Positions 1 through 64,000 of a stretch of DNA of 64,000 bases are shown here, in pieces; positions within the stretch are counted from its first letter, which is position 1; every line of letters starts with the position of its first letter. Source of the DNA: Silvibacterium acidisoli (GTDB lineage: Bacteria; Acidobacteriota; Terriglobia; Terriglobales; Acidobacteriaceae); NCBI GenBank assembly GCA_022870745.1, contig CP085323.1, positions 1,116,001 to 1,180,000 on the forward strand, in the 5' to 3' direction. Made by a program: the position numbers and the translations under genes. Under the pieces are notes generated by a model that saw only the letters and a program-made list of their open reading frames with translations, did not search any database and was not told the origin of the DNA.

Positions 1-2547
1 CTGTAACTGCAGCGACCAGTAAAGCTGGGTGGGCGGCATGCCAGCGGTCGGGTGAATCATCGTGGAGTTGTTATTGCCGACCAGCAGGCCAGGGTTGAGC
101 GTCTGCCCGGACACGGAAGCGGCTGGGTAGGGATTATCCCAGTAGTACGCAGGCGATCCTACAACATCCCCAGGGCGGTTTGCCGTCGCGAGACCCGAGT
201 AGCCGGTGTTGTAGAGGGCGCCGCTAATGTCGTCCTCATTGTTGTCATTGCCAATCGGCCGCGTGATGGCAAAACCGCCGCGCAGAGCGGTCCTGCTGTC
301 GGTTCCGGGCGAATACGCAAAACCGATGCGGGGCTGAATACCGCCGCGATAGATGTTGCCGATGCGGCTGATACCGTTGCGTCCCGGGCCGTTCCCATAA
401 AACGTGTACGCGCCCGGCAGCCCTCCAGCAGCGGGGTTCGGCAGCGTCGGATCCATGGTCGACACCTCGCCATGAGCCTCGGTACGGGGAATCTGCAGAT
501 CGTAGCGCAGTCCCAGGTTCAACGTAAGGTTGCGGCGCACCTTCCAGTCATCCTGAGCAAACAGACCTGCCTGCCACCAGCGAAAACCGGATTCAGCCGG
601 GTAGCTGATGTAAGAGAAGTCCGTTCCACCGAAGAGGAAGCTGGCACGCGGGTCGCCCGTCGAAGCCGGCAGCGAAACAGCCTGGTTTCCATTGATGAAG
701 CCGGTTCCGTTGAGCGCCGTTTCCGGTGACGCGAAGTTAATGGAACCTCCGGACAACAGCGTCTCATTGCGCTGCAGGTACCGAAGCTCTCCACCAAAGG
801 TAAAGGCATGCGAACCGCGAAGCAGCGTCACATTGTCGTTGAGGAAGTAGCGATTTTCCGCCACGGTCGATCCGCCGCTACCGCCGATGCTGTTTTGAAC
901 AGTGCCAAGACCGATCAGCGGATAGTAGCTCTCTGGATTCAGAGCAGGAAGCCCCTGCATGCCGAGCGCCGCGAATCCAGGGCCGGGCTGCACCGGTCCG
1001 CTGAGGTTCGTATCGCGCAGAAAGCCGATGTTCAGGTTGTTCAACAAGGTCGGCGAGTGCGTGTAGTTGTACGAGAAGCGAATCTGCTTGGTTGGGGTAT
1101 TTGTCTGCGTGGCGTCGTACAGGTTAAGCCCGCCGTTGTCAGAAGAGCTGTAGCCGCCGGTAAACACGCTGCCTGAAATCGCATGCTTCTCGGAGATATG
1201 CTCGTCGATCTTCACGACCAGGCGATGCTCGTCAATCTTCGAGCTTTGCAAACGAACGAAGTTATTGTTGAGCGCGTTATTCGTCGCCTGCGGAAACGAC
1301 TGAAGCACCGTCTGCGAAACCGTGCTCAGACCGGCTGTTCCTGAAGGAATGATGTTGCCCGGGAATGGATCGCGGATGGTATATGTGTTGCCGTCCGGAC
1401 CGATTACATTATGCGCAGAGAGCGGATTGTAAATTGCACCGCTGTATACGGGGTTACCGGCCGGATCAAAGATGGGCGCGCCCGTGGTTGGGTCTGTCAC
1501 CTGCGGTCCGAGCAATTGTGAAAAGTCTCCATTGCGGAAGGCGTTCGGGATCGTGGTGAGCGTCGCATCGTTCGAACTCGGACGGTACTTGAACTCCGTG
1601 AAGTCTACGAAGAAGAACGTCTTGTCGTGCCCCTTGTAGATCTTCGGAATGTAGACCGGGCCACCGAAGGTTCCACCAAATTCATTCTGCTTGAGCGGTG
1701 CTTTCTTGATCCCCAGCGCATCGGTCACATATCCGGCCGCATTGAGCGCATCGTTCTGCAGGTACTCGAACAGGCTGCCGTGAAACTGATTCGTTCCCGA
1801 AGCGAAGGCAAAGGAGACAATGCCGCTCGATAGCCCATACTGCGCGGTCTGGTTGTTATTGATGACCTTAAACTGGCTGATTGCATCCATCGGCGGATGG
1901 TTGCTGCCGATGTCACCGGCAAGGTCCGTCTCCATGATCGGCACGCCGTCGATATAAACCTCGTTGGCGTAGCTGACCGAGCCGCTGAAGTGCAGGCGAT
2001 AGTCTGGCGAGGCACCCGGTGTGGATCCGGCAACGCCCGGTGTCAGTACCACAAAGTTCAGAGGGTTACGCATATCCGCGTTGAGCGAAACCGGCAGATC
2101 CTTGATCTCGGCGGGCGTGATCACAGTACCGATGTCGGAGCTTTCCGTCTCGACATGCGCGGCATCGGCCTGCACCGTGACCATCTGTTCGACACCCCCC
2201 GGCTTGAGCATCACGTTGACGGCGACCGTGCTGCCCGTTCCGACGGTGATGTGTTGCTGAACCGAGGTGCTGAAGCCCTGCGACTCTACCGTGAGCGTAT
2301 AGACGCCCGGCGACAGGTTCAGAAAGTTGTATTGGCCGGCGGCTCCGGATACCGAGGACGCCTGGATACCGGTACTTTCGTTCTTCAAGCTGAGCTTCGC
2401 GCCGGGAACGGCTGCATGCTGCGTGTCGTGTACTTCGCCTTGGATGGAGCCAAGATTCACCTGCGCGACAGCCAACCGCGATGAACCTGCGACAGCAAAG
2501 CAAAGCATAACCAGGAAAAGAAATACCCAAGATCTGGTCAGCCTCAT
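1..2547 (-). CDS. TonB-dependent receptor, Oar-like (C-terminus beyond window)
   Basis: I translated this frame from the complement; it is open from an ATG at 2547 to base 1 (849 codons), so the barrel C-terminus lies outside the window. The N-terminus is a signal peptide (hydrophobic core ending SRLAVAQ). A carboxypeptidase-regulatory/CnaB-like domain follows at about 30-115 (GSIQGEVHDTQHAAVPGAKL, then GQYNFLNLSPGVYTLTVES). A plug-like region comes next (VYIDGVPIMETD) and then barrel segments (GGTFGGPVYIPK, KTFFFVDFTEFKY). Oar-like receptors of this build are outer-membrane transporters, typically for oligosaccharides in acidobacteria. The mannosidases next door suggest a mannose-containing glycan as substrate, which is inference. 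A 16-bp palindrome sits 40 bp upstream of the start and may be its operator. Confidence 0.9.
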   Translation of the reverse strand, partial: MRLTRSWVFLFLVMLCFAVAGSSRLAVAQVNLGSIQGEVHDTQHAAVPGAKLSLKNESTGIQASSVSGAAGQYNFLNLSPGVYTLTVESQGFSTSVQQHITVGTGSTVAVNVMLKPGGVEQMVTVQADAAHVETESSDIGTVITPAEIKDLPVSLNADMRNPLNFVVLTPGVAGSTPGASPDYRLHFSGSVSYANEVYIDGVPIMETDLAGDIGSNHPPMDAISQFKVINNNQTAQYGLSSGIVSFAFASGTNQFHGSLFEYLQNDALNAAGYVTDALGIKKAPLKQNEFGGTFGGPVYIPKIYKGHDKTFFFVDFTEFKYRPSSNDATLTTIPNAFRNGDFSQLLGPQVTDPTTGAPIFDPAGNPVYSGAIYNPLSAHNVIGPDGNTYTIRDPFPGNIIPSGTAGLSTVSQTVLQSFPQATNNALNNNFVRLQSSKIDEHRLVVKIDEHISEKHAISGSVFTGGYSSSDNGGLNLYDATQTNTPTKQIRFSYNYTHSPTLLNNLNIGFLRDTNLSGPVQPGPGFAALGMQGLPALNPESYYPLIGLGTVQNSIGGSGGSTVAENRYFLNDNVTLLRGSHAFTFGGELRYLQRNETLLSGGSINFASPETALNGTGFINGNQAVSLPASTGDPRASFLFGGTDFSYISYPAESGFRWWQAGLFAQDDWKVRRNLTLNLGLRYDLQIPRTEAHGEVSTMDPTLPNPAAGGLPGAYTFYGNGPGRNGISRIGNIYRGGIQPRIGFAYSPGTDSRTALRGGFAITRPIGNDNNEDDISGALYNTGYSGLATANRPGDVVGSPAYYWDNPYPAASVSGQTLNPGLLVGNNNSTMIHPTAGMPPTQLYWSLQLQ

Positions 2548-2586
2548 GTGGTCTCCTGAAAAGTAGCTGAACTACCGCGTCGATTT

Positions 2587-2602
2587 ATTTAAACCTTTAA
2601 AT
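2587..2602. promoter_or_regulatory. LacI-type palindromic operator candidate
   Basis: The sequence is ATTTAAA-CC-TTTAAAT: two perfect 7-base half sites around a 2-base centre, 40 bp upstream of the TonB receptor start. An outer CGATTTA/TAAATCG pair (2581-2587 and 2598-2604) extends the symmetry. Size and A/T-rich half sites fit a helix-turn-helix dimer site of LacI type. No regulator gene is in the window, so the binding protein is unknown. Confidence 0.4.
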
Positions 2603-2712
2603 CGAAACGAGCCAAAGTTAATCACGCTCAAAAGTGGAATGTCAATCACGTTGTGACAGGAAAGATTTTGCTTCCGCAAGCTCAAGAAAATCCGCCAAAA
2701 ACGCGCACGCTA

Positions 2713-3861
2713 CTACTGTCCAGCTGCTGAAGCCTGCTTTCCGGCGGCTGACCAGAGCCTTTTCAGGCGAGGGTCAAGCTCCCACGGTTCATGCTCCGTG
2801 ATGCCGTAAATGAAGGTCTGCCCGGGAACATATCGCTGACGAACCTCGAAGTTTTCAAAGGCGATGCCGCCCAGCACCGGGGCGGTCGATGCCCAGTAAA
2901 CGCGGCGGGCATTTACCCGCACGCGGAGGTCCGGTTCAATGTCGTGAGAATCTACCCGCCAGAACTGAGCGAGCTTTGGCAGCACGTACGGCCAGTGAGC
3001 GGTGTCGTTGCCGGGCGTCGTCGCGGGATCGGCCTCGTCCGAAGTGCAGTAGACCACCGCGGCTCCATCCGCCGTACGAAACATATCTTCGAGCGGGTAG
3101 TTTTCGAGTTCGGTGAAACCATCGCCACCGTAATCGGGAAACAGCTCCCTGCTGTCCAGTACACGATCTCGCAGCCACAACCGGCGCAAACGCTCGTAGT
3201 TGCCCATCGTCGCGCTCAGGCTCAGTTCTTCGAGCGGTGGGCTGTCCTTCTCCGCGAAAACCGAGAGCCGCAGCTCCTGGGGGCGATCGCTGTCGATCGA
3301 TGCAATCACGTAAACATGCGCTCCGTTCGCGGTATAACGCTCCACGTTGATGCGCACGGAGAGCCGCTCTACTGTTGTTCGGCCTGCATGAACGGTCTCC
3401 ATGCTGCCGCGGTAGGACGGCTCTTTCGCTCCCTTGATCTTCTCAACCGTGAATCTCTTTCCCTGCTTCCCCGGATCGAGCACGCTCGGCTCCAACTCGC
3501 TGAAAGCGATACGGCTTAGGCGAGTTCCGGGTCCGAAGACGACCGGCTCGATGGCGATAAAATTCAGCAGCTTTGGCTCGGTCTCGCCCACCGGGATCAG
3601 GCCGACACGAATCAGACCTCGGGGACCTTTCATGCCGCCCTCCGATGGCAGGCCGAAGACAATGCCGTCCTTCCTTCCCCAGATCAGCGGATCTCCCTGT
3701 TTGCCTGGCCGAATCCAGGCAGCATCCTCCGCGTGAAGATGGAGGCATGGCACCGCAAAGGCGATGAGCAGGATGAGGGCAAAGGAAGCGGCGTCTGATA
3801 ACCCTTCAGTAAACAAGCAAAGCCTACGGTTACGACTATTGAACCAGCAATCCACTTTCAT
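2713..3861 (-). CDS. secreted protein of unknown function in mannosidase locus
   Basis: This 382-residue protein is not recognised. It has an exported N-terminus (hydrophobic stretch at about 24-42, then HLHAEDAAW as a likely cleavage region). The rest is soluble and rich in aromatic and acidic residues, with segments such as DPLIWGRKDGIVFGLPSEGG near the N-terminus. The composition resembles a secreted beta-sandwich carbohydrate-active or carbohydrate-binding protein, but I see no catalytic signature. The start ATG at 3861 has GAGGG a few bases upstream. It is divergent from the GH92 gene with 207 bp between the starts. A LacI-like site (3877-3888) lies just upstream of its ribosome binding site, so co-regulation with glycan use is plausible. 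Confidence 0.75.
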   Translation of the reverse strand: MKVDCWFNSRNRRLCLFTEGLSDAASFALILLIAFAVPCLHLHAEDAAWIRPGKQGDPLIWGRKDGIVFGLPSEGGMKGPRGLIRVGLIPVGETEPKLLNFIAIEPVVFGPGTRLSRIAFSELEPSVLDPGKQGKRFTVEKIKGAKEPSYRGSMETVHAGRTTVERLSVRINVERYTANGAHVYVIASIDSDRPQELRLSVFAEKDSPPLEELSLSATMGNYERLRRLWLRDRVLDSRELFPDYGGDGFTELENYPLEDMFRTADGAAVVYCTSDEADPATTPGNDTAHWPYVLPKLAQFWRVDSHDIEPDLRVRVNARRVYWASTAPVLGGIAFENFEVRQRYVPGQTFIYGITEHEPWELDPRLKRLWSAAGKQASAAGQ

Positions 3862-3876
3862 GCGACCCTCGGAAAG

Positions 3877-3888
3877 TTAAACGTTTCA
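3877..3888. promoter_or_regulatory. LacI-family operator-like site (AAACGTTT core)
   Basis: TTAAACGTTTCA contains the perfect palindrome AAACGTTT at 3879-3886, a core common to LacI/GalR-family operators. It lies 15-27 bp upstream of the minus-strand start at 3861 and about 180 bp upstream of the GH92 start at 4069, inside the divergent intergenic region. Role as a shared operator is inferred. Confidence 0.4.
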
Positions 3889-4068
3889 TGAGCCGCCGAA
3901 TCATAACAGGGCGAAAACAGTACCTTCCACACTTTTTACTTCCGCTGCTCCGGAATGATCTGTCACCGTATGAAGCGAACAGATGGCCCACGATATGATC
4001 GGAGTAGTCCTTTTGCGCTGCCCGCGCCAACGGCCGAACAAAACATTTTTCAAAATCGAAAGAGACTG

Positions 4069-6390
4069 ATGCTGAACAGACGACGCTTCCTGCAAGCCGC
4101 TTCTCTCGCCACCTGCCTTGAACTGATCAACACCAATATTCCCCTGGCAGAGGCTGCGACCAAAGCCTTCGCGCACGGTACAGATGAGGACTTTACTTCC
4201 TACGTAAATGTCAAGGTCGGAACCGGCGGACATGGACACGTATTCCCCGGCGCGACGGTGCCCTTCGGCGCTGTGCAGCTCAGTCCCGACACCTACACCA
4301 AGGGATGGGACTGGTGCTCGGGTTACTACGACACCGATACGTCGATCATGGGCTTCAGCCACACCCACCTGAGCGGAACCGGCTGCGGCGACCTGCTGGA
4401 CGTGCTGCTGATGCCTGCCGTAGGCAGCGTCAAGCTCCAGCCCGGCACCCGGGAGAACCCCACCGAGGGCTATCGCTCGCGCTACTCGCACGAGGAAGAG
4501 ATCGCCGAGCCCGGCTACTATTCCGTCAAGCTGAAGGACTCGGGCGTCTTCGCCGAGCTGACCGCTACTGAGCGCACCGGCCTGCACTGCTATACCTTCC
4601 CGGCAAGCGAAGAGTCGCACTTCATCCTCGACTGGTCGCACTCCTACGACGATCCAAACGATCCCGTCGCCGAGGCTGCCATCGAGCTCCACGGCAACGA
4701 CACCATCGCCGGTGGCCGCACCGTGAATTCCTGGGCGCATGGACGCCAGATCTTCTTCGCCATGCAGTTCTCCGAGCCCTTTACCAAGGCCGAGTTGTTC
4801 TCTGACGATCAGCCGCAGACAGAAACGAAGCTCAACGGCAAGACCCTGAAGGCGGCTCTTCACTACAAGACGACCGCCGGACAGAAAATCCTGGTTCGCT
4901 GCGGCATCTCCGGCGTAAGCGCCGAGAACGCGCTCAAAAACCTGCGCGCCGAGCAGCCCGGCTGGGATTTCGCCGCGACACGCAGCGCAGCGAAGCAGAA
5001 GTGGCAGAAGGAACTGAGCCGCGTCAGCATCAAGACGGACGATAAGAAGCAGCGCGAGATCTTCTATAGCTCGTACTACCACATGCTCTGCGCTCCTACT
5101 CTCTTCGACGATGCCGACGGCAGCTACCGCGGCATGGATGGCGAAGTCCATCAGCTTGAAAAAGGCGCACACAACTACAGCACCTATTCACTGTGGGATA
5201 CCTTCCGTGCGCTGCATCCGGCGTTCACCCTGATTCAACCGGATCGCGTGCCCGAGATGGTCAACTCCCTCGTCGTCATGGCCGAGCAGAGCCCGCATGG
5301 CATGCCCGTATGGCCGCTGCAGGGTAAGGAAACCGGCACCATGACCGGCTACCACTCGGCCAGCGTGATCTCCGAAGCCTGCGTCAAGAACTTCGAAGGC
5401 ATTGACTGGAATCGCGCCTACAAGGTCATGCGCAAGCGCAACATGGACGACGACTGGCGCGGTCTGGGCTACTACCGCAGCATGGGCTACATTCCTGCGG
5501 ACAAGGAAGGCGAGTCGGTCAGCAAAACGCTTGAGTACGGATACAACGACTGGGCCGTTTCGCACGTTGCTGAGAAGGTGGGAGCGCATGACGATGCCGC
5601 CATCCAGCGCAAGCGTTCGCGCAACTACCAGCACTACTTCGATCCCAAGACGCAGTTCATCCGCGCCAAGCTTTCGAACGGTGAATTTACCGCTCCGTTC
5701 GATCCCATCGAGATGGGGCACACGGAAAAGTATCGCGACTACACCGAGTCGAACGCCTGGCAGACCACCTTTGGCGTGCAGCACGACAATGCCAGCTACA
5801 TCGAACTCTGGGGCGGCCGCGAACCCTTCATTAAGAAGCTCGATTCACTCTTCACCGTTCCTTCCACGCTTCCGCCCGACGCTCCGCCGGACATCGCCGG
5901 CATGGTCGGTCAGTACGCGCACGGCAACGAGCCCAGCCACCACATCGCTTATCTCTACATCTATGCAGGCCAGCCGTGGAAGACGCAGTCGCGCGTCCAC
6001 TCGCTGCTGCTGACCATGTATGACAACAAGCCGAACGGACTGCAGGGCAACGAAGACTGCGGCCAGATGTCTGCCTGGTACGTGATGAGCGCGCTCGGCC
6101 TGTACGCGGTCGATCCGGCGAGCGGTAACTACGTGCTGACGTCGCCCCTGTTCGACAAGGCTACGCTGCGTGTAAGCGGCGGCAAGACGCTCACCATCGA
6201 AGCGAAGCGCACCTCGCCCGATGACATCTACATCCAGTCCGTGACGGTCAACGGCAAAAACTCGGACAAACTCTGGGTTTCGCACGAAGAGATCGCGCAT
6301 GGTGGATCGATCGTCTTCAAGCTCGGATCGAAGCCCAACGAGAAGCTCGGCGCTGCGGAAGCAGTCGCTCCGCCGTCGCTGAAGGTATAG
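4069..6390 (+). CDS. GH92 family alpha-mannosidase, Tat-exported
   Basis: A 773-residue glycoside hydrolase family 92 enzyme; these are calcium-dependent exo-acting alpha-mannosidases (alpha-1,2, -1,3 and others) of periplasm or cell surface. Family signatures are GTGGHGHVFPGATVPFGAVQ near residue 45, HTHLSGTGCGD near 98, WDTFR near 375 and GNEDCGQMSAWYVMS near 660, the last carrying the Glu of the catalytic region. The upstream-extended frame begins at 3955. I chose ATG 4069 because it is preceded by AAAGAGA and gives a clean twin-arginine signal (NRRRFLQAASLA). The GH125 gene follows after 13 bp in the same orientation, so the two are almost certainly co-transcribed. Linkage specificity cannot be read from sequence. 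Confidence 0.93.
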   Translation: MLNRRRFLQAASLATCLELINTNIPLAEAATKAFAHGTDEDFTSYVNVKVGTGGHGHVFPGATVPFGAVQLSPDTYTKGWDWCSGYYDTDTSIMGFSHTHLSGTGCGDLLDVLLMPAVGSVKLQPGTRENPTEGYRSRYSHEEEIAEPGYYSVKLKDSGVFAELTATERTGLHCYTFPASEESHFILDWSHSYDDPNDPVAEAAIELHGNDTIAGGRTVNSWAHGRQIFFAMQFSEPFTKAELFSDDQPQTETKLNGKTLKAALHYKTTAGQKILVRCGISGVSAENALKNLRAEQPGWDFAATRSAAKQKWQKELSRVSIKTDDKKQREIFYSSYYHMLCAPTLFDDADGSYRGMDGEVHQLEKGAHNYSTYSLWDTFRALHPAFTLIQPDRVPEMVNSLVVMAEQSPHGMPVWPLQGKETGTMTGYHSASVISEACVKNFEGIDWNRAYKVMRKRNMDDDWRGLGYYRSMGYIPADKEGESVSKTLEYGYNDWAVSHVAEKVGAHDDAAIQRKRSRNYQHYFDPKTQFIRAKLSNGEFTAPFDPIEMGHTEKYRDYTESNAWQTTFGVQHDNASYIELWGGREPFIKKLDSLFTVPSTLPPDAPPDIAGMVGQYAHGNEPSHHIAYLYIYAGQPWKTQSRVHSLLLTMYDNKPNGLQGNEDCGQMSAWYVMSALGLYAVDPASGNYVLTSPLFDKATLRVSGGKTLTIEAKRTSPDDIYIQSVTVNGKNSDKLWVSHEEIAHGGSIVFKLGSKPNEKLGAAEAVAPPSLKV

Positions 6391-6403
6391 GTGAGTCGAC
6401 CGC

Positions 6404-7876
6404 ATGGCTGATCTCTCCTTCCGTTCCTTTACTCGCAGACAGATGCTCGGCGGCTCCATGGCCGCCGGGGCTGCTGCGCTCACCGCAAAACTCGCTCCTG
6501 CGGCGGCCGTCATGGCCGCCGAGGATCAAAACCTTCACCAGCGTCCCGCGAAAGCGGATCGCCGCTTCACCAGCGATGCCGTCGAAGAGACCATCCTTCG
6601 AGTACAGAAGCAGATTGCTGATCCCACGCTCGCTCTGATCTTCGCAAACTGCCTGCCCAACACGCTCGATACCACTGTCTTTCCCTCAACGCTTAACGGC
6701 AAGCCGGATACCTTCGTCATTACCGGTGACATCGATGCCATGTGGCTGCGCGATTCGTCCGCGCAGGTATGGCCCTACCTCGCCTTCTGTAAGCAGGACA
6801 AGCAGCTCGCAGCTCTCGTTGAAGGCGTCATCCACCGCCAGGCGCGTTGCATCGCCATCGATCCCTACGCCAACGCTTACCTCAAGTCTCCTCATGACTC
6901 GCTCGGCAAGTGGAGTTCGCATGACGACACCGAGATGAAGCCGGGTGTCAGCGAACGCAAGTGGGAAGTCGATTCACTTTGCTACACGCTGCGTCTTGCG
7001 CATGGCTACTGGCAGGCTACCGGCAACACTGCGCCCTTCGATGACGAATGGAAGGCCAGCGCCCGGCTTGTCATCAAGACCTTCCGCGAGCAACAGCGGC
7101 TGCATGGCAAAGGTCCGTACCATTTCCAGCGCGAATCGAAGATCCCGTCCGAAACGCTCATGCTCAATGGATACGGCAATCCGATCAAGCCGAACGGCAT
7201 GATCTTCAGCGGATTCCGTCCGTCGGACGATGCCTGCATCTTCCCGCTCTTCGTTCCGGCAAACCTCTTCGCCGTCACCAGCCTTCGTCAGCTCGCCGAG
7301 TTAGCCGCAAAGGTCTGCCACGACGATCAGCTCGCCAACGATGCGCATACACTGGCCGAAGAAGTTAGCCGCGCCCTCATGCAGCAGGCGCAGGTCATGT
7401 CAGTCGACCACGGAAAGATCTGGGCTTATGAGATCGACGGCTACGGCAGCTCGCTTCGTATGGATGATGCCAATGCGCCCGGCCTGCTTTCGCTGTCCTA
7501 CCTTGGCTGCGTGAAGAAGAACGATCCGGTTTTCATGGCGACGCGAGCCTTCGTGCTCTCGAAGGACAATCCCTACTACTTCACCGGCAAAGCTGCGGAA
7601 GGTGTAGGAAGCCCGCACACCGGCGTCGACTTCATCTGGCCGATGTCGATCCTGATGCAGGCCTTCTCAAGCAGCAGCGATACCGAGATCACCCGCTGCC
7701 TGAAGCTGCTACGCGACAACACCGCCGGCACACACTTCATGCACGAATCGTTCCACAAGGACGATTCAAACAACTTCACGCGCCCATGGTTTGCATGGGC
7801 CAACACGCTCTTCGGCGAGCTGATACTCACCCTCGCGGAGCAGCGCCCTGCGATTCTGAAACAGAACTTCGCGTAA
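6404..7876 (+). CDS. GH125 family exo-alpha-1,6-mannosidase, Tat-exported
   Basis: A 490-residue member of glycoside hydrolase family 125 (formerly DUF1237). Characterised members are metal-independent inverting exo-alpha-1,6-mannosidases acting on N-glycan and mannan side chains. The N-terminus carries a twin-arginine signal (SFTRRQMLGGSMAAGAAALT). Family blocks visible are FANCLPNTLDTTVF near residue 83, ITGDIDAMWLRDSSAQVWPY near 105, SHDDTEMKPGVSERKWEVDS near 172 and GVGSPHTGVDFIWPMS near 400. It lies 13 bp after the GH92 gene. The pair could strip alpha-1,2/1,3- then alpha-1,6-linked mannose, which is inference. The transcript probably ends at the hairpin at 7878-7906. Confidence 0.93.
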   Translation: MADLSFRSFTRRQMLGGSMAAGAAALTAKLAPAAAVMAAEDQNLHQRPAKADRRFTSDAVEETILRVQKQIADPTLALIFANCLPNTLDTTVFPSTLNGKPDTFVITGDIDAMWLRDSSAQVWPYLAFCKQDKQLAALVEGVIHRQARCIAIDPYANAYLKSPHDSLGKWSSHDDTEMKPGVSERKWEVDSLCYTLRLAHGYWQATGNTAPFDDEWKASARLVIKTFREQQRLHGKGPYHFQRESKIPSETLMLNGYGNPIKPNGMIFSGFRPSDDACIFPLFVPANLFAVTSLRQLAELAAKVCHDDQLANDAHTLAEEVSRALMQQAQVMSVDHGKIWAYEIDGYGSSLRMDDANAPGLLSLSYLGCVKKNDPVFMATRAFVLSKDNPYYFTGKAAEGVGSPHTGVDFIWPMSILMQAFSSSSDTEITRCLKLLRDNTAGTHFMHESFHKDDSNNFTRPWFAWANTLFGELILTLAEQRPAILKQNFA

Positions 7877-7877
7877 G

Positions 7878-7906
7878 AAAAAGCGGGCCGCTCTGGCCCG
7901 CTTTCT
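7878..7906. terminator. bidirectional rho-independent terminator
   Basis: AGCGGGCC (7882-7889) pairs with GGCCCGCT (7895-7902) around the loop GCTCT. A-tracts before and T-rich sequence after make it usable from both sides. It sits exactly between the convergent GH125 and 7906-8919 genes, touching the stop codon of the latter. Confidence 0.85.
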
Positions 7907-8919
7907 TATTCCCCGAACAATCGATAGGTGATCGTCCAGCTCTGCGCTGCCTTCGGCGCGACATCGAGATGTATGTAGGCTTCAGGCGAGATGGTCGTGC
8001 GGATCGACCAGAGGTAGAACTTGGCAATCGGCTGGTCTGAGGTCTGCTCCACGCCGAAGTGACGATTGGTGTCCTCTACCTTGATGTCGTATGAGGCAGG
8101 CGTCGATCCATACCCCTTGATGTAAGCGGAAACGGTCTTATGCGGTTCCAGCTCCTGCTTGTAGACGATGCTCTTTCCATCGACCACGGCCTGAGGATCG
8201 AGCGGCTGGTCCGGCTCGGGAGCGAACGGAAAAGTGATCTGCATGCCCGGCCCGGTCGGCTGATGGTCGAGCATGAAGAAGTCGTGATCGTAGACATCGG
8301 TAACGATCGCAGCAGTGCCGAGGTTCTTCAAAGTATGGTGCAGCGTGATCGTCGCGCCATGCGCAGACAGCGTTAGCTCCTTCACGTACTTGTAGGTGAC
8401 TCCCGTCGGCGACTTCAGCAGATGTTCGAAAGTAACCGACCGCTTTTTCGCCTTCACCGTCCAGTGTCCGAGATCGACGATGTCGTACTTGTGTCCGAAC
8501 TGATAGGGTTCATCACCCGCCTTGCGCAGCACACCGACGCCGATCTTCACAAATGGATCGCCCGGCTTGGCCGTGCCGTATCCCAGACCGCCATCTTCGG
8601 AGCGAAACTCCTCGACCGGCCCGGTGATGGAATCATTAACCGTCGCATCATAGTGCGGAAACCACTCGCCCCAGTAGTTGTGACCCTTGTAGGTCGCGCA
8701 TCCGATCACGCCCGACCAGTCGAAACGCGTGGAGCGGTAATAGCCTCGTTCGCTATCGGGCAGGAACACCAGCATTTCGGCCTCACCATTCGAGAGCAGC
8801 ACGTGGGGGTGATCCATGTTCGGTGTCGACGCGCAGTTTGCGGTCTGCGCCTGCACCGCAAACGCGGAAAAGATCATCGCAACACCGGCCACACCGCACT
8901 TCATTATCCGCTTGAGCAT
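7906..8919 (-). CDS. secreted aldose-epimerase/mutarotase-like protein
   Basis: A 337-residue exported protein (signal peptide ending AFAVQAQ) made almost wholly of beta-strand-like segments, with a central TLSAHGATITLHHTLKNLG and DVYDHDFFMLD. This resembles the galactose-mutarotase-like beta-supersandwich fold, but I cannot confirm catalytic His/Glu residues, so the function is tentative. The frame extends to 8961. ATG 8919 is preferred because GGAGGGA lies 2-8 bases upstream and translation from it starts directly with the signal peptide. The lactonase gene stops 11 bp upstream on the same strand, so the ribosome binding site fills the gap and translation is likely coupled. Confidence 0.75.
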   Translation of the reverse strand: MLKRIMKCGVAGVAMIFSAFAVQAQTANCASTPNMDHPHVLLSNGEAEMLVFLPDSERGYYRSTRFDWSGVIGCATYKGHNYWGEWFPHYDATVNDSITGPVEEFRSEDGGLGYGTAKPGDPFVKIGVGVLRKAGDEPYQFGHKYDIVDLGHWTVKAKKRSVTFEHLLKSPTGVTYKYVKELTLSAHGATITLHHTLKNLGTAAIVTDVYDHDFFMLDHQPTGPGMQITFPFAPEPDQPLDPQAVVDGKSIVYKQELEPHKTVSAYIKGYGSTPASYDIKVEDTNRHFGVEQTSDQPIAKFYLWSIRTTISPEAYIHLDVAPKAAQSWTITYRLFGE

Positions 8920-8930
8920 AGTCCCTCCGA

Positions 8931-10052
8931 TCAAACCGTCAGCACAGACAGACTTGTCCACCTGGCATGTGATTGCACAACATCCTGAACCTTCGTGGGC
9001 TCGCCAGTCTGCGCATTCAGCGTCACCTGCCGAATCTCTCCTCTGCTGCTATCCACCGCGAACAGTACGCGCCCGTCGATAGCCGGCACAAGCCTGTGCG
9101 CGGAGATTCCTCTCATCGCCTTTGCGGGACCGAGCTCGCCATCGTCCTTCACGCTCCACGCCAGCAGATCTTTTCCACTGGCGTACAAGGTCCGTCGGCC
9201 GGCATCCAGAGTTAACGCCTGACCTGCATCGCACAAGACGCTTTGCAATTTCTCTCCCACACCATGCGAACCGTCATACCGGTAAACGTCGATACGATTG
9301 CTCAGTGTGTGGCGAATGTAGAGAGCATTGGAACCCAGAGCGAGTGAACCAGGGCCGCTCCCAGCATCCATCGACAGCATCTGACGCCGCACGAGCTTGT
9401 CGTTCTTCTGCTCGAAAAGGCTCACGCGGTCGTTGCCATTGTCCGACGCCAGCAACCAACCGGTTCTATCGTCGAAGAGCACCGTATGAGGATGCGACGA
9501 AGCCTGCGTTGCGTGCGGTCCGCAGCCGGTGTCCTTACGGATCGCCGTGATTCCACCCAACGATCCATCTTCGTGAATCGAGATTGTGTTGTAGATCCCT
9601 CCGCCGGAAGCCGCAACAACAAGCGAGGTGCCATCCGGTGACAAGGCAAGATGCTTCGGACGCATTGCCGCGAGCGAAAGGGCTTTCCCCCCAAGCAGAG
9701 TCAGACGACCATCTGCACCGATCCGGTAAGCCGTGACAGAGCCGCGGGGAAGACCGCCGGCCTCACTGGCTTCATTCGCAACGTACAAAGTCCGGCCGTC
9801 AGCTGAGACGCATGAGAAAGCAGGTGCCTCGCTCGGTAACGTCTCGACCGGGGTCCAGCGGTCGTTGCGTACCGCGTAGACATGGATCCGCCCCTGTTCA
9901 CCATTTTCATGAGAGGTCGCATACGCAAAACCTGCAATCTCGCTGCCACGTTGCGAAGCGAAAACCCGATGCATCGGAACGGCCGCAGCCGCGCCTGCTG
10001 TTACCCGCACAAACTGCCTGCGTGTCCATCTGCCCGATGAAGACTGCATCAC
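8931..10052 (-). CDS. lactonase family seven-bladed beta-propeller, Tat-exported
   Basis: A 373-residue protein with a twin-arginine leader (WTRRQFVRVTAGAAAAVP) followed by repeated propeller blades (FSCVSADGRTLYVANEA, HLALSPDGTSLVVAAS, HPHTVLFDDRTGWLLASDNG). The blade pattern fits the 6-phosphogluconolactonase-like family (PF10282). The Tat signal means the substrate is extracytoplasmic, so a free sugar lactone is more likely than 6-phosphogluconolactone. It follows the FAD oxidase gene by 8 bp in the same direction. A sugar oxidase that makes a lactone followed by a lactonase that opens it is a reasonable reading. The specific sugar is unknown. Confidence 0.8.
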   Translation of the reverse strand: MMQSSSGRWTRRQFVRVTAGAAAAVPMHRVFASQRGSEIAGFAYATSHENGEQGRIHVYAVRNDRWTPVETLPSEAPAFSCVSADGRTLYVANEASEAGGLPRGSVTAYRIGADGRLTLLGGKALSLAAMRPKHLALSPDGTSLVVAASGGGIYNTISIHEDGSLGGITAIRKDTGCGPHATQASSHPHTVLFDDRTGWLLASDNGNDRVSLFEQKNDKLVRRQMLSMDAGSGPGSLALGSNALYIRHTLSNRIDVYRYDGSHGVGEKLQSVLCDAGQALTLDAGRRTLYASGKDLLAWSVKDDGELGPAKAMRGISAHRLVPAIDGRVLFAVDSSRGEIRQVTLNAQTGEPTKVQDVVQSHARWTSLSVLTV

Positions 10053-10060
10053 GTTCCTCC

Positions 10061-11596
10061 TTACACTCGCACGGACATGGCGTGGTGGAAGACATTGTTC
10101 GGATCGTAGCGCCGCTTCACGTCCTGCAGAAAGGGATACAGCTCACCCTCTCCCCAGTAAAGCTGCGGCCAGAAGCTGTAAGCCAGCATGTCCGAGTCAG
10201 GGTAGTTGATGTAGCAGCCCTGGTAACGCTCGTTGTGATAGGGCGTACCCTTGTGCGCTGCATCGACGTGAATCGAGTAAAGGTCTGCGTAGAACTCCTT
10301 CGCGAGCTGCAGCCGCGCCGCATCCTGATCCGCGTCTCGCCAATAGTTCTCCCACTGCAGCTTCATAACGGAGTCGCGCTGGCAGATCGAAGTTTCTTCC
10401 GCTGTGCCGCGCTTGTTGGCCGCTCCCCCGTAGGAATCGACTGCCAGCACCATGCCACGTGGATCGATGCCCTCCACTTTGCGCGTGAAATGCCTGTAGA
10501 TGCAGCGTGCCTCTTGATCGGAAAAATTCTTCTTCATATAAGAGGATTTGTAGGAAGCCCGGCCGCTGCCGCCGCCGCCGCTACCGCTGATCGTCGCCTC
10601 GAGCCACTGACGCTTTTGAATATCGAATGAACCGTGTCCGTCCGTATTCGGAGGCGTTGCCGGCTGCGGCTGCACCATCTGCCGGTCGGCATTCACACGG
10701 ATCTTCGCCTCTGCCCTGGTGAACTTCTCAAACCGTCCGAGAAACTCCTCGAAAACCTTTAAATCATCCGCACGGCCATTGGGATTGCAGAACTGGGAAC
10801 CGAACCCGAAGTGCCCTCCCGAAGCGTGCGACATGTTCATAATGGAAAAAAGGCCCCACGTGTCCGGGTCCTGACCGCGTGTCTCCCAATAGCCGCCAAA
10901 GGTCTGCAGAATTTCGACGAAGGTATCCTCATCCGTCTTATCCCACTCGAAGCCCACGTGCGCTTCGGCTACTTCCTGGGGAGCGTCCGGCAGCTCGTCG
11001 AAATAAAACCCGGTGATCACACCAAAGCTGCCGCCGCCCGCCCCGCGGCAGGCACGGAACAGATCCGCATCGTGCGACTTATCCGTATGGCGTAGTGCGA
11101 CTTTGCCCTTTCCGTCGACGGTGAGAATGTCCACGGCAGAGATCCAGTCACACGTGAGACCGTGCAGGCGCGAAAGCAGGCCGTAGCCGCCGCCGCTGAT
11201 GTGGCCTCCTGCTCCTACCGCGTAGCAGCTGCCTGCCGGCAGGGTCTTGTTGTACCGCTTGTAGAGCTCTTCATAGACCTCGCCGAGCATCTGGCCCGGG
11301 GCGACGGCATAACTGCCCTTACCCGCTCTTGGCTCTGGCGCCTTCATCACACTCATGTCGAGGATGCAGCCGTTGCGGTTATTCACCACAAAGTCCTCGT
11401 AGCAGTGACCGCCGCTGCGAATCGTAGGACGAACTCCCTCGTGTACAAGCCGTTCCAGTGCCGCAGCGGCATCCTGCGCCGTGGCACACAGCGCAATCTC
11501 GCTGGCGGTATCCTGCGGGTCTCTGGGCCAGCGCAGATTGCGGCTGCCCTTCAGCGTTCCGTAACGCGGATCGGCCCGGTCAACGAAGTTCGACAT
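10061..11596 (-). CDS. FAD-linked oxidase, berberine-bridge/hexose-oxidase type
   Basis: A 511-residue FAD-binding oxidoreductase. The N-terminal FAD domain carries RSGGHCYEDF at about 61-70, whose His is the usual 8-alpha-histidyl FAD ligand. LPAGSCYAVGAGGHISGGGY near 120-139 supplies the Cys expected for 6-S-cysteinyl linkage, so bicovalent FAD is predicted. The C-terminal BBE segment is seen as GCYINYPDSD plus RRYDPNNVFHH. Bacterial relatives oxidise mono- or oligosaccharides or secondary metabolites with O2. No signal peptide is visible, although the next gene encodes an exported lactonase. The start ATG has AAAGGAG 8 bases upstream. It is divergent from the MFS gene across 213 bp. Confidence 0.88.
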   Translation of the reverse strand: MSNFVDRADPRYGTLKGSRNLRWPRDPQDTASEIALCATAQDAAAALERLVHEGVRPTIRSGGHCYEDFVVNNRNGCILDMSVMKAPEPRAGKGSYAVAPGQMLGEVYEELYKRYNKTLPAGSCYAVGAGGHISGGGYGLLSRLHGLTCDWISAVDILTVDGKGKVALRHTDKSHDADLFRACRGAGGGSFGVITGFYFDELPDAPQEVAEAHVGFEWDKTDEDTFVEILQTFGGYWETRGQDPDTWGLFSIMNMSHASGGHFGFGSQFCNPNGRADDLKVFEEFLGRFEKFTRAEAKIRVNADRQMVQPQPATPPNTDGHGSFDIQKRQWLEATISGSGGGGSGRASYKSSYMKKNFSDQEARCIYRHFTRKVEGIDPRGMVLAVDSYGGAANKRGTAEETSICQRDSVMKLQWENYWRDADQDAARLQLAKEFYADLYSIHVDAAHKGTPYHNERYQGCYINYPDSDMLAYSFWPQLYWGEGELYPFLQDVKRRYDPNNVFHHAMSVRV

Positions 11597-11809
11597 CTAC
11601 GTACTCCTTTACGGGCTTTCACCGTAAGGCATTTGTTCGCTCCGGAAACCAGCGCGAACCGGTTAAAACAGGACTTACAAAGGACGTTGCAGATGGAAAA
11701 ACTGTAACAAAATATGCGAGAAATCGGTAAGGCCAATGTCCTACGAGGCAACCCTTTCGCAGGAGCCCCAAGCAAGGCCCGGCACTGGTAACCAGCATCT
11801 TAGTTAGCC

Positions 11810-13246
11810 ATGGCGACGAACAACGTTGCACCGATTGACACTTGTATCCCCGCCCGGCTGGATCGTTTGCCGTGGTCGCGTTGGCACTGGATGATTGTGA
11901 TTGGCCTCGGCATCACCTGGGTGCTTGACGGCCTCGAAGTCACGCTATCCGGCACGATCGGTGGAGTGCTTAAGGACAGCCTGCACATGTCCGACGCGCA
12001 GGTCGGTCAAGCCGCAACCCTTTACCTTTCCGGCGCCGTAATCGGTGCGCTTTTCTTTGGCTGGGCCACGGATCGCCTCGGGCGCAAGAAGCTCTTCATC
12101 GTTACCCTGCTCGTTTATCTGCTCGCGACCGCGGCGACGGCTTTTTCCTGGAACTTCACCAGCTACTCCGTCTTCCGCTTCGCAACCGGCCTCGGCATCG
12201 GCGGCGAATACGCCGCCATCAACTCGGCCATCGACGAGCTGATTCCCGCCAGGCTACGCGGCCGCATCGACCTCATCATCAATTCCACCTATTGGCTGGG
12301 CGCAGCGTTTGGAGCAGCCCTGACGGTGGTCCTGCTCAACAATCACGCGCTGAATCCTCACGTCGCCTGGCGGTTCGCATTTGGACTGGGCGCGGTGCTG
12401 GGCGTCGGCATTCTTTTCCTGCGCCATTTCGTCCCGGAAAGCCCTCGCTGGCTCGTCATTCACGGACGAAACCAGGAAGCAGAAAAAATTGTCGGCGACA
12501 TCGAGCATACTGTCTCGAAAGAAACGGACAAACCGCTGGCTGCACCTGACGAGCCTGCGATTAAAATTCATCCCCGCACCCATACCTCGCTGGGAGAAAT
12601 ATGGAAGGCCATGACAGGAGAGAACCGTTCGCGTTCCGTCCTGGGATTCATCCTCATGATGGCTCAGGCTTTCTTTTACAACGCCATCTTCTTCACCTAC
12701 GCACTGGTGCTCGAAAACTTCTACCACGTACCGCCAGTCAAGGCCGGATACTACATCCTTCCGTTTGCGCTTGGGAACGTGCTCGGCCCGTTGATGCTGG
12801 GCCATCTCTTCGACACCATCGGCAGGAAAAAGATGATCGCGCTCACTTACGCGTTGAGTGGAATTCTGCTCACCATTACAGGCTGGCTCTTTCTCCACAA
12901 TATGCTTACCGCAAAGACACAGACGATCTGCTGGACCGTAATCTTCTTCGTCGCGTCGAGCGCCGCGAGCGCCGCCTACCTCACCGTCAGCGAGATCTTT
13001 CCTCTCGAAGTCCGCGCCATGGCCATCAGCGTCTTCTACGCTTTTGGAACGCTCATCGGCGGTGTCGGGGCACCGGCACTCTTCGGCAGCCTCATACAAT
13101 CCGGTTCGCAGATCAATCTCTTCTGGGGATACATCGGCGCAGCAGTTCTCATGCTCTTCGCGGCAGCCTTCGAACTCTATGCCGGGGTCGCCGCCGAGGG
13201 CCGTTCACTCGAACAGATCAGCAAACCACTCTCGGCCGGCGCCTGA
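11810..13246 (+). CDS. MFS transporter
   Basis: A 478-residue major facilitator with 12 predicted membrane helices. MFS motif A appears as GWATDRLGRKKLF after helix 2, and the PESPRWL motif after helix 6 places it near the sugar-porter/aromatic-acid carrier branch. Helix 1 carries WVLDGLEVTLSG, a D-containing form common in metabolite:H+ symporters. No good ribosome binding site precedes the ATG at 11810. The oxalate decarboxylase gene begins 54 bp downstream, so it may belong to an oxalate or organic-acid unit. Substrate is not determinable. Confidence 0.85.
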   Translation: MATNNVAPIDTCIPARLDRLPWSRWHWMIVIGLGITWVLDGLEVTLSGTIGGVLKDSLHMSDAQVGQAATLYLSGAVIGALFFGWATDRLGRKKLFIVTLLVYLLATAATAFSWNFTSYSVFRFATGLGIGGEYAAINSAIDELIPARLRGRIDLIINSTYWLGAAFGAALTVVLLNNHALNPHVAWRFAFGLGAVLGVGILFLRHFVPESPRWLVIHGRNQEAEKIVGDIEHTVSKETDKPLAAPDEPAIKIHPRTHTSLGEIWKAMTGENRSRSVLGFILMMAQAFFYNAIFFTYALVLENFYHVPPVKAGYYILPFALGNVLGPLMLGHLFDTIGRKKMIALTYALSGILLTITGWLFLHNMLTAKTQTICWTVIFFVASSAASAAYLTVSEIFPLEVRAMAISVFYAFGTLIGGVGAPALFGSLIQSGSQINLFWGYIGAAVLMLFAAAFELYAGVAAEGRSLEQISKPLSAGA

Positions 13247-13300
13247 TCAGGCAGACTGAAGCCCTTTAAGATGGTTCCGAATACGAGAGGACGCTCTTCC

Positions 13301-14551
13301 ATGCCGCAGGACTCGCAGAAACCGCTCAATCGCAGAAAGTTCCTTGGGGCCAGTTCCGTTGCGCTCCTGGCTGCAGCCGGCGTCCCCGTCGCCGCTGCGC
13401 AGGAGAAGCAATCCATTCGCTCCACGGACCACTCTTCGCCCAATGAGTCGCAGCCCGGCCCGAAGAACGGCTCCCTCGATGCGGAGAATCCCGACTCGGT
13501 CTGGTCTCCGGAAACCGACGCTGGCGGGCAGCCGCCTTTCAAATACTCGTTCTCGCTCGCGCACAAGCGTATTGAAGAGGGTGGATGGACACGGCAGGTC
13601 ACTGTCCGCGATCTCCCGATTTCAAAGAAGATGGCCGGCGTCGAAATGCGCCTTATCGCTGGAGGAATCCGCGAGCTGCACTGGCACGTCGGTGCAGAAT
13701 GGGCGCTCATGCTCTACGGAAACGCGCGTATTACCGCCGTCGATCAGCATGGGCGCAGCAATGTATCGGATATCAAGGAAGGCGATCTCTGGCTGTTCCC
13801 TGGTGGAATCCCGCATTCCATCCAGGGACTCGGCCCCGACGGCTGCAAATTTCTGCTGGTCTTCGACGACGGCAACTTCAACGAATTCGAAACGTTTCTA
13901 CTGACTGACTGGATGGCGCACACTCCGCCGGAAGTGCTCGCCAAGAACTTCAATGTTCCGGCCGAAACATTTGCGAACGTTCCGAAGAAAGAGCTCTTCA
14001 TCTTCAAGCGCGACCTTCCCCGCCCGCTCGACGAAGAACGCCGCCAGACCGAAGAGGGCACGGGACGGGTGCCGAACAGCTTTGCCTTCTATACCGGGCA
14101 AATGCAGCCGACCAAGGTAACGAAAGGCGGCTCGGTCAAAATCGTCGACGCGAAGAACTTCCCGGCGACCAACATTGCCGCAGCCATTGTCACCCTCAAG
14201 CCGGGCGGATTACGCGAGCTTCACTGGCACCCGAATGAAGATGAGTGGCAGTATTACGTGAGCGGCAGGGGACGCATGACCGTCTTCTCGGCTGGCGCCC
14301 ATGCCCGCACCATGGATTTCCAGGCAGGCGACGTAGGCTACATCGAGAAGTCCATGCCCCATTATGTCGAAAACACCGGAAACGAAGACCTTGTCTTCAT
14401 CGAAGTCTTTCCCACGCCACACTATGAAGACATTTCTCTCGGCGAGTGGCTGGCACACACCCCGCTGCGGCTGGTAAACGAACACATCGGTGTCGGCGAG
14501 GATGTCCTGAAGAAGATTTCCCGGCAGGAGAGCGTCATTTCCCCGGAATAA
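13301..14551 (+). CDS. oxdC: bicupin oxalate decarboxylase, Tat-exported
   Basis: A 416-residue two-cupin protein of the OxdC/OxdD family, which converts oxalate to formate and CO2 using Mn and O2. Each cupin keeps the metal ligands: RELHWHVGAEWALML with GGIPHSI in the N-domain, and RELHWHPNEDEWQYYV with KSMPHYVENTG in the C-domain. The N-domain lid that reads SENS in the Bacillus enzyme aligns with NEFE here (NFNEFETFLLTDW), keeping the catalytic Glu. A twin-arginine leader (NRRKFLGASSVALLAAAG) predicts a periplasmic or cell-surface enzyme. The frame extends to 13271. ATG 13301 is chosen because GAGAGGA lies 9 bases upstream and the Tat n-region is then short. An oxalate/formate-type antiporter follows. 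Confidence 0.9.
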   Translation: MPQDSQKPLNRRKFLGASSVALLAAAGVPVAAAQEKQSIRSTDHSSPNESQPGPKNGSLDAENPDSVWSPETDAGGQPPFKYSFSLAHKRIEEGGWTRQVTVRDLPISKKMAGVEMRLIAGGIRELHWHVGAEWALMLYGNARITAVDQHGRSNVSDIKEGDLWLFPGGIPHSIQGLGPDGCKFLLVFDDGNFNEFETFLLTDWMAHTPPEVLAKNFNVPAETFANVPKKELFIFKRDLPRPLDEERRQTEEGTGRVPNSFAFYTGQMQPTKVTKGGSVKIVDAKNFPATNIAAAIVTLKPGGLRELHWHPNEDEWQYYVSGRGRMTVFSAGAHARTMDFQAGDVGYIEKSMPHYVENTGNEDLVFIEVFPTPHYEDISLGEWLAHTPLRLVNEHIGVGEDVLKKISRQESVISPE

Positions 14552-14557
14552 ACATCT

Positions 14558-14620
14558 AATTCAACGGGGAAGCAGCGCATTTGGGCACACTCACCCTTAT
14601 GCTGCCCGATTTATTGAATT
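14558..14620. repeat. long imperfect inverted repeat between oxdC and OFA gene
   Basis: AATTCAA (14558-14564) pairs with TTGAATT (14614-14620). Inside, GCAGC (572-576) pairs with GCTGC (601-605), and GGG/CCC can pair further in. The structure fills most of the gap and ends 10 bases before the OFA start at 14631. There is no T-tract, so it is more likely an mRNA structure or operator than a terminator. Confidence 0.55.
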
Positions 14621-14630
14621 GGGGCCAGGT

Positions 14631-15836
14631 ATGAAAGTCAATCGCTGGGGCATTGCGCTCGCCGGGATCATTCTTCAGGTGGTTCTCGGCTCAGTCTATG
14701 CGTGGAGCGTCTTCCGCGTCCCGCTCGCTAAACAGTTTCACTGGTCGATCTCGCAGGTCACACTGACCTTCACCATCTGCATCATGGTGCTTGGCTTTGC
14801 TGCCTTCTTCGGCGGTTTGTGGGTCAACCGATCGGGGCCCCGTATCGTAGCCATTACCGGCGCTATCCTGTACGGCATCGGCACGGCATTGGCCAGCTTT
14901 TCTGCTGGACATCTTGCCTGGCTCTACCTTTCCTACGGGGTCATTGGCGGCATCGGCTGCGGGTTCGCTTACATCGTTCCGATTTCCGTTCTTGTGAAAT
15001 GGTTCCCCGACCGGCGCGGCTTCATCACCGGCGTCGCTGTTGGCGGATTCGGAGCTGGAGCCCTGGTCACCGCACCGATTGCGACGCGACTCATCGCCAG
15101 CGTCGGAGTGCTAACCACCTTCGCCTACCTTGGCCTGGCCTATCTCGTTTTTGGGGTCGTCTCTGCTTTCTTCATGACTAATCCGCCGGCCGGATGGGCT
15201 CCCACTGGCTGGACTCCCTCGCCGACGCTCTCAGCGCAGCGTTCCTCCCGCGAATTCACGTTAGGCCAGGCTCTCGGCACCTGGCAGTGGTGGGCTTTGT
15301 GGCTCATTCTCTTTCTGAATACTTCGGCCGGCATCTCGCTCATTTCGCAGGAGTCGCCTGTATTTCAGGAACTCGCTAAAGTGACGGCGATCGTTGCAGC
15401 AGGCATGGTCGGCATTGTCAGCATCGGTAACGCCGTGGGACGAATCTTTTGGGCATGGGTTTCTGATGGCATCGGCCGCCGCCTCACCTTTGTGGTTATG
15501 TACCTGGCGCAGATAGCCATGTTCTGGGCACTCCCCTCGCTCAGCGCTACGGCTGTCGTCACTTTCGTCTCGTTCCTGATTCTGATGTGCTACGGCGGCG
15601 GCTTCGGCACCATGCCTGCCTTTGCCGCGGACTACTTCGGCTCAAAGAACGTCGGCCCCATCTACGGCCTCATGCTCACCGCTTGGGGATTTGCCAGCGC
15701 CTTCGGTCCGCTGCTGGTAGCTCACCTGCGTCAGGCCAGCGGAACCTACCGCACCGGTTTTCACGCACTCGCAGGGATCCTTCTCGTCGCCACCCTTATC
15801 CCCCTGGTCATTCGACCTCCGCGCACACAGAACTAG
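14631..15836 (+). CDS. OFA-family MFS transporter (oxalate/formate antiporter type)
   Basis: A 401-residue, 12-helix MFS protein. The N-terminal block VVLGSVYAWSVFRVPL and the conserved GGIGCGFAYIVPISVLVKWF region after helix 4 identify the oxalate/formate antiporter (OFA) family. A second conserved stretch is GGGFGTMPAFAADYFG. The frame opens with a TTG at 14619; the ATG at 14631 (MKVNRWG) is the better start. Position directly after a bicupin oxalate decarboxylase supports oxalate/formate exchange. However, the decarboxylase appears exported, so classic cytoplasmic proton-consuming cycling is not certain. Confidence 0.85.
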   Translation: MKVNRWGIALAGIILQVVLGSVYAWSVFRVPLAKQFHWSISQVTLTFTICIMVLGFAAFFGGLWVNRSGPRIVAITGAILYGIGTALASFSAGHLAWLYLSYGVIGGIGCGFAYIVPISVLVKWFPDRRGFITGVAVGGFGAGALVTAPIATRLIASVGVLTTFAYLGLAYLVFGVVSAFFMTNPPAGWAPTGWTPSPTLSAQRSSREFTLGQALGTWQWWALWLILFLNTSAGISLISQESPVFQELAKVTAIVAAGMVGIVSIGNAVGRIFWAWVSDGIGRRLTFVVMYLAQIAMFWALPSLSATAVVTFVSFLILMCYGGGFGTMPAFAADYFGSKNVGPIYGLMLTAWGFASAFGPLLVAHLRQASGTYRTGFHALAGILLVATLIPLVIRPPRTQN

Positions 15837-15840
15837 CGAG

Positions 15841-15870
15841 CCCCCTGTTAAGCACTTGCTTGACAGGGGG
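15841..15870. terminator. perfect-arm palindrome, probable terminator
   Basis: CCCCCTGTTAAGCA (15841-15854) and TGCTTGACAGGGGG (15857-15870) form a 14-bp stem with a single G-T wobble. It lies 5 bp after the OFA stop codon. No run of T follows, so it may act as an mRNA-stabilising hairpin or a weak terminator. Confidence 0.55.
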
Positions 15871-15944
15871 TCTGGCCGGATGTTTTCCTGAGTATCTGCC
15901 CGACTTATGTAATAAAAGTTACAAACCGTCGGCCAGCTACGCGG

Positions 15945-16796
15945 ATGAAATTCTCTCTTAAGCTTCGCCTCTGCCTCCTTGCCGGCTGCACCATGCTCGG
16001 CGGTGTAGCAATGGCGCAAAGCCAGCCCCCTAACGCTAAGAAACATCTGCTGGTTCTCGGCGAGGAAAAGGGCTACCGGCACGAAGCCGTCTCTCATGCC
16101 ATGTCCGTCATCGAGCAGATGGGCAAAGAGACCGGCCTATGGGACACGACCCTCCGCACCGACACCGAAGTTCTGACGAAGAAGAAGCTCGAGTTCAACG
16201 CCAAGAATCTCAACAGCTTCGACGCCGTGCTCTTCTACACCGGCGGCGACCTCGAAATGGACGACCAGCAGCGCGCCGACCTGCTCTCCTTCGTCCGCGA
16301 CGACGGCAAGGGCTTCATCGGCGTACATAGCGCGGCGATCACCTGGGCAAAGTGGCCCGAGTTCGTCGACATGCTCGGCGGCACATTCGACGAGCATCCG
16401 TGGGGAACCTTCAACGCGCCGATCCTTGTTGAAGACCCGAACTTTCCCGGCCTGCAGCAGTGGCCGCACGAGTTCGTCTACCGCGACGAGATCTACCAGA
16501 TGAAGGGCTACGATCGCAGCAAGATCCGCGTGCTCATGCGCCTCGACCCCTGCAAGCTCGATCTGAAGAACCCGAAAGTTCACCGGCAGGATCTCGACTT
16601 CGCCGTCACCTGGGCACGCAGCTACGGCAAAGGACGGGTCTATTACTCCACGCTTGGCCACCCGGAAGAGAACTGGGACGACCCGCGCCTGCGGAAGATG
16701 TACCTCGAAGCCATCAAGTGGGCGATGGGGTTGGAATCCGCCGACATCACCTCACGCCCACTCCCGGCAAATAATGCCGAAGGCTGCAAGCCATGA
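15945..16796 (+). CDS. secreted ThuA-like domain protein
   Basis: A 283-residue exported protein (signal ending GGVAMAQ) with a class-I-glutamine-amidotransferase-like ThuA fold. The markers are KHLLVLGEEKGYRHEAVSHA at the start of the domain, DAVLFYTGGDLEMDD, GKGFIGVHSA and, near the end, YGKGRVYYSTLGHPEENW. ThuA proteins are linked to sugar (trehalose, ketodisaccharide) catabolism and are abundant and exported in acidobacteria and planctomycetes. Their reaction is mostly unknown. The thioredoxin-like gene follows after 78 bp. Confidence 0.85.
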   Translation: MKFSLKLRLCLLAGCTMLGGVAMAQSQPPNAKKHLLVLGEEKGYRHEAVSHAMSVIEQMGKETGLWDTTLRTDTEVLTKKKLEFNAKNLNSFDAVLFYTGGDLEMDDQQRADLLSFVRDDGKGFIGVHSAAITWAKWPEFVDMLGGTFDEHPWGTFNAPILVEDPNFPGLQQWPHEFVYRDEIYQMKGYDRSKIRVLMRLDPCKLDLKNPKVHRQDLDFAVTWARSYGKGRVYYSTLGHPEENWDDPRLRKMYLEAIKWAMGLESADITSRPLPANNAEGCKP

Positions 16797-16874
16797 AGAG
16801 TGCAGTCTCACAACGATTTTCGCCAGCAAGACGCTTTCATGCGGCACTGGCATAGCTTTCATCTGGAGATGTTC

Positions 16875-18047
16875 ATGCGAAAAGTTCTCATCGCCCTGCT
16901 CGCCTTCGTTTCACTCACAACCTTCGCGCAAGACACGCCGCACCCGACGCTCGCCATTGGCTCTCCTGCTCCGCAGTTCTCGCTCACAGGCGTTGACGGC
17001 AAGGTGCACAAGCTGAGCGATTATTCTTCGTACCCGGTGCTGGCCGTCGTATTCACCTGCAACCACTGCCCCATCGCGCAGATGTACGAGCAGCGCATCC
17101 AGCAGCTCTACAACAACTACAAGGACAAGGGCGTAGCCGTCGTCGCCATCGAAGGCAATGACCCGAAGGCGATCCGCATCGACGAGCTCGATTCTTCAGA
17201 CATCAGCGACACACTGCCCGAGATGAAGATTCGCGTCGCCTACAAGCACCTGACCTACCCTTACCTCTACGACGGTGACACCCAGTCGGTCACCCGCGCC
17301 TACGGCCCAAAGGCCACGCCGCACATCTTCATCTTCGACAAGCAGCGCAAGCTTCAGTACGAAGGCCGCATCGACAACAGCTACCGCCTCGAACAGGTGA
17401 AGACGCACGATGCCGAGAACGCAATCAATGCCCTGCTCGCCGGTAAGCCTGTGCCCACGCCGCACACCGGCGTCTTCGGCTGCTCCACCAAGTGGTCGGA
17501 GAAGGTCGCCCAGCGCGTAGCCGCCGAACAGAAGCTCGACGCACAGCCGATCACGCTCGACATGGTCGGTAAGCAGGAGCTCGCCAGGCTGCGCACCAAC
17601 CCCAGCCACCAGATGATGCTCATCGACTTCTGGGCAACATGGTGCGGAAGCTGCGTGGCTGAGTTCTCCGATCTGCAGGACAACCTCCGCATGTACAGCG
17701 ACCGCGACTTCCAGCTCGTTACCGTCGCGGCCAACCAGCCCGACGAAAAGGCCAGCGTGCTGCGCTTCCTGCAGAAGAAGCATGCCACCAGCAAGAATCT
17801 GCTCTTCGACTCCGAAGACACGCAGGCGCTGCAGACCGCCTTCGATCCCAAGTGGGATTCGGCTGTTCCTTACACCGTCCTGCTCTCGGGCGATGGCAAG
17901 GTGCTCTACAAGGTGATGGGCGATGCCGACATGCTGGAGCTGCGCCGCATCATCCTCGCCAACCTGCCCTCGGACTACATCGGCTTCAACCGCTACTGGC
18001 AGACCGGCGGAACGAAGCAGCCCGCTGCGATGAAGCAGGGCCAGTAA
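16875..18047 (+). CDS. exported two-domain thioredoxin-fold protein
   Basis: A 390-residue protein with signal peptide (MRKVLIALLAFVSLTTFAQ) and two thioredoxin folds. The first (about 25-170) is AhpC/TSA-like with VVFTCNHCPIAQMY, giving a CxxC followed by Pro, and a possible cis-Pro at KATPHIFIFD. The second (about 235-370) is TlpA-like with IDFWATWCGSCVAEF and VPYTVLLS. Such proteins act in periplasmic thiol-disulfide exchange. The frame extends to 16800; ATG 16875 is selected because GGAG lies 6 bases upstream and gives an immediate signal peptide. A strong terminator follows. Confidence 0.85.
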   Translation: MRKVLIALLAFVSLTTFAQDTPHPTLAIGSPAPQFSLTGVDGKVHKLSDYSSYPVLAVVFTCNHCPIAQMYEQRIQQLYNNYKDKGVAVVAIEGNDPKAIRIDELDSSDISDTLPEMKIRVAYKHLTYPYLYDGDTQSVTRAYGPKATPHIFIFDKQRKLQYEGRIDNSYRLEQVKTHDAENAINALLAGKPVPTPHTGVFGCSTKWSEKVAQRVAAEQKLDAQPITLDMVGKQELARLRTNPSHQMMLIDFWATWCGSCVAEFSDLQDNLRMYSDRDFQLVTVAANQPDEKASVLRFLQKKHATSKNLLFDSEDTQALQTAFDPKWDSAVPYTVLLSGDGKVLYKVMGDADMLELRRIILANLPSDYIGFNRYWQTGGTKQPAAMKQGQ

Positions 18048-18068
18048 TTGCTCTCGAAGCTAAAAGAA

Positions 18069-18104
18069 AAGGCCATCGCCATTGCGGCGGTGGCCTTATT
18101 CTTT
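18069..18104 (+). terminator. rho-independent terminator
   Basis: AAGGCCATCGCC (18069-18080) pairs with GGCGGTGGCCTT (18086-18097) around ATTGC, followed by ATTCTTTT. It lies 21 bp after the two-domain thioredoxin gene. Confidence 0.85.
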
Positions 18105-18288
18105 TGGCAGATTGCGCTTGCCCGATAAAATCGAAGGTGCAATACTAAACAAACTTTACTAAGTGCCGACGAGCACTGAAACCCATGCGCGCCGCATTCA
18201 ACATCGCGGCGGATGGCATCTCGCTCCCCATCCGCTCGCTTCTCTCGCGATGCCGGAACCTGCCGCAAAAGAAAGAGTCATAGCCTTG

Positions 18289-20262
18289 ATGATGCTCAGA
18301 AGGATTCTCTGTACCGGGCTCCTCGCCGCCTCCGCTTTCAGCCTGCCCCTGCATGCCCAGACCACCGCAGTGCACCATCCGCTCGACGGCCTGACGACCG
18401 ACGAGTACTGGACTGTTCACGACGTGCTCGTACAAAGCGGACACATGACAGAGAAGACACTGGTAGCAAGCCTGCTGCTGCATGAGCCGGACAAGGCAAC
18501 GGTGATGGCGTGGAAGCCCGGCGAGGCCATCCCTCGTGAAGCAGATGTCTACATTGAGGACGAAGGCAAGACGATCGAAGCGCGTGTCGACATCGCCAAC
18601 AAAAAGCTCGAATACTGGAAGACGATGCCCGGCGTACAGGCGCCGATCACGCTCACCGAGCTGAACGCCATGAGCGACATCATCAAAAACGACCCTCGCG
18701 TGGTAGCTGCGCTCAAGGCCCGCGGCATTACCGATCTTTCCACCGTCGAGTGCGATCCCATTCCCATCACCTTCATCGCCTTCCAGGAGCAGAAGACGCA
18801 GCGTATCGGCTACGGAAGCTGCGATGACAACCACGGCGTCTATCACGCCTGGGGACGCGCCATCGACGGTCTTTACATCCTCTCCGATGTCGTCTCGCAG
18901 AAGGTTCTTCGCGTCGACGACACCGGCATCGTGCCCATGTCTAAAGGCGACATGGACTTTGAGGAAGCAAAGAATACGCCCCGCGCCAATACGAAGCCGT
19001 TATACGAAGTAGCTCCGGATGGCCCGAGCTACACCATCAAGGATGGTGAAGTCGCATGGCAGGGATGGAAGTTTCGCTTCCGCCTCGATTCGCGCCTCGG
19101 CCCGGTCGTCAACCTCGTGCATATCCAGGATGGCGACCGCTATCGCTCGGTGATGTACGAAGGTGCAATCTCGGAGATGTTCGTTCCCTACCAGAGCAAG
19201 GACAAGGGGTGGGCCACCAATGTTTACGCAGACAACGGTGAATTCCTCCGCGGCGGTATCATCCGCGCCGTGGCAGAAGGCGACTGCCCGGCACATGCGC
19301 AGTATTTCAGCGGCATCATCCCATCCGACCAGGGCACGCCGATCCTCACCCAGAACATGGCCTGCCTCTTCGAGCATGTGACCGATGCGCCCGCGTGGCG
19401 GCACTACGAGAACGGCATCATGTCCACCAAGGGACCGACCCGCGAGCTGACCCTGCGCACCGCCGCCGTTGTCGGAAACTATGACTACCTGCTCGACTGG
19501 ACCTTTGAGCAGGACGGCACCATCAAGGTCGCTGTCGGAGCCACCGGCATTGTGGAAACCGAAGGCGTGAAGGAAGAAACGCAACACGAGAAAATGGGCG
19601 AAGCACAATACGGAACGCTGGTCGATTCGCACCTGCTGGCCGTGAACCACGATCACTTCTTCTCGTATCGCTTAGACATGGACGTGGACGGCCCGAACAA
19701 CACCTTCATGATCGATCGCGCGGAGCCGGAGAAAATCAACACGGACAATCGCACCTCCATCTGGGTTCGCAAGTCGATGATGGCTCACCGTGAACAGGAC
19801 GCCATCATGGATCTCAGCGCAAGGAATCCGGCCATGTGGTCCTTCGTCAATCCCGGCCAACACAACCGGCTTGGATACGCCACCGGCTACGAAATCATGC
19901 CCGGCATGACAGGCATCTCCACGCTGTCACCCGACGATCCGGCGCAAAAGATCGGCGCCTTCGCCGAGCACCAGTTCTGGGTTACGCCCTACAAGCCCGA
20001 CGAGCGCTATGCCTCCGGTGTGTATGTCACCAGCAGCACGGGCGATGACGGACTCGCCAGCTGGACAAAACAGAACCGCTCGATCGAAAACACCGACATC
20101 GTCGGCTGGTACACGCTCGGCTTCCACCACATGGTGCGCGACGAAGACTGGCCGATCATGCCGACGCTTTGGCACGACTTCCTGATCCGCCCGGTCAACT
20201 TCTTCGACAGAAACCCGGTGCTCGATCTCTCGAACGACCCCCACCAGCAGCCGATCCACTAA
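18289..20262 (+). CDS. copper/TPQ primary amine oxidase, exported
   Basis: A 657-residue copper amine oxidase, which oxidises primary amines to aldehydes with release of NH3 and H2O2. The topaquinone precursor Tyr is in AAVVGNYDYLLDW. Copper-ligand His residues fit HDHFFSYRLDMDVDG and the later GFHHMVRDEDW region. The substrate-channel block SEMFVPYQSKDKGW contains the candidate catalytic Asp. The frame extends to 18163. I place the start at the ATG pair 18289/18292, because the signal peptide MMLRRILCTGLLAASAFSLP begins there. A signal sequence implies a periplasmic enzyme. An inverted repeat follows the stop codon. Confidence 0.9.
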   Translation: MMLRRILCTGLLAASAFSLPLHAQTTAVHHPLDGLTTDEYWTVHDVLVQSGHMTEKTLVASLLLHEPDKATVMAWKPGEAIPREADVYIEDEGKTIEARVDIANKKLEYWKTMPGVQAPITLTELNAMSDIIKNDPRVVAALKARGITDLSTVECDPIPITFIAFQEQKTQRIGYGSCDDNHGVYHAWGRAIDGLYILSDVVSQKVLRVDDTGIVPMSKGDMDFEEAKNTPRANTKPLYEVAPDGPSYTIKDGEVAWQGWKFRFRLDSRLGPVVNLVHIQDGDRYRSVMYEGAISEMFVPYQSKDKGWATNVYADNGEFLRGGIIRAVAEGDCPAHAQYFSGIIPSDQGTPILTQNMACLFEHVTDAPAWRHYENGIMSTKGPTRELTLRTAAVVGNYDYLLDWTFEQDGTIKVAVGATGIVETEGVKEETQHEKMGEAQYGTLVDSHLLAVNHDHFFSYRLDMDVDGPNNTFMIDRAEPEKINTDNRTSIWVRKSMMAHREQDAIMDLSARNPAMWSFVNPGQHNRLGYATGYEIMPGMTGISTLSPDDPAQKIGAFAEHQFWVTPYKPDERYASGVYVTSSTGDDGLASWTKQNRSIENTDIVGWYTLGFHHMVRDEDWPIMPTLWHDFLIRPVNFFDRNPVLDLSNDPHQQPIH

Positions 20263-20263
20263 A

Positions 20264-20301
20264 GAAGTCCCCTCATTACCGGTTGGTGATGAGGGGACTT
20301 C
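20264..20301. terminator. 17-bp hairpin between convergent genes
   Basis: GAAGTCCCCTCAT (20264-20276) pairs with ATGAGGGGACTTC (20289-20301), extended by four further pairs to the loop GGTT. It is placed between the amine oxidase stop (20262) and the SIS gene stop (20392), and is probably a bidirectional terminator although no strong T-tract is present. Confidence 0.65.
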
Positions 20302-20391
20302 TCAATAACAAGAACGAAAATGGGTACCCCATCCAAGCTCCGCTTGGGTGGGAGGAAGATTCCTGACCAGCCTTCGCAACCAGCTGAATCG

Positions 20392-21498
20392 TTACTGCTC
20401 CATCACGCCATACTGGAACCGCGGAGGCAGGCGGCAGCCGATCTTCTCGATGATGCCCAGCGTCAGCGCCTGCGCCACCAGGATCGAAGTCAGGCTCTCC
20501 CAGGGCTCGGGGACTGCATCGATCTTCACGGGCAAGAGCAGATCGGTACGCTCGACGTTTTCCGACGACACCAGGATCACTTTGCCACCCTTGCGATTGC
20601 ACTCCTTCGCCAGCTTCACTCCCAGCTCCGGCACGCGGCCCAGCGCGAAGATCACGGCAACATGCGTCTTGTCCACATCGAGGTTCGGGCCATGCTTGAA
20701 TCCTGCTCCCGTATGGGGAGCAGCGCGCACGCCGCTCATCTCGCGAATCGTCAGCGCCCCCATGATCGCGGAGCCATACGCCGCGCCGCGCCCGATGACT
20801 TCGATATTTGCCGCTCCGCTCACAAACTCTTCCATCTCTCGACGAATCGCAAAGAGAGGATCGAGTGACTCGCAGAATACCTTGTACGCCGCATCGGCAT
20901 CGGCTTCCCAACGAAGGCCAGCGATCTCGCTCGCCAGGATAATTGCTGCCGCAGTCGAGTTGGTGTAGGTCTTGGTCGCGTTGCCGTACTCCGGCCCGGC
21001 CAGGATCGGCAGCGGATTCTTCGCCATCTTCCAGCAGGTGCTCACCGGGTTATTGCAGATCAGCCCCAGGGGACGATCTTCTCCCCGCCGCATCAGCTCA
21101 ACCAGCTCCGCGCTCTCTCCGGAAGTCGTCAGCAAAACGGAAAGCGCAGCATCGTTCCAGGTCGGCAGGCCATAGTGCAGCCACTCACCAGCATCGATCG
21201 AAAACGACGACCGCCCGTGAGTTTGCAGCAAGGTCGAGCCGCTCAAGGCCGAGCAAAACGATCCACCCATGCCGATAAACAACACCGGTCCAGGTTTCTT
21301 CGCCAGCTCCGCCATCCGCTTCAGTGATGAGCGCACATCGGCGTCTTCGCGATACGCTTTTAACAGTTCTGCCAGCTTATCCGGCTGCTGGCGGCACTCG
21401 TACTCCAGCACCTGTGTTCCGTTGGCGTTCAGCAGTTCCCTGGGCGGTTCTACGCCGGAGATCCAGCGAGGCGCCTGCGTCTCAGTTTTTTTGTCCAT
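20392..21498 (-). CDS. SIS-domain sugar isomerase / GlmS-like protein
   Basis: A 368-residue protein with two SIS (sugar isomerase) domains. The first includes GPVLFIGMGGSFCSALSG and the SIS phosphosugar loop LLTTSGESAELV. The second includes IEVIGRGAAYGSAIMGALTI with REMSGVRAAPHTGAGFKHGP, a typical GlmS/AgaS/FrlB-type block. It lacks a glutaminase domain, so it is a deaminase, isomerase or deglycase of amino-sugar or fructosamine phosphates rather than GlmS itself. It is divergent from a sugar-porter/ROK-kinase operon across 92 bp, which suggests uptake, phosphorylation and isomerisation of one sugar. Confidence 0.82.
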   Translation of the reverse strand: MDKKTETQAPRWISGVEPPRELLNANGTQVLEYECRQQPDKLAELLKAYREDADVRSSLKRMAELAKKPGPVLFIGMGGSFCSALSGSTLLQTHGRSSFSIDAGEWLHYGLPTWNDAALSVLLTTSGESAELVELMRRGEDRPLGLICNNPVSTCWKMAKNPLPILAGPEYGNATKTYTNSTAAAIILASEIAGLRWEADADAAYKVFCESLDPLFAIRREMEEFVSGAANIEVIGRGAAYGSAIMGALTIREMSGVRAAPHTGAGFKHGPNLDVDKTHVAVIFALGRVPELGVKLAKECNRKGGKVILVSSENVERTDLLLPVKIDAVPEPWESLTSILVAQALTLGIIEKIGCRLPPRFQYGVMEQ

Positions 21499-21590
21499 GA
21501 CCTGTCATTTCCCGGCGCAGCACTCGAAATAACTGCCGCTACTTTATAAATAACTATTACAATGATGGCTAGCACTATGATGCCACCGAG

Positions 21591-22976
21591 GTGAAAGCGT
21601 TGTCCAACCCTGTCGCGGTACCCGAAACGCCGGTACGGAGCCAGTTTCTATGGAGAATCTCCTTTATCGCCGGCCTTGGCGGCATTCTCTACGGCTATGA
21701 CATGGGCATCATCGCGGCGGCCCTGATCTTCGTCAAAGAAAGTTTTGCGCTCTCCACGCGCATGCAGGAGATTGTCGTCAGCATCGTGCTGATCGGGGCC
21801 ATGGCCGGCGCGCTCATAGGCGGAACCATCGCCGACCGCATCGGGCGACGCGCAACCCTGCTCTGGGGCGCGGCCATCTTCATCGCCGGCTCGCTGCTCG
21901 CTCCACTGGCTCCAAATGTTTATCTCGTGATTGCCGCTCGGGCTCTCCTCGGCATCGCCATCGGATTCACCTCTGTCACCGCGCCCGTCTACGTCTCCGA
22001 ACTTTCGCCGCCTCGCTCGCGAGGCATGCTGATTGGCCTCTACCAGCTTGCGCTGACGCTGGGCATCGCCGGCGCAGACCTCGTCGGATACTGGCTGGCC
22101 GGGGCGCACGCCTGGCGCTGGATGTTCGGCATCGGCGCCATTCCAGCCGCGCTCTTCCTGGTACTGATCCTCACCCTGCCCGAAAGCCCGCGCTGGCTCT
22201 TCGGACAGAACCGTAAGGCAGAGGCAGAAGCGGTGCTAAGGACGTACACGAACGAAGAAGGCGCGAGCCTGCTGCTTGACGAGATTCGAACCGCACTCGC
22301 GGCCAAGGTCGAAAAGCGCTGGAGCGCCCTGTGGAGCCCGGCTGTCCGCGGTTCGCTCTTTATCGCCGTCGGCTTCACGGTTCTGCAGCAGGTCACCGGC
22401 ATCAATACCATCATTTATTACGGCCCGCAAATCTTCGCGCTTGCCGGCATCACATCGAACAAAAGTGCCATTTTCTCGACGCTCCTGGTGGCTATCATGA
22501 ACGTGGTTGGCACCATCATCGCGCTCATTCTCGTGGACCGCGCAGGCCGCAAGCCACTTCTTTACGCCGGTGTAGGAGGCATGACGCTCTCGCTCTTCGT
22601 TCTCGCATACGCATTCCACAATCAGATTGCGCTCGGCGCGTCTCTTGGTATGCTTGCAACCGCATGCCTGATGGTCTACATCACCTTCTTTGCTTTCAGC
22701 ATGGGGCCGATTGCATGGATCCTCGTTTCCGAAGTCTTTCCATTGCACGTACGCGGACGCGGGGTCGCCGCTGCAACCATCGGCTCCGGCACCTCGAACT
22801 TCATCGTGTCGCTCACTTTCCTTTCGCTCATCAACGCTGCCGGAAAGAGTGCTACGTTTTCGATTTACGGAATCTTCTGCATCCTCACCCTTCTGTTCGT
22901 CCGTTTCGTCGTTCCTGAAACCGCAGGACGTCAGCTTGAAAGCATCAGCGCAGAAACATCTTTGAACACTCAATGA
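21591..22976 (+). CDS. sugar porter family MFS transporter
   Basis: A 461-residue, 12-helix sugar:proton symporter of the XylE/GalP/AraE branch. Signatures are GGILYGYDMGII in helix 1, GGTIADRIGRRATLL after helix 2, PESPRWLFGQNRKAEA after helix 6, QQVTGINTIIYYGPQIF in helix 7 and PETAGRQLESI at the C-terminus. The frame starts with GTG at 21591. TTG at 21600 is an alternative because GAGGTGA then sits 5 bases upstream. The ROK kinase start overlaps its stop by 4 bases (ATGA), indicating translational coupling. Confidence 0.92.
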   Translation: MKALSNPVAVPETPVRSQFLWRISFIAGLGGILYGYDMGIIAAALIFVKESFALSTRMQEIVVSIVLIGAMAGALIGGTIADRIGRRATLLWGAAIFIAGSLLAPLAPNVYLVIAARALLGIAIGFTSVTAPVYVSELSPPRSRGMLIGLYQLALTLGIAGADLVGYWLAGAHAWRWMFGIGAIPAALFLVLILTLPESPRWLFGQNRKAEAEAVLRTYTNEEGASLLLDEIRTALAAKVEKRWSALWSPAVRGSLFIAVGFTVLQQVTGINTIIYYGPQIFALAGITSNKSAIFSTLLVAIMNVVGTIIALILVDRAGRKPLLYAGVGGMTLSLFVLAYAFHNQIALGASLGMLATACLMVYITFFAFSMGPIAWILVSEVFPLHVRGRGVAAATIGSGTSNFIVSLTFLSLINAAGKSATFSIYGIFCILTLLFVRFVVPETAGRQLESISAETSLNTQ

Positions 22977-24058
22977 ACCGGTCAAATGCACCACTTGATG
23001 TGGCGCATAGCGAAACGACCTGGAGACCGTTAAGAATGTCGCAACACCCCATGAATGGCCCTGCCATCGTATCCACTGAAGAACCCTCTGCAAACGGCGG
23101 CTGTGTTATCGGCGTCGATATCGGAGGCTCCAATCTTCGCCTCGCCCTGGCAGATATGTCGGGCAAAGTCCTCGCTCGCAAGGCCACCAGTACGCGCGGC
23201 ATCCGAGAAGCGCACAGGATTCTTTCGCTCATACGCGAAGGTGTCGAAGAGCTTCTTCTGAAGACTGCCCTGCCCTCATCAGCGCTTCGTGGAATCGGCG
23301 CGGGAGCGCCAGGCGTAACCGACGTGAACTCCGGCGTTGTAATCGCCACGTCGTACTTGATGGGCTGGCGCAATGTTCCGCTGCGCGATCTGCTGGAAGA
23401 GACTTTTCGCGTTCCCGCCGCCATCGACAACGATGTCAACGCGGCCGCACTGGGCGAAAGCTGGACAGGAGCCGCTTCCGGCAACTCCGATTTTGTCTTC
23501 CTCGCCATCGGCACCGGAGTGGGCGCGGGAATCATCCTGAACGGACTTCCTTTTCAGGGAAAGAGCTGGAGCGCTGGAGAGATCGGCTACATGCTCGTTC
23601 CCGGCCTCTCAAGCAATCGCCCGGAGCGCGACAAACCCGGGCCGCTCGAAGACCTGATCGGCGGCGAAGGTATTCAGAATCAGTGGAAGAAACAGTGGTC
23701 GTCGGAAAAGACAACGCTTCCCTCCGAACTGACCGCGACTCAGATCTTCGATCATGCCATCAGCGGCGATGCGCTTGCTGCCGCGATCCTTCAGAAGACG
23801 GCGGACGTGCTTGCAGCCGCGATTCACAATATCTCGCTGGTCCTCAATACCCCGCTCTTCGTTCTCGGCGGGACGGTCGGCATGCATCCAGCACTCAGGG
23901 ATGCCACACTTGCAGTCCTCGCAAGCTGGAACTATCGCTCTATTCCACGGCTGGAGTTCAGTTCGCTCGGTTCTGACGCGCAGATCGTCGGCGCGATCCG
24001 CATGGCGCTCGACGCGGCTCACTCCCCGCGCGCGGCCGCCTTGTTCCAGAATAAGTAA
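22973..24058 (+). CDS. ROK family sugar kinase
   Basis: A 361-residue ROK kinase. The ATP-binding phosphate loop is VIGVDIGGSNLRLALAD near residue 46. The substrate/catalytic region is AIDNDVNAAALGESWTGAA with the catalytic Asp, followed by AIGTGVGAGIILNG. The zinc-binding CxCGxxGC found in many ROK glucokinases is absent; GEIGYMLVPG and GPLEDLIGGEGI replace it. Overlap with the sugar porter gene (ATGA) argues that it phosphorylates the imported sugar. ATG 23036 (MSQHPMNG) is a later possible start, since the first 20 or so residues look non-conserved. Confidence 0.88.
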   Translation: MNRSNAPLDVAHSETTWRPLRMSQHPMNGPAIVSTEEPSANGGCVIGVDIGGSNLRLALADMSGKVLARKATSTRGIREAHRILSLIREGVEELLLKTALPSSALRGIGAGAPGVTDVNSGVVIATSYLMGWRNVPLRDLLEETFRVPAAIDNDVNAAALGESWTGAASGNSDFVFLAIGTGVGAGIILNGLPFQGKSWSAGEIGYMLVPGLSSNRPERDKPGPLEDLIGGEGIQNQWKKQWSSEKTTLPSELTATQIFDHAISGDALAAAILQKTADVLAAAIHNISLVLNTPLFVLGGTVGMHPALRDATLAVLASWNYRSIPRLEFSSLGSDAQIVGAIRMALDAAHSPRAAALFQNK

Positions 24059-24123
24059 CGGCTACAGGAACATTCACCAGGAGTCATGCCGTAAAACCGA
24101 CGCTGGCGAATGCCCCCATCAGC

Positions 24124-25692
24124 TTAGAATGCCGGAGCACGGCCGGCATCGAGTGAATGGAAAAACTGCAGCCAGAAATTGAGGCGGGCTGGGTCAGCCA
24201 GGGAAATCGGGCCCGCCTTCTCGCCCAGCTCCATCGTGGTCAGCTGACCGGAATGCACCTGCGGCCAGTTTGGCAGCCCGGAGCCGTTCGGATTTCCAGT
24301 CGAAGCAAAGTTCTTCAGATAGCTCGATACCGTCTTTGACAGGTCTTCATCGATCGGCTCCCAGGGGCGATCGAGCTTGTCGAGGTTACGGAAGAAGTAA
24401 GGAAGTTCACCCGTATGAAAGGCGCCATATTCCGGGTGCTGCGGCCACGGAATGGCACGAGTAAAGAAGTAGGTGAAAACCGGTCCACGATGATTCCGCT
24501 CCCGTTCACTGGCCCACAGGAACATCGAAACCCGATTGCGGTCGCGGCTGCTTTCAAGCAGCACACGCCTGGCTTCATCCATATTCTTTGCGGGGTAGAG
24601 CTTCTCAAACTCATCAGCATGATCGCCATATTGCTTGCGTAACAGCTTGTCGAATCCATCCATTGTCACGTCCGCCGGCATGGAGAGCAGCCCGTCATTC
24701 GCCTGGTAGCCGGTTACAACAGGCACGTCGTTGTCAACACCCTTGGTGCTGAGCGCCGCCGGAGTATCGGGTAGAACCCACCCGTCGACATCCAGCGAGA
24801 AACCGGAACCTGGCAACAGCTGTTCTGCTGGAACGGCGCGCAGATCTTTCAGTGAGGCAGCGTGATGCTCTGCCGCGAAGGCCAGCCCCTTCGCCTCGGC
24901 GGACTTCAGGTCAGCCATCGAATGATCGGCTTTCCCAATGCCGCTATCTGCCATCGCGCCCTGAAATAATCCTTTTGCACGTGGCGACGCAAGCAGGGCA
25001 TTCACGCTGAATGCTCCCGCGGACTGTCCCCAGATCGTGACGCGATGCGGATCGCCGCCAAAGCTGCGAATGTTCTCCTGCACCCAGTGCAGCGCGGCAA
25101 TCTGGTCGAGCAGCCCGTAATTGCCAGAGCTGTGATGTGCGGATTCCGCCGAAAGTTCGGGATGCGCCAGGAATCCGAAGACCCCAAGCCGATAGTTGAT
25201 CGTAACGATCACCAGCCCCGTGGCTGCCAGATGTTCGCCGTCATAGACAGCGATATCTCCAGCGCCCTCGAGGAACGCTCCGCCATGAATGAAGACGATT
25301 ACTGGAAGATTCGCCTGCGTTGATACGCGTGGAGTCCAGACATTCAGATAGAGGCAGTCTTCGCTCACGCGATTGTGGGTCAGAAACTCCGGGGTCCACG
25401 GCAGAAAAGTGTCGTGGATGCGCTGCATGCAGCTCGCACCAAAATTGTCACGGCTGCGCACGCCGCTCCAGTGCTTCACAGGAACAGGCGGTTTCCATCG
25501 AAGATCGCCGACAGGCGGCTCAGCAAAAGGGATGCCCTTGATGGCAACAATGCCGCTCGCGCTTCGAACTCCCGAGATGTCGCCGGATTGCGTATGAACG
25601 ATCGGCTTCTCGGCAAAAGAAGCATTCGAGGAGATGACCGCAAAGGACATCGTCGCAACCATCAAAAGATGCAGCATTCGGAACTTGAGCAC
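24124..25692 (-). CDS. carboxylesterase type B, exported
   Basis: A 522-residue alpha/beta-hydrolase of the type-B carboxylesterase (para-nitrobenzyl esterase) family. The nucleophile elbow is VTIWGQSAGAFSVNALL, with Gln in place of the usual Glu before Ser. The oxyanion loop is VIVFIHGGAFLEGAG, the N-terminal family mark is EDCLYLNVWTP, and the catalytic His fits EYGAFHTGELPYFF. A signal peptide (ending SNASFAEKP) makes it periplasmic or secreted. The start is GTG 25692 with GGAGG 5 bases upstream. It converges on the ROK kinase gene with 65 bp between. Confidence 0.9.
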   Translation of the reverse strand: MLKFRMLHLLMVATMSFAVISSNASFAEKPIVHTQSGDISGVRSASGIVAIKGIPFAEPPVGDLRWKPPVPVKHWSGVRSRDNFGASCMQRIHDTFLPWTPEFLTHNRVSEDCLYLNVWTPRVSTQANLPVIVFIHGGAFLEGAGDIAVYDGEHLAATGLVIVTINYRLGVFGFLAHPELSAESAHHSSGNYGLLDQIAALHWVQENIRSFGGDPHRVTIWGQSAGAFSVNALLASPRAKGLFQGAMADSGIGKADHSMADLKSAEAKGLAFAAEHHAASLKDLRAVPAEQLLPGSGFSLDVDGWVLPDTPAALSTKGVDNDVPVVTGYQANDGLLSMPADVTMDGFDKLLRKQYGDHADEFEKLYPAKNMDEARRVLLESSRDRNRVSMFLWASERERNHRGPVFTYFFTRAIPWPQHPEYGAFHTGELPYFFRNLDKLDRPWEPIDEDLSKTVSSYLKNFASTGNPNGSGLPNWPQVHSGQLTTMELGEKAGPISLADPARLNFWLQFFHSLDAGRAPAF

Positions 25693-25848
25693 TTGCCCTC
25701 CAGTGGCACCATCTCAGGTCCGAATTGTAACTTCACGGCCTACCGGTTGCGGCCCTGCCGCTCTCGAATCATCGCCAGCCGCGTGCGAAATCGGTAGGAT
25801 GATCCTTTCAAAACTACGGCACGCGAAATAACAACGGAAAAGCCCCCT

Positions 25849-27069
25849 ATGGATCGTAGAGAATTTCTCGCTGGTGCCGGAGCTGTCGCATTCAGCAACG
25901 GACTCCAGCCCAAAGCTGCCTCTGCCGAGCTGCCAACCACAGATGGCTACATCACCGCCGCATACTACTTCGGGAACTTTCATGTCGATCCGCGCAACGA
26001 AAAGGCGCATGGCCCAGGGTGGACCGAATGGAACCTGGTTCGTACGGCCACTCCAAGATTTGAAAACCATCATCAGCCGAAGATTCCCTCCTGGGGATAT
26101 GAAGACGAATCGGATCCGCGCGTATTTGAAAAAAAGATCGAAGCCGCCCACAATCACAAACTCAACGCGCTGATCTTCGACTGGTACTGGTACAAAGATG
26201 GTCCGTTCCTGAACGGAGCACTCGATCGCGGATTTCTCGGCGCCGCGAACAATAAGGATCTGAAGTTTGGCATCATGTGGGCAAACCACGACTGGTACGA
26301 CATTCAGCCTGCCAAACTCAACGGCTCCCCGAATCTCCAGTTCGCAGGTGGTGTCTCGCGTGAAACCTTCGACACCATGTCCGACAGGCTATTACAGCTC
26401 TTTCAGCATCCGTCATACCTTCGCATAGACGGAATGCCCTATTTCTCCATCTACGAGCTCTTTCGCTTCGTCGAAGGCATGGGCGGACCGCGCCGGGCTG
26501 CGGATGCTCTAAACAGCCTTCGATCCAAAGCGAGAGCAATCGGCCTGCCTGGCGTTCACGTCAACGCGGTCACATGGGGAGTAAAACTTCTTCCCGGCCA
26601 GAGCGAGATCAGCAACCTGCCCGACCTGCTGGAACGGCTCAATATTGCAAGCACTACGTCTTATGTCTGGATACATCACACGCGCTTTGCAGATGGCTTC
26701 ACAACGGATTACGCCGACATGCGGAGACAGTACGAAACCTATCGCGATAACGCGGCCACCCAGTATGGACGCGTGTACTTTCCGAATGTGACCGTAGGTT
26801 GGGATTCCACACCACGCGCCTGCCAGACTGATAACTTCCGCCTGTCCGACTACCCTTTTACGTCTGTCATCGTGAACAACTCTCCGCAGGCGGTCGAAGA
26901 AGCGTTTCGCTCTGCGAAGAAATTTGCCGCAGAGCAATTACCCAAGGCACAGCGGCTCATCACGATCAACTCGTGGAACGAATGGACAGAAGGCAGCTAT
27001 CTTGAGCCGGACAAGCAACACGGAACCGGTTATCTCGAAGCGCTTGGCAGAGTCTTCGGCTCTTCATGA
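25849..27069 (+). CDS. WbsX/GH99-like glycoside hydrolase domain protein, Tat-exported
   Basis: A 406-residue protein with a twin-arginine leader (MDRREFLAGAGAVAFSNG) and the glycoside hydrolase family 99-like WbsX domain (PF14307). Visible blocks are ITAAYYFGNFHVDPRN, ALIFDWYWYKDGPFL, FGIMWANHDW and the diagnostic C-terminal INSWNEWTEGSYLEPD. WbsX-type domains are found in glycan biosynthesis or degradation loci. Here, with export and nearby esterases, degradation is more likely. Its last 40 bases overlap the end of the convergent hydrolase gene at 27030. Confidence 0.85.
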   Translation: MDRREFLAGAGAVAFSNGLQPKAASAELPTTDGYITAAYYFGNFHVDPRNEKAHGPGWTEWNLVRTATPRFENHHQPKIPSWGYEDESDPRVFEKKIEAAHNHKLNALIFDWYWYKDGPFLNGALDRGFLGAANNKDLKFGIMWANHDWYDIQPAKLNGSPNLQFAGGVSRETFDTMSDRLLQLFQHPSYLRIDGMPYFSIYELFRFVEGMGGPRRAADALNSLRSKARAIGLPGVHVNAVTWGVKLLPGQSEISNLPDLLERLNIASTTSYVWIHHTRFADGFTTDYADMRRQYETYRDNAATQYGRVYFPNVTVGWDSTPRACQTDNFRLSDYPFTSVIVNNSPQAVEEAFRSAKKFAAEQLPKAQRLITINSWNEWTEGSYLEPDKQHGTGYLEALGRVFGSS

Positions 27070-28058
27070 GGAGTCGAAGACATCGACTGCGCTGTCTCTT
27101 CACAGGCAGCGCACAGCTTCTTCTTCAGCCACCAATCCTGGGTCATCCAGACCTTCACCAGTGACTCCACATCTGCGTAGTGCATTACGTCATTCGACGA
27201 AGCCATACTCGCGGCAATCTTCGCCTGCACATCTCCCGGCGTCATCGGATCGGTAGCTACCTGCTCGATCCGTACCCTGCCGCCTAGCTGCGGCAGATAT
27301 TTGATGGGGTCCAGCATCGCCACCTTCTCAAGGAACTCCGGCTTCAGATAGGCGGCGCGCTCCGGCTCGGGGATGACCTTCGATTCCTTCAACCAGTCCG
27401 GCCAGTCGCCCCAGGGATTGATCGCGTCGACAAACTTGATTCGCGGATCCGCCGCAGCCGCGAGGATCGCGATGGTCGCGCCGGAGTTCTCGCCCAGCAT
27501 ACCCACCCTGGTGGTGTCGATATCTCCGCGACTGGCGAGATAGCTGATGATCATCTGCACATCGTGAGTCGAGGAACCGAGAGACTCCTGCAGCTCGCTG
27601 ACAAACCATTCCCGCATGGGACGAGTGCTATAGCGCTGTCCGGTCAGGGCGGAGACGAAACCTACCGCCGCGAATCCGCGTTCGACTACCCTCTTGCACC
27701 AGGCTTCATTGCGAAACCGGTCTGTATCCGAAAGATAATCGTAAAGAAAGAGAATCACGGGTGGCTTACTCACACCGTGAGGACGAACCACGTAGAGGTC
27801 GATCGGATCGCCGCCTCGCCATTGCACCCGGACCACTTCGCTGGTGAACTCCGGCTTTTCCGACTTGCCATAGACCACGCCGTTGATCGCCGTGAGGTCG
27901 AGCCCGCTCTTGTTGAGGGGCAGCTTTGTCCAGTCCTCTTTCTGCTCCGGCGTATCCAGAAAGACAGACGGAGCGGCGCTCGCACCGGCCGCCTGCGCAT
28001 GAGACGCGGAGACACACAGAAAGAGAATTGCCATCGCAAGGAAGAGAGAACGGTACAT
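27030..28058 (-). CDS. exported alpha/beta hydrolase
   Basis: A 342-residue alpha/beta-hydrolase with signal peptide (MYRSLFLAMAILFLCVSASH). The nucleophile elbow is RVGMLGENSGATIAIL, and the preceding PVILFLYDYLSDTDRF supplies the oxyanion region. The fold resembles dienelactone-hydrolase/acetyl-xylan-esterase-like enzymes; the substrate is unknown. The frame extends to 28079. ATG 28058 is preferred because GGGAG stands 7 bases upstream. The 3' end overlaps the WbsX-like gene by 40 bp tail to tail. Confidence 0.75.
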   Translation of the reverse strand: MYRSLFLAMAILFLCVSASHAQAAGASAAPSVFLDTPEQKEDWTKLPLNKSGLDLTAINGVVYGKSEKPEFTSEVVRVQWRGGDPIDLYVVRPHGVSKPPVILFLYDYLSDTDRFRNEAWCKRVVERGFAAVGFVSALTGQRYSTRPMREWFVSELQESLGSSTHDVQMIISYLASRGDIDTTRVGMLGENSGATIAILAAAADPRIKFVDAINPWGDWPDWLKESKVIPEPERAAYLKPEFLEKVAMLDPIKYLPQLGGRVRIEQVATDPMTPGDVQAKIAASMASSNDVMHYADVESLVKVWMTQDWWLKKKLCAACEETAQSMSSTPHEEPKTLPSASR

Positions 28059-28129
28059 GGAGGGCTCCCGGCTATACATGTGGATACAGGGACAAATCCG
28101 CCAGCGCCTTCGAGCGAAATGCGCTGCGC

Positions 28130-28171
28130 AAAAAATCCGGGAACGTCCTGCGCTTCACAGGACGTTCCCGG
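28130..28171 (-). terminator. strong rho-independent terminator of the PstS-like gene
   Basis: On the minus strand, a 14-bp perfect stem (28158-28171 with 28137-28150, loop at 28151-28157) is followed by ATTTTTTGC. It starts 8 bp after the stop codon of the 28179-29822 gene. Confidence 0.93.
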
Positions 28172-28178
28172 CTGAGGT

Positions 28179-29822
28179 TTACATCCGCGAACCAGTTGTG
28201 CACGAGGTGGAGGCGAGGATCACGCCGCCCACATCGCCGCCGGCTTCCGTACCGCAAGCGCCACCGTTGTTCGGGGTGGGAGTGCTCGTGGTGGAAGCGC
28301 TCGGGTAGGTGATGCCCGGCGGGGTGAAGTGCGAGTGCAGCACTGTCAGACCCGTGAAGGGGACGAAGTCGGGCTGCGTCGTGGTGGCAACGAAACCCTG
28401 TGCCGCGGTGGCGATGCTGGTAACCGCTGCAGGAGCCGGAGTGGCGCTGACCAGGCGGAGCAGCGACCAGATCGGGTAGGTTCCGTTGTTGATGTTGGCA
28501 AAGGTGACCTTGTTGAGAGTGCCGTTTGCGGTGGTCGGCAGTACGCCGGCCGTCGCATAGGTGGTTTCGATGGGATCGACACCGTCTACCTGGATGTACT
28601 TCGCGTTCGCGGTGGTCGCAGCGGCGAAGTTCGCCGTGCTCCAGAAGGCATAGCCGATCGAATTCGGTTCCTGCGGATTGCCGGAGACCGGCGCGGTCAG
28701 ATTTTCGACCACGCTGATTTCCTGGCCGGTGCCGATGGCGCGGTTGCGATAGCCGCCGTCGGTGTTCTCGAGGTTGAGGGGATTAAGAGCAACGCCGCCG
28801 CTGCAGGCGTTCTGCCCGGTGGGCTGGTTCTTGCCCACGTCCTGCGAGACCAAGCGAGCAACGGTGTTCGGAACAGCGAACTCCATGGTGTTGTAAGTTC
28901 CCGAAGCGGGCTCACGCACGACGACCGTGGTCGGCGCATTGCTTCCGGTGATGACGTGGCTGGTGTTGCCCCACAGTCCGTCAAGATAGTTGGAGAGGTT
29001 CGCGCGGGTGATGTTGGTGAACGATCTGGAACCGAAGCCGGTCGTATCGCTCGGGTGAACGATGACGACGACCGGCACTGCGCCGAGCGGGGTCACGGTG
29101 AATTTGCTGTTGGCGTTGAAGGTAAAGTTGGTGATGTGGAAGGTGCTGCTGCTGTACTCGCTCTCGACCGGGGTGCCGCCCGAGCTGTATCCAAGACCAC
29201 GATAGCCCGAATCCGCACCGGTAGATGTCTGGATGGTGGCGTCGCAGGAAGCAAGTGCGCGCTGGGTCGCAAACGCAGCATCTTCCGGACGAATGTCCGT
29301 CGCTGCTGCATTCTGCACGCTGTTGTTTACAGCAGTCCATACGTCCGGAGTAAGCGAAATTTCCGGGGTTGTCGAGCCAGCGGGAAAGATAAGGTTGTCA
29401 GGAGCCGAGCCGGACGGCGACTCGGACGTTCCGAACTTGCAACCGTTGAAGAAGCAGCGGTCGCCGATGACCGAGTCCGTCTGCAGGAACACGTAAATCT
29501 GGGTGGTTGAATCTACCGAGGTGCAGCTTCTGCTGCTGTTTGGCGTCCAGGCGATCCAGGAGTTGCCGGTTTCGGTCTGGCTCGTCGTGGGATCAGTTAC
29601 TTGGATGGCATGCGTAGGATCAGAACCCTGATTGTTGCTCCAGACGCAAGTTGCGCCCAGGCCAGCGGGCGAACCACTGGTAGCGGATCCGGCAGCCTGG
29701 CCTAGTTCCAGGAACTGCGCGGAAGAACCGACTGCATTGAAAACAACGGTTTGAGCGTTTGCACCGGCCGTGAGTGCGATCAGCACTACGGCGAAGCCGA
29801 AGACAGCCTTCATCATTCGCAT
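28179..29822 (-). CDS. secreted PstS-like (phosphate-binding-like) protein
   Basis: A 547-residue exported protein (MRMMKAVFGFAVVLIALTAG, cleavage after ANAQ) that looks like a periplasmic-binding-protein fold of PstS type. Evidence is VVFNAVGSSAQFLELGQAAG at the mature N-terminus, PVVVIVHPSDTTGFG, NYLDGLWGNTSHV, REPASGTYNTMEF (PstS-like SGT loop) and NSIGYAFWSTANF. It is longer than the usual 330-370 residues, with insertions and a Pro/Ser/Thr-rich C-terminal tail. No pstCAB genes are nearby. ATG 29822 is chosen over the upstream extension to 29933 because GGAG lies 6-10 bases ahead. It is bounded by terminators on both sides, so it is its own transcription unit. Confidence 0.7.
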   Translation of the reverse strand: MRMMKAVFGFAVVLIALTAGANAQTVVFNAVGSSAQFLELGQAAGSATSGSPAGLGATCVWSNNQGSDPTHAIQVTDPTTSQTETGNSWIAWTPNSSRSCTSVDSTTQIYVFLQTDSVIGDRCFFNGCKFGTSESPSGSAPDNLIFPAGSTTPEISLTPDVWTAVNNSVQNAAATDIRPEDAAFATQRALASCDATIQTSTGADSGYRGLGYSSGGTPVESEYSSSTFHITNFTFNANSKFTVTPLGAVPVVVIVHPSDTTGFGSRSFTNITRANLSNYLDGLWGNTSHVITGSNAPTTVVVREPASGTYNTMEFAVPNTVARLVSQDVGKNQPTGQNACSGGVALNPLNLENTDGGYRNRAIGTGQEISVVENLTAPVSGNPQEPNSIGYAFWSTANFAAATTANAKYIQVDGVDPIETTYATAGVLPTTANGTLNKVTFANINNGTYPIWSLLRLVSATPAPAAVTSIATAAQGFVATTTQPDFVPFTGLTVLHSHFTPPGITYPSASTTSTPTPNNGGACGTEAGGDVGGVILASTSCTTGSRM

Positions 29823-30028
29823 TTGCTGCTCCACATACAGTTGTCTGCGTCGCCATACGGAGAAGCGCTTCCACTCCCAAAAGGACAGGCATCGCAGTGC
29901 GGGGGACCGCTGCCAGCAAGTCATTCCAGGCACGGATGCCGGATGCTTTCTGGCTCTCTACTGTTAAAACGCGCGAGCACCCCATTTCCCAACCACCCCG
30001 AAGAACTTTCATACGGCCTTCGCCATCT

Positions 30029-30073
30029 CTACGCAGAGGCGGCCCTGGCTTCACCAGGACCGCCTCTGCGTAG
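30029..30073. repeat. 20-bp inverted repeat, first of two tandem hairpins
   Basis: CTACGCAGAGGCGG (30029-30042) and CCCTGG/CCAGGA pair with CCGCCTCTGCGTAG (30060-30073), with one mismatch and loop CTTCA. No T-tract follows on either strand. It sits 4 bp from the second hairpin and may be a backup terminator or RNA-stabilising element. Confidence 0.75.
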
Positions 30074-30125
30074 AACAAAACGGCAGCGCGATTCCAGCAA
30101 TGTTGCTGGAATCGCGCTGCCGTTT
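30074..30125 (-). terminator. 23-bp perfect hairpin terminator of the envelope cluster
   Basis: AAACGGCAGCGCGATTCCAG (30078-30097) plus CAA pair perfectly with the reverse complement at 30103-30125, leaving two unpaired bases. On the minus strand the stem is followed by TTTTGTTCT. It begins 20 bp after the stop codon of the IPT/NHL lipoprotein gene. Confidence 0.92.
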
Positions 30126-30144
30126 CGGTGCGTGGATTTGACGA

Positions 30145-33100
30145 CTAGGGCTTTTGGGCGAGCGTGTTCGCAGCCACACCGTTCGCGAGTGGTGTCGATA
30201 CCGGAACGGCAACCCCGACGATCTCCGTCAACTGGTTACCAGATCCGGAACCACTAGGAGTAACGTTTTGGCCTGGCACCCAGACATTTCCGGAGCTGTC
30301 TACCGCTGAAGCGACGCCGTTGTAGATTGGGGTGACAGTGTCCACACTCAGAAGGCTGTATCCCAGGTAGCCATTTGCCGGAGAGACCACCGCCGTATCG
30401 GCACTATTCACAGCGAATAAACCAAAATAAGCTAGGCCGTTGCTGTCCGATCCCAGCCCCCAGAACGTTCCCGCTCCATCGAGCGCAGACTGGACGCTCT
30501 GTCCTAATCCAGGATTGGTTGTCAGAATCGGTGTCGCGAACATCGTTGGCATAAAAGGAAGGCCGGAAACCTTCTGTGGCCCGCTGGAGTTATACAGGGA
30601 TGGATCGGTGGCGCCGGCTATGGTCGGCTGCAACCAGACTTGATTTTGCCCCGTAGGAAAACTAAACATTCCATTGTTAGCAGCATTGATCAGAATGTTG
30701 CCGTTGAAACCTTCAGGCACCCAGTTATTGTACGGACCGCCAGCCAGGGAGCCATCGGAGGTGTTGAAGAGAACGAGAGCGTAATTGATGTACGGGTCAT
30801 CATTTGTGGGGTTATAAGGGAATGCATCATCGTACGTCCACAGATAGCCGTTGCCATCGATCGCGATCTGACTTGGGCAACTGCTGTTGTCCATGAAGGT
30901 GTCTACGGCGTTCGTGGAATTGATCGAGCCTCCTGAAGCTGTAAGTTCCAGGACGCTGCCGCCGTCGGTAGTGCTGCATGGACCGTACTGCCCCGTCGGT
31001 TCTGTATCCGACGAAATCCAGACGTTATTGTTCGCATCCACGGCGATGCCGGAGGGGAACGGAAACAGCAGCAAGGTGTTCGTGTATGGCACCGTTCCCG
31101 TACCGAACTGCGAATTTCCGCCTGCATCGATCACGCTTACACTGCCCTGCGCAAAGAACCCGGTTTGCGTAGGAGCGTTGCCGAGCCAAGCAAATCCGTT
31201 CTGGTCGATAGCAATCGACTGCGGGTTATGGATTGTCCCATTTGCCGTGAAACCTCCGGGACCGGAAGAACTTGAGCCCGACGGCGACAGCGGTGCTCCC
31301 TGGTTATTGAAGACGGCCACGGCTCCTCCGGCGGCTGTCGAACCGGCAGGGTTTTGCAGAGGCACCCAGACATTGCCGCTGCCATCGATGGCAATGCCTC
31401 CTGCAGCCAGTTGGGCAGACTGACCTCCTAAACCACCGGCCTGATAGATGATAGGCAGGGACCAGTCAGTGATGATGCTGAGATCCGAAGATGTGAGCGC
31501 TGGAGTATAAGCCGTACCGGACGCTGAGAGAGTGGCAATACTGCTGGCGTTATTAGCGGGACTCTGCGCGATGTTGAAAGCCGCCTGCAGGGTGTCCGCG
31601 GGCGCTACAGAGTTTAGCGTGGCATCCATGAAGAGGCCGCTGCAGTTGTCAGTGCCCGGGTTGGCGCAGGAAGCAAGCGCGTTAGCCAGCGAGTTGACAC
31701 GCGCCTGCGGCGCAATGCTGTTATTGAAAACCGGCACATTGTTCGACGCATATGCCGGAGTGACAGCAAGCGCTGTACCGGTCGTGACATTCACCAGGTT
31801 ATTGACCGTCGCAAAGGCATTGCTGAGGCCGAGGTAGTTGCAGGTGGAGGGACCGGTGCTCTTCCAGCCTGCGGTGGCATTGCAGGACGTAGCGCTGGTT
31901 GGGGTTCCGATGGTGATGCCTCCGCTTGAGTTGATGCTGGCGAAGCCCGAGAGCGCGTAGGCGGAGGCGATGGTGGTCACTTCGTTCATGGTGACACTGA
32001 CCCCCGCGCTGCTGAGCAGTCCGCAGGAACCGAGCGCTGCCATGAAGGTGGCCTGCGTGTTGCTGCCAACGGATTCGAGATAGAGTTGGTCGCCGGGCGC
32101 GGGAAGCGTCGAGCAGTCGACAATGATGCCGGTAAAGGCTCCGGTGGTAGCGTTGGTCTGCACCGGACTGCCGATCGGTGTCGCGCCCATGCCGTATCCG
32201 CTGGTGCCGGCCGCGTAGAGTTGCACGGTGGCGGTGAGCGGAGTGCCTCCGCTTGCGGGCCCGCTGACCACCACACCACTGATCGGTACAGGCACGTTGA
32301 CAGTGAAGCTCTCACCGTTGCTGGCTGCTCCGTTCACGGTCACCACAACGTCGCCCGTGGTCGCGCCGGTTGGGACGGTGGTGGCAATCGAGGTATCGGT
32401 CCAGCTAGTGGCAGTGGCCGCAGTGCCGTTGAAGGCGACCGTGCTGCTGCCCTGCGCCGCGCCGAAGCCTGAGCCGGTGATGGTCACGGCGGTTCCTATG
32501 GACCCGCTGCTCACGCTGAGGCTGCTAATGACGGGAGCGCCCGTAGAAGCGACAGTGAAGGACTCGCCGTTACTCTCGACTCCGTTGACATTGACATTGA
32601 CGGAACCGGTGGTTGCGCCAGCAGGCACGGTTGCGACGATCGTGGTCGGAGACCAGCTCGCAATGGAGGTGGCGACGGTTCCGTTAAACGTAACGGTGCT
32701 CGTGCCCTGCGTCGCGCCGAAGTTGCTTCCGATGATGACGACCGTACTGCCCACAGGGCCCGAGCTGGACGATAGCTGGGTGATGATGGGCGCAGGCAGG
32801 GTCACGATGAAGGCAGTACCAGCGCTCGCGGCTCCCCCGACGGTTATAACGACGTTGCCGGTGGTTGCCCCGGTGGGAACCGCGACGAGAATGGAAGTGG
32901 ATGTCCAGCTTGAGATCGACGTTGCCGCAACGCCATTGAAGGTGACGGTGCTGCCGCCCTGTGAAGAGCCGAAGTTGGTGCCAATGATGGCAACAGTTGA
33001 ACCGGCCGGGGCGGAACCCGGCGTGATGCTGCTGATGACCGGCGTGGGCGACGCAGCGTAGGTGTACAAGTCTGCATTGCTGGTGGCGCTGGTGCCGCCC

Positions 33101-33720
33101 GGGGTAACGACGGTGATGTTCACCGTACCGGTACCCTCCGCAGGCGATGTCGCGGTGATGTTGCCGGCAGAGTTCACAACGAAGCTGGTGGCGGGAACAG
33201 TTCCGAAGTTCACCGCGGTGGCGCCGGTAAAGTTGGTTCCGACGATTGTGACCACGGTTCCGCCCGCGGTCGGGCCGGTCGCCGGGCCGATGCCAGTGAC
33301 AGTGGGAGCGGCCACCGATCCAGCAATGGTATATGCAGCCGTGGCCATGCCGCTGGCACTCATGCCGGACGCCACGGCGATGGCGTTAATGGTCTGGCTC
33401 TGCGAAACCATGATGGGGTTGGCGCACTTCGGCGAGGAGGTCGTCGGCTTGCTGCCGTCATTGGTGCAATAGAGTACCGCGCTCTGATTCGTATCCGAAA
33501 CGGTTACATTCTGGGCTGACGGATACGATCCGGCGGGCGGGGTGAAGGTAGGGGTGGGCGTCACCGATGAAGACGAGGTGGTGGAACCGCCGCCTCCGCA
33601 ACCGCTCACGATCAGCAGGGCCGCCAGCAGCATGGCCGCTACAACAGAGCGGCTGCCGTGCAGCTTTCTCAAATATTGAGTCACGGAGACTCTGTTTTTC
33701 AGCAAGGCAGATGAGTTCAC
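30145..33720 (-). CDS. giant lipoprotein with CHB_HEX_C-like, IPT/TIG and NHL-like repeats
   Basis: A 1191-residue lipoprotein; LLIVSGCGGGG is the lipobox. Next is a chitobiase C-terminal-like module (VLYCTNDGSKPTTSSP). Four IPT/TIG Ig-like repeats follow (for example ITPGSAPAGSTVAIIGTNFG). A module with VQLYAAGTSGYG and FATVNNLVNVTTG is shared with the 42321-46283 protein. The C-terminal half carries NHL/SMP-30-like propeller repeats (GIAIDGSGNVWVPLQNP, GIAVDANNNVWISSD). Surface adhesion or glycan binding is inferred. The frame extends to 33873 and would overlap the upstream gene. GTG 33720 is preferred because AAAGGA lies 9 bases upstream and the extension is not signal-like. Confidence 0.82.
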   Translation of the reverse strand: MNSSALLKNRVSVTQYLRKLHGSRSVVAAMLLAALLIVSGCGGGGSTTSSSSVTPTPTFTPPAGSYPSAQNVTVSDTNQSAVLYCTNDGSKPTTSSPKCANPIMVSQSQTINAIAVASGMSASGMATAAYTIAGSVAAPTVTGIGPATGPTAGGTVVTIVGTNFTGATAVNFGTVPATSFVVNSAGNITATSPAEGTGTVNITVVTPGGTSATSNADLYTYAASPTPVISSITPGSAPAGSTVAIIGTNFGSSQGGSTVTFNGVAATSISSWTSTSILVAVPTGATTGNVVITVGGAASAGTAFIVTLPAPIITQLSSSSGPVGSTVVIIGSNFGATQGTSTVTFNGTVATSIASWSPTTIVATVPAGATTGSVNVNVNGVESNGESFTVASTGAPVISSLSVSSGSIGTAVTITGSGFGAAQGSSTVAFNGTAATATSWTDTSIATTVPTGATTGDVVVTVNGAASNGESFTVNVPVPISGVVVSGPASGGTPLTATVQLYAAGTSGYGMGATPIGSPVQTNATTGAFTGIIVDCSTLPAPGDQLYLESVGSNTQATFMAALGSCGLLSSAGVSVTMNEVTTIASAYALSGFASINSSGGITIGTPTSATSCNATAGWKSTGPSTCNYLGLSNAFATVNNLVNVTTGTALAVTPAYASNNVPVFNNSIAPQARVNSLANALASCANPGTDNCSGLFMDATLNSVAPADTLQAAFNIAQSPANNASSIATLSASGTAYTPALTSSDLSIITDWSLPIIYQAGGLGGQSAQLAAGGIAIDGSGNVWVPLQNPAGSTAAGGAVAVFNNQGAPLSPSGSSSSGPGGFTANGTIHNPQSIAIDQNGFAWLGNAPTQTGFFAQGSVSVIDAGGNSQFGTGTVPYTNTLLLFPFPSGIAVDANNNVWISSDTEPTGQYGPCSTTDGGSVLELTASGGSINSTNAVDTFMDNSSCPSQIAIDGNGYLWTYDDAFPYNPTNDDPYINYALVLFNTSDGSLAGGPYNNWVPEGFNGNILINAANNGMFSFPTGQNQVWLQPTIAGATDPSLYNSSGPQKVSGLPFMPTMFATPILTTNPGLGQSVQSALDGAGTFWGLGSDSNGLAYFGLFAVNSADTAVVSPANGYLGYSLLSVDTVTPIYNGVASAVDSSGNVWVPGQNVTPSGSGSGNQLTEIVGVAVPVSTPLANGVAANTLAQKP

Positions 33721-33842
33721 GATTCCGCGTCCTTTCACGCTGTAGCAGTTGCGCTTTACTTTGAGCAGGCACCGTTTCGAATCAGTGCCCGCAATCCTGT
33801 TTTCTGAACGCAGCGAGCTCACAGACACGCCGCGTTCGAGGC

Positions 33843-35276
33843 TCAATTCGATTGCAGGAGATATATTCCCCACGGCTGGTTCGGAGTTCCTACCGTGTCC
33901 ATGCCGATCAGAAAAATTGCGTATTTGCCATTCAATTGCCCGGCGATCGCGACTGCCGGAAAGCTGTAGGTCTTGCCGGTGGTGTTGGCTCCGAAACCGG
34001 AGCCAACATAGACCGTTGCCGCTGGATAGAGACCATTCGTCGCGGCATCCTGGGTGCCGAGATCGATGGCGAAATCACAGTTGCCGTAACCGGTCGTCGA
34101 ACTGCCTGGATTGTTGCCGGAGAAATCTCCGCCGTAGAGCGTACTGGCGGTCTGCGGAGCGATGGCCGCGCAGCTCGTCGGCTGGCTGGCGAAGCCGAAC
34201 GAAACCGGAGCGCTTGACCAGTTGGAGTTCGAGTCACCCGCGCCGAAGAAGAAGCCCAGGTACTGCGCGCCCGTCAGCGAACTGGTGTTGACAGCGCTGG
34301 CGGGCTGCGGAAGGCCTATGGCGCCGGTTCCGGAGCCGAGAACGTTCTCATAGTAGGGCGGCTTGACTGTATGACCGACGGTAGCCGTGCCGTTGTCTTC
34401 CACCAGTAGGCCGGAGGGCCCGATGCCCATCAGCGCCTGCGGCGTGTTGACCTCGGAGCTGATACCAGGGTCTGTCGCCGTGACGTTTCCAGGGATGCTG
34501 ACGGTGTTTCCGTAGCTGGTTGAAGCGCAAACGCCGGTGACGCTCGCCGTCGACGGATTTGTTGGAGCACCACTGCCTCCGCTAGACGGCAGTGTGAACT
34601 GAGCGATGCCGCCGATTGTGACGGCTGTGCCGCTGGCGCTGATCTCCGCGCTTCCATAAGCTGTCTCGGTCAGCGGATTCCATTCCTGCGACGCAAGTGC
34701 GCCGGTATTGAGATACGCCGGCAACGTGACGAAGAGGAATTTCTCGGGTGTCTTCATGGACGGGCAGGTATTGGCTGCCACCAGCGGCACGAAGGTCTGC
34801 CCGGCGATCTGCGCGAGTCCGCCTGCCTGACCGGCAAGCTCCAACGCCCACCCTCCCTGCTTCGGCGTGCTGGCGCTTGTAATACAACCATCCCCAGTGG
34901 CGGGACTGCAGGTCAGGTCAAGATTGAGAAACCCCCGCGACGGCGTGGTGGGGACAAGCTTTCCGGCATATTGCACCTGGAAGCCGGTTACAGTGCCGGT
35001 GAAGCCATAGATGGTCTGGGCAAAGGTAGCCTTCGCATCGTCGATGGTGAAGGTGGCTACATCCTCCGTCACGGAAGGGCCAGAGGCCGGCCTGCCAGCG
35101 ATGCTGGGAGACATGTAGAGCTGCGGCCCTGCTGGCGTGGCAGCGGGTGTGGTGGTAGCGGTTCCAGTGGAGGATGTTCCGCAGCCGCTCAGCATCAAGG
35201 CCAGGGCTGCAGTCACCCCTGCGGGTGCATAGAGCTTCCCTGCTTTCAGCGCGGCTCGTTGTTTCAGAAACGTCAT
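33843..35276 (-). CDS. lipoprotein of unknown function
   Basis: A 477-residue protein with a lipoprotein signal (ALALMLSGCGTSS). The mature part begins with a T/A/P-rich linker and then a single beta-rich domain. It is rich in Gly, Ser, Thr and Asn and low in charge, with scattered Cys residues (DLTCSPATGDGCI, NTCPSMKTP) that suggest disulfides outside the cytoplasm. I recognise no family. Its start lies 10 bp after the TonB receptor stop with GGGAGAGAG as ribosome binding site, so it is co-translated with the receptor. That position suggests a surface lipoprotein partner of the receptor, in the manner of SusD or other accessory lipoproteins, without being SusD-like in sequence. Confidence 0.8.
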   Translation of the reverse strand: MTFLKQRAALKAGKLYAPAGVTAALALMLSGCGTSSTGTATTTPAATPAGPQLYMSPSIAGRPASGPSVTEDVATFTIDDAKATFAQTIYGFTGTVTGFQVQYAGKLVPTTPSRGFLNLDLTCSPATGDGCITSASTPKQGGWALELAGQAGGLAQIAGQTFVPLVAANTCPSMKTPEKFLFVTLPAYLNTGALASQEWNPLTETAYGSAEISASGTAVTIGGIAQFTLPSSGGSGAPTNPSTASVTGVCASTSYGNTVSIPGNVTATDPGISSEVNTPQALMGIGPSGLLVEDNGTATVGHTVKPPYYENVLGSGTGAIGLPQPASAVNTSSLTGAQYLGFFFGAGDSNSNWSSAPVSFGFASQPTSCAAIAPQTASTLYGGDFSGNNPGSSTTGYGNCDFAIDLGTQDAATNGLYPAATVYVGSGFGANTTGKTYSFPAVAIAGQLNGKYAIFLIGMDTVGTPNQPWGIYLLQSN

Positions 35277-35286
35277 GGCTCTCTCC

Positions 35287-38200
35287 CTAGAAACCGAACT
35301 TCAAGGCGAACTGCAGAATGCGTGGATCGTGCGCGTCTACCGGATGCAGGAATGAATTGCCGGCAAGACAGCCGGAGGCGCCTGCCGAGTAACCTGTCGA
35401 GATATCTCCGTAGCAATTGATCACGTTGTTGCCGGTGTTGCCCGGATGGCTGGGATCGTAGACACGGAACTGGGTATGGTTGAACACGTTGAACGCTTCC
35501 GTGCGAAACTCGACATCACTCCGCTCGTGAAACGCCTTGAAGTGCTTGAGAAGCGCCATGTTGAAGTTGATCCGTGTGGGATTGCTCATGACATTGCGGC
35601 CGGCGCTGCCAAAGGTGAGACCCTGCGGCGCAACGAAGGCACCGGGATTGCCTAGCAGCGGCCCAACGTTCGATCCGTTGGAAGAGCTTGAGACATAAGG
35701 CTTCGGACCATTTGGGCTCGCAATCCTGTCAGGATAGGAACCGACGCCGAGCCCATCCCCGACTCCCGCGTTGTCCGCCGGGCCGGTACCGTTGCCCGAG
35801 CCGCCGTTGATTACGCTGAAGGGTGTGCCCGTCTGATAAGTCGTGATACCCGATATCTGCCACTGATCGAAGACGGCTTTGCGGATCCGCTCTCCTGAGC
35901 TGGATTGCGGAGCGGTTGCACCGCCTGAATCATCGGAACCGATGAGATCGTTGAAGCCATCGATCCAGCGCACCAGCGGCAGGCTGTAGACGTAGTTGAC
36001 GTTGAGCATGTGGCGCTGATCGAAGTCCGAACTTCCGCGATTGGTGCGGATGTCGAGCGAGTTGGTGAAGTTGGCACTCGAACGATCGGAAGAATCATCG
36101 ATGGAGTGGCTGTAGGTATAAGCGAGGCCGATCGTCAGAGGACCGGTGACTTCTCGCAACGTGCCCTGGAGAGCGTGATAGGAAGAGTTGGCGATGTTAT
36201 CGACCGAGATGATGTTGCTGAAGCCCGGATAAGGACGGACCGCATCCGCACTGAATCCCAGCAGGGTACCGGCGCCGCTGGCGAAACCCGGATTGCCGGT
36301 GCAGGCCACCACCATGTTGGTCCAACCCGGCGAAGACGGACCGATACCGGGCGAGGTGGATCCCGTAATGCCAGTGATCGAGGTGGGAAAGAAATTATCC
36401 AAAGCGCCAGCACCGCAGACTGAGGCAGTAATTGGCTGTCCGGGCAGAAAGGGATTTGAAGACACAGGCTCCAACTGGTTGAGATCGCGAACCGCGGTGA
36501 GATGCGTGCCCTTGGTTCCTACATACGCGAGTTGTGCGACAAGGTTCTTCTGCACCTGGCGCTGTACGCTGATGCTCCACTGCTGCGTGTAGGGATACAC
36601 AGCTTTGGTGGGAATCGAGGTGACGTTGAGCGGATAGGTTGTGCTGCCCAGCGTGCTCGCACTGCCGCATTGCGTTGCACCATCCTGGCAGGAATATCCG
36701 ATGGTGTTATAACTGCCAACGACCGCGTTCATTCCTTGCAAAACCTGCCCGCCAGGATTCGACTGCGTCTCGCTCAACACCAGGGGCGCACTGCCGATCA
36801 GTGAGCCGACGTTTGCTTCATAGCCGGTGCCATGCTCCCAGAAAAGACCATAGCCGCCGCGAATTGCCATCTTGCCATCTCCGAACGGATCCCATGAAAA
36901 CCCAAAGCGAGGGCCAGGATGAAACGTGCTGCTCGACATGCAGCTATTCGAGACGCCGTTTACACCGCATTGTGTGAGTCCATTGGTGATAGAAGGTTGA
37001 CCGGCGACATTCAATGGAATAGGAGCCCCGGTGAATGTGTTCACCAGATAACCATTGTTGGGATCGACAAAGATCGACCCGCCGACAGACCTGTTGTAGT
37101 TCGCGGGAAGCCAGTTATAGGCCGTGTCCTTGGGGTTGTACCAGTTGCCGAAGAGGCTGGCCCGTAAGCCGAGATTCAGCGTAAGACGGCTGTTCACACG
37201 GAAGTCATCCTGCAGATAGACCTCCGCTAATTTGTAACGGCTGTAGTACTTTCTCTGGCCGCTGTCCTGCGTATAGCTCTTGATGGCAGTAATGCCATAG
37301 GTGCCGGACTGGGAGTTGATCTGCGACTGAGATTCGAGCCCCGGGCCAGCAAGGAAGTCCGCAAAGGCATTGCCCGAGGTGTACTTAGACTGCTGATTGC
37401 TGAAGGTGAGCAGTCCCTGCAGATCGCCGGAGTTCGCGCCGCTGACCGCGCTCAGTTCGTTCTGCTGCGCATACGTAGCCTCGAAGCCCACCTGGATGGT
37501 GTGGCGTCCCCAGACCTTGCTGAGATCGTCGCGGATGGAGTAAGTGGGATTGGCCTGGTTCCACGGTGCGTAGCCTGTATCGGCTGCGAATCCGTGACCA
37601 CCGTAGGCGCCGTTCGTGCCTTGAAAATCGAGACCCGGCGTCTTGTTGCCACCGAAGCCGTTGTTGAAGATGTAGCCCATCGGGCATTCATTCACGGTTT
37701 GTGATTTTCCGTTTGGCTGAACGGGACCGGTCGCAACGCCGCAGTTCGTATCTCCAATTGAGTTACCGAGAACCGCCGACGGATTGTCCAGAATTCCGGG
37801 CCGCGAGAGCGAGGACAAACCAGGGCCAGGCTGCGGAGTCAGGCTGATGTGCTCGACGGCGTAGCTGAGCGTCAGCCGATTCAACACGCTGTGCGGCAGA
37901 ACCGAGGCAAGGCTCGCCACCAGATCGAGGCCCGGACCGAAGAGCCGGTTCTCGACTGTGGGAAAGCTGTTCTGCACGACTCCCCATTGCGGCGCGAGCG
38001 TCGTCGTATCCCACGCATCGTGGACGTAGCGAAAATCCAGCTGTTCGTTCGGAGTCAGAACCTGGTCGATGCGAAAGAGTTCTTCACGCCAGTAAGTTGG
38101 CGGCGAGATAGCAGCAACATAACAGCGCGGCTCTGTCGTGGGATTCGTGGTATCGCATCCGAAGACGGAGTTCGGCGCAGGAATCAGGCCAGTGTTCAAC

Positions 38201-39408
38201 AGGGCCTGGCTGGTGTAGTTGACGTTTACCTGCGACGCCGCAACATACTGATTCAGGTTGCTGGAGGCGAGCATGTGCGGACAGTCCGGATACCGCATGA
38301 TGTTGAGGGTGCCCTGCGTACTGCCGGGGATCAGCACCGGACACACATCGCTGAAGTTGCCGGATCGCTCCGCAGTGGTGGGCACAGCCTGGCTGTAGTC
38401 CACCGGAGTTTTTTCCAGACGCAGTTCCTCGGAGAAGAAGAAGAAGGTCTTGTCTTTACCGGTGTTGTAAACGTGCGGGATGTACAGTGGACCGCCTATG
38501 GTTCCGCCGTAGTCCTGCCTGCGATAGAGAGGAGTACGCTTCTCGGGCTGCCCGTTCGGACCGGGTATAACCGGATCGAAATAATTACGGGCGTTGAACA
38601 TTTCGTTGCGGACAAAACCGTACAGATCGCCATGAAACGACGGCCCTCCCGACTTGGTCGTGACCAGTACGCTGCCCGAAGCGCTCTTTCCATACAGAGC
38701 GCTATAGTCGCCCGTCAACACCTTCATTTCCTGGATGGCATCGATGCTGGGATACACCATCAGCGGCTCGCCCTGGCCGCGGCTGGCATTGATGCTGGTG
38801 TTCAACACGTCGCTGCCGTCGACTTCGAAGGTGTTGTACTCCACTCGGCCGCCGTTGACGCTGAACTTGGCGCTTCCGGCAACACCGACCTTGGCCTCAT
38901 CCTGCCCGGTCTGGTTGCTTACGCCCGGCGCCATCGTGATCAGCTGCGCAAAGTTTCGGCCGTTCAGGCCGTAGGCCGCGACCTCTTCATTCGACATCGT
39001 GGTTGAGAGTGAAGCGGTGCCTAGCTCGATCTGGTTTGACGTTTCGGCCTGGACCGTCACATCGGTATTGGAAGAGGCAACCGTCATCTGGATATCGAGA
39101 ACGAGTGCCTGCCCTACTGCCAACGGCACTTCCCTGTCGCCGCTGCTGAAGCCTTCTTTCTTGACGTTGATCTCATACCTGCCCGGCGGCAGGTATGAAG
39201 CGGAGTACATTCCCTCGTTGTTGGTCGTGGTATCGCGCTTGAAGTTTCTATCCTGATTCACGATCTGTACTGCGGCGCCTGGAATGGCCGCGCTCTGCGG
39301 GTCTGTAATACGCCCCGAGATCTGGCCGCTCTGCGCAAAACCGACCGCACCGCCAAACGCCAGGAAACCCAGCGCCACGATCAACAGTCGAGGGAACAAT
39401 CGCAACAT
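35287..39408 (-). CDS. TonB-dependent receptor, Oar-like, full length
   Basis: A 1373-residue outer-membrane receptor with signal peptide (ending GAVGFAQ) and a carboxypeptidase-regulatory-like domain at about 28-110 (SGQISGRITDPQSAAIPGAA, PPGRYEINVKKEGF). The plug contains YGLNGRNFAQLITMAPGVSN and VNGGRVEYNTFEVDGSDVLN. A 22-strand-type barrel follows, for example YGGTIGGPLYIPH and DDFRVNSRLTLNLGLRAS, ending in the terminal aromatic FALKFGF. GAGAGGAG precedes the ATG. It lies in the middle of the sigma-factor-headed cluster, between a porin-like protein (42 bp gap) and a lipoprotein (10 bp gap). Ligand unknown. Confidence 0.93.
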   Translation of the reverse strand: MLRLFPRLLIVALGFLAFGGAVGFAQSGQISGRITDPQSAAIPGAAVQIVNQDRNFKRDTTTNNEGMYSASYLPPGRYEINVKKEGFSSGDREVPLAVGQALVLDIQMTVASSNTDVTVQAETSNQIELGTASLSTTMSNEEVAAYGLNGRNFAQLITMAPGVSNQTGQDEAKVGVAGSAKFSVNGGRVEYNTFEVDGSDVLNTSINASRGQGEPLMVYPSIDAIQEMKVLTGDYSALYGKSASGSVLVTTKSGGPSFHGDLYGFVRNEMFNARNYFDPVIPGPNGQPEKRTPLYRRQDYGGTIGGPLYIPHVYNTGKDKTFFFFSEELRLEKTPVDYSQAVPTTAERSGNFSDVCPVLIPGSTQGTLNIMRYPDCPHMLASSNLNQYVAASQVNVNYTSQALLNTGLIPAPNSVFGCDTTNPTTEPRCYVAAISPPTYWREELFRIDQVLTPNEQLDFRYVHDAWDTTTLAPQWGVVQNSFPTVENRLFGPGLDLVASLASVLPHSVLNRLTLSYAVEHISLTPQPGPGLSSLSRPGILDNPSAVLGNSIGDTNCGVATGPVQPNGKSQTVNECPMGYIFNNGFGGNKTPGLDFQGTNGAYGGHGFAADTGYAPWNQANPTYSIRDDLSKVWGRHTIQVGFEATYAQQNELSAVSGANSGDLQGLLTFSNQQSKYTSGNAFADFLAGPGLESQSQINSQSGTYGITAIKSYTQDSGQRKYYSRYKLAEVYLQDDFRVNSRLTLNLGLRASLFGNWYNPKDTAYNWLPANYNRSVGGSIFVDPNNGYLVNTFTGAPIPLNVAGQPSITNGLTQCGVNGVSNSCMSSSTFHPGPRFGFSWDPFGDGKMAIRGGYGLFWEHGTGYEANVGSLIGSAPLVLSETQSNPGGQVLQGMNAVVGSYNTIGYSCQDGATQCGSASTLGSTTYPLNVTSIPTKAVYPYTQQWSISVQRQVQKNLVAQLAYVGTKGTHLTAVRDLNQLEPVSSNPFLPGQPITASVCGAGALDNFFPTSITGITGSTSPGIGPSSPGWTNMVVACTGNPGFASGAGTLLGFSADAVRPYPGFSNIISVDNIANSSYHALQGTLREVTGPLTIGLAYTYSHSIDDSSDRSSANFTNSLDIRTNRGSSDFDQRHMLNVNYVYSLPLVRWIDGFNDLIGSDDSGGATAPQSSSGERIRKAVFDQWQISGITTYQTGTPFSVINGGSGNGTGPADNAGVGDGLGVGSYPDRIASPNGPKPYVSSSSNGSNVGPLLGNPGAFVAPQGLTFGSAGRNVMSNPTRINFNMALLKHFKAFHERSDVEFRTEAFNVFNHTQFRVYDPSHPGNTGNNVINCYGDISTGYSAGASGCLAGNSFLHPVDAHDPRILQFALKFGF

Positions 39409-39450
39409 TTCTATACTCCTCTCTCTTCGTCGGCGCCCGCGTAACGGCGC

Positions 39451-41286
39451 TTACTGCGGCAGGTAATAGCGGAACGAGGTAAACCACATGTTTTCGATCG
39501 CCTTGGGAGAAAAGCCGAGGCCGTTCTCGCCGCTTCCCTGCCAGGTGCGCCGCTCCGCGTAGGAGTACTGAATGCCCTGCTGAAAGGTGCCGCGCGGTCC
39601 CTTGTAGAGCCGGAACCAGTAGCCAAGGGTCCCTTCCTGGATATTGCGGTTGTCGGCATTGCAGTTGGCCGCAGTGCCGGGCACATACCCTCCGCCATTC
39701 GGCGAGGTAACAGGCACGGCTTCGGTGTAGCATCCGCTCAAAACGTTGTTAGGAGCGCCATAACCTGTCAGGATGGGCTCGCCATATGTCGGACCGGGTG
39801 TGGTGACGAAGAGGCCATTGGGGTAATACGCGCGCTTGGCGTACTCGCCGCCGTAGTAGCCGTAGAGATCGAGCCGCCGTGTCGCATGCCACTCCGCGCT
39901 TCCCAGCGCCGACCCACCGGCCAGAAGCTCGAGCGAGCCATCAGGATGCGCCGTAGCATCCGCGAAGGTCGTCGTGCTGTAGCGGCCCACGCCATCCCCC
40001 GCCAGAATGTGTGCTCCCAGATCAAGCCGCTTGCCGAAGAGAGGAACGCGGGCATTCGCACCTACGCCGCCGCCTGCGGCCTTGGTCGTGAAGGCATCAA
40101 GCGCCGAGGGGTCGCTCGCCAGCTGCGCATTCGGAAATGCACGGGCGCGGAAGAATCGGCCGACACCGAATAGCTCGTAATGCCCAAAGCCCGGCTCCCA
40201 GGCAATCTTCGCGACCAGGTCGGGAGCGTAGTTGTAGCTGTAGTTCGCAGACGGGTTATACAAGCCGCCGCCCGTGCCTGCCGACTGGTAGACAATGGCC
40301 GGCAGGTTGTGCCCGCCAAGATTGAGGGTCTGCGCCTCTTCGACCGCGCCGCCAATCCAGAGTCTCGGGCCGATGTTCTTTGTCACGCGAAAGCCATACT
40401 GGCGCTCCCAGGTGAAGCCCACGTTGTACTGCGCGTCGATGGTGAGAGGAATGGCCTCAGCGTTGTTGTCGAGGGCGTGCCTGTATTCGGTCGCCAGCGA
40501 CCACATCTGGCCGCCGGTGATCGTCCAGCCGCTGTTGAGCGCCGCCTGCGCCCACGCCTGGCGCAGGCGCAGCGTATAGCTGTTCGACTGGTTGTCGTTG
40601 GAGGTTGTTCCCGCGGAGAGAAAGTCTCCTTCGACATAACCGCGTATCGTGGACTTCGACAGCTTGCCTTCGGCAAGCAGAGAGAGCCGCGATTGCCGTC
40701 CGCTGGCGTTGAACTCGGAGAGCACGCCGGCGGTCTGCCCCCCAAAAGGAATGCTCGAGAACGGCGTGTTGACATCCGAACCGGTGGCGCGTTGACGATC
40801 GACCGTCTCGCCGGCGAAGAATCCGCCCGGCTTCAGATCGATACCCTTAAAGTGGAGCGCGTCTGGATGCTCGAGAGCTTGTTGTGTCTTCTGCTCAGTC
40901 TGCAGCAGCGACGCAGAAGTACCCTTCAGATCCGACACCGCCCCCTGCAGTGTTGCGACCTGTTGATCGTTGTGCCCTATTACTTCCTGCTGACTCTCAA
41001 GTTCTTTCCGCGCACTGGCGGCATCCGCCCTCGCTGCTTCGGCTGTCTGGTTGGCCGTTTGCAGCTGATGCTTCAGGTCCTGAATCTGCTGCTGAAGGTC
41101 ATCGACCTTGTCGTTCATGCGGTCAAGTGTCTGGAGCTTCTCGCCCAGTTGTTCGAGGAGCAGCTCTTCCTCGGTCTTCTGCCTGACCCGGCCGTGTTTC
41201 GGCTGCGCCTGCTTCACAGTGCTCTGTGCCTGCGCGCCAACGAGGCTCAGCGTCATCAGAAGAACTCCAAATGCTTTTTTTCCCAT
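39451..41286 (-). CDS. outer-membrane porin-like protein with N-terminal coiled coil
   Basis: A 611-residue exported protein (signal ending VGAQAQ). Residues about 35-135 are a strong heptad-rich coiled coil (EELLLEQLGEKLQTLDRM, VDDLQQQIQDLKHQLQTA), and the rest is an antiparallel beta-strand pattern typical of porins (LSLLAEGKLSKSTIRGYVEG, YTLRLRQAWAQAAL). This layout, periplasmic trimerising coil plus barrel, is seen in carbohydrate or phosphate porins and in OmpM-like tethers. The protein ends FTSFRYYLPQ rather than in Phe. The ATG has GAGAGGAAAG upstream. It probably supplies passive passage alongside the adjacent TonB receptor. Confidence 0.8.
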   Translation of the reverse strand: MGKKAFGVLLMTLSLVGAQAQSTVKQAQPKHGRVRQKTEEELLLEQLGEKLQTLDRMNDKVDDLQQQIQDLKHQLQTANQTAEAARADAASARKELESQQEVIGHNDQQVATLQGAVSDLKGTSASLLQTEQKTQQALEHPDALHFKGIDLKPGGFFAGETVDRQRATGSDVNTPFSSIPFGGQTAGVLSEFNASGRQSRLSLLAEGKLSKSTIRGYVEGDFLSAGTTSNDNQSNSYTLRLRQAWAQAALNSGWTITGGQMWSLATEYRHALDNNAEAIPLTIDAQYNVGFTWERQYGFRVTKNIGPRLWIGGAVEEAQTLNLGGHNLPAIVYQSAGTGGGLYNPSANYSYNYAPDLVAKIAWEPGFGHYELFGVGRFFRARAFPNAQLASDPSALDAFTTKAAGGGVGANARVPLFGKRLDLGAHILAGDGVGRYSTTTFADATAHPDGSLELLAGGSALGSAEWHATRRLDLYGYYGGEYAKRAYYPNGLFVTTPGPTYGEPILTGYGAPNNVLSGCYTEAVPVTSPNGGGYVPGTAANCNADNRNIQEGTLGYWFRLYKGPRGTFQQGIQYSYAERRTWQGSGENGLGFSPKAIENMWFTSFRYYLPQ

Positions 41287-41412
41287 GATTCTTTCCTCTC
41301 TCCCTGCATCCGATCGTCGATCTTTTCGTCCGAACCCCGTTTAAGCCGACACGTATCCTTAAGGCCCGCTTGCACGGTCTTTGGGGGCATCCGGTTTTCG
41401 GAAATTGCGTTG

Positions 41413-42279
41413 TTAAGTAATCGTGATGACGATACTGTCGGATACTGCGGGGTTCGTGACAGATGTCGCCGTAACCGTAACTGTGTTCCCCATCGGCACA
41501 TTCGCCGGAGCTGTGTAGTTGATCGCTGTTCCGCTCTTGGTTGTCGTCGCACTCAGCGAGCCGCAATCACTCGACTGGCAGGCGAGCGACCAGCTGATGT
41601 TTCCTCCGCCTGCGGTGTAGTCGTTGCTGAGCGTGCCCGTGAGTGACATGGTGCTGCTGGTAGAAAGAGTGAAAGGCGGCGGTGTCGAAGCCACAATGCC
41701 GACCGAGATGGGCTGCCCGGCGATGACCAGCGTCAGGGCCGAGAACCGCGAATGATCTGCCGATGCCGCAGCATAGAGGGTCACCGTTCCCGAAGAGGGC
41801 GGCGTCGCCGGAGCCGTGTAATACGTAACAATGCCGTTGGCATTCAACGCGTAGCTGGGGACAGGAGCGCTGGCAGTGTGAACCGGCGTGAAAGAACCGC
41901 ATGAAGTATCGACAGTCTGCCCTGGAGGCAGCGGAGTGCCGGGAGGCAACGCATCGCCGCAGATGACCGTCCAGTCTGCGCCCAGATGAGCCGTGTCATT
42001 GGTGAGAGCGACATCGAGATACGTTCCGCTGCCGGCCGTCAGGGACTTAATTGCAGGCTGTTCGGAACCGTTCACATCGGTCACAGTGATCGAGCCGACT
42101 GCCGGCTTCTCCGAATCGCTGCCACATCCGAAAGAGCCCAGGCAGATCGCCAGAAGCAGACAAGGAAACAGCAACCGGACGAGCCTCCCATCCGGCTCCG
42201 GTGAGACGCTTCTGCCTTTGTAGGGGCCGCACGAGATCCTGTATAAACCCGCTGTTACGAACACTTTTCTGATCCTCAT
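41413..42279 (-). CDS. lipoprotein with two cysteine-bearing Ig-like repeats
   Basis: A 288-residue protein. The frame extends to 42579, but that part would overlap the upstream lipoprotein gene. ATG 42279 has GAGAAGG just upstream and leads to a lipobox (AICLGSFGCGSD). The mature part contains two copies of a repeat of about 100 residues: NDTAHLGADWTVICG with SCGSFTPVHTAS, then NDYTAGGGNISWSLACQSSD with CGSLSATTTKSG and YTAPANVPMGNTVTVTATS. The same repeat occurs about six times in the gene just upstream. Paired Cys residues in each repeat suggest an intradomain disulfide. Function unknown; probably a surface or periplasmic structural or binding protein. Confidence 0.8.
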   Translation of the reverse strand: MRIRKVFVTAGLYRISCGPYKGRSVSPEPDGRLVRLLFPCLLLAICLGSFGCGSDSEKPAVGSITVTDVNGSEQPAIKSLTAGSGTYLDVALTNDTAHLGADWTVICGDALPPGTPLPPGQTVDTSCGSFTPVHTASAPVPSYALNANGIVTYYTAPATPPSSGTVTLYAAASADHSRFSALTLVIAGQPISVGIVASTPPPFTLSTSSTMSLTGTLSNDYTAGGGNISWSLACQSSDCGSLSATTTKSGTAINYTAPANVPMGNTVTVTATSVTNPAVSDSIVITIT

Positions 42280-42320
42280 GACCTTCTCAGGTTCCGTCCT
42301 TTGATCGTTGCCCGGTCGCA

Positions 42321-45300
42321 TTACGGCTTCGCTCCAAGCTTGTTGTTCTTCACGGCAGTTGCCAACGGCGTTACCGCTGGGGTTGCCACGCCAACGAACT
42401 CCGTCACGGTGTTGTTGTTGAGCAGCACCCAGAGATTTCCAGCGCCATCGATACTCAGGAACAGCGGAGCATTCGAAAGACTCGGACTGGTAAAGGAGTA
42501 CCCGTCTGGCGAATCGATAAGAGAGACATTCGACACGGCTGTAAATCCGCATTGATTCCCTCCGGAGCTTGCCAGCCACAGGCGGTCCGCCCCGTCAAAA
42601 GCCAGAGCCTCCGGATTCGCCACCGTTTCGACGCCCGCATCGCCGGTTACATTGACCATTCCCGGCCGAGTGGTGCTTGGGACAATCTCCCATGCGCTGC
42701 AGAGTCCCGGCGCCCAGAGATTGCCGGAAGCATCGACTGCGACCTGCGCCTGGCCCGGCAGACCATATGTGCTTGCAGCCGATGTCATCAGTGAGCCGCT
42801 CGCTCCATTGAGCTCCGTAAAAGTGATGTTTCCGCTCTGCCCCGGCTGCGCGCTTCTAAGCCAGATGTCGCCTGAAGCGTCAGCCGCGATCGGCAAGGGA
42901 TCGGTTATCCCATTCGTGTATCCGCTACTCGGAGAGAGCGCGATACCTGCGCTGCTGAACTCTGTGACAGCGCCAGGAGTACCACTGTTTGTAATCCATA
43001 TGTCGCCGCTCTTGTCGATGGCCATCGCTCCGGCCCCAGCCAGGCCGCCTCCATAGAAGGGGCTGCCGCCGACCGGCGTAACGGTCGTGGCATTCAACTC
43101 AGTGAGGCTTCCATTGCCGTTGGCGATCCAGACATAGCCATTCGCATCGACTGCGATCGGCCCCGGAAGACTCAGACCCGCAGGCGTGAAGCCGCCGCTG
43201 ATGCCACTCAGGACAGCAGGCGAAATGGGAGCGCCTAGATTTGTCCATTCGCTCACGCTGTTGCTGTTCGTGTTCGTGATCCAGAGGTTTCCTGAAGCAT
43301 CCAGCGCGAATGCAGACGATCCCGATCCCGTGGAACCAGATCCACCCACTCCGCCGCCAGAGGTGTAGTTAAGCGCGATCGACCAATCGTGCGGAGCGAC
43401 CGTAAGAATTGGCTGATAGGGCGAAAACGCGCTGACGGTTGCCGTGCTATAGATCGCCTCAAGCTGCGGAGCCCCGGTGGTATCCGCGTCCGGTGGCTTC
43501 ACCAGATCGAAGATTGCCTGAAGTGTGTCAGTCGGGGCAGCACCCGTGTCAAAGTTCTGCAACGGATTGGCGTCGGCGAAGAGACTTCCGCATACAGAGC
43601 CGTCTCCTGCCGAGCCGCCGGAGGTTACCGCGCAGGCATCGAGTATGTCCGCAAGGGTATTGATCTCGATATACGGAACAGCAGCATTGCCGGCAAGAGT
43701 GTTATACAGCGGCTGACCCGTGGTGATATTTACCAGGTTGTTGACCGTCGCAAAGGCATTCGCCAGCCCGATTACATTACTGTTGGGCGAGCCGATGTTG
43801 AGATAGCTGATGGAGCCGGTAACAGGATCGTCCCCTGAGAACGGAGCCAGTGCGGAGGCCGAGACCAGCGTCGTCACCTCGTTGACGACAACTGGGGAAG
43901 AGCTGAGGTTGCTGCACGGCCCGAGAGCCGTCATCAGCGCCAGGTTCGGATTCGAATTGGTGGCTCCAGGGCGTCCGCCGAGCGCAACGAAGTACATCAG
44001 GCTGCCAGGCCCCGGGCAGGCATAGCCGGCTGGAATCGTGAAACTGCCGGTCGCGTCAGTTGTAATCGCGCTGGTCGCGTTGGGTGAAGAGACCGGCACA
44101 GCAGCCGAGGCGTAGCCGGCCGTCCCGGCCGCATAGAGGTAGATCGATGCGCCAACCACAGGCAGCGTTCCCGCCTTCACAATGCCATTCAGCGCAGGCC
44201 CCGTGGCATCGGAGGTGATCGCGATGCTTGCAGCGGCCGTCGCAGGAATAGCCGCATCGTTAAGCCGGTCCGCAGTAGCTGCCGCGGTGATCTGGATCGA
44301 TCCACCCTCCGGCGCTACTGACGGCGCGGTGTAAGGGATGGGGACGCCATTAGGCCATCCTGGCGCACTGGTTGCGGTCACAGCCGGCACAGGAGGAACA
44401 TACGGACTCCCTGGATTTCCCGGGCTCGGAGGTACAGCTGGAATTGCCGGCTGCGCCGGCACCGTTGTGAAGAATCCACACCCGCTCGCGCAGACTGTCC
44501 AATCCACGCCAGCATGGGATGGGTCATTAGTGACCGAAGCGTTGAGCATTACTGTTGTCCCCTGCAATAGCTGCGACGGCGCAAAGGGTACGAAGGCAAT
44601 TGAATGTGCCGTCGATTGCGTTACCGTTATCGCACCCGAAAGAACGGAGGTAGCGGGAGACACCGTCGAAGTAGCTCGAACCTGCACCGTTACGCCAGGG
44701 AGCACCGGGGGCGCCACATACGTAGCGGTTTCGCCGTCGGCCGTTTGGTAAGGAGTCACATGCCCGCAGGCACCTGTTGTCGTGTTGCTGCATACGACCG
44801 ACCAGGTCACGCCACCTGGCGCCGTGTCGTTGGTCACCGATGCGCTAACCGTTACCTGGCCGGTGGTAGCAATACTCGCAGGCGGCTGCGTGATAAACGC
44901 GATCGAAACCGGCGCGCCGATCGTCATTGTTGCAGTCGCGGCATTCTCCACGAGCGACGGATCGAGATCGTAGGCGTGGGAAGCAGCAGTAATCGTCACC
45001 GGATTTGCCGGTGGTAGAGATGTCGGAGCTGTGTAAGTCGTCGTCGAACCGCTGCTGGTCGTTGCCGGATTAAAGGTGCCGCACGCGCCCGGTGCGCTGC
45101 TTCCACAGCTGGCGCTCCAGTCCACACCCGCGTTCGAGGAATCTCCGGTTACGGTAGCGGCCAACGTCGCAGTCTTGCCTTCGGCAACGGACGCCGGCAC
45201 GATGCGCGACATCGCTACGTCGATGACCGTCGATGTGTTAATCGTCGCGGTAGCGGTGGCGCTTGCCGTACCGTCTGTTACCGAAGTGGCTGTAATCATC

Positions 45301-46283
45301 ACCACCCCGCCTGCGGGTACGGTTGCGGGAGCGCTATACGTTGTCGCCGCGCCGCTAGCGGTCGTTGCGGGGTTGAAGCTTCCACAGCTGCTCATGGGAG
45401 TGCAACTCCAGGTCACGCCTCCAGCTTTCACGTCATTGGTGACCGTAGCTGTAAACTGCGCAGTTCCCGCGGCCGCCACAGTGTAGGTGGCCGGCGAGAT
45501 CCGAATCGCAATCGGCAGAATCGATATGATGGCGCTGGCTGAATCGGAGGGGTTCGCAACCGATGTCGCGGTAATCGCCACGGTGCCACCGGCTGGACTC
45601 TCCATCGGCGCCGTGTAGACCGTGCTCGTTCCACCTGCAGTAGTAGCAGGGTTGAACGAACCGCAATCGCTGGAGCCACAGATCACTGACCATCTAACTC
45701 CCGCACTGCTCGAATCGTTCGCCACGGAGGCACTCAGCGTCGCCGTCGCACGCACGGCCATCGATGAAGGGGAAGAGATCGTAACAATCGCCGGCAGGTT
45801 TGCGATCGTCAGAGTAACGGAAGATGTTTGCGACGGATCGCTCGTCACCTTTGCGGTGATCGTCACCTTCGTGCCCACAGGAATGAGGGAAGGCGCGACA
45901 TACGTCGCCGGAACTCCGCTCGCCGTATGAGCAGGAAGAAGCGTTCCACAACCTGAAGATGTAAGTCCGCTCACTGGCGGAGCGAGCGGACTTCCACCGC
46001 AACTGACTGACCAGTCCACGCCCGCGTTGACGGGGTCACTCACCGGAGTCATAGCGACCGTGGCGCTGCTCAGCACCGGAAAGTTCGCCGCAGTCGCACC
46101 GCTGGCATAAACCACCGAGATGGCTCCGGCTTTTGTCGCCTGCCCGCTACCGCAGCCGGAGAGAAGCGCCAGAGATGCCAGGGAAAAGAACAGGCATACA
46201 CAGAGCCACGACACTGAGAACCGGCAAAGATCATCCGCACACGTAGAACAGGCAGACGAAGAGCAACCCCAATTGCGTAACAT
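42321..46283 (-). CDS. giant lipoprotein with Cys-bearing Ig-like repeats and NHL-like propeller
   Basis: A 1320-residue lipoprotein (LASLALLSGCGSG). About six BIG2-like repeats follow with the motif ND-x-AGV-WS-x-C, CG-F-PATT-SG and YTAP-PxG-V-ITA-S, for example NDSSSAGVRWSVICGSSDC. Then comes a module with IYLYAAGTAGYASAA and GLANAFATVNNLVNITTG, close to one in the 30145-33720 protein. NHL-like repeats finish the chain (ALDASGNLWITNTNSNSVSE, AVDANGYVWIANGNGSLTE). CAGGAGATC precedes the ATG. The gene starts 16 bp after the anti-sigma gene, so it is the first structural gene of the cluster. Likely surface-exposed; partner unknown. Confidence 0.85.
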   Translation of the reverse strand: MLRNWGCSSSACSTCADDLCRFSVSWLCVCLFFSLASLALLSGCGSGQATKAGAISVVYASGATAANFPVLSSATVAMTPVSDPVNAGVDWSVSCGGSPLAPPVSGLTSSGCGTLLPAHTASGVPATYVAPSLIPVGTKVTITAKVTSDPSQTSSVTLTIANLPAIVTISSPSSMAVRATATLSASVANDSSSAGVRWSVICGSSDCGSFNPATTAGGTSTVYTAPMESPAGGTVAITATSVANPSDSASAIISILPIAIRISPATYTVAAAGTAQFTATVTNDVKAGGVTWSCTPMSSCGSFNPATTASGAATTYSAPATVPAGGVVMITATSVTDGTASATATATINTSTVIDVAMSRIVPASVAEGKTATLAATVTGDSSNAGVDWSASCGSSAPGACGTFNPATTSSGSTTTYTAPTSLPPANPVTITAASHAYDLDPSLVENAATATMTIGAPVSIAFITQPPASIATTGQVTVSASVTNDTAPGGVTWSVVCSNTTTGACGHVTPYQTADGETATYVAPPVLPGVTVQVRATSTVSPATSVLSGAITVTQSTAHSIAFVPFAPSQLLQGTTVMLNASVTNDPSHAGVDWTVCASGCGFFTTVPAQPAIPAVPPSPGNPGSPYVPPVPAVTATSAPGWPNGVPIPYTAPSVAPEGGSIQITAAATADRLNDAAIPATAAASIAITSDATGPALNGIVKAGTLPVVGASIYLYAAGTAGYASAAVPVSSPNATSAITTDATGSFTIPAGYACPGPGSLMYFVALGGRPGATNSNPNLALMTALGPCSNLSSSPVVVNEVTTLVSASALAPFSGDDPVTGSISYLNIGSPNSNVIGLANAFATVNNLVNITTGQPLYNTLAGNAAVPYIEINTLADILDACAVTSGGSAGDGSVCGSLFADANPLQNFDTGAAPTDTLQAIFDLVKPPDADTTGAPQLEAIYSTATVSAFSPYQPILTVAPHDWSIALNYTSGGGVGGSGSTGSGSSAFALDASGNLWITNTNSNSVSEWTNLGAPISPAVLSGISGGFTPAGLSLPGPIAVDANGYVWIANGNGSLTELNATTVTPVGGSPFYGGGLAGAGAMAIDKSGDIWITNSGTPGAVTEFSSAGIALSPSSGYTNGITDPLPIAADASGDIWLRSAQPGQSGNITFTELNGASGSLMTSAASTYGLPGQAQVAVDASGNLWAPGLCSAWEIVPSTTRPGMVNVTGDAGVETVANPEALAFDGADRLWLASSGGNQCGFTAVSNVSLIDSPDGYSFTSPSLSNAPLFLSIDGAGNLWVLLNNNTVTEFVGVATPAVTPLATAVKNNKLGAKP

Positions 46284-46299
46284 GATCTCCTGAGAACCT

Positions 46300-48063
46300 T
46301 TACTTTCCGTTGTCCAGCTTCATGGAGTTCTGCAGGTCAACCTGCACTTCGTGTGCCCGAAGATTCAGATCGCTTATGGACGTGGCCAACTCGGAGACGA
46401 TGGCCTCCGCCGGCCGGTTGTCCTCGCGCTTATCGAGGGCCAGCTCCCTGATCAGCACAGAATTTCGCTCGGCCAGCTTATCCAGCGTCACATCTGCATT
46501 CGTTATCGATGAAGCCGGCGTGGAAGCCGTAATCACCAGATGCGTGTCGGCGAGAAGTTGTTCTTCGTCCTCCAACGCCCTCAGCAGCTTGTGTTTATGC
46601 GTGAAGAGAAGGTCAGCAAGCGCAGCCGAACCAATCGGAGAGAGATTCTCATCGCTGGGAAATCTATGTTTCAGATCTTCGATTGCCTTGGTTTCCAGGT
46701 TGATCGTGAAAGCGCTGCTGAACAGTCGCTGCGCCAGGCTGCCAAGCGGGGCAACATCGCGCCCGTGCGCAAGGTAATAGATCTCCAGCGGAGTCGCCGC
46801 TGTCTGCATCTCCATGACCTTCACGCTCGATGAGCCCTGCGGTTGCGAAGCCGCTGTCTTCAACTCCTCTATGCTCGAGATGGAGGCCGTTACATGGGGC
46901 AGCATATTCAGCTGCGCTTCGATTTCATGCTTCCGTTCCCGCGTGTCCGTGATGCCATGCACCTCCACCCCACGAGCCGATCGGGATATCTCAACTTGTT
47001 CGCCGGTATCCGCATGAAGGCGGTCCAATGCCAGCCTTGCGCTGAGCTCCACGTCATTCAACTGCTCTTCGGTGAGCGGCGCAGGCGGCAGCACGGGCAG
47101 TGCCGGGCGTACTGCCGCAACTACGGTTCCCTCTGCCTGATTTCCGGATTCAAAGAGGCTATTGGTGACCGCGTCCCATGGCAGCACTGAATAATTCAGC
47201 TCTGCGATCTCCACGGTCTCGCTGTTGCGGAAGAACACGGTCCGGGACACCGGGCGGAAATCCTGATCCCGCACGGTCAGGGACTGCGCGGCCACCGCTC
47301 CATCCGGGGTCGTCGTCGTGAGCACCAGCAAATGTCCGGACGAGCGGCGAATGCGATCTTCGCGCACCCGCTGGGAGTCGTGCCAGCTTTGATAACTCGT
47401 AGCAGAGAGCGGCGAACTCCAGGGAATTCTGGCCTCCGCGAGCTTCTTCTGCAACAACTCCTGGTCCGGCGGCACGCGCTGGTCTCTAAGCTTCCGCTTT
47501 CCTTGTGCATCGCGATAGAGCGTGCATTTAAGCGTCCGTTGCGAAGTGCTGATCTCCACCGTCTGGCGGATCACTCCAGAAGCGTTCCCATGAGGCGCAG
47601 CCGAATCCCAGGCCTCGGCGCGCACCAGAAGAGTATTGGAAGTTATGGTCGGCCTTGATTGCTGCAACCACAGAAAGACACAGCTGATCGACGCGATGGC
47701 GAGGATCAGGCCGCTCACAAGTATCGGATTCATATTCAACGGTGCTTCAGGCCTCCTGACTTCTTTCGCGCGCGCGACGCCGCTATGCGGCAACTGCTCC
47801 GGGAGCTGATTCAGCAGCGCTTCGAGTCGCGCCCGCTTGTCCCCTTCTTCCCCAACGCCTTGCATGGCCTGCAGAGCGTGATACATCGCAACCTGCGAAA
47901 AGGTCTCGTGAAAGCGCCCATGCCGTTCCCGGCACGCATTGCAGGCAGCCAGATGCCGCTCCACTCGCGCCCGCCTGCGAAGAGGCAGGTCGTTGGTTAC
48001 AAGCAGAGTGAGCTCTGTGTCGGAAACATGTCCGCGAAGAAGATTGTGCGATGTCAGAATCAA
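46300..48063 (-). CDS. transmembrane anti-sigma factor (zf-HC2 type), large
   Basis: A 587-residue protein with an N-terminal zinc anti-sigma motif (VERHLAACNACRERH, i.e. HxxxCxxC). One membrane helix follows near residue 113-133 (ILVSGLILAIASISCVFLW), then a large extracytoplasmic part. Inside that part, GEQVEISRSARGVEVHGITD through LPHVTASI looks BON-like, and the rest is helical. It follows the ECF sigma gene by 5 bp. The frame opens with TTG 48063 and no better start is visible. By analogy with other sigma/anti-sigma pairs, it should hold the sigma factor at the membrane until an envelope signal releases it. Typical zf-HC2 anti-sigma factors are about 200-300 residues, so this one is unusually long. 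Confidence 0.85.
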   Translation of the reverse strand: MILTSHNLLRGHVSDTELTLLVTNDLPLRRRARVERHLAACNACRERHGRFHETFSQVAMYHALQAMQGVGEEGDKRARLEALLNQLPEQLPHSGVARAKEVRRPEAPLNMNPILVSGLILAIASISCVFLWLQQSRPTITSNTLLVRAEAWDSAAPHGNASGVIRQTVEISTSQRTLKCTLYRDAQGKRKLRDQRVPPDQELLQKKLAEARIPWSSPLSATSYQSWHDSQRVREDRIRRSSGHLLVLTTTTPDGAVAAQSLTVRDQDFRPVSRTVFFRNSETVEIAELNYSVLPWDAVTNSLFESGNQAEGTVVAAVRPALPVLPPAPLTEEQLNDVELSARLALDRLHADTGEQVEISRSARGVEVHGITDTRERKHEIEAQLNMLPHVTASISSIEELKTAASQPQGSSSVKVMEMQTAATPLEIYYLAHGRDVAPLGSLAQRLFSSAFTINLETKAIEDLKHRFPSDENLSPIGSAALADLLFTHKHKLLRALEDEEQLLADTHLVITASTPASSITNADVTLDKLAERNSVLIRELALDKREDNRPAEAIVSELATSISDLNLRAHEVQVDLQNSMKLDNGK

Positions 48064-48068
48064 GGAAC

Positions 48069-48821
48069 CTACAATCCCCCCATCAATCGTTGCAATCCAC
48101 GTTTCACCAGGTGAACGGCACGTTGCTCGCTGATTCCAAGCAGGCGGCCAATTTCCCGGTAACGCAGCCCCTGCCCCCGCAACAGGATGCTGTTGTACTG
48201 CTGCGGGGTAAGCTGCGACAGCCTGGAGGTCACTCGCTTGAAGCGCTCATTCTGCAGGTAGGTCCACTCCGGACTTCCATCCGGGTCCAGAGGCTCTTCT
48301 CCCGGTTCAAACTCCAGGTCGCCAACCTCGCGCTGACGCCGATTGACTCGATGCACGTCCATCGCTAGATTGCGTGCGACCCGATAGACCCATGAATCCA
48401 GGTTCTCCTCGACGTCACCTTCGCGAAGATATGCAGCAACGCGAAGAAACGTCTCCTGGATAACATCGTCCATCTCATCCTTGTCGAGCCCAAGCCGCCG
48501 CAAAAACTGCGTAAGCTTCGGCTTGATCGCGTCATAGAGAGTCAGGGTCTGCTGACGCCAGTCGCCCACAACTTCCCGCGAAGTGGCCGGTTTTGAACTG
48601 CTTTTTCGACTCGCCCCGTCTCCACCGTGTTTCTCGTCCAGCCTCTGCGCAAAACTTTCCACCCCAGTCACAAGCGCCACCTCTTCCTCACCAGCGCGCA
48701 ACCACATCGCGCCCGCCATCCCGTCCATCAAGACCGCCCCATCGTCGATCAACACATCAGCAGGGTCATCGAGCAATGCTCGGGGTATCTGAGGAAGGTT
48801 GTGAGTGTTCAACAGTGACAC
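48069..48821 (-). CDS. ECF-type RNA polymerase sigma factor
   Basis: A 250-residue sigma-70 family protein. Region 2 is KLTQFLRRLGLDKDEMDDVI with QETFLRVAAYL, followed by LDSWVYRVARNLAMDVHRVN. Region 4 is LTPQQYNSILLRGQGLRYRE with IGRLLGISEQRAVHLVKRGL. An N-terminal extension of about 80 residues precedes region 2 and is not recognised. The frame opens with GTG 48821, with GGAGTAGG upstream. A later Met (near residue 32 or 35) is possible. Directly upstream of its anti-sigma factor and a lipoprotein/receptor cluster, it probably controls that cluster and perhaps its own promoter. Confidence 0.92.
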   Translation of the reverse strand: MSLLNTHNLPQIPRALLDDPADVLIDDGAVLMDGMAGAMWLRAGEEEVALVTGVESFAQRLDEKHGGDGASRKSSSKPATSREVVGDWRQQTLTLYDAIKPKLTQFLRRLGLDKDEMDDVIQETFLRVAAYLREGDVEENLDSWVYRVARNLAMDVHRVNRRQREVGDLEFEPGEEPLDPDGSPEWTYLQNERFKRVTSRLSQLTPQQYNSILLRGQGLRYREIGRLLGISEQRAVHLVKRGLQRLMGGL

Positions 48822-48922
48822 GAAGCCTACTCCGCGATATCGAAGTGTGTGTTACAGCGATTCATCATCGCGGGTTAATTCTCGTGCTGCATGAAACGCC
48901 AGCACTCATGCGCCTCGGCGCA

Positions 48923-48952
48923 TTCATAAGTGGTCGTCTGAAAATGAGTCAA
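48923..48952 (-). promoter_or_regulatory. candidate sigma-70-like promoter of the ECF sigma gene
   Basis: On the minus strand TTGACT (48952-48947) is followed after 18 bases by TATGAA (48928-48923). This would give a leader of about 95 bases before GTG 48821. Only the box match supports it; an ECF autoregulatory promoter could exist elsewhere. Confidence 0.35.
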
Positions 48953-49582
48953 AGCAGGCATCATGAACTTACAAAGCAACTACAAAAAATCACCGGCAAT
49001 GGTTCCGGCTTAGGTTGATTAATTCAGGAATTATCCATAACCGCTTCAGCATCGGCGGCTTCGTTTTATGCACGCTTCTTCAAAACATCGGTGGGGCTAC
49101 CGGCACAACTGAAAATTCCCCTCATTGGTAAAACGGAGAAGATAGCCTTTTCCCAACTACCCCTCGATTATTTTTTTTCGCTTTAACATTCGAGGAACAA
49201 GGAAGCAGCCGGGCGCTGCACGGAGTTCCTTACGACGGTAACTAGGAAACGGATTACAAATCAGGCGTCGTGACCTTCAGGAAGAATGCCTGCGAGGAGA
49301 TTGCGGATAACTGATTTCGAAAGCTCAAGTGCATGAACTCTCTATCTTTCAGGAAGCGAAAGAACGCCCCTATAGCCCCATAGATCAGTGAGCTTATCCG
49401 TTTGCCCGCAGTATTCCGTATACAAGTAGATAAACCCACGCCTGAACCGCTACCCCTTGCAAAGCCGGCAGCGGCACCAATCATCCGAGCAGGACGATTC
49501 CGCCCGGTCACTCTGACATCCCGGAGAAAAGTGTCGCGACTCAATGCAGGCAATCAAGCTGGATGGCTTGAACACAACCGGT

Positions 49583-49726
49583 CTACCCACAGTCTTCGCA
49601 GGTAATGCAAATTGGATTGGAACGGTCGATATACGCGCACGACCCGTAAAAGATCTGGCGGCATTGAGGACACAGGACAGGACTGACCGGTTTCCGTCTG
49701 CAGAGCGGACACTGAAGAGATATCTT
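49583..49726 (-). pseudogene. zinc-ribbon-like reading frame without a start codon
   Basis: Between an in-frame stop and TAG at 49583-49585, the minus strand reads KISLQCPLCRRKPVSPV, then LCPQCRQIFYGSC, and ends ICITCEDCG. Eight Cys residues in about 43 codons with three CxxC knuckles are typical of a small zinc-ribbon protein. No ATG, GTG or TTG precedes the first CxxC. Only ATA occurs at a proper distance (6 bases) after AGGAG. It may be a decayed gene, a frameshifted gene or a small protein with an unusual start. Confidence 0.35.
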
Positions 49727-50140
49727 TTACTCCTCTCAGCGTCCCTCTAGCATTTCATACGCGAAGCGGGTTTACGGAATTCCGCTTCCCACGGACAGTC
49801 TTCCCAGAATGGAACTCTCGCGTGGACAAATCTCCCTTAGCCTCATTTTTGGGCCACGCCATACTGCTGGCGAAGGAGTCAAAGACTTTCCCATTTTGGA
49901 ACAGCTATCGTTGCGCTTTGAGTGTTCGAATCGAACTGGCGGTCTGGAAGCCGGCGCGAAATGAGATGGCCGGCTCAGCCGGCGCCGTTTCCTCGGAGAA
50001 GAATGCGTCTATCGATCCGGGTACCGGAGGAAGATGGAAGGAGTATCAGAGATGGCTGTCCAGTAGAGAGCGCACGAGTTCCGCACAAATCTTCGCGGAC
50101 ACCTTTGCAGGGAGCTGACGGAATCAGAGGGGGGTAGAAC

Positions 50141-50215
50141 TGGAGGCGCGGGTCGGAATCGAACCGACGCATAAAGGTTTTGCAGACCTCTCCCTTACCA
50201 CTTGGGTACCGCGCC
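50141..50215 (-). tRNA. tRNA-Cys (GCA), CCA encoded
   Basis: The minus strand folds as a cloverleaf: acceptor GGCGCGG/CCGCGCC, D stem CCC/GGG, anticodon loop CTGCAAA (GCA) and T arm GTCGG-TTCGATT-CCGAC. U73 and an encoded CCA follow, and U73 is the expected cysteine identity element. It lies downstream of tRNA-Gly in the same direction and probably shares its transcript. Confidence 0.95.
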
Positions 50216-50292
50216 TTAGGAAAGGAAGAACTTCTTGAGGCGTTATAGATGGGACCGGACCGGTCATCGCCAAGCTGTGAGTCTTGGCTGAC

Positions 50293-50367
50293 TGGAGCGG
50301 GAGACGGGACTTGAACCCGCGACCCTCGCCTTGGCAAGGCGATGCTCTACCACTGAGCTACTCCCGC
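50293..50367 (-). tRNA. tRNA-Gly (GCC), CCA encoded
   Basis: Cloverleaf on the minus strand: acceptor GCGGGAG/CTCCCGC, D arm AGCTCAGTGGTAGAGCA, anticodon loop TTGCCAA (GCC), T arm GCGGG-TTCAAGT-CCCGT, discriminator T and encoded CCA at 50293-50295. It is preceded by a good promoter match at 50381-50409. Confidence 0.96.
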
Positions 50368-50380
50368 TTGGTACTTTTCT

Positions 50381-50409
50381 AATATATCTATCTTATGGTG
50401 ATTGGTCAA
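50381..50409 (-). promoter_or_regulatory. promoter of the tRNA-Gly/tRNA-Cys unit
   Basis: On the minus strand TTGACC (50409-50404) and TATATT (50386-50381) are separated by exactly 17 bases, ending 13 bases before the 5' end of tRNA-Gly. This is a near-consensus housekeeping promoter. Confidence 0.75.
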
Positions 50410-50435
50410 TCTGCGGCTCTGGAACTCCACCGGCC

Positions 50436-51173
50436 CTAAACGGCTGGACTTAAAGAGCCTTTGCCTGCTTCGATCCCCGTAATATGTCCGTCGCGCATGT
50501 GCAGAATCCGGTCCCCAATCTGGGCCGCTTCGGGATTATGGGTAATCATCAGCACCGTCTGCTTGAACTCCTTGTTTGACCGCTGCAACATCTCGAGAAC
50601 GATATCGGAGTTCTCCGTGTCGAGATTGCCCGTCGGCTCGTCCGCCAGCACAATTGATGGCCGCGTGATCAGGGCCCGCGCAATGGCCACGCGCTGCTGC
50701 TCGCCTCCCGACAATTCGGAAGGACGATGCTCAAGCCGCTTGCCGATGTTCAGCAGATCGGCAAGATGCGACAGGTATGCCTGGTCCAGCGGCTCGGTGC
50801 GCCCGGAGATGTCGTATGCAATCTCAATATTGGCGCGCGCCGAAAGAGTTGGCAGCAGATTGAACTTCTGGAAGATGAACCCGATCTTCGACTTGCGCAT
50901 TTTCGTGCGCTCAGCGTCGTCCAGCGTGGCGAAATCTACTCCGCCGATCTCGATCTTTCCCGAGGTGGCCTGCGTCAGGCCGCCCAGCAGATAGAAGAGG
51001 GTGGACTTACCGCTTCCCGACGGTCCGACGATGCTGACAAACTCGCCTGCCTCAACGGAAAACGACACGCCTCGCAGGGCCTGGACATCCACTTTTCCTG
51101 CGCGGTAAACCTTGGTCAGTTGTTCAGCATGAATGATCGACGGCACGTTCTGATTGTAAATGCTGGACCCCAT
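50436..51173 (-). CDS. ABC transporter ATP-binding protein (LolD/MacB type)
   Basis: A 245-residue ATPase with Walker A GPSGSGKST, Q-loop FIFQKFNLLPTLSA, signature LSGGEQQRVAIARAL, Walker B IVLADEPTGNLD and switch His in VLMITHNPEAA. The Q-loop and the EPTGNLD block are those of the LolD/MacB/FtsE lipoprotein- or macrolide-export group. No permease partner is adjacent. The frame extends to 51230, inside the REC gene; ATG 51173 leaves an 8-bp gap from that gene and is chosen. Transcription is likely from upstream of the REC gene. Confidence 0.88.
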   Translation of the reverse strand: MGSSIYNQNVPSIIHAEQLTKVYRAGKVDVQALRGVSFSVEAGEFVSIVGPSGSGKSTLFYLLGGLTQATSGKIEIGGVDFATLDDAERTKMRKSKIGFIFQKFNLLPTLSARANIEIAYDISGRTEPLDQAYLSHLADLLNIGKRLEHRPSELSGGEQQRVAIARALITRPSIVLADEPTGNLDTENSDIVLEMLQRSNKEFKQTVLMITHNPEAAQIGDRILHMRDGHITGIEAGKGSLSPAV

Positions 51174-51180
51174 CCTGTGC

Positions 51181-51609
51181 TTACGAGGCAATCGCGGGCT
51201 GCATCTCGGGCAGGTGATACGGCCGGACAACTGCCTTCTTGGGGCCGCGCTTGCGGGCGATCATTACGCGAATCTTCTCGAGCAGTTCGGCGGGCACGCA
51301 GGCGCCCTTGGGCAGAAAAGCATCGGCATAGCTGGCGCGATCGAAGGCCTTCACCGTACCGCTCACCAGCAGCATGGGGATCTCAGGCGAAATATCCTTC
51401 ATACGGCGAACCATCTCGTTGCCATCCATCTGCGGCATCAGCAGGTCGCTGAGCACCATGTCAATTCCGCCCTCGCGAAAGATCTCGATCGCTTCGGCGG
51501 CGGAGCGCGCCGTCACCACGCGGTAGCCGCGGGTCGCCAGCATAAATTCCCGTACAGAAAGAGCCTGTTCGTTATCGTCCACGCATAGAATCGTTTTCTT
51601 CGGTCGCAT
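51181..51609 (-). CDS. single-domain response regulator (REC)
   Basis: A 142-residue stand-alone receiver domain. Conserved residues are the acidic pair in ILCVDDNE, the phosphorylatable Asp in DMVLSDLLMPQMDG, the Ser/Thr switch in LLVSGTV and the Lys in AFLPKGA. A basic tail (IARKRGPKKAVVRPYHL) replaces an output domain. The frame extends to 51765; ATG 51609 has AGAGGA 6 bases upstream and starts directly with MRPKKTILCVDDNE. It sits 8 bp ahead of the ABC ATPase gene. No histidine kinase is in the window. Confidence 0.88.
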   Translation of the reverse strand: MRPKKTILCVDDNEQALSVREFMLATRGYRVVTARSAAEAIEIFREGGIDMVLSDLLMPQMDGNEMVRRMKDISPEIPMLLVSGTVKAFDRASYADAFLPKGACVPAELLEKIRVMIARKRGPKKAVVRPYHLPEMQPAIAS

Positions 51610-52249
51610 CCAAAATCCTCTGCCGCTCCGTCGCACATTGGGAGCTGTCAGCATGCAGGCACACGTCCAGACACACGTCGGCGGCGTGGGCCCCGCAAGG
51701 GGTTCCGTTGGCCGCACCTGGCCTGAAAAGGAAAATACGGCCCCGTCCGCATCGCGGGGCTGCAAAATTGCAGTCCGCGCGACACGGTGCCGCGCTCCGG
51801 CTTCAGGCCTGGATGCGGAGAACGAGAGGGCTGCGCACGGTTGCCCGCGCTGTCAACGACGTCTGCGCGTTTGCGGCGTGCTCCCCGCAAGATGGCAGAC
51901 GGCAATGAGCGCACATGCTCGCGCCCCTCGCTCTAACTCAAGTTGTGTTTAAAAGGCGAAAGTTGCGTCTTGCGATTTCTCGTAAGCGCTTGCGTAGAGT
52001 ACGAAGACCCCGACCCTGTGTAAACAGGGAATATGAGGCGAAAATCCGCGTGTTTTTCGCGTAAAGTTCCACCGCCCCCCGCGTGGGCACTGTGAATATT
52101 GGAGATGCGATACACAGCCCCTGTTGAAAGCATGTGAATCGCTCACGGAAAAGGCGTCCCGTTGCAACGCGCGTGGTGCGACGCCTTTCTCGCGTTTTGC
52201 CCTGGCACATTCATGCTGTTTTCAAGTTCGTTTCACACGGCAAGGTGGT
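51610..52249. other. gene-free stretch between REC gene and peroxiredoxin promoter
   Basis: Neither strand shows a convincing protein. The part from 51930 to 52150 is more A/T-rich and could hold divergent promoters or a small RNA that I cannot name. A hairpin AAAGGCGTC (52150-52158) / GACGCCTTT (52180-52188) with a CGTTGCAACG palindrome in its loop may end a transcript entering from either side. Confidence 0.4.
52150..52188. terminator. hairpin, possible bidirectional terminator
   Basis: AAAGGCGTC and GACGCCTTT form a 9-bp stem around 21 bases that themselves contain CGTTGCAACG. On the plus strand it is followed by CTCGCGTTTTG, and on the minus strand by TTCC. It insulates the peroxiredoxin promoter from upstream sequence. 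Confidence 0.45.
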
Positions 52250-52278
52250 TTGACAGTCCCCTGCCGAGGTTCTATGCT
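52250..52278 (+). promoter_or_regulatory. promoter of the Cys-leader / peroxiredoxin unit
   Basis: TTGACA (52250-52255) and TATGCT (52273-52278) are separated by 17 bases, an excellent sigma-70-type match. Predicted start of transcription is near 52285, about 35 bases before the leader-peptide ATG and about 210 before the peroxiredoxin start. Confidence 0.8.
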
Positions 52279-52319
52279 CAGTAGTCAGAGGCGGCAGCAT
52301 TGCGCTTCAAGCTTTCTTC

Positions 52320-52394
52320 ATGACCATGATCGCTTCAACCCGTATGTGTATGTGCTGCTGCTGTCGCTGCAGCTCCGCGCGGGTTGTTTCCTAG
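52320..52394 (+). CDS. cysteine-rich leader peptide (24 residues)
   Basis: The small frame reads MTMIASTR, then MCMCCCCRC, then SSARVVS and TAG at 52392-52394. Six of eight codons from 52347 to 52370 are Cys (TGT, TGC, TGC, TGC, TGT, TGC). ATG 52326 and 52344 are alternative starts; no strong ribosome binding site is visible. It sits between a near-consensus promoter and a T6 terminator ahead of a peroxiredoxin gene. Polycysteine upstream frames are known to act as cysteine-responsive attenuators in mycobacteria. Here the same role is inferred: slow decoding of Cys codons would change folding of the RNA downstream. Confidence 0.6.
   Translation: MTMIASTRMCMCCCCRCSSARVVS
52379..52385 (+). promoter_or_regulatory. 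candidate antiterminator arm inside the leader frame
   Basis: GCGGGTT lies 9 bases after the last Cys codon. It is exactly complementary to AACCCGC at 52420-52426, the 5' arm of the terminator, and mimics the terminator 3' arm GGCGGGTT. A ribosome stalled on the Cys codons would leave it free to pair, while one reaching the stop codon would cover it. Confidence 0.45.
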
Positions 52395-52419
52395 GGCGAT
52401 CTTTTCCAGGGATGCATCG

Positions 52420-52453
52420 AACCCGCCGGGGCCACCCGCCAGGCGGGTTTTTT
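52420..52453 (+). terminator. terminator/attenuator ahead of the peroxiredoxin gene
   Basis: AACCCGCC (52420-52427) pairs with GGCGGGTT (52442-52449), and TTTTTT runs from 52448 to 52453. The loop contains a second ACCCGCC (52434-52440) that can form a shorter alternative hairpin with the same 3' arm. The U-tract ends 43 bases before the peroxiredoxin ATG, so unless it is bypassed it should end most transcripts from the promoter at 52250. Confidence 0.75.
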
Positions 52454-52495
52454 CATGTACAAACTTTTTGAGAGCAAAGAGCCAAGGAAAGAGAC

Positions 52496-53152
52496 ATGTC
52501 ACTGCGAATCAACGATATTGCTCCTGATTTCACCGCCGAGACGACTCAAGGCACCATCCACTTCCACGAGTGGATAGGCGATAACTGGGCCGTTCTTTTC
52601 TCGCACCCCAAGGACTTCACGCCGGTCTGCACCACCGAGCTCGGCGCGGTCGCTGCTCTCGAAAGCCAGTTTGCCCAGCGCGGAGCCAAGGTCATCGGCC
52701 TCAGCTGCGACCCCGTCAAGGACCACAGCAAGTGGGCGGAAGACATCAAGGAAGTTGGCGGCCACGCCGTGAATTACCCCATCATCGGCGATCACGACCT
52801 GAACGTTGCCAAGCTGTATGACATGCTGCCTGCCGACGAAGGCGACAGCTGCGAAGGCCGCACGCCGGCCAACAATGCTCCCGTACGCACGGTCTTCGTC
52901 GTTGGGCCCGACAAGCGCATCAAGCTGACACTGGCCTATCCCATGACCACCGGCCGCAACTTCGACGAGATCATCCGCGTGCTCGACTCGATCCAGCTCA
53001 CCGCGAAGCACAAGGTTGCCACGCCGGCCAACTGGCAGCAGGGCGGCGATGTCATCATCACCGGCGCGGTTTCGAACGAGGAAGCCGACAAGATCTTTCC
53101 CGGCTATAAGACCGTGAAGCCTTACCTGCGCACCACCACGCAGCCGAAGTAA
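52496..53152 (+). CDS. 1-Cys peroxiredoxin (Prx6 type)
   Basis: A 218-residue peroxiredoxin that reduces peroxides in the cytoplasm. The peroxidatic site is SHPKDFTPVCTTELGAVAAL with Cys45 and the conserved Thr. The catalytic Arg fits NNAPVRTVFVVGPDK. The C-terminal extension (WQQGGDVIITGAVSNEEADK) is the Prx6-subfamily dimer domain. Additional Cys residues occur at GLSCDPVKDH and DSCEGRTP. The ATG has AAGGAAAGAG upstream. It is preceded by a cysteine-rich leader peptide and terminator, and followed 48 bp later by a tRNA-Cys gene without an evident promoter of its own. Confidence 0.93.
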   Translation: MSLRINDIAPDFTAETTQGTIHFHEWIGDNWAVLFSHPKDFTPVCTTELGAVAALESQFAQRGAKVIGLSCDPVKDHSKWAEDIKEVGGHAVNYPIIGDHDLNVAKLYDMLPADEGDSCEGRTPANNAPVRTVFVVGPDKRIKLTLAYPMTTGRNFDEIIRVLDSIQLTAKHKVATPANWQQGGDVIITGAVSNEEADKIFPGYKTVKPYLRTTTQPK

Positions 53153-53168
53153 GCTATATGTGAATTCT

Positions 53169-53194
53169 CTCCCGTGTCCGCCCGGACACGGGAG
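53169..53194 (+). repeat. hairpin between peroxiredoxin and tRNA-Cys
   Basis: CTCCCGTGTCCG (53169-53180) pairs with CGGACACGGGAG (53183-53194). No T-tract follows, so it may be a processing or stability hairpin rather than a terminator. It ends 6 bases before the tRNA 5' end. Confidence 0.7.
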
Positions 53195-53200
53195 CCAAGA

Positions 53201-53276
53201 GCACCGGTGGCGAAGTGGCTAACGCGCTGGTCTGCAAAACCAGTATTCGCGGGTTCGATCCCCGCCCGGTGCTCCA
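53201..53276 (+). tRNA. tRNA-Cys (GCA), second isoacceptor-type gene, CCA encoded
   Basis: Cloverleaf: acceptor GCACCGG/CCGGTGC, D stem GCG/CGC, anticodon stem CTGGT/ACCAG with loop CTGCAAA (GCA), T arm GCGGG-TTCGATC-CCCGC, U73 and CCA. The body differs strongly from the other tRNA-Cys at 50141-50215, although anticodon and discriminator are identical. It lies in line with, and just behind, the peroxiredoxin gene. Confidence 0.95.
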
Positions 53277-53282
53277 AACGGC

Positions 53283-53699
53283 CTAAATCAACTGCTTTCC
53301 CACGGGAGAGCGATTGTATTCGCGGAACGCCAGCAGCCCTGCGTAGACCATCACGTAGATCAGCTGCAATCCAGCCGAGTCCCAATCCTGCCGCAACGTA
53401 GAACCGAAGGTAAGCGACGCCATCAGCAACAGGCCCGCGATGAAGGTGATCCGGCTGAAGACTCCCAGTAAAATCAGCAGGCCGACCAATGCTTCGGCGA
53501 ACGGCAACGCGAAGGCGTAGCTATAGACCATCTGCGACGGCAGCGGTGTCGAGGCAAACATCTTTACAAGCCCCCTGGCAAACTTTCCCGCGCCCATGTA
53601 GATGCGGCTGGCTCCGTGCACGCCGATATTGATGCCCAGGATGATGCGAACCAGCAGGTAAGCCCAGCGCCGATCGCGAATCGTTTCCTCAGTCGCCAT
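53283..53699 (-). CDS. DoxX family membrane protein
   Basis: A 138-residue protein with four predicted membrane helices (YLLVRIILGINIGVHGASR, FALPFAEALVGLLILLGVF, ITFIAGLLLMASLTFGS, LQLIYVMVYAGLLAF), matching the DoxX family of small quinone/thiol-related membrane proteins. The function is not established for most members. The same frame runs open to 54494, but that part is antisense to the S9 peptidase gene. ATG 53699 has GGAGGAAG directly upstream and begins the conserved region. It converges on tRNA-Cys and is divergent from the peptidase gene. Confidence 0.88.
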   Translation of the reverse strand: MATEETIRDRRWAYLLVRIILGINIGVHGASRIYMGAGKFARGLVKMFASTPLPSQMVYSYAFALPFAEALVGLLILLGVFSRITFIAGLLLMASLTFGSTLRQDWDSAGLQLIYVMVYAGLLAFREYNRSPVGKQLI

Positions 53700-53771
53700 T
53701 CTTCCTCCATTCCGAACATGGTGCGAATCCTGCTGCGAGGAATCGTAAAAACAGGCTCTATACTTTGCAGC

Positions 53772-55820
53772 ATGTTCCGGTACGAATCTCTTTCTGCCCT
53801 GCTGATGCTTGCACTGCTCCCGGCAAGCGCTATCGCCCAGACGCCAGCGACCTCGCCTCATCCCATGACGATTGACGACGTCTTCCGTTTGAAGGACCTC
53901 GCCGACCCGCAGATCTCTCCCGATGGCCAGTGGGTCGCGTACACCCTCAGCTCCATAGACGTAAAGGAAGACAAGCGCGTCACCGACCTGTGGATGGTGA
54001 AGTGGGATGCCTCCGAAGATGTTCAACTGACCTATAACCGCGAATCCTCGGCGAGTGCACCCCGCTGGAGCCCGGACGGCAAGTATCTCTCCTTCGAATC
54101 CGACCGCGCCGGCGAAGCCAAAGGCACGCAGGTATGGGTACTCGACCGCCGCGGTGGCGAGGCACGCCAGTTTACAGACGTAAAGGGCCACCTTGGATCC
54201 TATGCCTGGTCGCCCGATGGCAAAAAGCTGCTGCTCGACATCCGGGCCGACGAAGATGCCGACAAGAAAGACGAAAAGGACAAAAAGGAAGAAAAGCCAA
54301 AGCCTATCGTCATCGACCGCTACAAATTCAAGCAGGACGTGCAGGGCTATCTCACCGGCAACAACCGTTCCCTGCTCTATCTCTACGATGTAGCGACGAA
54401 GAAACTCGACAAGCTGACCAACGACAGCGCGCATGACGAGATGAACGCAGCCTGGTCGCCTGACGGAAGCAAAATCGCCTTCGTCAGCAACCACGACACC
54501 GACTGGGAACGCACCATCAACACCGACGTCTTTGTCGTAGACGCCGCGCCAAACTCCGCTCCGCGCAAGCTCACCAACTTCAACGGCGAGGACGGCGGAC
54601 GCCTCGCATGGAGCCCCGACAGCAAGTGGATCGCCTACACGCAGGGCAGCGATCCTAAGTTCGAGGAGTACAGCCAGAACGATCTCACGATCGTCGGCCT
54701 GGACGGGTCGGCACCCCGCATCCTCACCACGAAGCTTGACCGCAACGTGTCTTCGCCGCTCTTTTCGGCCGACGGCAAATCTGTAACCGTCCTTGTTACC
54801 GATGACCGTTCCGAGTATCCCGCCTCAGTCGATGTTGCGACTGGCGATACGCGCCGCCTCATCGAACAACCAGGGGTCATCACTACCCAGGCGCGTCTCG
54901 CCGGGCATGATGTTCTTCTGCGCAGTACAGATGCGGACCCCGCCAATCTCTTTGCCTATGAAAACGGCGGCCTGCGTAAGCTCACCACGCACAATGACGC
55001 CTTACTCGCCGAGTTGCAGCTCGGCACAACCCGCGATCTCGAAGCCACCAGCAAGGACGGCACAAAGGTTCACGCACTGCTGACCCTGCCGCCCGATGCC
55101 GTAGCCGGCAAAAAGTATCCCATGCTGTTACGAATTCACGGCGGACCCAACGGGCAGGATGCGCACTCCTTCACTCCTGAGCGCCAGGTCTTCGCCGGCC
55201 ACGGCTACGCCGTCCTTAACGTGAACTACCGTGGTGGCGCAGGCCGAGGGCACGCATATCAGCAGGTCATCTTCGCCGACTGGGGCAACCATGAAGTTGT
55301 CGACCTGCTCGCGGCAGTCGACGAAGCCGTCAAGGAAGGCTATGCCGATCCCGACCATCTCGGCGTAGGCGGCTGGAGCTATGGCGGCATCCTCACCGAC
55401 TACACCATCGCCAGCACCAACCGCTTCAAGGCGGCGATCAGCGGCGCGGGTGTCGGCAATCCCGTAGCCCTTTACGGAGTCGACCAGTACATCCACCAGT
55501 ACGACACCGAACTGCAGCCGCCGTGGAAGGCACCTGAAACGTATATCAAGCTCGGCTATCCGCTTTACCACGCCGACCGCATTCACACGCCCACGCTCTT
55601 CATGGGCGGCGATAAGGATTTCAATGTCCCGCTCGTCGGTGGCGAGCAGATGTATGAGGCGCTGCGTTCGCTGAATGTTCCGGCTGAGCTGATCATCTAC
55701 CCCGGACAGTTCCACGGATTCACGCGCCCCAGCTTCATCCGCGACCGCTATCAACGCTATCTTGCCTGGTATGACAAATGGGTGCTCGCGCCCAATCCAC
55801 CAGCTGCTGCCGTGCGCTAG
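53772..55820 (+). CDS. S9 family prolyl oligopeptidase, exported
   Basis: A 682-residue serine peptidase with signal peptide (LLMLALLPASAIAQ). The N-terminal half is a beta-propeller of PD40/WD40-like blades (DPQISPDGQWVAYTLSS, APRWSPDGKYLSFESDR, NAAWSPDGSKIAFVSN) with an acidic/Lys insert (KKDEKDKKEEKP). The C-terminal alpha/beta-hydrolase domain has the nucleophile in GVGGWSYGGILTDY, Asp in FMGGDKDFNVPL and His in YPGQFHGFTRP. It cleaves short peptides, often after Pro, in the periplasm. The frame extends to 53616; ATG 53772 starts the signal peptide. TATACT at 53759-53764 would place the transcript start almost on this ATG, so a leaderless mRNA is possible. Confidence 0.92.
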   Translation: MFRYESLSALLMLALLPASAIAQTPATSPHPMTIDDVFRLKDLADPQISPDGQWVAYTLSSIDVKEDKRVTDLWMVKWDASEDVQLTYNRESSASAPRWSPDGKYLSFESDRAGEAKGTQVWVLDRRGGEARQFTDVKGHLGSYAWSPDGKKLLLDIRADEDADKKDEKDKKEEKPKPIVIDRYKFKQDVQGYLTGNNRSLLYLYDVATKKLDKLTNDSAHDEMNAAWSPDGSKIAFVSNHDTDWERTINTDVFVVDAAPNSAPRKLTNFNGEDGGRLAWSPDSKWIAYTQGSDPKFEEYSQNDLTIVGLDGSAPRILTTKLDRNVSSPLFSADGKSVTVLVTDDRSEYPASVDVATGDTRRLIEQPGVITTQARLAGHDVLLRSTDADPANLFAYENGGLRKLTTHNDALLAELQLGTTRDLEATSKDGTKVHALLTLPPDAVAGKKYPMLLRIHGGPNGQDAHSFTPERQVFAGHGYAVLNVNYRGGAGRGHAYQQVIFADWGNHEVVDLLAAVDEAVKEGYADPDHLGVGGWSYGGILTDYTIASTNRFKAAISGAGVGNPVALYGVDQYIHQYDTELQPPWKAPETYIKLGYPLYHADRIHTPTLFMGGDKDFNVPLVGGEQMYEALRSLNVPAELIIYPGQFHGFTRPSFIRDRYQRYLAWYDKWVLAPNPPAAAVR

Positions 55821-55870
55821 ATCACATCCCGGTCATGCGGAGAGTGCTACCCTGTTATGTGACTTTCCGC

Positions 55871-56959
55871 ATGAACGACTCACGCCAGCTTTCCCCAGAG
55901 CTTTCTCCTTCGGCCCTCACAGGCGGCAGCCGCTTCGTGCGGGCATGCCTGCGCCAGCCGGTCGATCGCACGCCCGTATGGTTTCTACGCCAGGCGGGAC
56001 GTTACATGGCTGAATATCAGCAGGTGCGCCGTCACCATTCGCTGCTCGAAATCTGCAAGAAGCCCGAGCTCGCCGCCGAGGTCACCATCACCGCGGCTGA
56101 GAAGCTCGATGTCGATGCGGCCATCATCTTCGCCGACTTGCTTCTTCCCTTTGAGTGCATGGGACTCGACTTCGAATTCATGGCCGGCGAGGGGCCTGTC
56201 GTGCATCACCCTGTCCGCACTGCGGAAGATGTCGAGCGCCTGCACACGGATCGCGCCTCCGAGCTTGGCTATGTTGCAGAAGCTATCGGCCGCGTTGCGT
56301 CGCACTTCAGCGACCGCCTCGGCATCATCGGCTTCTGTGGAGCGCCTTTCACGCTCGCCAGCTACATGATCGAAGGCGGCAGCTCGCGCAATTACATTCA
56401 CACCAAGAGCATCATGTATCGCGAGCCCGCAACCTGGCAGCGCCTCATGGACAAGCTCAATGCCGTGCTCCGCGTCTATGTGCAGCAGCAGGTCGACGCC
56501 GGAGCCGACGTCATCCAGATCTTCGACAGCTGGGCCGGCGCGCTCAGCCCGACCGATTATCGCGAGTTCGTCCTGCCAGCGTCGAAGCAGCTCGTTCGCG
56601 AGGTGCAGGCGATGGGTGTGCCTGTCATCTATTTCGGAGTCGACACCGCGACGCTGCTGCCTGCCATGCGCGAGACCGGCGCCGATGTGCTCGGCCTCGA
56701 CTGGCGCACGCCACTCGGCGCAGCATGGCGCGATCTCGATTACTCCTGCGCTGTACAGGGTAATCTCGATCCCATCACGCTCTTCGCAGAGCCGGAGCTG
56801 ATTCGCCGCCGCGTGCATGAGATTCTTCGCGAAGCCGCGGGACGCCCCGGCCACATCTTCAACCTCGGACACGGCATAGTTCCCAACACGCCGGTCGAGC
56901 ATGTGCAACAGGTTGTGAACTTCGTCCGCGAATTCCAGACGGAGCAGCAACATGGCTGA
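55871..56959 (+). CDS. hemE: uroporphyrinogen decarboxylase
   Basis: A 362-residue heme-pathway enzyme converting uroporphyrinogen III to coproporphyrinogen III in the cytoplasm. Signatures are RTPVWFLRQAGRYMAEYQ near residue 36, the Asp-bearing IIFADLLLPFECMGLDF, GFCGAPFTLASYMIEGG near 155 and FNLGHGIVPNTPVEHV near the C-terminus. The frame extends to 55778, but the conserved protein begins at ATG 55871 (MNDSRQLSPE). The end overlaps hemH by 8 bases, forming a coupled hemE-hemH-hemY operon. Confidence 0.96.
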   Translation: MNDSRQLSPELSPSALTGGSRFVRACLRQPVDRTPVWFLRQAGRYMAEYQQVRRHHSLLEICKKPELAAEVTITAAEKLDVDAAIIFADLLLPFECMGLDFEFMAGEGPVVHHPVRTAEDVERLHTDRASELGYVAEAIGRVASHFSDRLGIIGFCGAPFTLASYMIEGGSSRNYIHTKSIMYREPATWQRLMDKLNAVLRVYVQQQVDAGADVIQIFDSWAGALSPTDYREFVLPASKQLVREVQAMGVPVIYFGVDTATLLPAMRETGADVLGLDWRTPLGAAWRDLDYSCAVQGNLDPITLFAEPELIRRRVHEILREAAGRPGHIFNLGHGIVPNTPVEHVQQVVNFVREFQTEQQHG

Positions 56960-57881
56960 TCGCGCTGCCATTCTTCTGCTTGCTCACGGCACACCTGATG
57001 AACTCGACGAGATCCCGCAGTACCTGAGCAACATCACCGGCGGCCGCCCGATGCCGGAGAGCGTGATCGAAGAGATCCGCCATCGCTACTCGCTCATCGG
57101 CAAGAGCCCACTCACTTCTCTGACGCTCGAACAAGGCCGCCTGCTCGCCGAACGCATCAGCGCGCCAGTCTACGTCGGCATGCGCAACTGGAAACCTTAC
57201 ATCGCGGATGTGGTCGCCACCATGCGTGCCGACGGCATCGAGAAGATCGTCGCCATCTGCCTCGCACCACAGAATTCCCGCACCAGTGTTGGACTTTACC
57301 GCCGCGCTGTAGCATCCGCTGCCCAGGGCATGATCGTCGACTTCATCGAGGGCTGGGCCGATCATCCGCTGCTCGCCGATGCATTCGCAGAACGCCTGCG
57401 CGCCGTCTGGACGCCGTTCAGCACGGAGAGCGCCGCGCCAGTACCGGTGCTCTTTACCGCGCACAGTGTGCCTTGTCGCACCATCCAATCATCAGATGCA
57501 GACATCGCGCCCGACCCTTACGCGATTGAAGCCAAGCTCACCGCCGCGCTTGTCGCTGAGCGCATCGATGGACTGGCGCCAGGCAACTGGTTCTTCGCCT
57601 TTCAGAGCCAGGGCATGTCGGGAGGCCCATGGATCGGCCCGACCGTCGAAGACACACTCACTGCGCTGCATCAGCAGGGCGTCACAAAGCTGGTGCTCGA
57701 TCCCATCGGCTTTCTCTGCGATCACGTGGAGATTCTTTATGACATCGACATCGCCTTCCGAGACTTTGCCGCAAACCTAGGCATGGAACTGCGCCGTCCG
57801 GAATCGCTTAACTCATCTTCCCTGCTGACTACTGCTCTCGCAGACCTTGCGCAGCGCGGCCTCGCACGGATCTCTGCATGA
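56952..57881 (+). CDS. hemH: ferrochelatase
   Basis: A 309-residue ferrochelatase inserting Fe2+ into protoporphyrin IX (or coproporphyrin III in the alternative pathway). The catalytic His is in VLFTAHSVPCRTI and the partner Glu in LCDHVEILYDIDIAF. The N-terminal LLLAHGTPDELDEIPQYL and substrate-lid region QNSRTSVGLYRRAV are conserved. Overlaps with hemE (8 bp) and hemY (4 bp, ATGA) show translational coupling. Confidence 0.95.
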   Translation: MADRAAILLLAHGTPDELDEIPQYLSNITGGRPMPESVIEEIRHRYSLIGKSPLTSLTLEQGRLLAERISAPVYVGMRNWKPYIADVVATMRADGIEKIVAICLAPQNSRTSVGLYRRAVASAAQGMIVDFIEGWADHPLLADAFAERLRAVWTPFSTESAAPVPVLFTAHSVPCRTIQSSDADIAPDPYAIEAKLTAALVAERIDGLAPGNWFFAFQSQGMSGGPWIGPTVEDTLTALHQQGVTKLVLDPIGFLCDHVEILYDIDIAFRDFAANLGMELRRPESLNSSSLLTTALADLAQRGLARISA

Positions 57882-59266
57882 AGCGTACTGCGATCATCGG
57901 CGGCGGCATCGCCGGCGTCGCCGCAGCTTACGAGCTCGCCCGCCGCAATCAGCCCTTCGTGCTTTTTGAAGCTTCGCATCGCCTTGGCGGTATCGTTGAA
58001 ACCCTCCGCCGTGACGGCTTCGTCGTCGAGTGCGGCCCCGACTCGTGGGTCAGCGAGAAGCCATGGGCACGCGAGCTTGCCGTAGGGCTGGGGCTCGAAG
58101 CAGAGATCATTCCGTCGAACGACAGCCTCCGTAAAACTTATCTCCTGCAGCAGTCGAAGCTCGTTCCCATGCCGGACGGCATGCGCATGATGGTGCCCAC
58201 GAAATGGGAGCCCATTCTGCAATCGCCATTGTTCAGCGAAGAGGCGCGCCGCGCCTACCAGCTAGAGCCCGCCCGCGCCGAAGAGCTCAAAGCGAATGCA
58301 CTCGCAGAAGAACAGGATGAATCGGTAGCATCATTCGTCTCGCGTCATTTCGGCGAAGAAGCCACCCGCACCATCGCTGGTCCGCTACTCTCCGGAGTCT
58401 TCGGCGGCAACATCGATACGCTCAGCGTTCGCGCCACCATGCCGGCCTTCGTCAAGATGGAGCGCGAACACGGCAGTCTGGTCATAGCCCTCCAGCAGAA
58501 ACCCGCGCGCGAGTCACAGCCTCTCTTCACCACGCTCAAGTCTGGCCTTGAGACGCTCATTGAGCGCGTGGCCGCGACATTGCCTGCGGGTTCTGTGCGC
58601 TTGCAACATCCGGTCGAATCCATCAGCAGGAGCAGCGGACAGTGGCACGTCAACGGCGAATTATTCGATCACGTGATCCTCGCCACTCCCGCGCACATCA
58701 CGCGCAAGCTGATCGAGCCGATCCAGCAGGAGTGCAGCCGGCTGCTCAAGATGGAAGCAACCTCGGCCATCGTGGTTGCGCTCGCTTTTGCGCCCGATCA
58801 GGCTAAAAATATCTCGGTCCCGGGCGGCTTCGGCTACCTTGTACCACCGGACGATGCGACCATATCCTTCAAAGACCCGCAACTGCTCGCCTGCACCTTC
58901 GTCGACCAGAAGTTCACGCATCGCGCGCCTGACGGCGCCGTCCTGCTGCGCGCTTTTTTCGGCGGCGAAACCGCCGCAGCGATCCTCGATAAACCCGACG
59001 GCTTTCTCATCGCTGCGGCGCATCGCCAGCTTTCGCGTTCGCTCGGATTGCTTCCGGAACCAACATTTACGGTGCTGCGCCGCTGGCCACTTTCCCTACC
59101 GCAATACGCTGTCGGGCATGTCGAGCGCATGGCGCACCTGAAGCAACTGGTTCAGACAGTCCCAGGCCTCCAGCTCATCGGCAACGCCTATCATGGCGTC
59201 GGCCTTCCCGACCTCGTTCGTCAGGGCCGTGAGGCAGCAGCGCGCATTGCGCAAGATCTTGCATAA
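57878..59266 (+). CDS. hemY: HemY-type protoporphyrinogen/coproporphyrinogen oxidase
   Basis: A 462-residue FAD oxidase. The dinucleotide-binding motif is AIIGGGIAGVAAAYELARR, followed by EASHRLGGIVETLRRDGF and VECGPDSWVSEKP, both family-typical. Mid-protein LLSGVFGGNIDTLSVRA is also conserved, and the C-terminal FAD contact is LIGNAYHGVGLPDLVRQGR. It oxidises protoporphyrinogen IX, or coproporphyrinogen III in CgoX-type pathways; sequence alone does not settle which. It starts within the hemH stop (ATGA). Confidence 0.93.
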   Translation: MKRTAIIGGGIAGVAAAYELARRNQPFVLFEASHRLGGIVETLRRDGFVVECGPDSWVSEKPWARELAVGLGLEAEIIPSNDSLRKTYLLQQSKLVPMPDGMRMMVPTKWEPILQSPLFSEEARRAYQLEPARAEELKANALAEEQDESVASFVSRHFGEEATRTIAGPLLSGVFGGNIDTLSVRATMPAFVKMEREHGSLVIALQQKPARESQPLFTTLKSGLETLIERVAATLPAGSVRLQHPVESISRSSGQWHVNGELFDHVILATPAHITRKLIEPIQQECSRLLKMEATSAIVVALAFAPDQAKNISVPGGFGYLVPPDDATISFKDPQLLACTFVDQKFTHRAPDGAVLLRAFFGGETAAAILDKPDGFLIAAAHRQLSRSLGLLPEPTFTVLRRWPLSLPQYAVGHVERMAHLKQLVQTVPGLQLIGNAYHGVGLPDLVRQGREAAARIAQDLA

Positions 59267-59305
59267 ATCTTCTTTGACCGCGATTTAAGCCTGCTCCCAT
59301 TCGCA

Positions 59306-60205
59306 ATGCTCCCGCATCCCATGAGCATGAGCACTCCAAATGCGTCCGCCAGCGGCACCTTCTCCCTCGGAGGCGACCTCAACATCAACCGGCTTGGCTT
59401 CGGAGCCATGCGCATCACCGGCGAAGGCGTCTGGGGCGAACCCAAAGATCCGGAGCAGGCAAAAAAAGTACTGCGTCGCGCGGTCGAACTCGGCGTCAAC
59501 TTCATCGATACGGCCGATGCCTACGGTCCCGAAGTCAGCGAGCGCCTGATCGCCGAAGCGCTCCATCCATACCCAAAAGACCTGATCATCGCCACCAAGG
59601 GCGGATTCACCCGCTCCGGCCCCAATAAGTGGGCCGTCGTTGGACGCCCTGAATACCTGCGCCAGTGCGTAGAGATGAGCCTGCGCCGCCTCAAGGTCGA
59701 GCGTATCGACCTCTGGCAACTGCATCGCATCGACCCCAAGGTCCCCGTCGCCGAATCGCTCGGAGTCATCAAGGAGCTGCAGCAACAGGGCAAGATTCGT
59801 CACGTCGGCCTCTCCGAAGTAAAGCCCGACGAGATCGCCGAGGCATCGAAGACCGTCAAGATCGTGAGCGTGCAGAACGAGTACAACCTCACCACCCGCA
59901 AGTCAGAGGCTTCGCTACAGTATGCCCAGGAGCATAAACTGGGCTTCATTCCGTGGTTCCCTGTCGCAGCGGGCAAGCTCGCACGGCCGGGCGGCGTACT
60001 CGACGAGATCGCGAAAGCCCACAAGGCAACCGTCGCCCAGCTGTCGCTCGCCTGGCTGCTTCACCACTCGCCGGTCATGCTGCCGATCCCCGGCACCTCA
60101 TCGGTCGATCACCTCGAAGAAAACGTGGCCTCAGGCAGCGTCCAGCTGAGCGCGGAAGAATGGAAGGCGATCGAGGATGCGGCTGCGAAAGAAGCGAAGA
60201 AATAG
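59306..60205 (+). CDS. aldo/keto reductase
   Basis: A 299-residue NAD(P)H-dependent oxidoreductase of the aldo/keto reductase superfamily. The catalytic tetrad is visible as Asp and Tyr in NFIDTADAYGPEVSE, Lys in LIIATKGGF and His in LWQLHRIDPKV. The phosphate-binding C-terminus is LPIPGTSSVDHLEENVAS. ATGs at 59321 and 59327 are alternative starts. It follows hemY by 39 bp and may be read from the same transcript. It ends before a strong terminator. Confidence 0.92.
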   Translation: MLPHPMSMSTPNASASGTFSLGGDLNINRLGFGAMRITGEGVWGEPKDPEQAKKVLRRAVELGVNFIDTADAYGPEVSERLIAEALHPYPKDLIIATKGGFTRSGPNKWAVVGRPEYLRQCVEMSLRRLKVERIDLWQLHRIDPKVPVAESLGVIKELQQQGKIRHVGLSEVKPDEIAEASKTVKIVSVQNEYNLTTRKSEASLQYAQEHKLGFIPWFPVAAGKLARPGGVLDEIAKAHKATVAQLSLAWLLHHSPVMLPIPGTSSVDHLEENVASGSVQLSAEEWKAIEDAAAKEAKK

Positions 60206-60221
60206 ACCGCCGCAAAAACAC

Positions 60222-60258
60222 GAAGGGCAGGCCAAAAGCCTGCCCTTCAATCTTTTTT
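60222..60258. terminator. bidirectional rho-independent terminator
   Basis: GAAGGGCAGGC (60222-60232) pairs with GCCTGCCCTTC (60238-60248) around CAAAA, followed by AATCTTTTTT. On the minus strand GTGTTTTTG follows the stem. It ends both the aldo/keto reductase mRNA and the tRNA-Ala transcript. Confidence 0.92.
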
Positions 60259-60333
60259 GGTGGAGCTGATCGGGATCGAACCGATGGCCTCGTCGTTGCG
60301 AACGACGCGCTCTCCCAACTGAGCTACAGCCCC
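60258..60333 (-). tRNA. tRNA-Ala (CGC), CCA encoded
   Basis: Cloverleaf on the minus strand: acceptor GGGGCTG paired with CAGCTCC through a G-U at the third base pair. The G3-U70 wobble is the alanine identity element. The anticodon loop is TTCGCAA (CGC), T arm ATCGG-TTCGATC-CCGAT, A73 and an encoded CCA. Confidence 0.95.
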
Positions 60334-60357
60334 ACAGGTGCCAGAGACACTTCTGCA

Positions 60358-60385
60358 AGTTTAACAGCCTCTGCCGCTTTCGCAA
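60358..60385 (-). promoter_or_regulatory. candidate promoter of tRNA-Ala
   Basis: On the minus strand TTGCGA (60385-60380) and TAAACT (60363-60358) are 16 bases apart, giving a start about 18 bases before the tRNA 5' end. It lies inside the 63-bp gap behind the AlaX-type gene. Confidence 0.5.
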
Positions 60386-60396
60386 AGCATGAGCTT

Positions 60397-61662
60397 TTAG
60401 CGCGACAGCGAATTCCGCAGATCTTCTGCCATCTTCGCCATCACCAGCGGCAGGGCCAGCCGTGGAACATCTCCCTGCGCCATATCCGGCGATCCGCCGC
60501 CGCGAACACCATGCTGAGCCAGCGCTTCGCGTAGAAAATTCCCACAGTGGAAATCGACATCCTTGCTCCGGGCCAACACCAACCGGATCGCTTCTCCACC
60601 AGGATCGGAAGCCAGGACTGCCACCGTTCGCGGAACCGAGGCTGCGAGTTTCGATGCCAGCAGCCGCACGTAATCGGGATCGCGGTCGGTAAAAGTCCGC
60701 TGCACCAGTCGCAGATTCTTCTCGATCATCTCCTCTACCGCGAGTCGCGCCGCATGATAGCCTGCCAGTTCTTCCGTTACCCGCGTACGATCCTTCGCAA
60801 CGGCCTTCGCATCCCGCTGTAACCGCGCAATGGCTTCCGGGACATCCGCGGAACCGACAGACAGCGACCCTGCAGTGCTGCCCAGCAACGTGAAGTCGCG
60901 CCGCGCTGCGGCAACCGCCCGCAAACCGCAGGCGAACTCCACTCGAAAGCCTCGGCTTACCTTTTCCACACCACGAATCAGCAGGCTGCCGATCTGTCCC
61001 AGCGAGCGCACATGTGTGCCGCCACAGGCATTCAGGTCGTAGTCCGCAATCTCGATCACCCGGATAGAGCCTTCACGAGGCGGCAGCTTCCTCAACCTTC
61101 CCGCTGCCAGCAGGCCTTCAGCCTCTTCGTGCGAAACCGTCATTACCGTCACGCTGCGGTCTTCGGCGATCAATTCGTTCGCCACCCGTTCCACGCGTTC
61201 GATGCTATGGATTGCGAGCGCGTCCACCGCAAGGTCAATCGTCGAAATGCTTTCGCCAAGATGAAACGAAACCGTCTCCGCTTGTAACTCACGATGAAAA
61301 ACAGCCGACAGCAAATGCTGGCCCGAATGCTGCTGCATATGATCGAGGCGGCGCGACCACTCGATCGCTCCCTCAACCTTTGTGCCCGACGTTAAAGGCT
61401 TGCGTGTCAGGTGCCAGACTTCCCCATCCTCACCCTCTTCGACCTCTTCGATCGGCACTTCGAGCACTGCACCGTTACGCGATACCGCCTTCAGCACTCC
61501 ACGGTCAAAGGGCTGGCCGCCACTGGTGGGATAAAACGCGCTGCGATCGAGCGCAAGCTGCCAGATGGACACACCGTCCGTCCGGGAAACTTCTCGAATA
61601 TCGGTAACTTGTGCAGGAAAAATCTGCAAAAACGAGTCAGTGTAGTACAGCCGTTCAGCCAT
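60397..61662 (-). CDS. AlaX-type alanyl-tRNA editing protein with DHHA1 domain
   Basis: A 421-residue stand-alone protein equal to the editing and DHHA1 parts of alanyl-tRNA synthetase. The editing zinc ligands are HMQQHSGQHLLSA (HxxxH) and NACGGTHVRS (CxxxH). The N-terminal beta-barrel has RSAFYPTSGGQPFDRG. A helical linker leads to the DHHA1 domain ending HGVRGGGSPDMAQGDV (GGGxxxMAxG). Such proteins hydrolyse mischarged Ser- or Gly-tRNA-Ala. The frame extends to 61743; ATG 61662 (MAERLYY) starts the conserved domain. The tRNA-Ala gene lies 63 bp downstream in the same direction. Confidence 0.9.
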   Translation of the reverse strand: MAERLYYTDSFLQIFPAQVTDIREVSRTDGVSIWQLALDRSAFYPTSGGQPFDRGVLKAVSRNGAVLEVPIEEVEEGEDGEVWHLTRKPLTSGTKVEGAIEWSRRLDHMQQHSGQHLLSAVFHRELQAETVSFHLGESISTIDLAVDALAIHSIERVERVANELIAEDRSVTVMTVSHEEAEGLLAAGRLRKLPPREGSIRVIEIADYDLNACGGTHVRSLGQIGSLLIRGVEKVSRGFRVEFACGLRAVAAARRDFTLLGSTAGSLSVGSADVPEAIARLQRDAKAVAKDRTRVTEELAGYHAARLAVEEMIEKNLRLVQRTFTDRDPDYVRLLASKLAASVPRTVAVLASDPGGEAIRLVLARSKDVDFHCGNFLREALAQHGVRGGGSPDMAQGDVPRLALPLVMAKMAEDLRNSLSR

Positions 61663-61818
61663 AGGGTCCCGTCCAGTCCTGTTGATATCCCCATGATACT
61701 GAAGCAGCATCCGGGAACGGCCAGCCTCCCGAAAGCGGCGCATTGATCCAACGCAACAAAAATCGGCTCTTACACCAACTTTTTCCGTAAAATCGCGTTC
61801 AGTTCAAGAGGGAGAGTT

Positions 61819-62385
61819 ATGCCAAAACTCCGCGCCAAAATTGCCCTCTTAACCCTGCTTGTTGCCGCGCCCATCTTTGCCCAGAACAGCGCGAATTATC
61901 CCGACGACAGCTGGATCCCACAAGGGATGGAGGTGCTCGCGCACCACGCCACCTTCCACACCGACTTCACCTTCGACAAATCCATGCTCGACATGGCCAA
62001 TGGCTTCGTCGGAGACGACGACACGCGCCGCATCGTAGCCAAGCTGCGCGGCATCTCCGTGCACAGTTATCGCTTCTCCGAGCCAGGACTCTACGACCCG
62101 CGCGCGCTCGAAGCGGTCCGCCAGCAGTACCGCGATCGCGGCTGGCAGCACATGGTCGCCAACCAGTCGCACCCCGGCGCTGAAAATCCTAACCACACAG
62201 ATATCTGGGTACGCTTCGAGCACGCCAACATCGAGGGCTTCGTCATCCTCATCGCCAACCAGACCAATCTCAACCTGGTTGCGGTCAACGGAACGATCAG
62301 TCCGCTCGACCTGCTTCACCTGCGCGGGCACTTCGGCATTCCCCGCTTCTCAGGCGACCAGTTGCAGAACAACAACGACTACTAG
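61819..62385 (+). CDS. small exported protein, possibly DUF4252-like
   Basis: A 188-residue protein with signal peptide (IALLTLLVAAPIFAQN) and GAGGGAGAG just before the ATG. The mature part is a compact alpha/beta domain of about 165 residues with no Cys (LRGISVHSYRFSEPGLYD, GFVILIANQTNLNLVAVNGT, ending SPLDLLHLRGHFGIP). The pattern is reminiscent of the DUF4252 family, but I cannot verify it and the role is unknown. It converges on the TlpA-like gene with 9 bp between the stop codons. Confidence 0.7.
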   Translation: MPKLRAKIALLTLLVAAPIFAQNSANYPDDSWIPQGMEVLAHHATFHTDFTFDKSMLDMANGFVGDDDTRRIVAKLRGISVHSYRFSEPGLYDPRALEAVRQQYRDRGWQHMVANQSHPGAENPNHTDIWVRFEHANIEGFVILIANQTNLNLVAVNGTISPLDLLHLRGHFGIPRFSGDQLQNNNDY

Positions 62386-62394
62386 AAACGTTGG

Positions 62395-62922
62395 CTAATT
62401 CTTCGCTGCCAGGGCCTTGTCGACGGCTCCTGTAATCTTGCGAATGCCATCCGTCTCGACGCCGAAGGACTCGTAAACGACGCGCCCCTTGCGGTCCACC
62501 ACGTAGGTGCGAGGAATGCCTGCATCGGCGAAAACCTTATAGGTAGAGCGGTCAGGATCGACGGCCAGCGGGAAGGTGTACTCCGGATGCTGCTTCTGGA
62601 AGGCGCCAACCGTGTCGATGGTCTGCTCGCGGGCAATGGCGATCATGGCAAAGTCTTTGGACTGGTATTTCTGCCAGACGTTCTTCTGAAGCTCCGGCAT
62701 CTCGATTTTGCATGGACCGCACCAGGTCGCCCAGAAATTGACCACAACGACTTTGCCACGCTCCTCGGCCAGCGAAAAGTCACCGCCCTGAAGTTTATGC
62801 ACCTTGATCGCAGGCATAGCCTGACCGACGGCGATCTTCGATTTGAAATCCGGATCTTCCGCACGGGAGATTGGAGCAGCAACGCAAAGCAGAAGGACGG
62901 CAGTAAGAGCAGATCGAAGCAT
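62395..62922 (-). CDS. TlpA/ResA-like thiol-disulfide oxidoreductase, exported
   Basis: A 175-residue thioredoxin-fold protein with signal peptide (ALTAVLLLCVAAPISRAED). The active site is VVVNFWATWCGPCKIEMPEL and the cis-Pro loop is DAGIPRTYVVDRKGRV. It probably reduces disulfides in the periplasm, for example during cytochrome c maturation or protein repair. GTGAGGTC precedes the ATG. It follows the MarC gene by 46 bp in the same direction. Confidence 0.92.
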   Translation of the reverse strand: MLRSALTAVLLLCVAAPISRAEDPDFKSKIAVGQAMPAIKVHKLQGGDFSLAEERGKVVVVNFWATWCGPCKIEMPELQKNVWQKYQSKDFAMIAIAREQTIDTVGAFQKQHPEYTFPLAVDPDRSTYKVFADAGIPRTYVVDRKGRVVYESFGVETDGIRKITGAVDKALAAKN

Positions 62923-62968
62923 TCGTTGACCTCACGAAAATTTAGATAAAAGACACCGCTGCCCTCAC

Positions 62969-63646
62969 TCAGTGCCCCCGCAAGAGTTCGAGATAGGTGC
63001 GCACGCCCGTCGACACAATCTGGATACCGATACAGAGCAGGATGAAGGACGAGAGCCGCATCACAACCGTGGTGCCGGTCTTTCCCAGCAGCCTTTCTGC
63101 CGAGCGCCCATACCGGTAGCAGGTGTAAATAATCACGCAGATGGAAACCACGCCTATAAGTGCTGGGATCAGCACCTCAGGCGCCAGGAATGTACCGTGT
63201 CCAAGGCTCTCGGTCAGGTGCGCACCCAGGGTAATCGCCACGGAGATGGAGCCAGGGCCGACGGTGAGAGGCAGAGTGTACGGATAGAACGCCTTGTCCA
63301 GAGCGCCTTCAGGATCGGTCGCCGTCGAGGCCTGCGTATCGTTCGCCTGATTCAGCAGCGACCAGCCTGCAATCGTAACGACCAGTCCACCGCCAATCTG
63401 TACGGCGTAAATCGAGATGCCGAAAAACGAGAGCACCTCCGCTCCCCAGATCATCGAAACCATCAGCAGGAAGAAGCTGTAGATCGCAATCTTGCGCGAA
63501 ACCAGTTCATGGAGCTTCGGGTCCAGTGGCCCCGCCATGTTGATGAAAATGGCGGCGCTGCCCAGCGGATTGACAATGGGAAAAAGCGCGGCCAGAACGA
63601 GAATCGTCTCGCGCGCGATGCCGGCGATATCCTGTTGTAAGTTCAT
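62969..63646 (-). CDS. MarC family integral membrane protein
   Basis: A 225-residue, six-helix membrane protein of the MarC family (LVLAALFPIVNPLGSAAIFI with the conserved NPLG). LPLTVGPGSISVAITLGAH carries the second conserved GPG motif, and VMRLSSFILLCIGIQIVSTG ends the protein. The family role is unknown; early links to multiple antibiotic resistance were not upheld. The frame extends to 63835, over the start of the next gene. ATG 63646 (MNLQQD) begins the conserved part. Confidence 0.9.
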   Translation of the reverse strand: MNLQQDIAGIARETILVLAALFPIVNPLGSAAIFINMAGPLDPKLHELVSRKIAIYSFFLLMVSMIWGAEVLSFFGISIYAVQIGGGLVVTIAGWSLLNQANDTQASTATDPEGALDKAFYPYTLPLTVGPGSISVAITLGAHLTESLGHGTFLAPEVLIPALIGVVSICVIIYTCYRYGRSAERLLGKTGTTVVMRLSSFILLCIGIQIVSTGVRTYLELLRGH

Positions 63647-63709
63647 ACTTGCTGCCAACCTCTTAACGCTTACAAAAATATAGCCGGTATCTACCAGGCC
63701 AGGAATCCC

Positions 63710-64000
63710 ATGTCGAATGAATCCCGCCGTACGCCCAATGTTCCCCGCAACCTCAAAGGCTATTTCCTCTGCCTGCTGAAAAAAGGGCCCAGGTGGAACG
63801 AAGCCGAAGGCTCCGAAGAGCTGATGCCACAGCACCTCGCCTTCTTACGCGAGCAGACCGAAGCCCGGAAGTTCCTCATCACCGGACCGGTGACCGATGA
63901 CGCAGACGACCTCGTCGGCATCACCATTCTCGAAGCCGCCAACCGGACCGACGCCATCATCCTCGCAAGCCTCGACCCGGCAGTGCAGGCTGGCCGCCTC
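63710..64000 (+). CDS. YCII-related domain protein (truncated by window end)
   Basis: The frame opens at ATG 63710 with AGGA upstream and continues without a stop to the last base (97 codons). The sequence has GYFLCLLKKGPRWN, a His-containing QHLAFLREQTEARKFLITGP and the VTDDADDLVGITILEA strand-turn, as in YciI-like ferredoxin-fold proteins. The YCII His/Asp pair fits QHLAFLRE and GPVTDD. TATAGC at 63680-63685 may be part of its promoter. Confidence 0.75.
   Translation, partial: MSNESRRTPNVPRNLKGYFLCLLKKGPRWNEAEGSEELMPQHLAFLREQTEARKFLITGPVTDDADDLVGITILEAANRTDAIILASLDPAVQAGRL

Follow-up and report, generated by a model that had tools for sequence, protein, structure and literature searches.

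The locus analysed here raises a simple question: what is controlled by a short reading frame crowded with cysteine codons that lies between a promoter and a peroxiredoxin gene? The frame occurs in a stretch of 64,000 nt, hereafter called the window. A preliminary description of this DNA had interpreted the frame as part of a cysteine-responsive attenuator. Comparison with related genomes supported this reading through conserved Cys codons, covarying RNA arms and cysteine or sulfur genes downstream, and brought a tRNA gene into the proposed unit.

The leader contains mutually exclusive RNA pairings

The leader consists of the following elements.

52250–52278, + strand: promoter TTGACA-17-TATGCT (TTGACA 52250–52255, TATGCT 52273–52278), from a sigma-70-like scan
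52320–52394, + strand: leader frame of 24 codons, MTMIASTRMCMCCCCRCSSARVVS, from the open reading frame list, with counterparts in relatives
52335–52342, + strand: arm 1, CAACCCGT, partner of arm 2 in a protector hairpin around the Cys codons, from pairing in relatives
52347–52370, + strand: six Cys codons within eight codons, the proposed stalling sites
52379–52386, + strand: arm 2, GCGGGTTG, 5′ arm of the antiterminator, from pairing/covariation and folding
52420–52427, + strand: arm 3, AACCCGCC, partner of arm 2 or arm 4, from pairing/covariation
52434–52448, + strand: residual 6-bp hairpin ACCCGC-CAG-GCGGGT, followed by T's, from folding
52442–52453, + strand: arm 4, GGCGGGTT, with the T6 tract, 3′ side of the intrinsic terminator, from sequence and pairing

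The promoter, the 24-codon frame, the six Cys codons, the GCGGGTT/AACCCGC match and the T6 terminator had all been placed correctly in the preliminary description, which did not include arm 1 (52335–52342). When positions 52000–53600 were scanned, the promoter was the sole sigma-70-like match, where shuffled sequences lead one to expect 0.4; the leader frame starts 41 nt past its −10 box. Only one eight-codon stretch with at least six Cys codons was present in the six frames of the window, namely the leader cluster, and of 60 shuffles of the window that preserved dinucleotides, one held any such cluster. The GCGGGTT core of arm 2 (52379–52385) is the exact complement of AACCCGC (52420–52426), and the stop codon, at 52392, starts 6 nt past this core. 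The terminator formed by 52420–52427 and 52442–52449, with T6 at 52448–52453, has a predicted energy of −21.2 kcal/mol. The leader anatomy is exact, and a chance origin is unlikely.

Folding of the free RNA with an assumed ribosome footprint of 14 nt predicted the antiterminator when the ribosome was placed at Cys codon 1, 2 or 4, and the terminator when it was placed at the last Cys codon or at the stop codon. It had been cautioned earlier that a shorter hairpin could terminate transcription even beside the antiterminator. This hairpin is real: the 6-bp stem at 52434–52448 and the T's behind it remain available once the antiterminator has formed, and at −10.1 kcal/mol it was the strongest such remnant among 18 leaders compared, the others ranging from −2.4 to −8.7 kcal/mol. 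Together with the T tract, it may cause termination despite the antiterminator in the window copy.

The leader is conserved among close peroxiredoxin orthologues

Peroxiredoxin orthologues were taken from 61 genomes (30 loci) and from a named collection (80 loci). All eight loci of the same genus (L001–L007 and L021; 68–100% peroxiredoxin identity) had the Cys-rich frame, the promoter, the terminator and a downstream tRNA-Cys on the same strand, as did L008, L041, L042, L044 and L045, the last being the Terriglobus albidus locus. In this comparison of acidobacterial leaders, which the preliminary description had proposed, Cys codons, promoter and terminator were kept in 13 of 15 loci, and the antiterminator pairing was retained with paired changes. 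The exceptions were L009 (78% identity), which lacks the leader terminator and has no tRNA-Cys beside the peroxiredoxin gene, and L043 (83% identity), where the Cys-rich frame is present without terminator or tRNA-Cys.

A second, shorter leader, ending in ...CCCTRAPVCG before the stop codon or similarly, precedes the peroxiredoxin gene at L010, L011, L015, L017 and L018. Its terminator is ACCCACCCGG...GGGTGGGTTT, and no tRNA-Cys was present in the fetched stretch. In the screen of the 61-genome set, 12 of the 26 orthologue loci with at least 62% identity had no such leader. Screening of the 80 named loci found Cys-rich frames of the leader kind in the five closest acidobacterial loci and in L057, which lies on the same contig as L010. 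Cys runs flagged near peroxiredoxin genes in other phyla were mostly within long frames and at inconsistent positions, and were set aside.

A promoter-like TTGAC[AGT]-17/18-TA...T site was located upstream of the Cys codons in all 18 leaders by a search that targeted such sites. In 11 of the 18, an in-frame start lies 6–13 nt past the −10 box, which makes a leaderless frame probable in those cases. The number of Cys codons ranged from 4 to 9 among the 18 leaders, and their spacing varied too. Measured from the end of arm 2, the start of the stop codon ranged from 3 nt upstream to 12 nt downstream across all 18 leaders, and each leader had a terminator-like stem (18/18), although the T tracts were short in some, such as L010.

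Antiterminator and terminator pairings covary

Pairing was tested against 500 shuffles in alignment A1, which holds the 13 leaders of the close set. Arms 2 and 3, the antiterminator, were paired in 86.5% of cells, a value reached in 3 of 500 shuffles, and five cells were changed on both sides, a number reached in 1 of 500. The terminator pairing of arms 3 and 4 was present in 91.3% of cells, a level that none of the 500 shuffles attained. The clearest paired change was found in L003, where arms 2 and 3 are both altered, to TATGCCGG/CCGGCATA. Within this alignment, pairings 2:3 and 3:4 covary while the sequence drifts. The protector pairing 1:2 was present in 85.7% of cells; covariation above shuffles was not found for it in the 13-leader close set (474 of 500 shuffles as high).

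A wider alignment, A3, had 79 rows, of which three secondary matches were removed to leave 76 leaders of all gene classes; L178, L179, L183, L188 and L189, where Cys leader or gene was then unclear, were left out. In permutations that ignore relatedness, and in an alignment whose fitting had used pairings 1:2 and 3:4 and left out 2:3, the mean pairing of leaders with their own arms was above the permutation mean for 1:2 (15.5 versus 13.1), 2:3 (16.5 versus 15.3) and 3:4 (22.7 versus 20.3), in each case above 200 of 200 permutations. Several leaders of sulfur genes show the same layout with different arms, CCAGAAG/CTTCTGG for 1:2 and CTGGCG/CGCCAG for 2:3.

The element precedes cysteine and sulfur genes

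A covariance model built on the 13 leaders of the close set (R1) was used to search 150 genomes of the family at E ≤ 0.001, and matched 74 places in 64 of them. In the window genome, the peroxiredoxin leader was the only strong R1 match; the next best was partial, with an E value of 0.03. A scan of the same genome for TGYNNNTGYTGYTGYTGY returned mostly CTG/TGC repeats and was abandoned. Downstream genes were assigned with Pfam/NCBIfam for representatives and otherwise by eye from translations.

Peroxiredoxin genes follow at 43 of the 74 places, 34 of them encoding proteins with at least 60% identity to that of the window and 9 belonging to a distant subfamily (<45%). Genes for sulfur or cysteine assimilation or transport follow at 20 places. 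They comprise 11 nitrite/sulfite reductases, 2 cysK, 2 cysD, 2 rhodanese-type genes, 1 siroheme synthase, 1 sulfonate-binding protein and 1 CysT sulfate permease about 1 kb downstream; two of the NIR_SIR genes were run against NCBIfam to separate nitrite from sulfite reductase and scored below the cut-off. At 5 places, tRNA-Cys is the first recognised feature past the terminator, which brings the places with tRNA-Cys to 34 (29 after a peroxiredoxin gene, 5 alone). Two places are less clear, with a pyridine-nucleotide disulfide oxidoreductase and an ATP-grasp protein. The remaining 4 concern other amino acids: two ilvB-like genes, whose leaders (L178, L179) allow a Val-rich as well as a Cys-containing reading, and one aspartokinase-like and one threonine-dehydratase-like gene, whose leaders have no Cys run.

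A second model (R2), searched in 396 genomes of the phylum at E ≤ 1e-4, gave matches in 48. Outside the family, Cys leaders were found ahead of a phosphoadenylyl-sulfate reductase gene (L258 tested) and of a cysK-like gene (L248, Pfam PALP). In genomes of the phylum the models also picked out, as judged by eye, leaders of trpE-like genes that carry Trp codons and of ilvB/ilvA-like genes that carry Val/Ile codons; leaders of this kind are L237, L244, L253, L178, L250 and L189. The models thus detect attenuators generally, and the leader codons match the gene downstream, which provides a useful internal control. Matches ahead of genes for other amino acids (4 of 74 for R1; trpE-, ilvB- and proB-like for R2) were excluded from the support for cysteine. 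That the element stands ahead of cysteine and sulfur genes across the family suggests that it senses cysteine.

Some further arrangements were observed. In genus g51, a putative sulfate exporter of the YeiH type lies behind leaders that hold eight or nine Cys codons (L245, L247, L255); the L245 protein matched Pfam PF03601, and NCBIfam TIGR00698 below its cut-off. At L158, L222 and L224, tandem peroxiredoxin genes of different subfamilies follow a single Cys leader. A tRNA-Sec(UCA) gene lies near the peroxiredoxin gene in several genera of the family (L144, L154, L160, L177, L185, L187, L019, L024), and in the first six of these loci the pair stands behind a Cys leader.

A second type of tRNA-Cys probably belongs to the downstream unit

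The genes downstream of the leader, and two tRNA genes nearby, are as follows.

52496–53152, + strand: 1-Cys peroxiredoxin, 218 aa (Pfam PF00578 AhpC-TSA, 1.4e-29; PF10417 1-cysPrx_C, 1.8e-10)
53169–53194, + strand: perfect 11-bp hairpin without T tract, between the peroxiredoxin and tRNA-Cys genes
53201–53276, + strand: tRNA-Cys(GCA), second cysteine tRNA type of the family, from ARAGORN and tRNA comparison
50141–50215, − strand: ordinary tRNA-Cys, from ARAGORN
50293–50367, − strand: tRNA-Gly

Solved structures related to the window peroxiredoxin include peroxiredoxin 6 chains. The tRNA-Cys gene at 53201–53276, which the preliminary description had not counted as part of the unit, lies 48 nt past the peroxiredoxin stop codon on the same strand. 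In relatives, 44 distinct gaps between the two genes measured 41–178 nt (median 55), and 36 of the 44 held a hairpin of at least 6 bp. The short gaps, and hairpins without a T-rich tail, suggest that peroxiredoxin mRNA and tRNA-Cys arise from a joint transcript that is later processed. In the window, the 11-bp hairpin at 53169–53194 would likely protect the 3′ end of the mRNA once the tRNA has been excised.

Compared with other tRNA genes, the peroxiredoxin-linked tRNA-Cys is a distinct second type beside the ordinary tRNA-Cys. Each type occurred in 24 of 25 genomes, which had been chosen mostly for carrying leaders. The ordinary tRNA-Cys and the tRNA-Gly of the window lie 3 kb from the peroxiredoxin-linked tRNA-Cys, so that both cysteine tRNAs of the genome share one neighbourhood; the two types are also 4–7 kb apart in G006, G001 and G079.

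The second tRNA-Cys was also counted independently of the leader, by its close relatives (E ≤ 1e-15) in 150 family genomes drawn likewise. This gave 38 places in 36 of the 150 genomes, and 34 of the 38 had a same-strand Cys leader in front of them (32 found by R1, 1 by R2 and 1 by eye), an association absent from the preliminary description. In G142, peroxiredoxin and tRNA-Cys genes occur together with no Cys leader recognised, and in G034, G028 and at one of two G159 places the second tRNA-Cys has no leader. Also new was the leader followed directly by tRNA-Cys, found in G112 (L171), G114 (L148/L196), G127 (L169), G133 (L150/L197) and G161 (L163); in L169, the tRNA starts 10 nt past the matched leader. 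These five genomes yielded no peroxiredoxin orthologue at E ≤ 1e-30; G112 is a draft of 84% completeness, and the others are 93–100% complete. In G008, of the window's own genus, neither a peroxiredoxin orthologue nor the second tRNA-Cys was found.

The association is not uniform. Of the 43 leader-peroxiredoxin places, 29 had a same-strand tRNA-Cys, 6 had tRNA-Sec only and 8 had neither in the fetched stretch, so the idea of tRNA-Cys as a constant companion of the leader was dropped. In G508, the second tRNA-Cys and the terminator remain, while the adjacent peroxiredoxin gene and the Cys codons are gone and a peroxiredoxin of 63% identity is encoded elsewhere in the genome; this tRNA behind a decayed leader argues against the tRNA always needing the switch. 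Both the G508 arrangement and the 14 of 43 places without tRNA-Cys in the fetched stretch would fit an attenuator limited to peroxiredoxin, with tRNA-Cys either transcribed from its own promoter inside the peroxiredoxin gene or a chance neighbour. We regard this as unlikely, since none of the 44 gaps of 41–178 nt holds a terminator-like hairpin with a T-rich tail, and the scan of 52000–53600 found no promoter-like site between the window's peroxiredoxin and tRNA-Cys genes. Limitation to peroxiredoxin also sits poorly with the leader at 34 of 38 places of the second tRNA-Cys, and with the five genomes in which the leader is followed by the tRNA and no peroxiredoxin orthologue was found.

Proposed mechanism

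The element is most likely a transcription attenuator specific for cysteine and mediated by the ribosome, with a peroxiredoxin and tRNA-Cys transcription unit under its control. Sequence comparison provides the leader elements and how well they are kept, the covariation of pairings 2:3 and 3:4, the geometry and the gene associations; from these we infer stalling, read-through, co-transcription, tRNA processing and a physiological reason as follows. With ample Cys-tRNA, the ribosome would reach the stop codon at 52392 and mask arm 2; arms 3 and 4 would then pair, and transcription would end at 52453. With scarce Cys-tRNA, the ribosome would stall at the first Cys codons and cover arm 1, leaving arm 2 free for arm 3. 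The 2:3 pairing would block the terminator and let the polymerase proceed through the peroxiredoxin gene into tRNA-Cys, which would afterwards be excised from the transcript. If the leader were not translated, arms 1 and 2 would pair and the terminator would form.

Physiologically, peroxide removal and extra tRNA-Cys might both be needed when cysteine is scarce, or when cysteine or tRNA-Cys is oxidised. We lean slightly towards a more specific reading, in which an attenuator senses how well a tRNA is charged and has the gene of that very tRNA as its output. The second tRNA-Cys would then be inducible mainly when ribosomes stall at Cys codons, providing feedback on tRNA supply; in the window lineage, the peroxiredoxin gene would lie in between, and charging of Cys-tRNA would double as a sensor of sulfur shortage or thiol oxidation. 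Against the proposed mechanism as a whole stands that extra tRNA is no help if cysteine itself is missing. The residual hairpin of the window copy, the 1:2 pairing that did not covary in the close set, and the several relatives without the leader or without tRNA-Cys also count against it.

If control were translational or Rho-dependent, an option considered for the polycysteine leaders of mycobacteria, the terminator would be incidental. The residual hairpin, which weakens the antitermination model for the window copy, and the leaderless appearance of 11 of 18 leaders, as in mycobacteria, would agree with such control. It is nevertheless improbable: the terminator-like stem is present in 18 of 18 leaders and covaries with the antiterminator in the close set, and where the unit consists of the tRNA alone, the leader is followed first by an untranslated feature.

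Alternatively, the nascent Cys-rich peptide could itself be the sensor, binding metal or being oxidised by peroxide so that the switch reads either signal. In favour are the peroxidase gene downstream, the capacity of Cys clusters to bind metals, and the residues behind the cluster, which many leaders share (RVC close to the C terminus). This reading is very improbable: these RVC codons form arm 2, whose pairing in the RNA accounts for their likeness, Cys codon number and spacing vary, the element also precedes genes for cysteine synthesis, for sulfate/sulfonate uptake and for tRNA-Cys, and trpE-like leaders carry Trp codons and ilvB-like leaders Val/Ile codons, as codon-reading attenuators predict.

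Comparison with known systems

When the window and L121, L149, L169, L170 and L258 were compared with Rfam, only tRNAs reached the gathering score, and no T-box match did; the best sub-threshold match in the leader had an E value of 0.25. The cysteine-reading attenuator proposed here shares several features of amino-acid attenuators: a short leader frame enriched in the codons of one amino acid, an exclusive antiterminator and terminator that share an arm (with a short residual hairpin kept in the window copy), a stop codon close to arm 2 in all 18 leaders, and downstream genes of the metabolism of the same amino acid. Judged by most of the features that can be tested in sequence, it would work like a classical amino-acid attenuator. 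Classical attenuators of the trp/his/leu type have pairings 1:2, 2:3 and 3:4, with the regulatory codons between arms 1 and 2. The present element has the same arm order, the codons between arms 1 and 2 and the stop codon at arm 2; it differs in that the target there is amino acid synthesis and here an antioxidant enzyme and a tRNA.

The nearest known relatives of the element are the polycysteine leaders of mycobacteria and the uORFC-8-2 cysS leader. Polycysteine leaders of mycobacteria are reportedly the subject of an experimental paper by Canestrari et al. (2020). As predicted earlier (PMC1262725), the leaders of mycobacterial cys operons likewise have runs of Cys codons, leaderless starts and cysteine/sulfur genes downstream, whereas they have no conserved terminator and the targets are cys operons rather than peroxiredoxin or tRNA genes. 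The uORFC-8-2 motif upstream of cysS in Rhodobacterales, proposed to read the charging of Cys-tRNA, is similar in its short frame with tandem Cys codons, its RNA stems and its terminal U run, and in the proposed control of a gene for Cys-tRNA supply (PMC8632094). It differs in having two Cys codons, in its Cys-tRNA synthetase gene, in its alphaproteobacterial hosts and in the absence of a peroxiredoxin or tRNA gene (PMC8632094).

A parallel on the enzyme side is LsfA of Pseudomonas aeruginosa, also a 1-Cys peroxiredoxin that is raised when sulfur is short, lsfA being up more than 45-fold in sulfur starvation; a Cys-codon leader is not mentioned in the excerpt of that report (PMC12581299). In E. 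coli, almost all tRNA species drop soon after oxidative stress and raised tRNA is protective, according to one study (PMC4474833), and in Bacillus subtilis under mercury stress tRNA-Cys alone was altered among six tRNAs examined, according to another (PMC5372718). Taken together, these three reports make a joint response of peroxiredoxin and tRNA-Cys to the loss of charged tRNA-Cys plausible.

The preliminary description could name no earlier example in front of a peroxiredoxin or in acidobacteria, and our search of the open-access literature (PMC) likewise returned no description of a Cys-codon attenuator before a peroxiredoxin or tRNA gene. Within that literature, peroxiredoxin and, above all, a tRNA gene are new as attenuator targets. 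Known attenuators control enzymes of amino-acid synthesis or of tRNA loading; here the output apparently includes the tRNA gene itself, together with an antioxidant enzyme whose need follows thiol shortage. If this is true, bacteria tune the amount of one tRNA by sensing its charging, and a redox enzyme is governed by the speed of translation rather than by a peroxide-sensing regulator.
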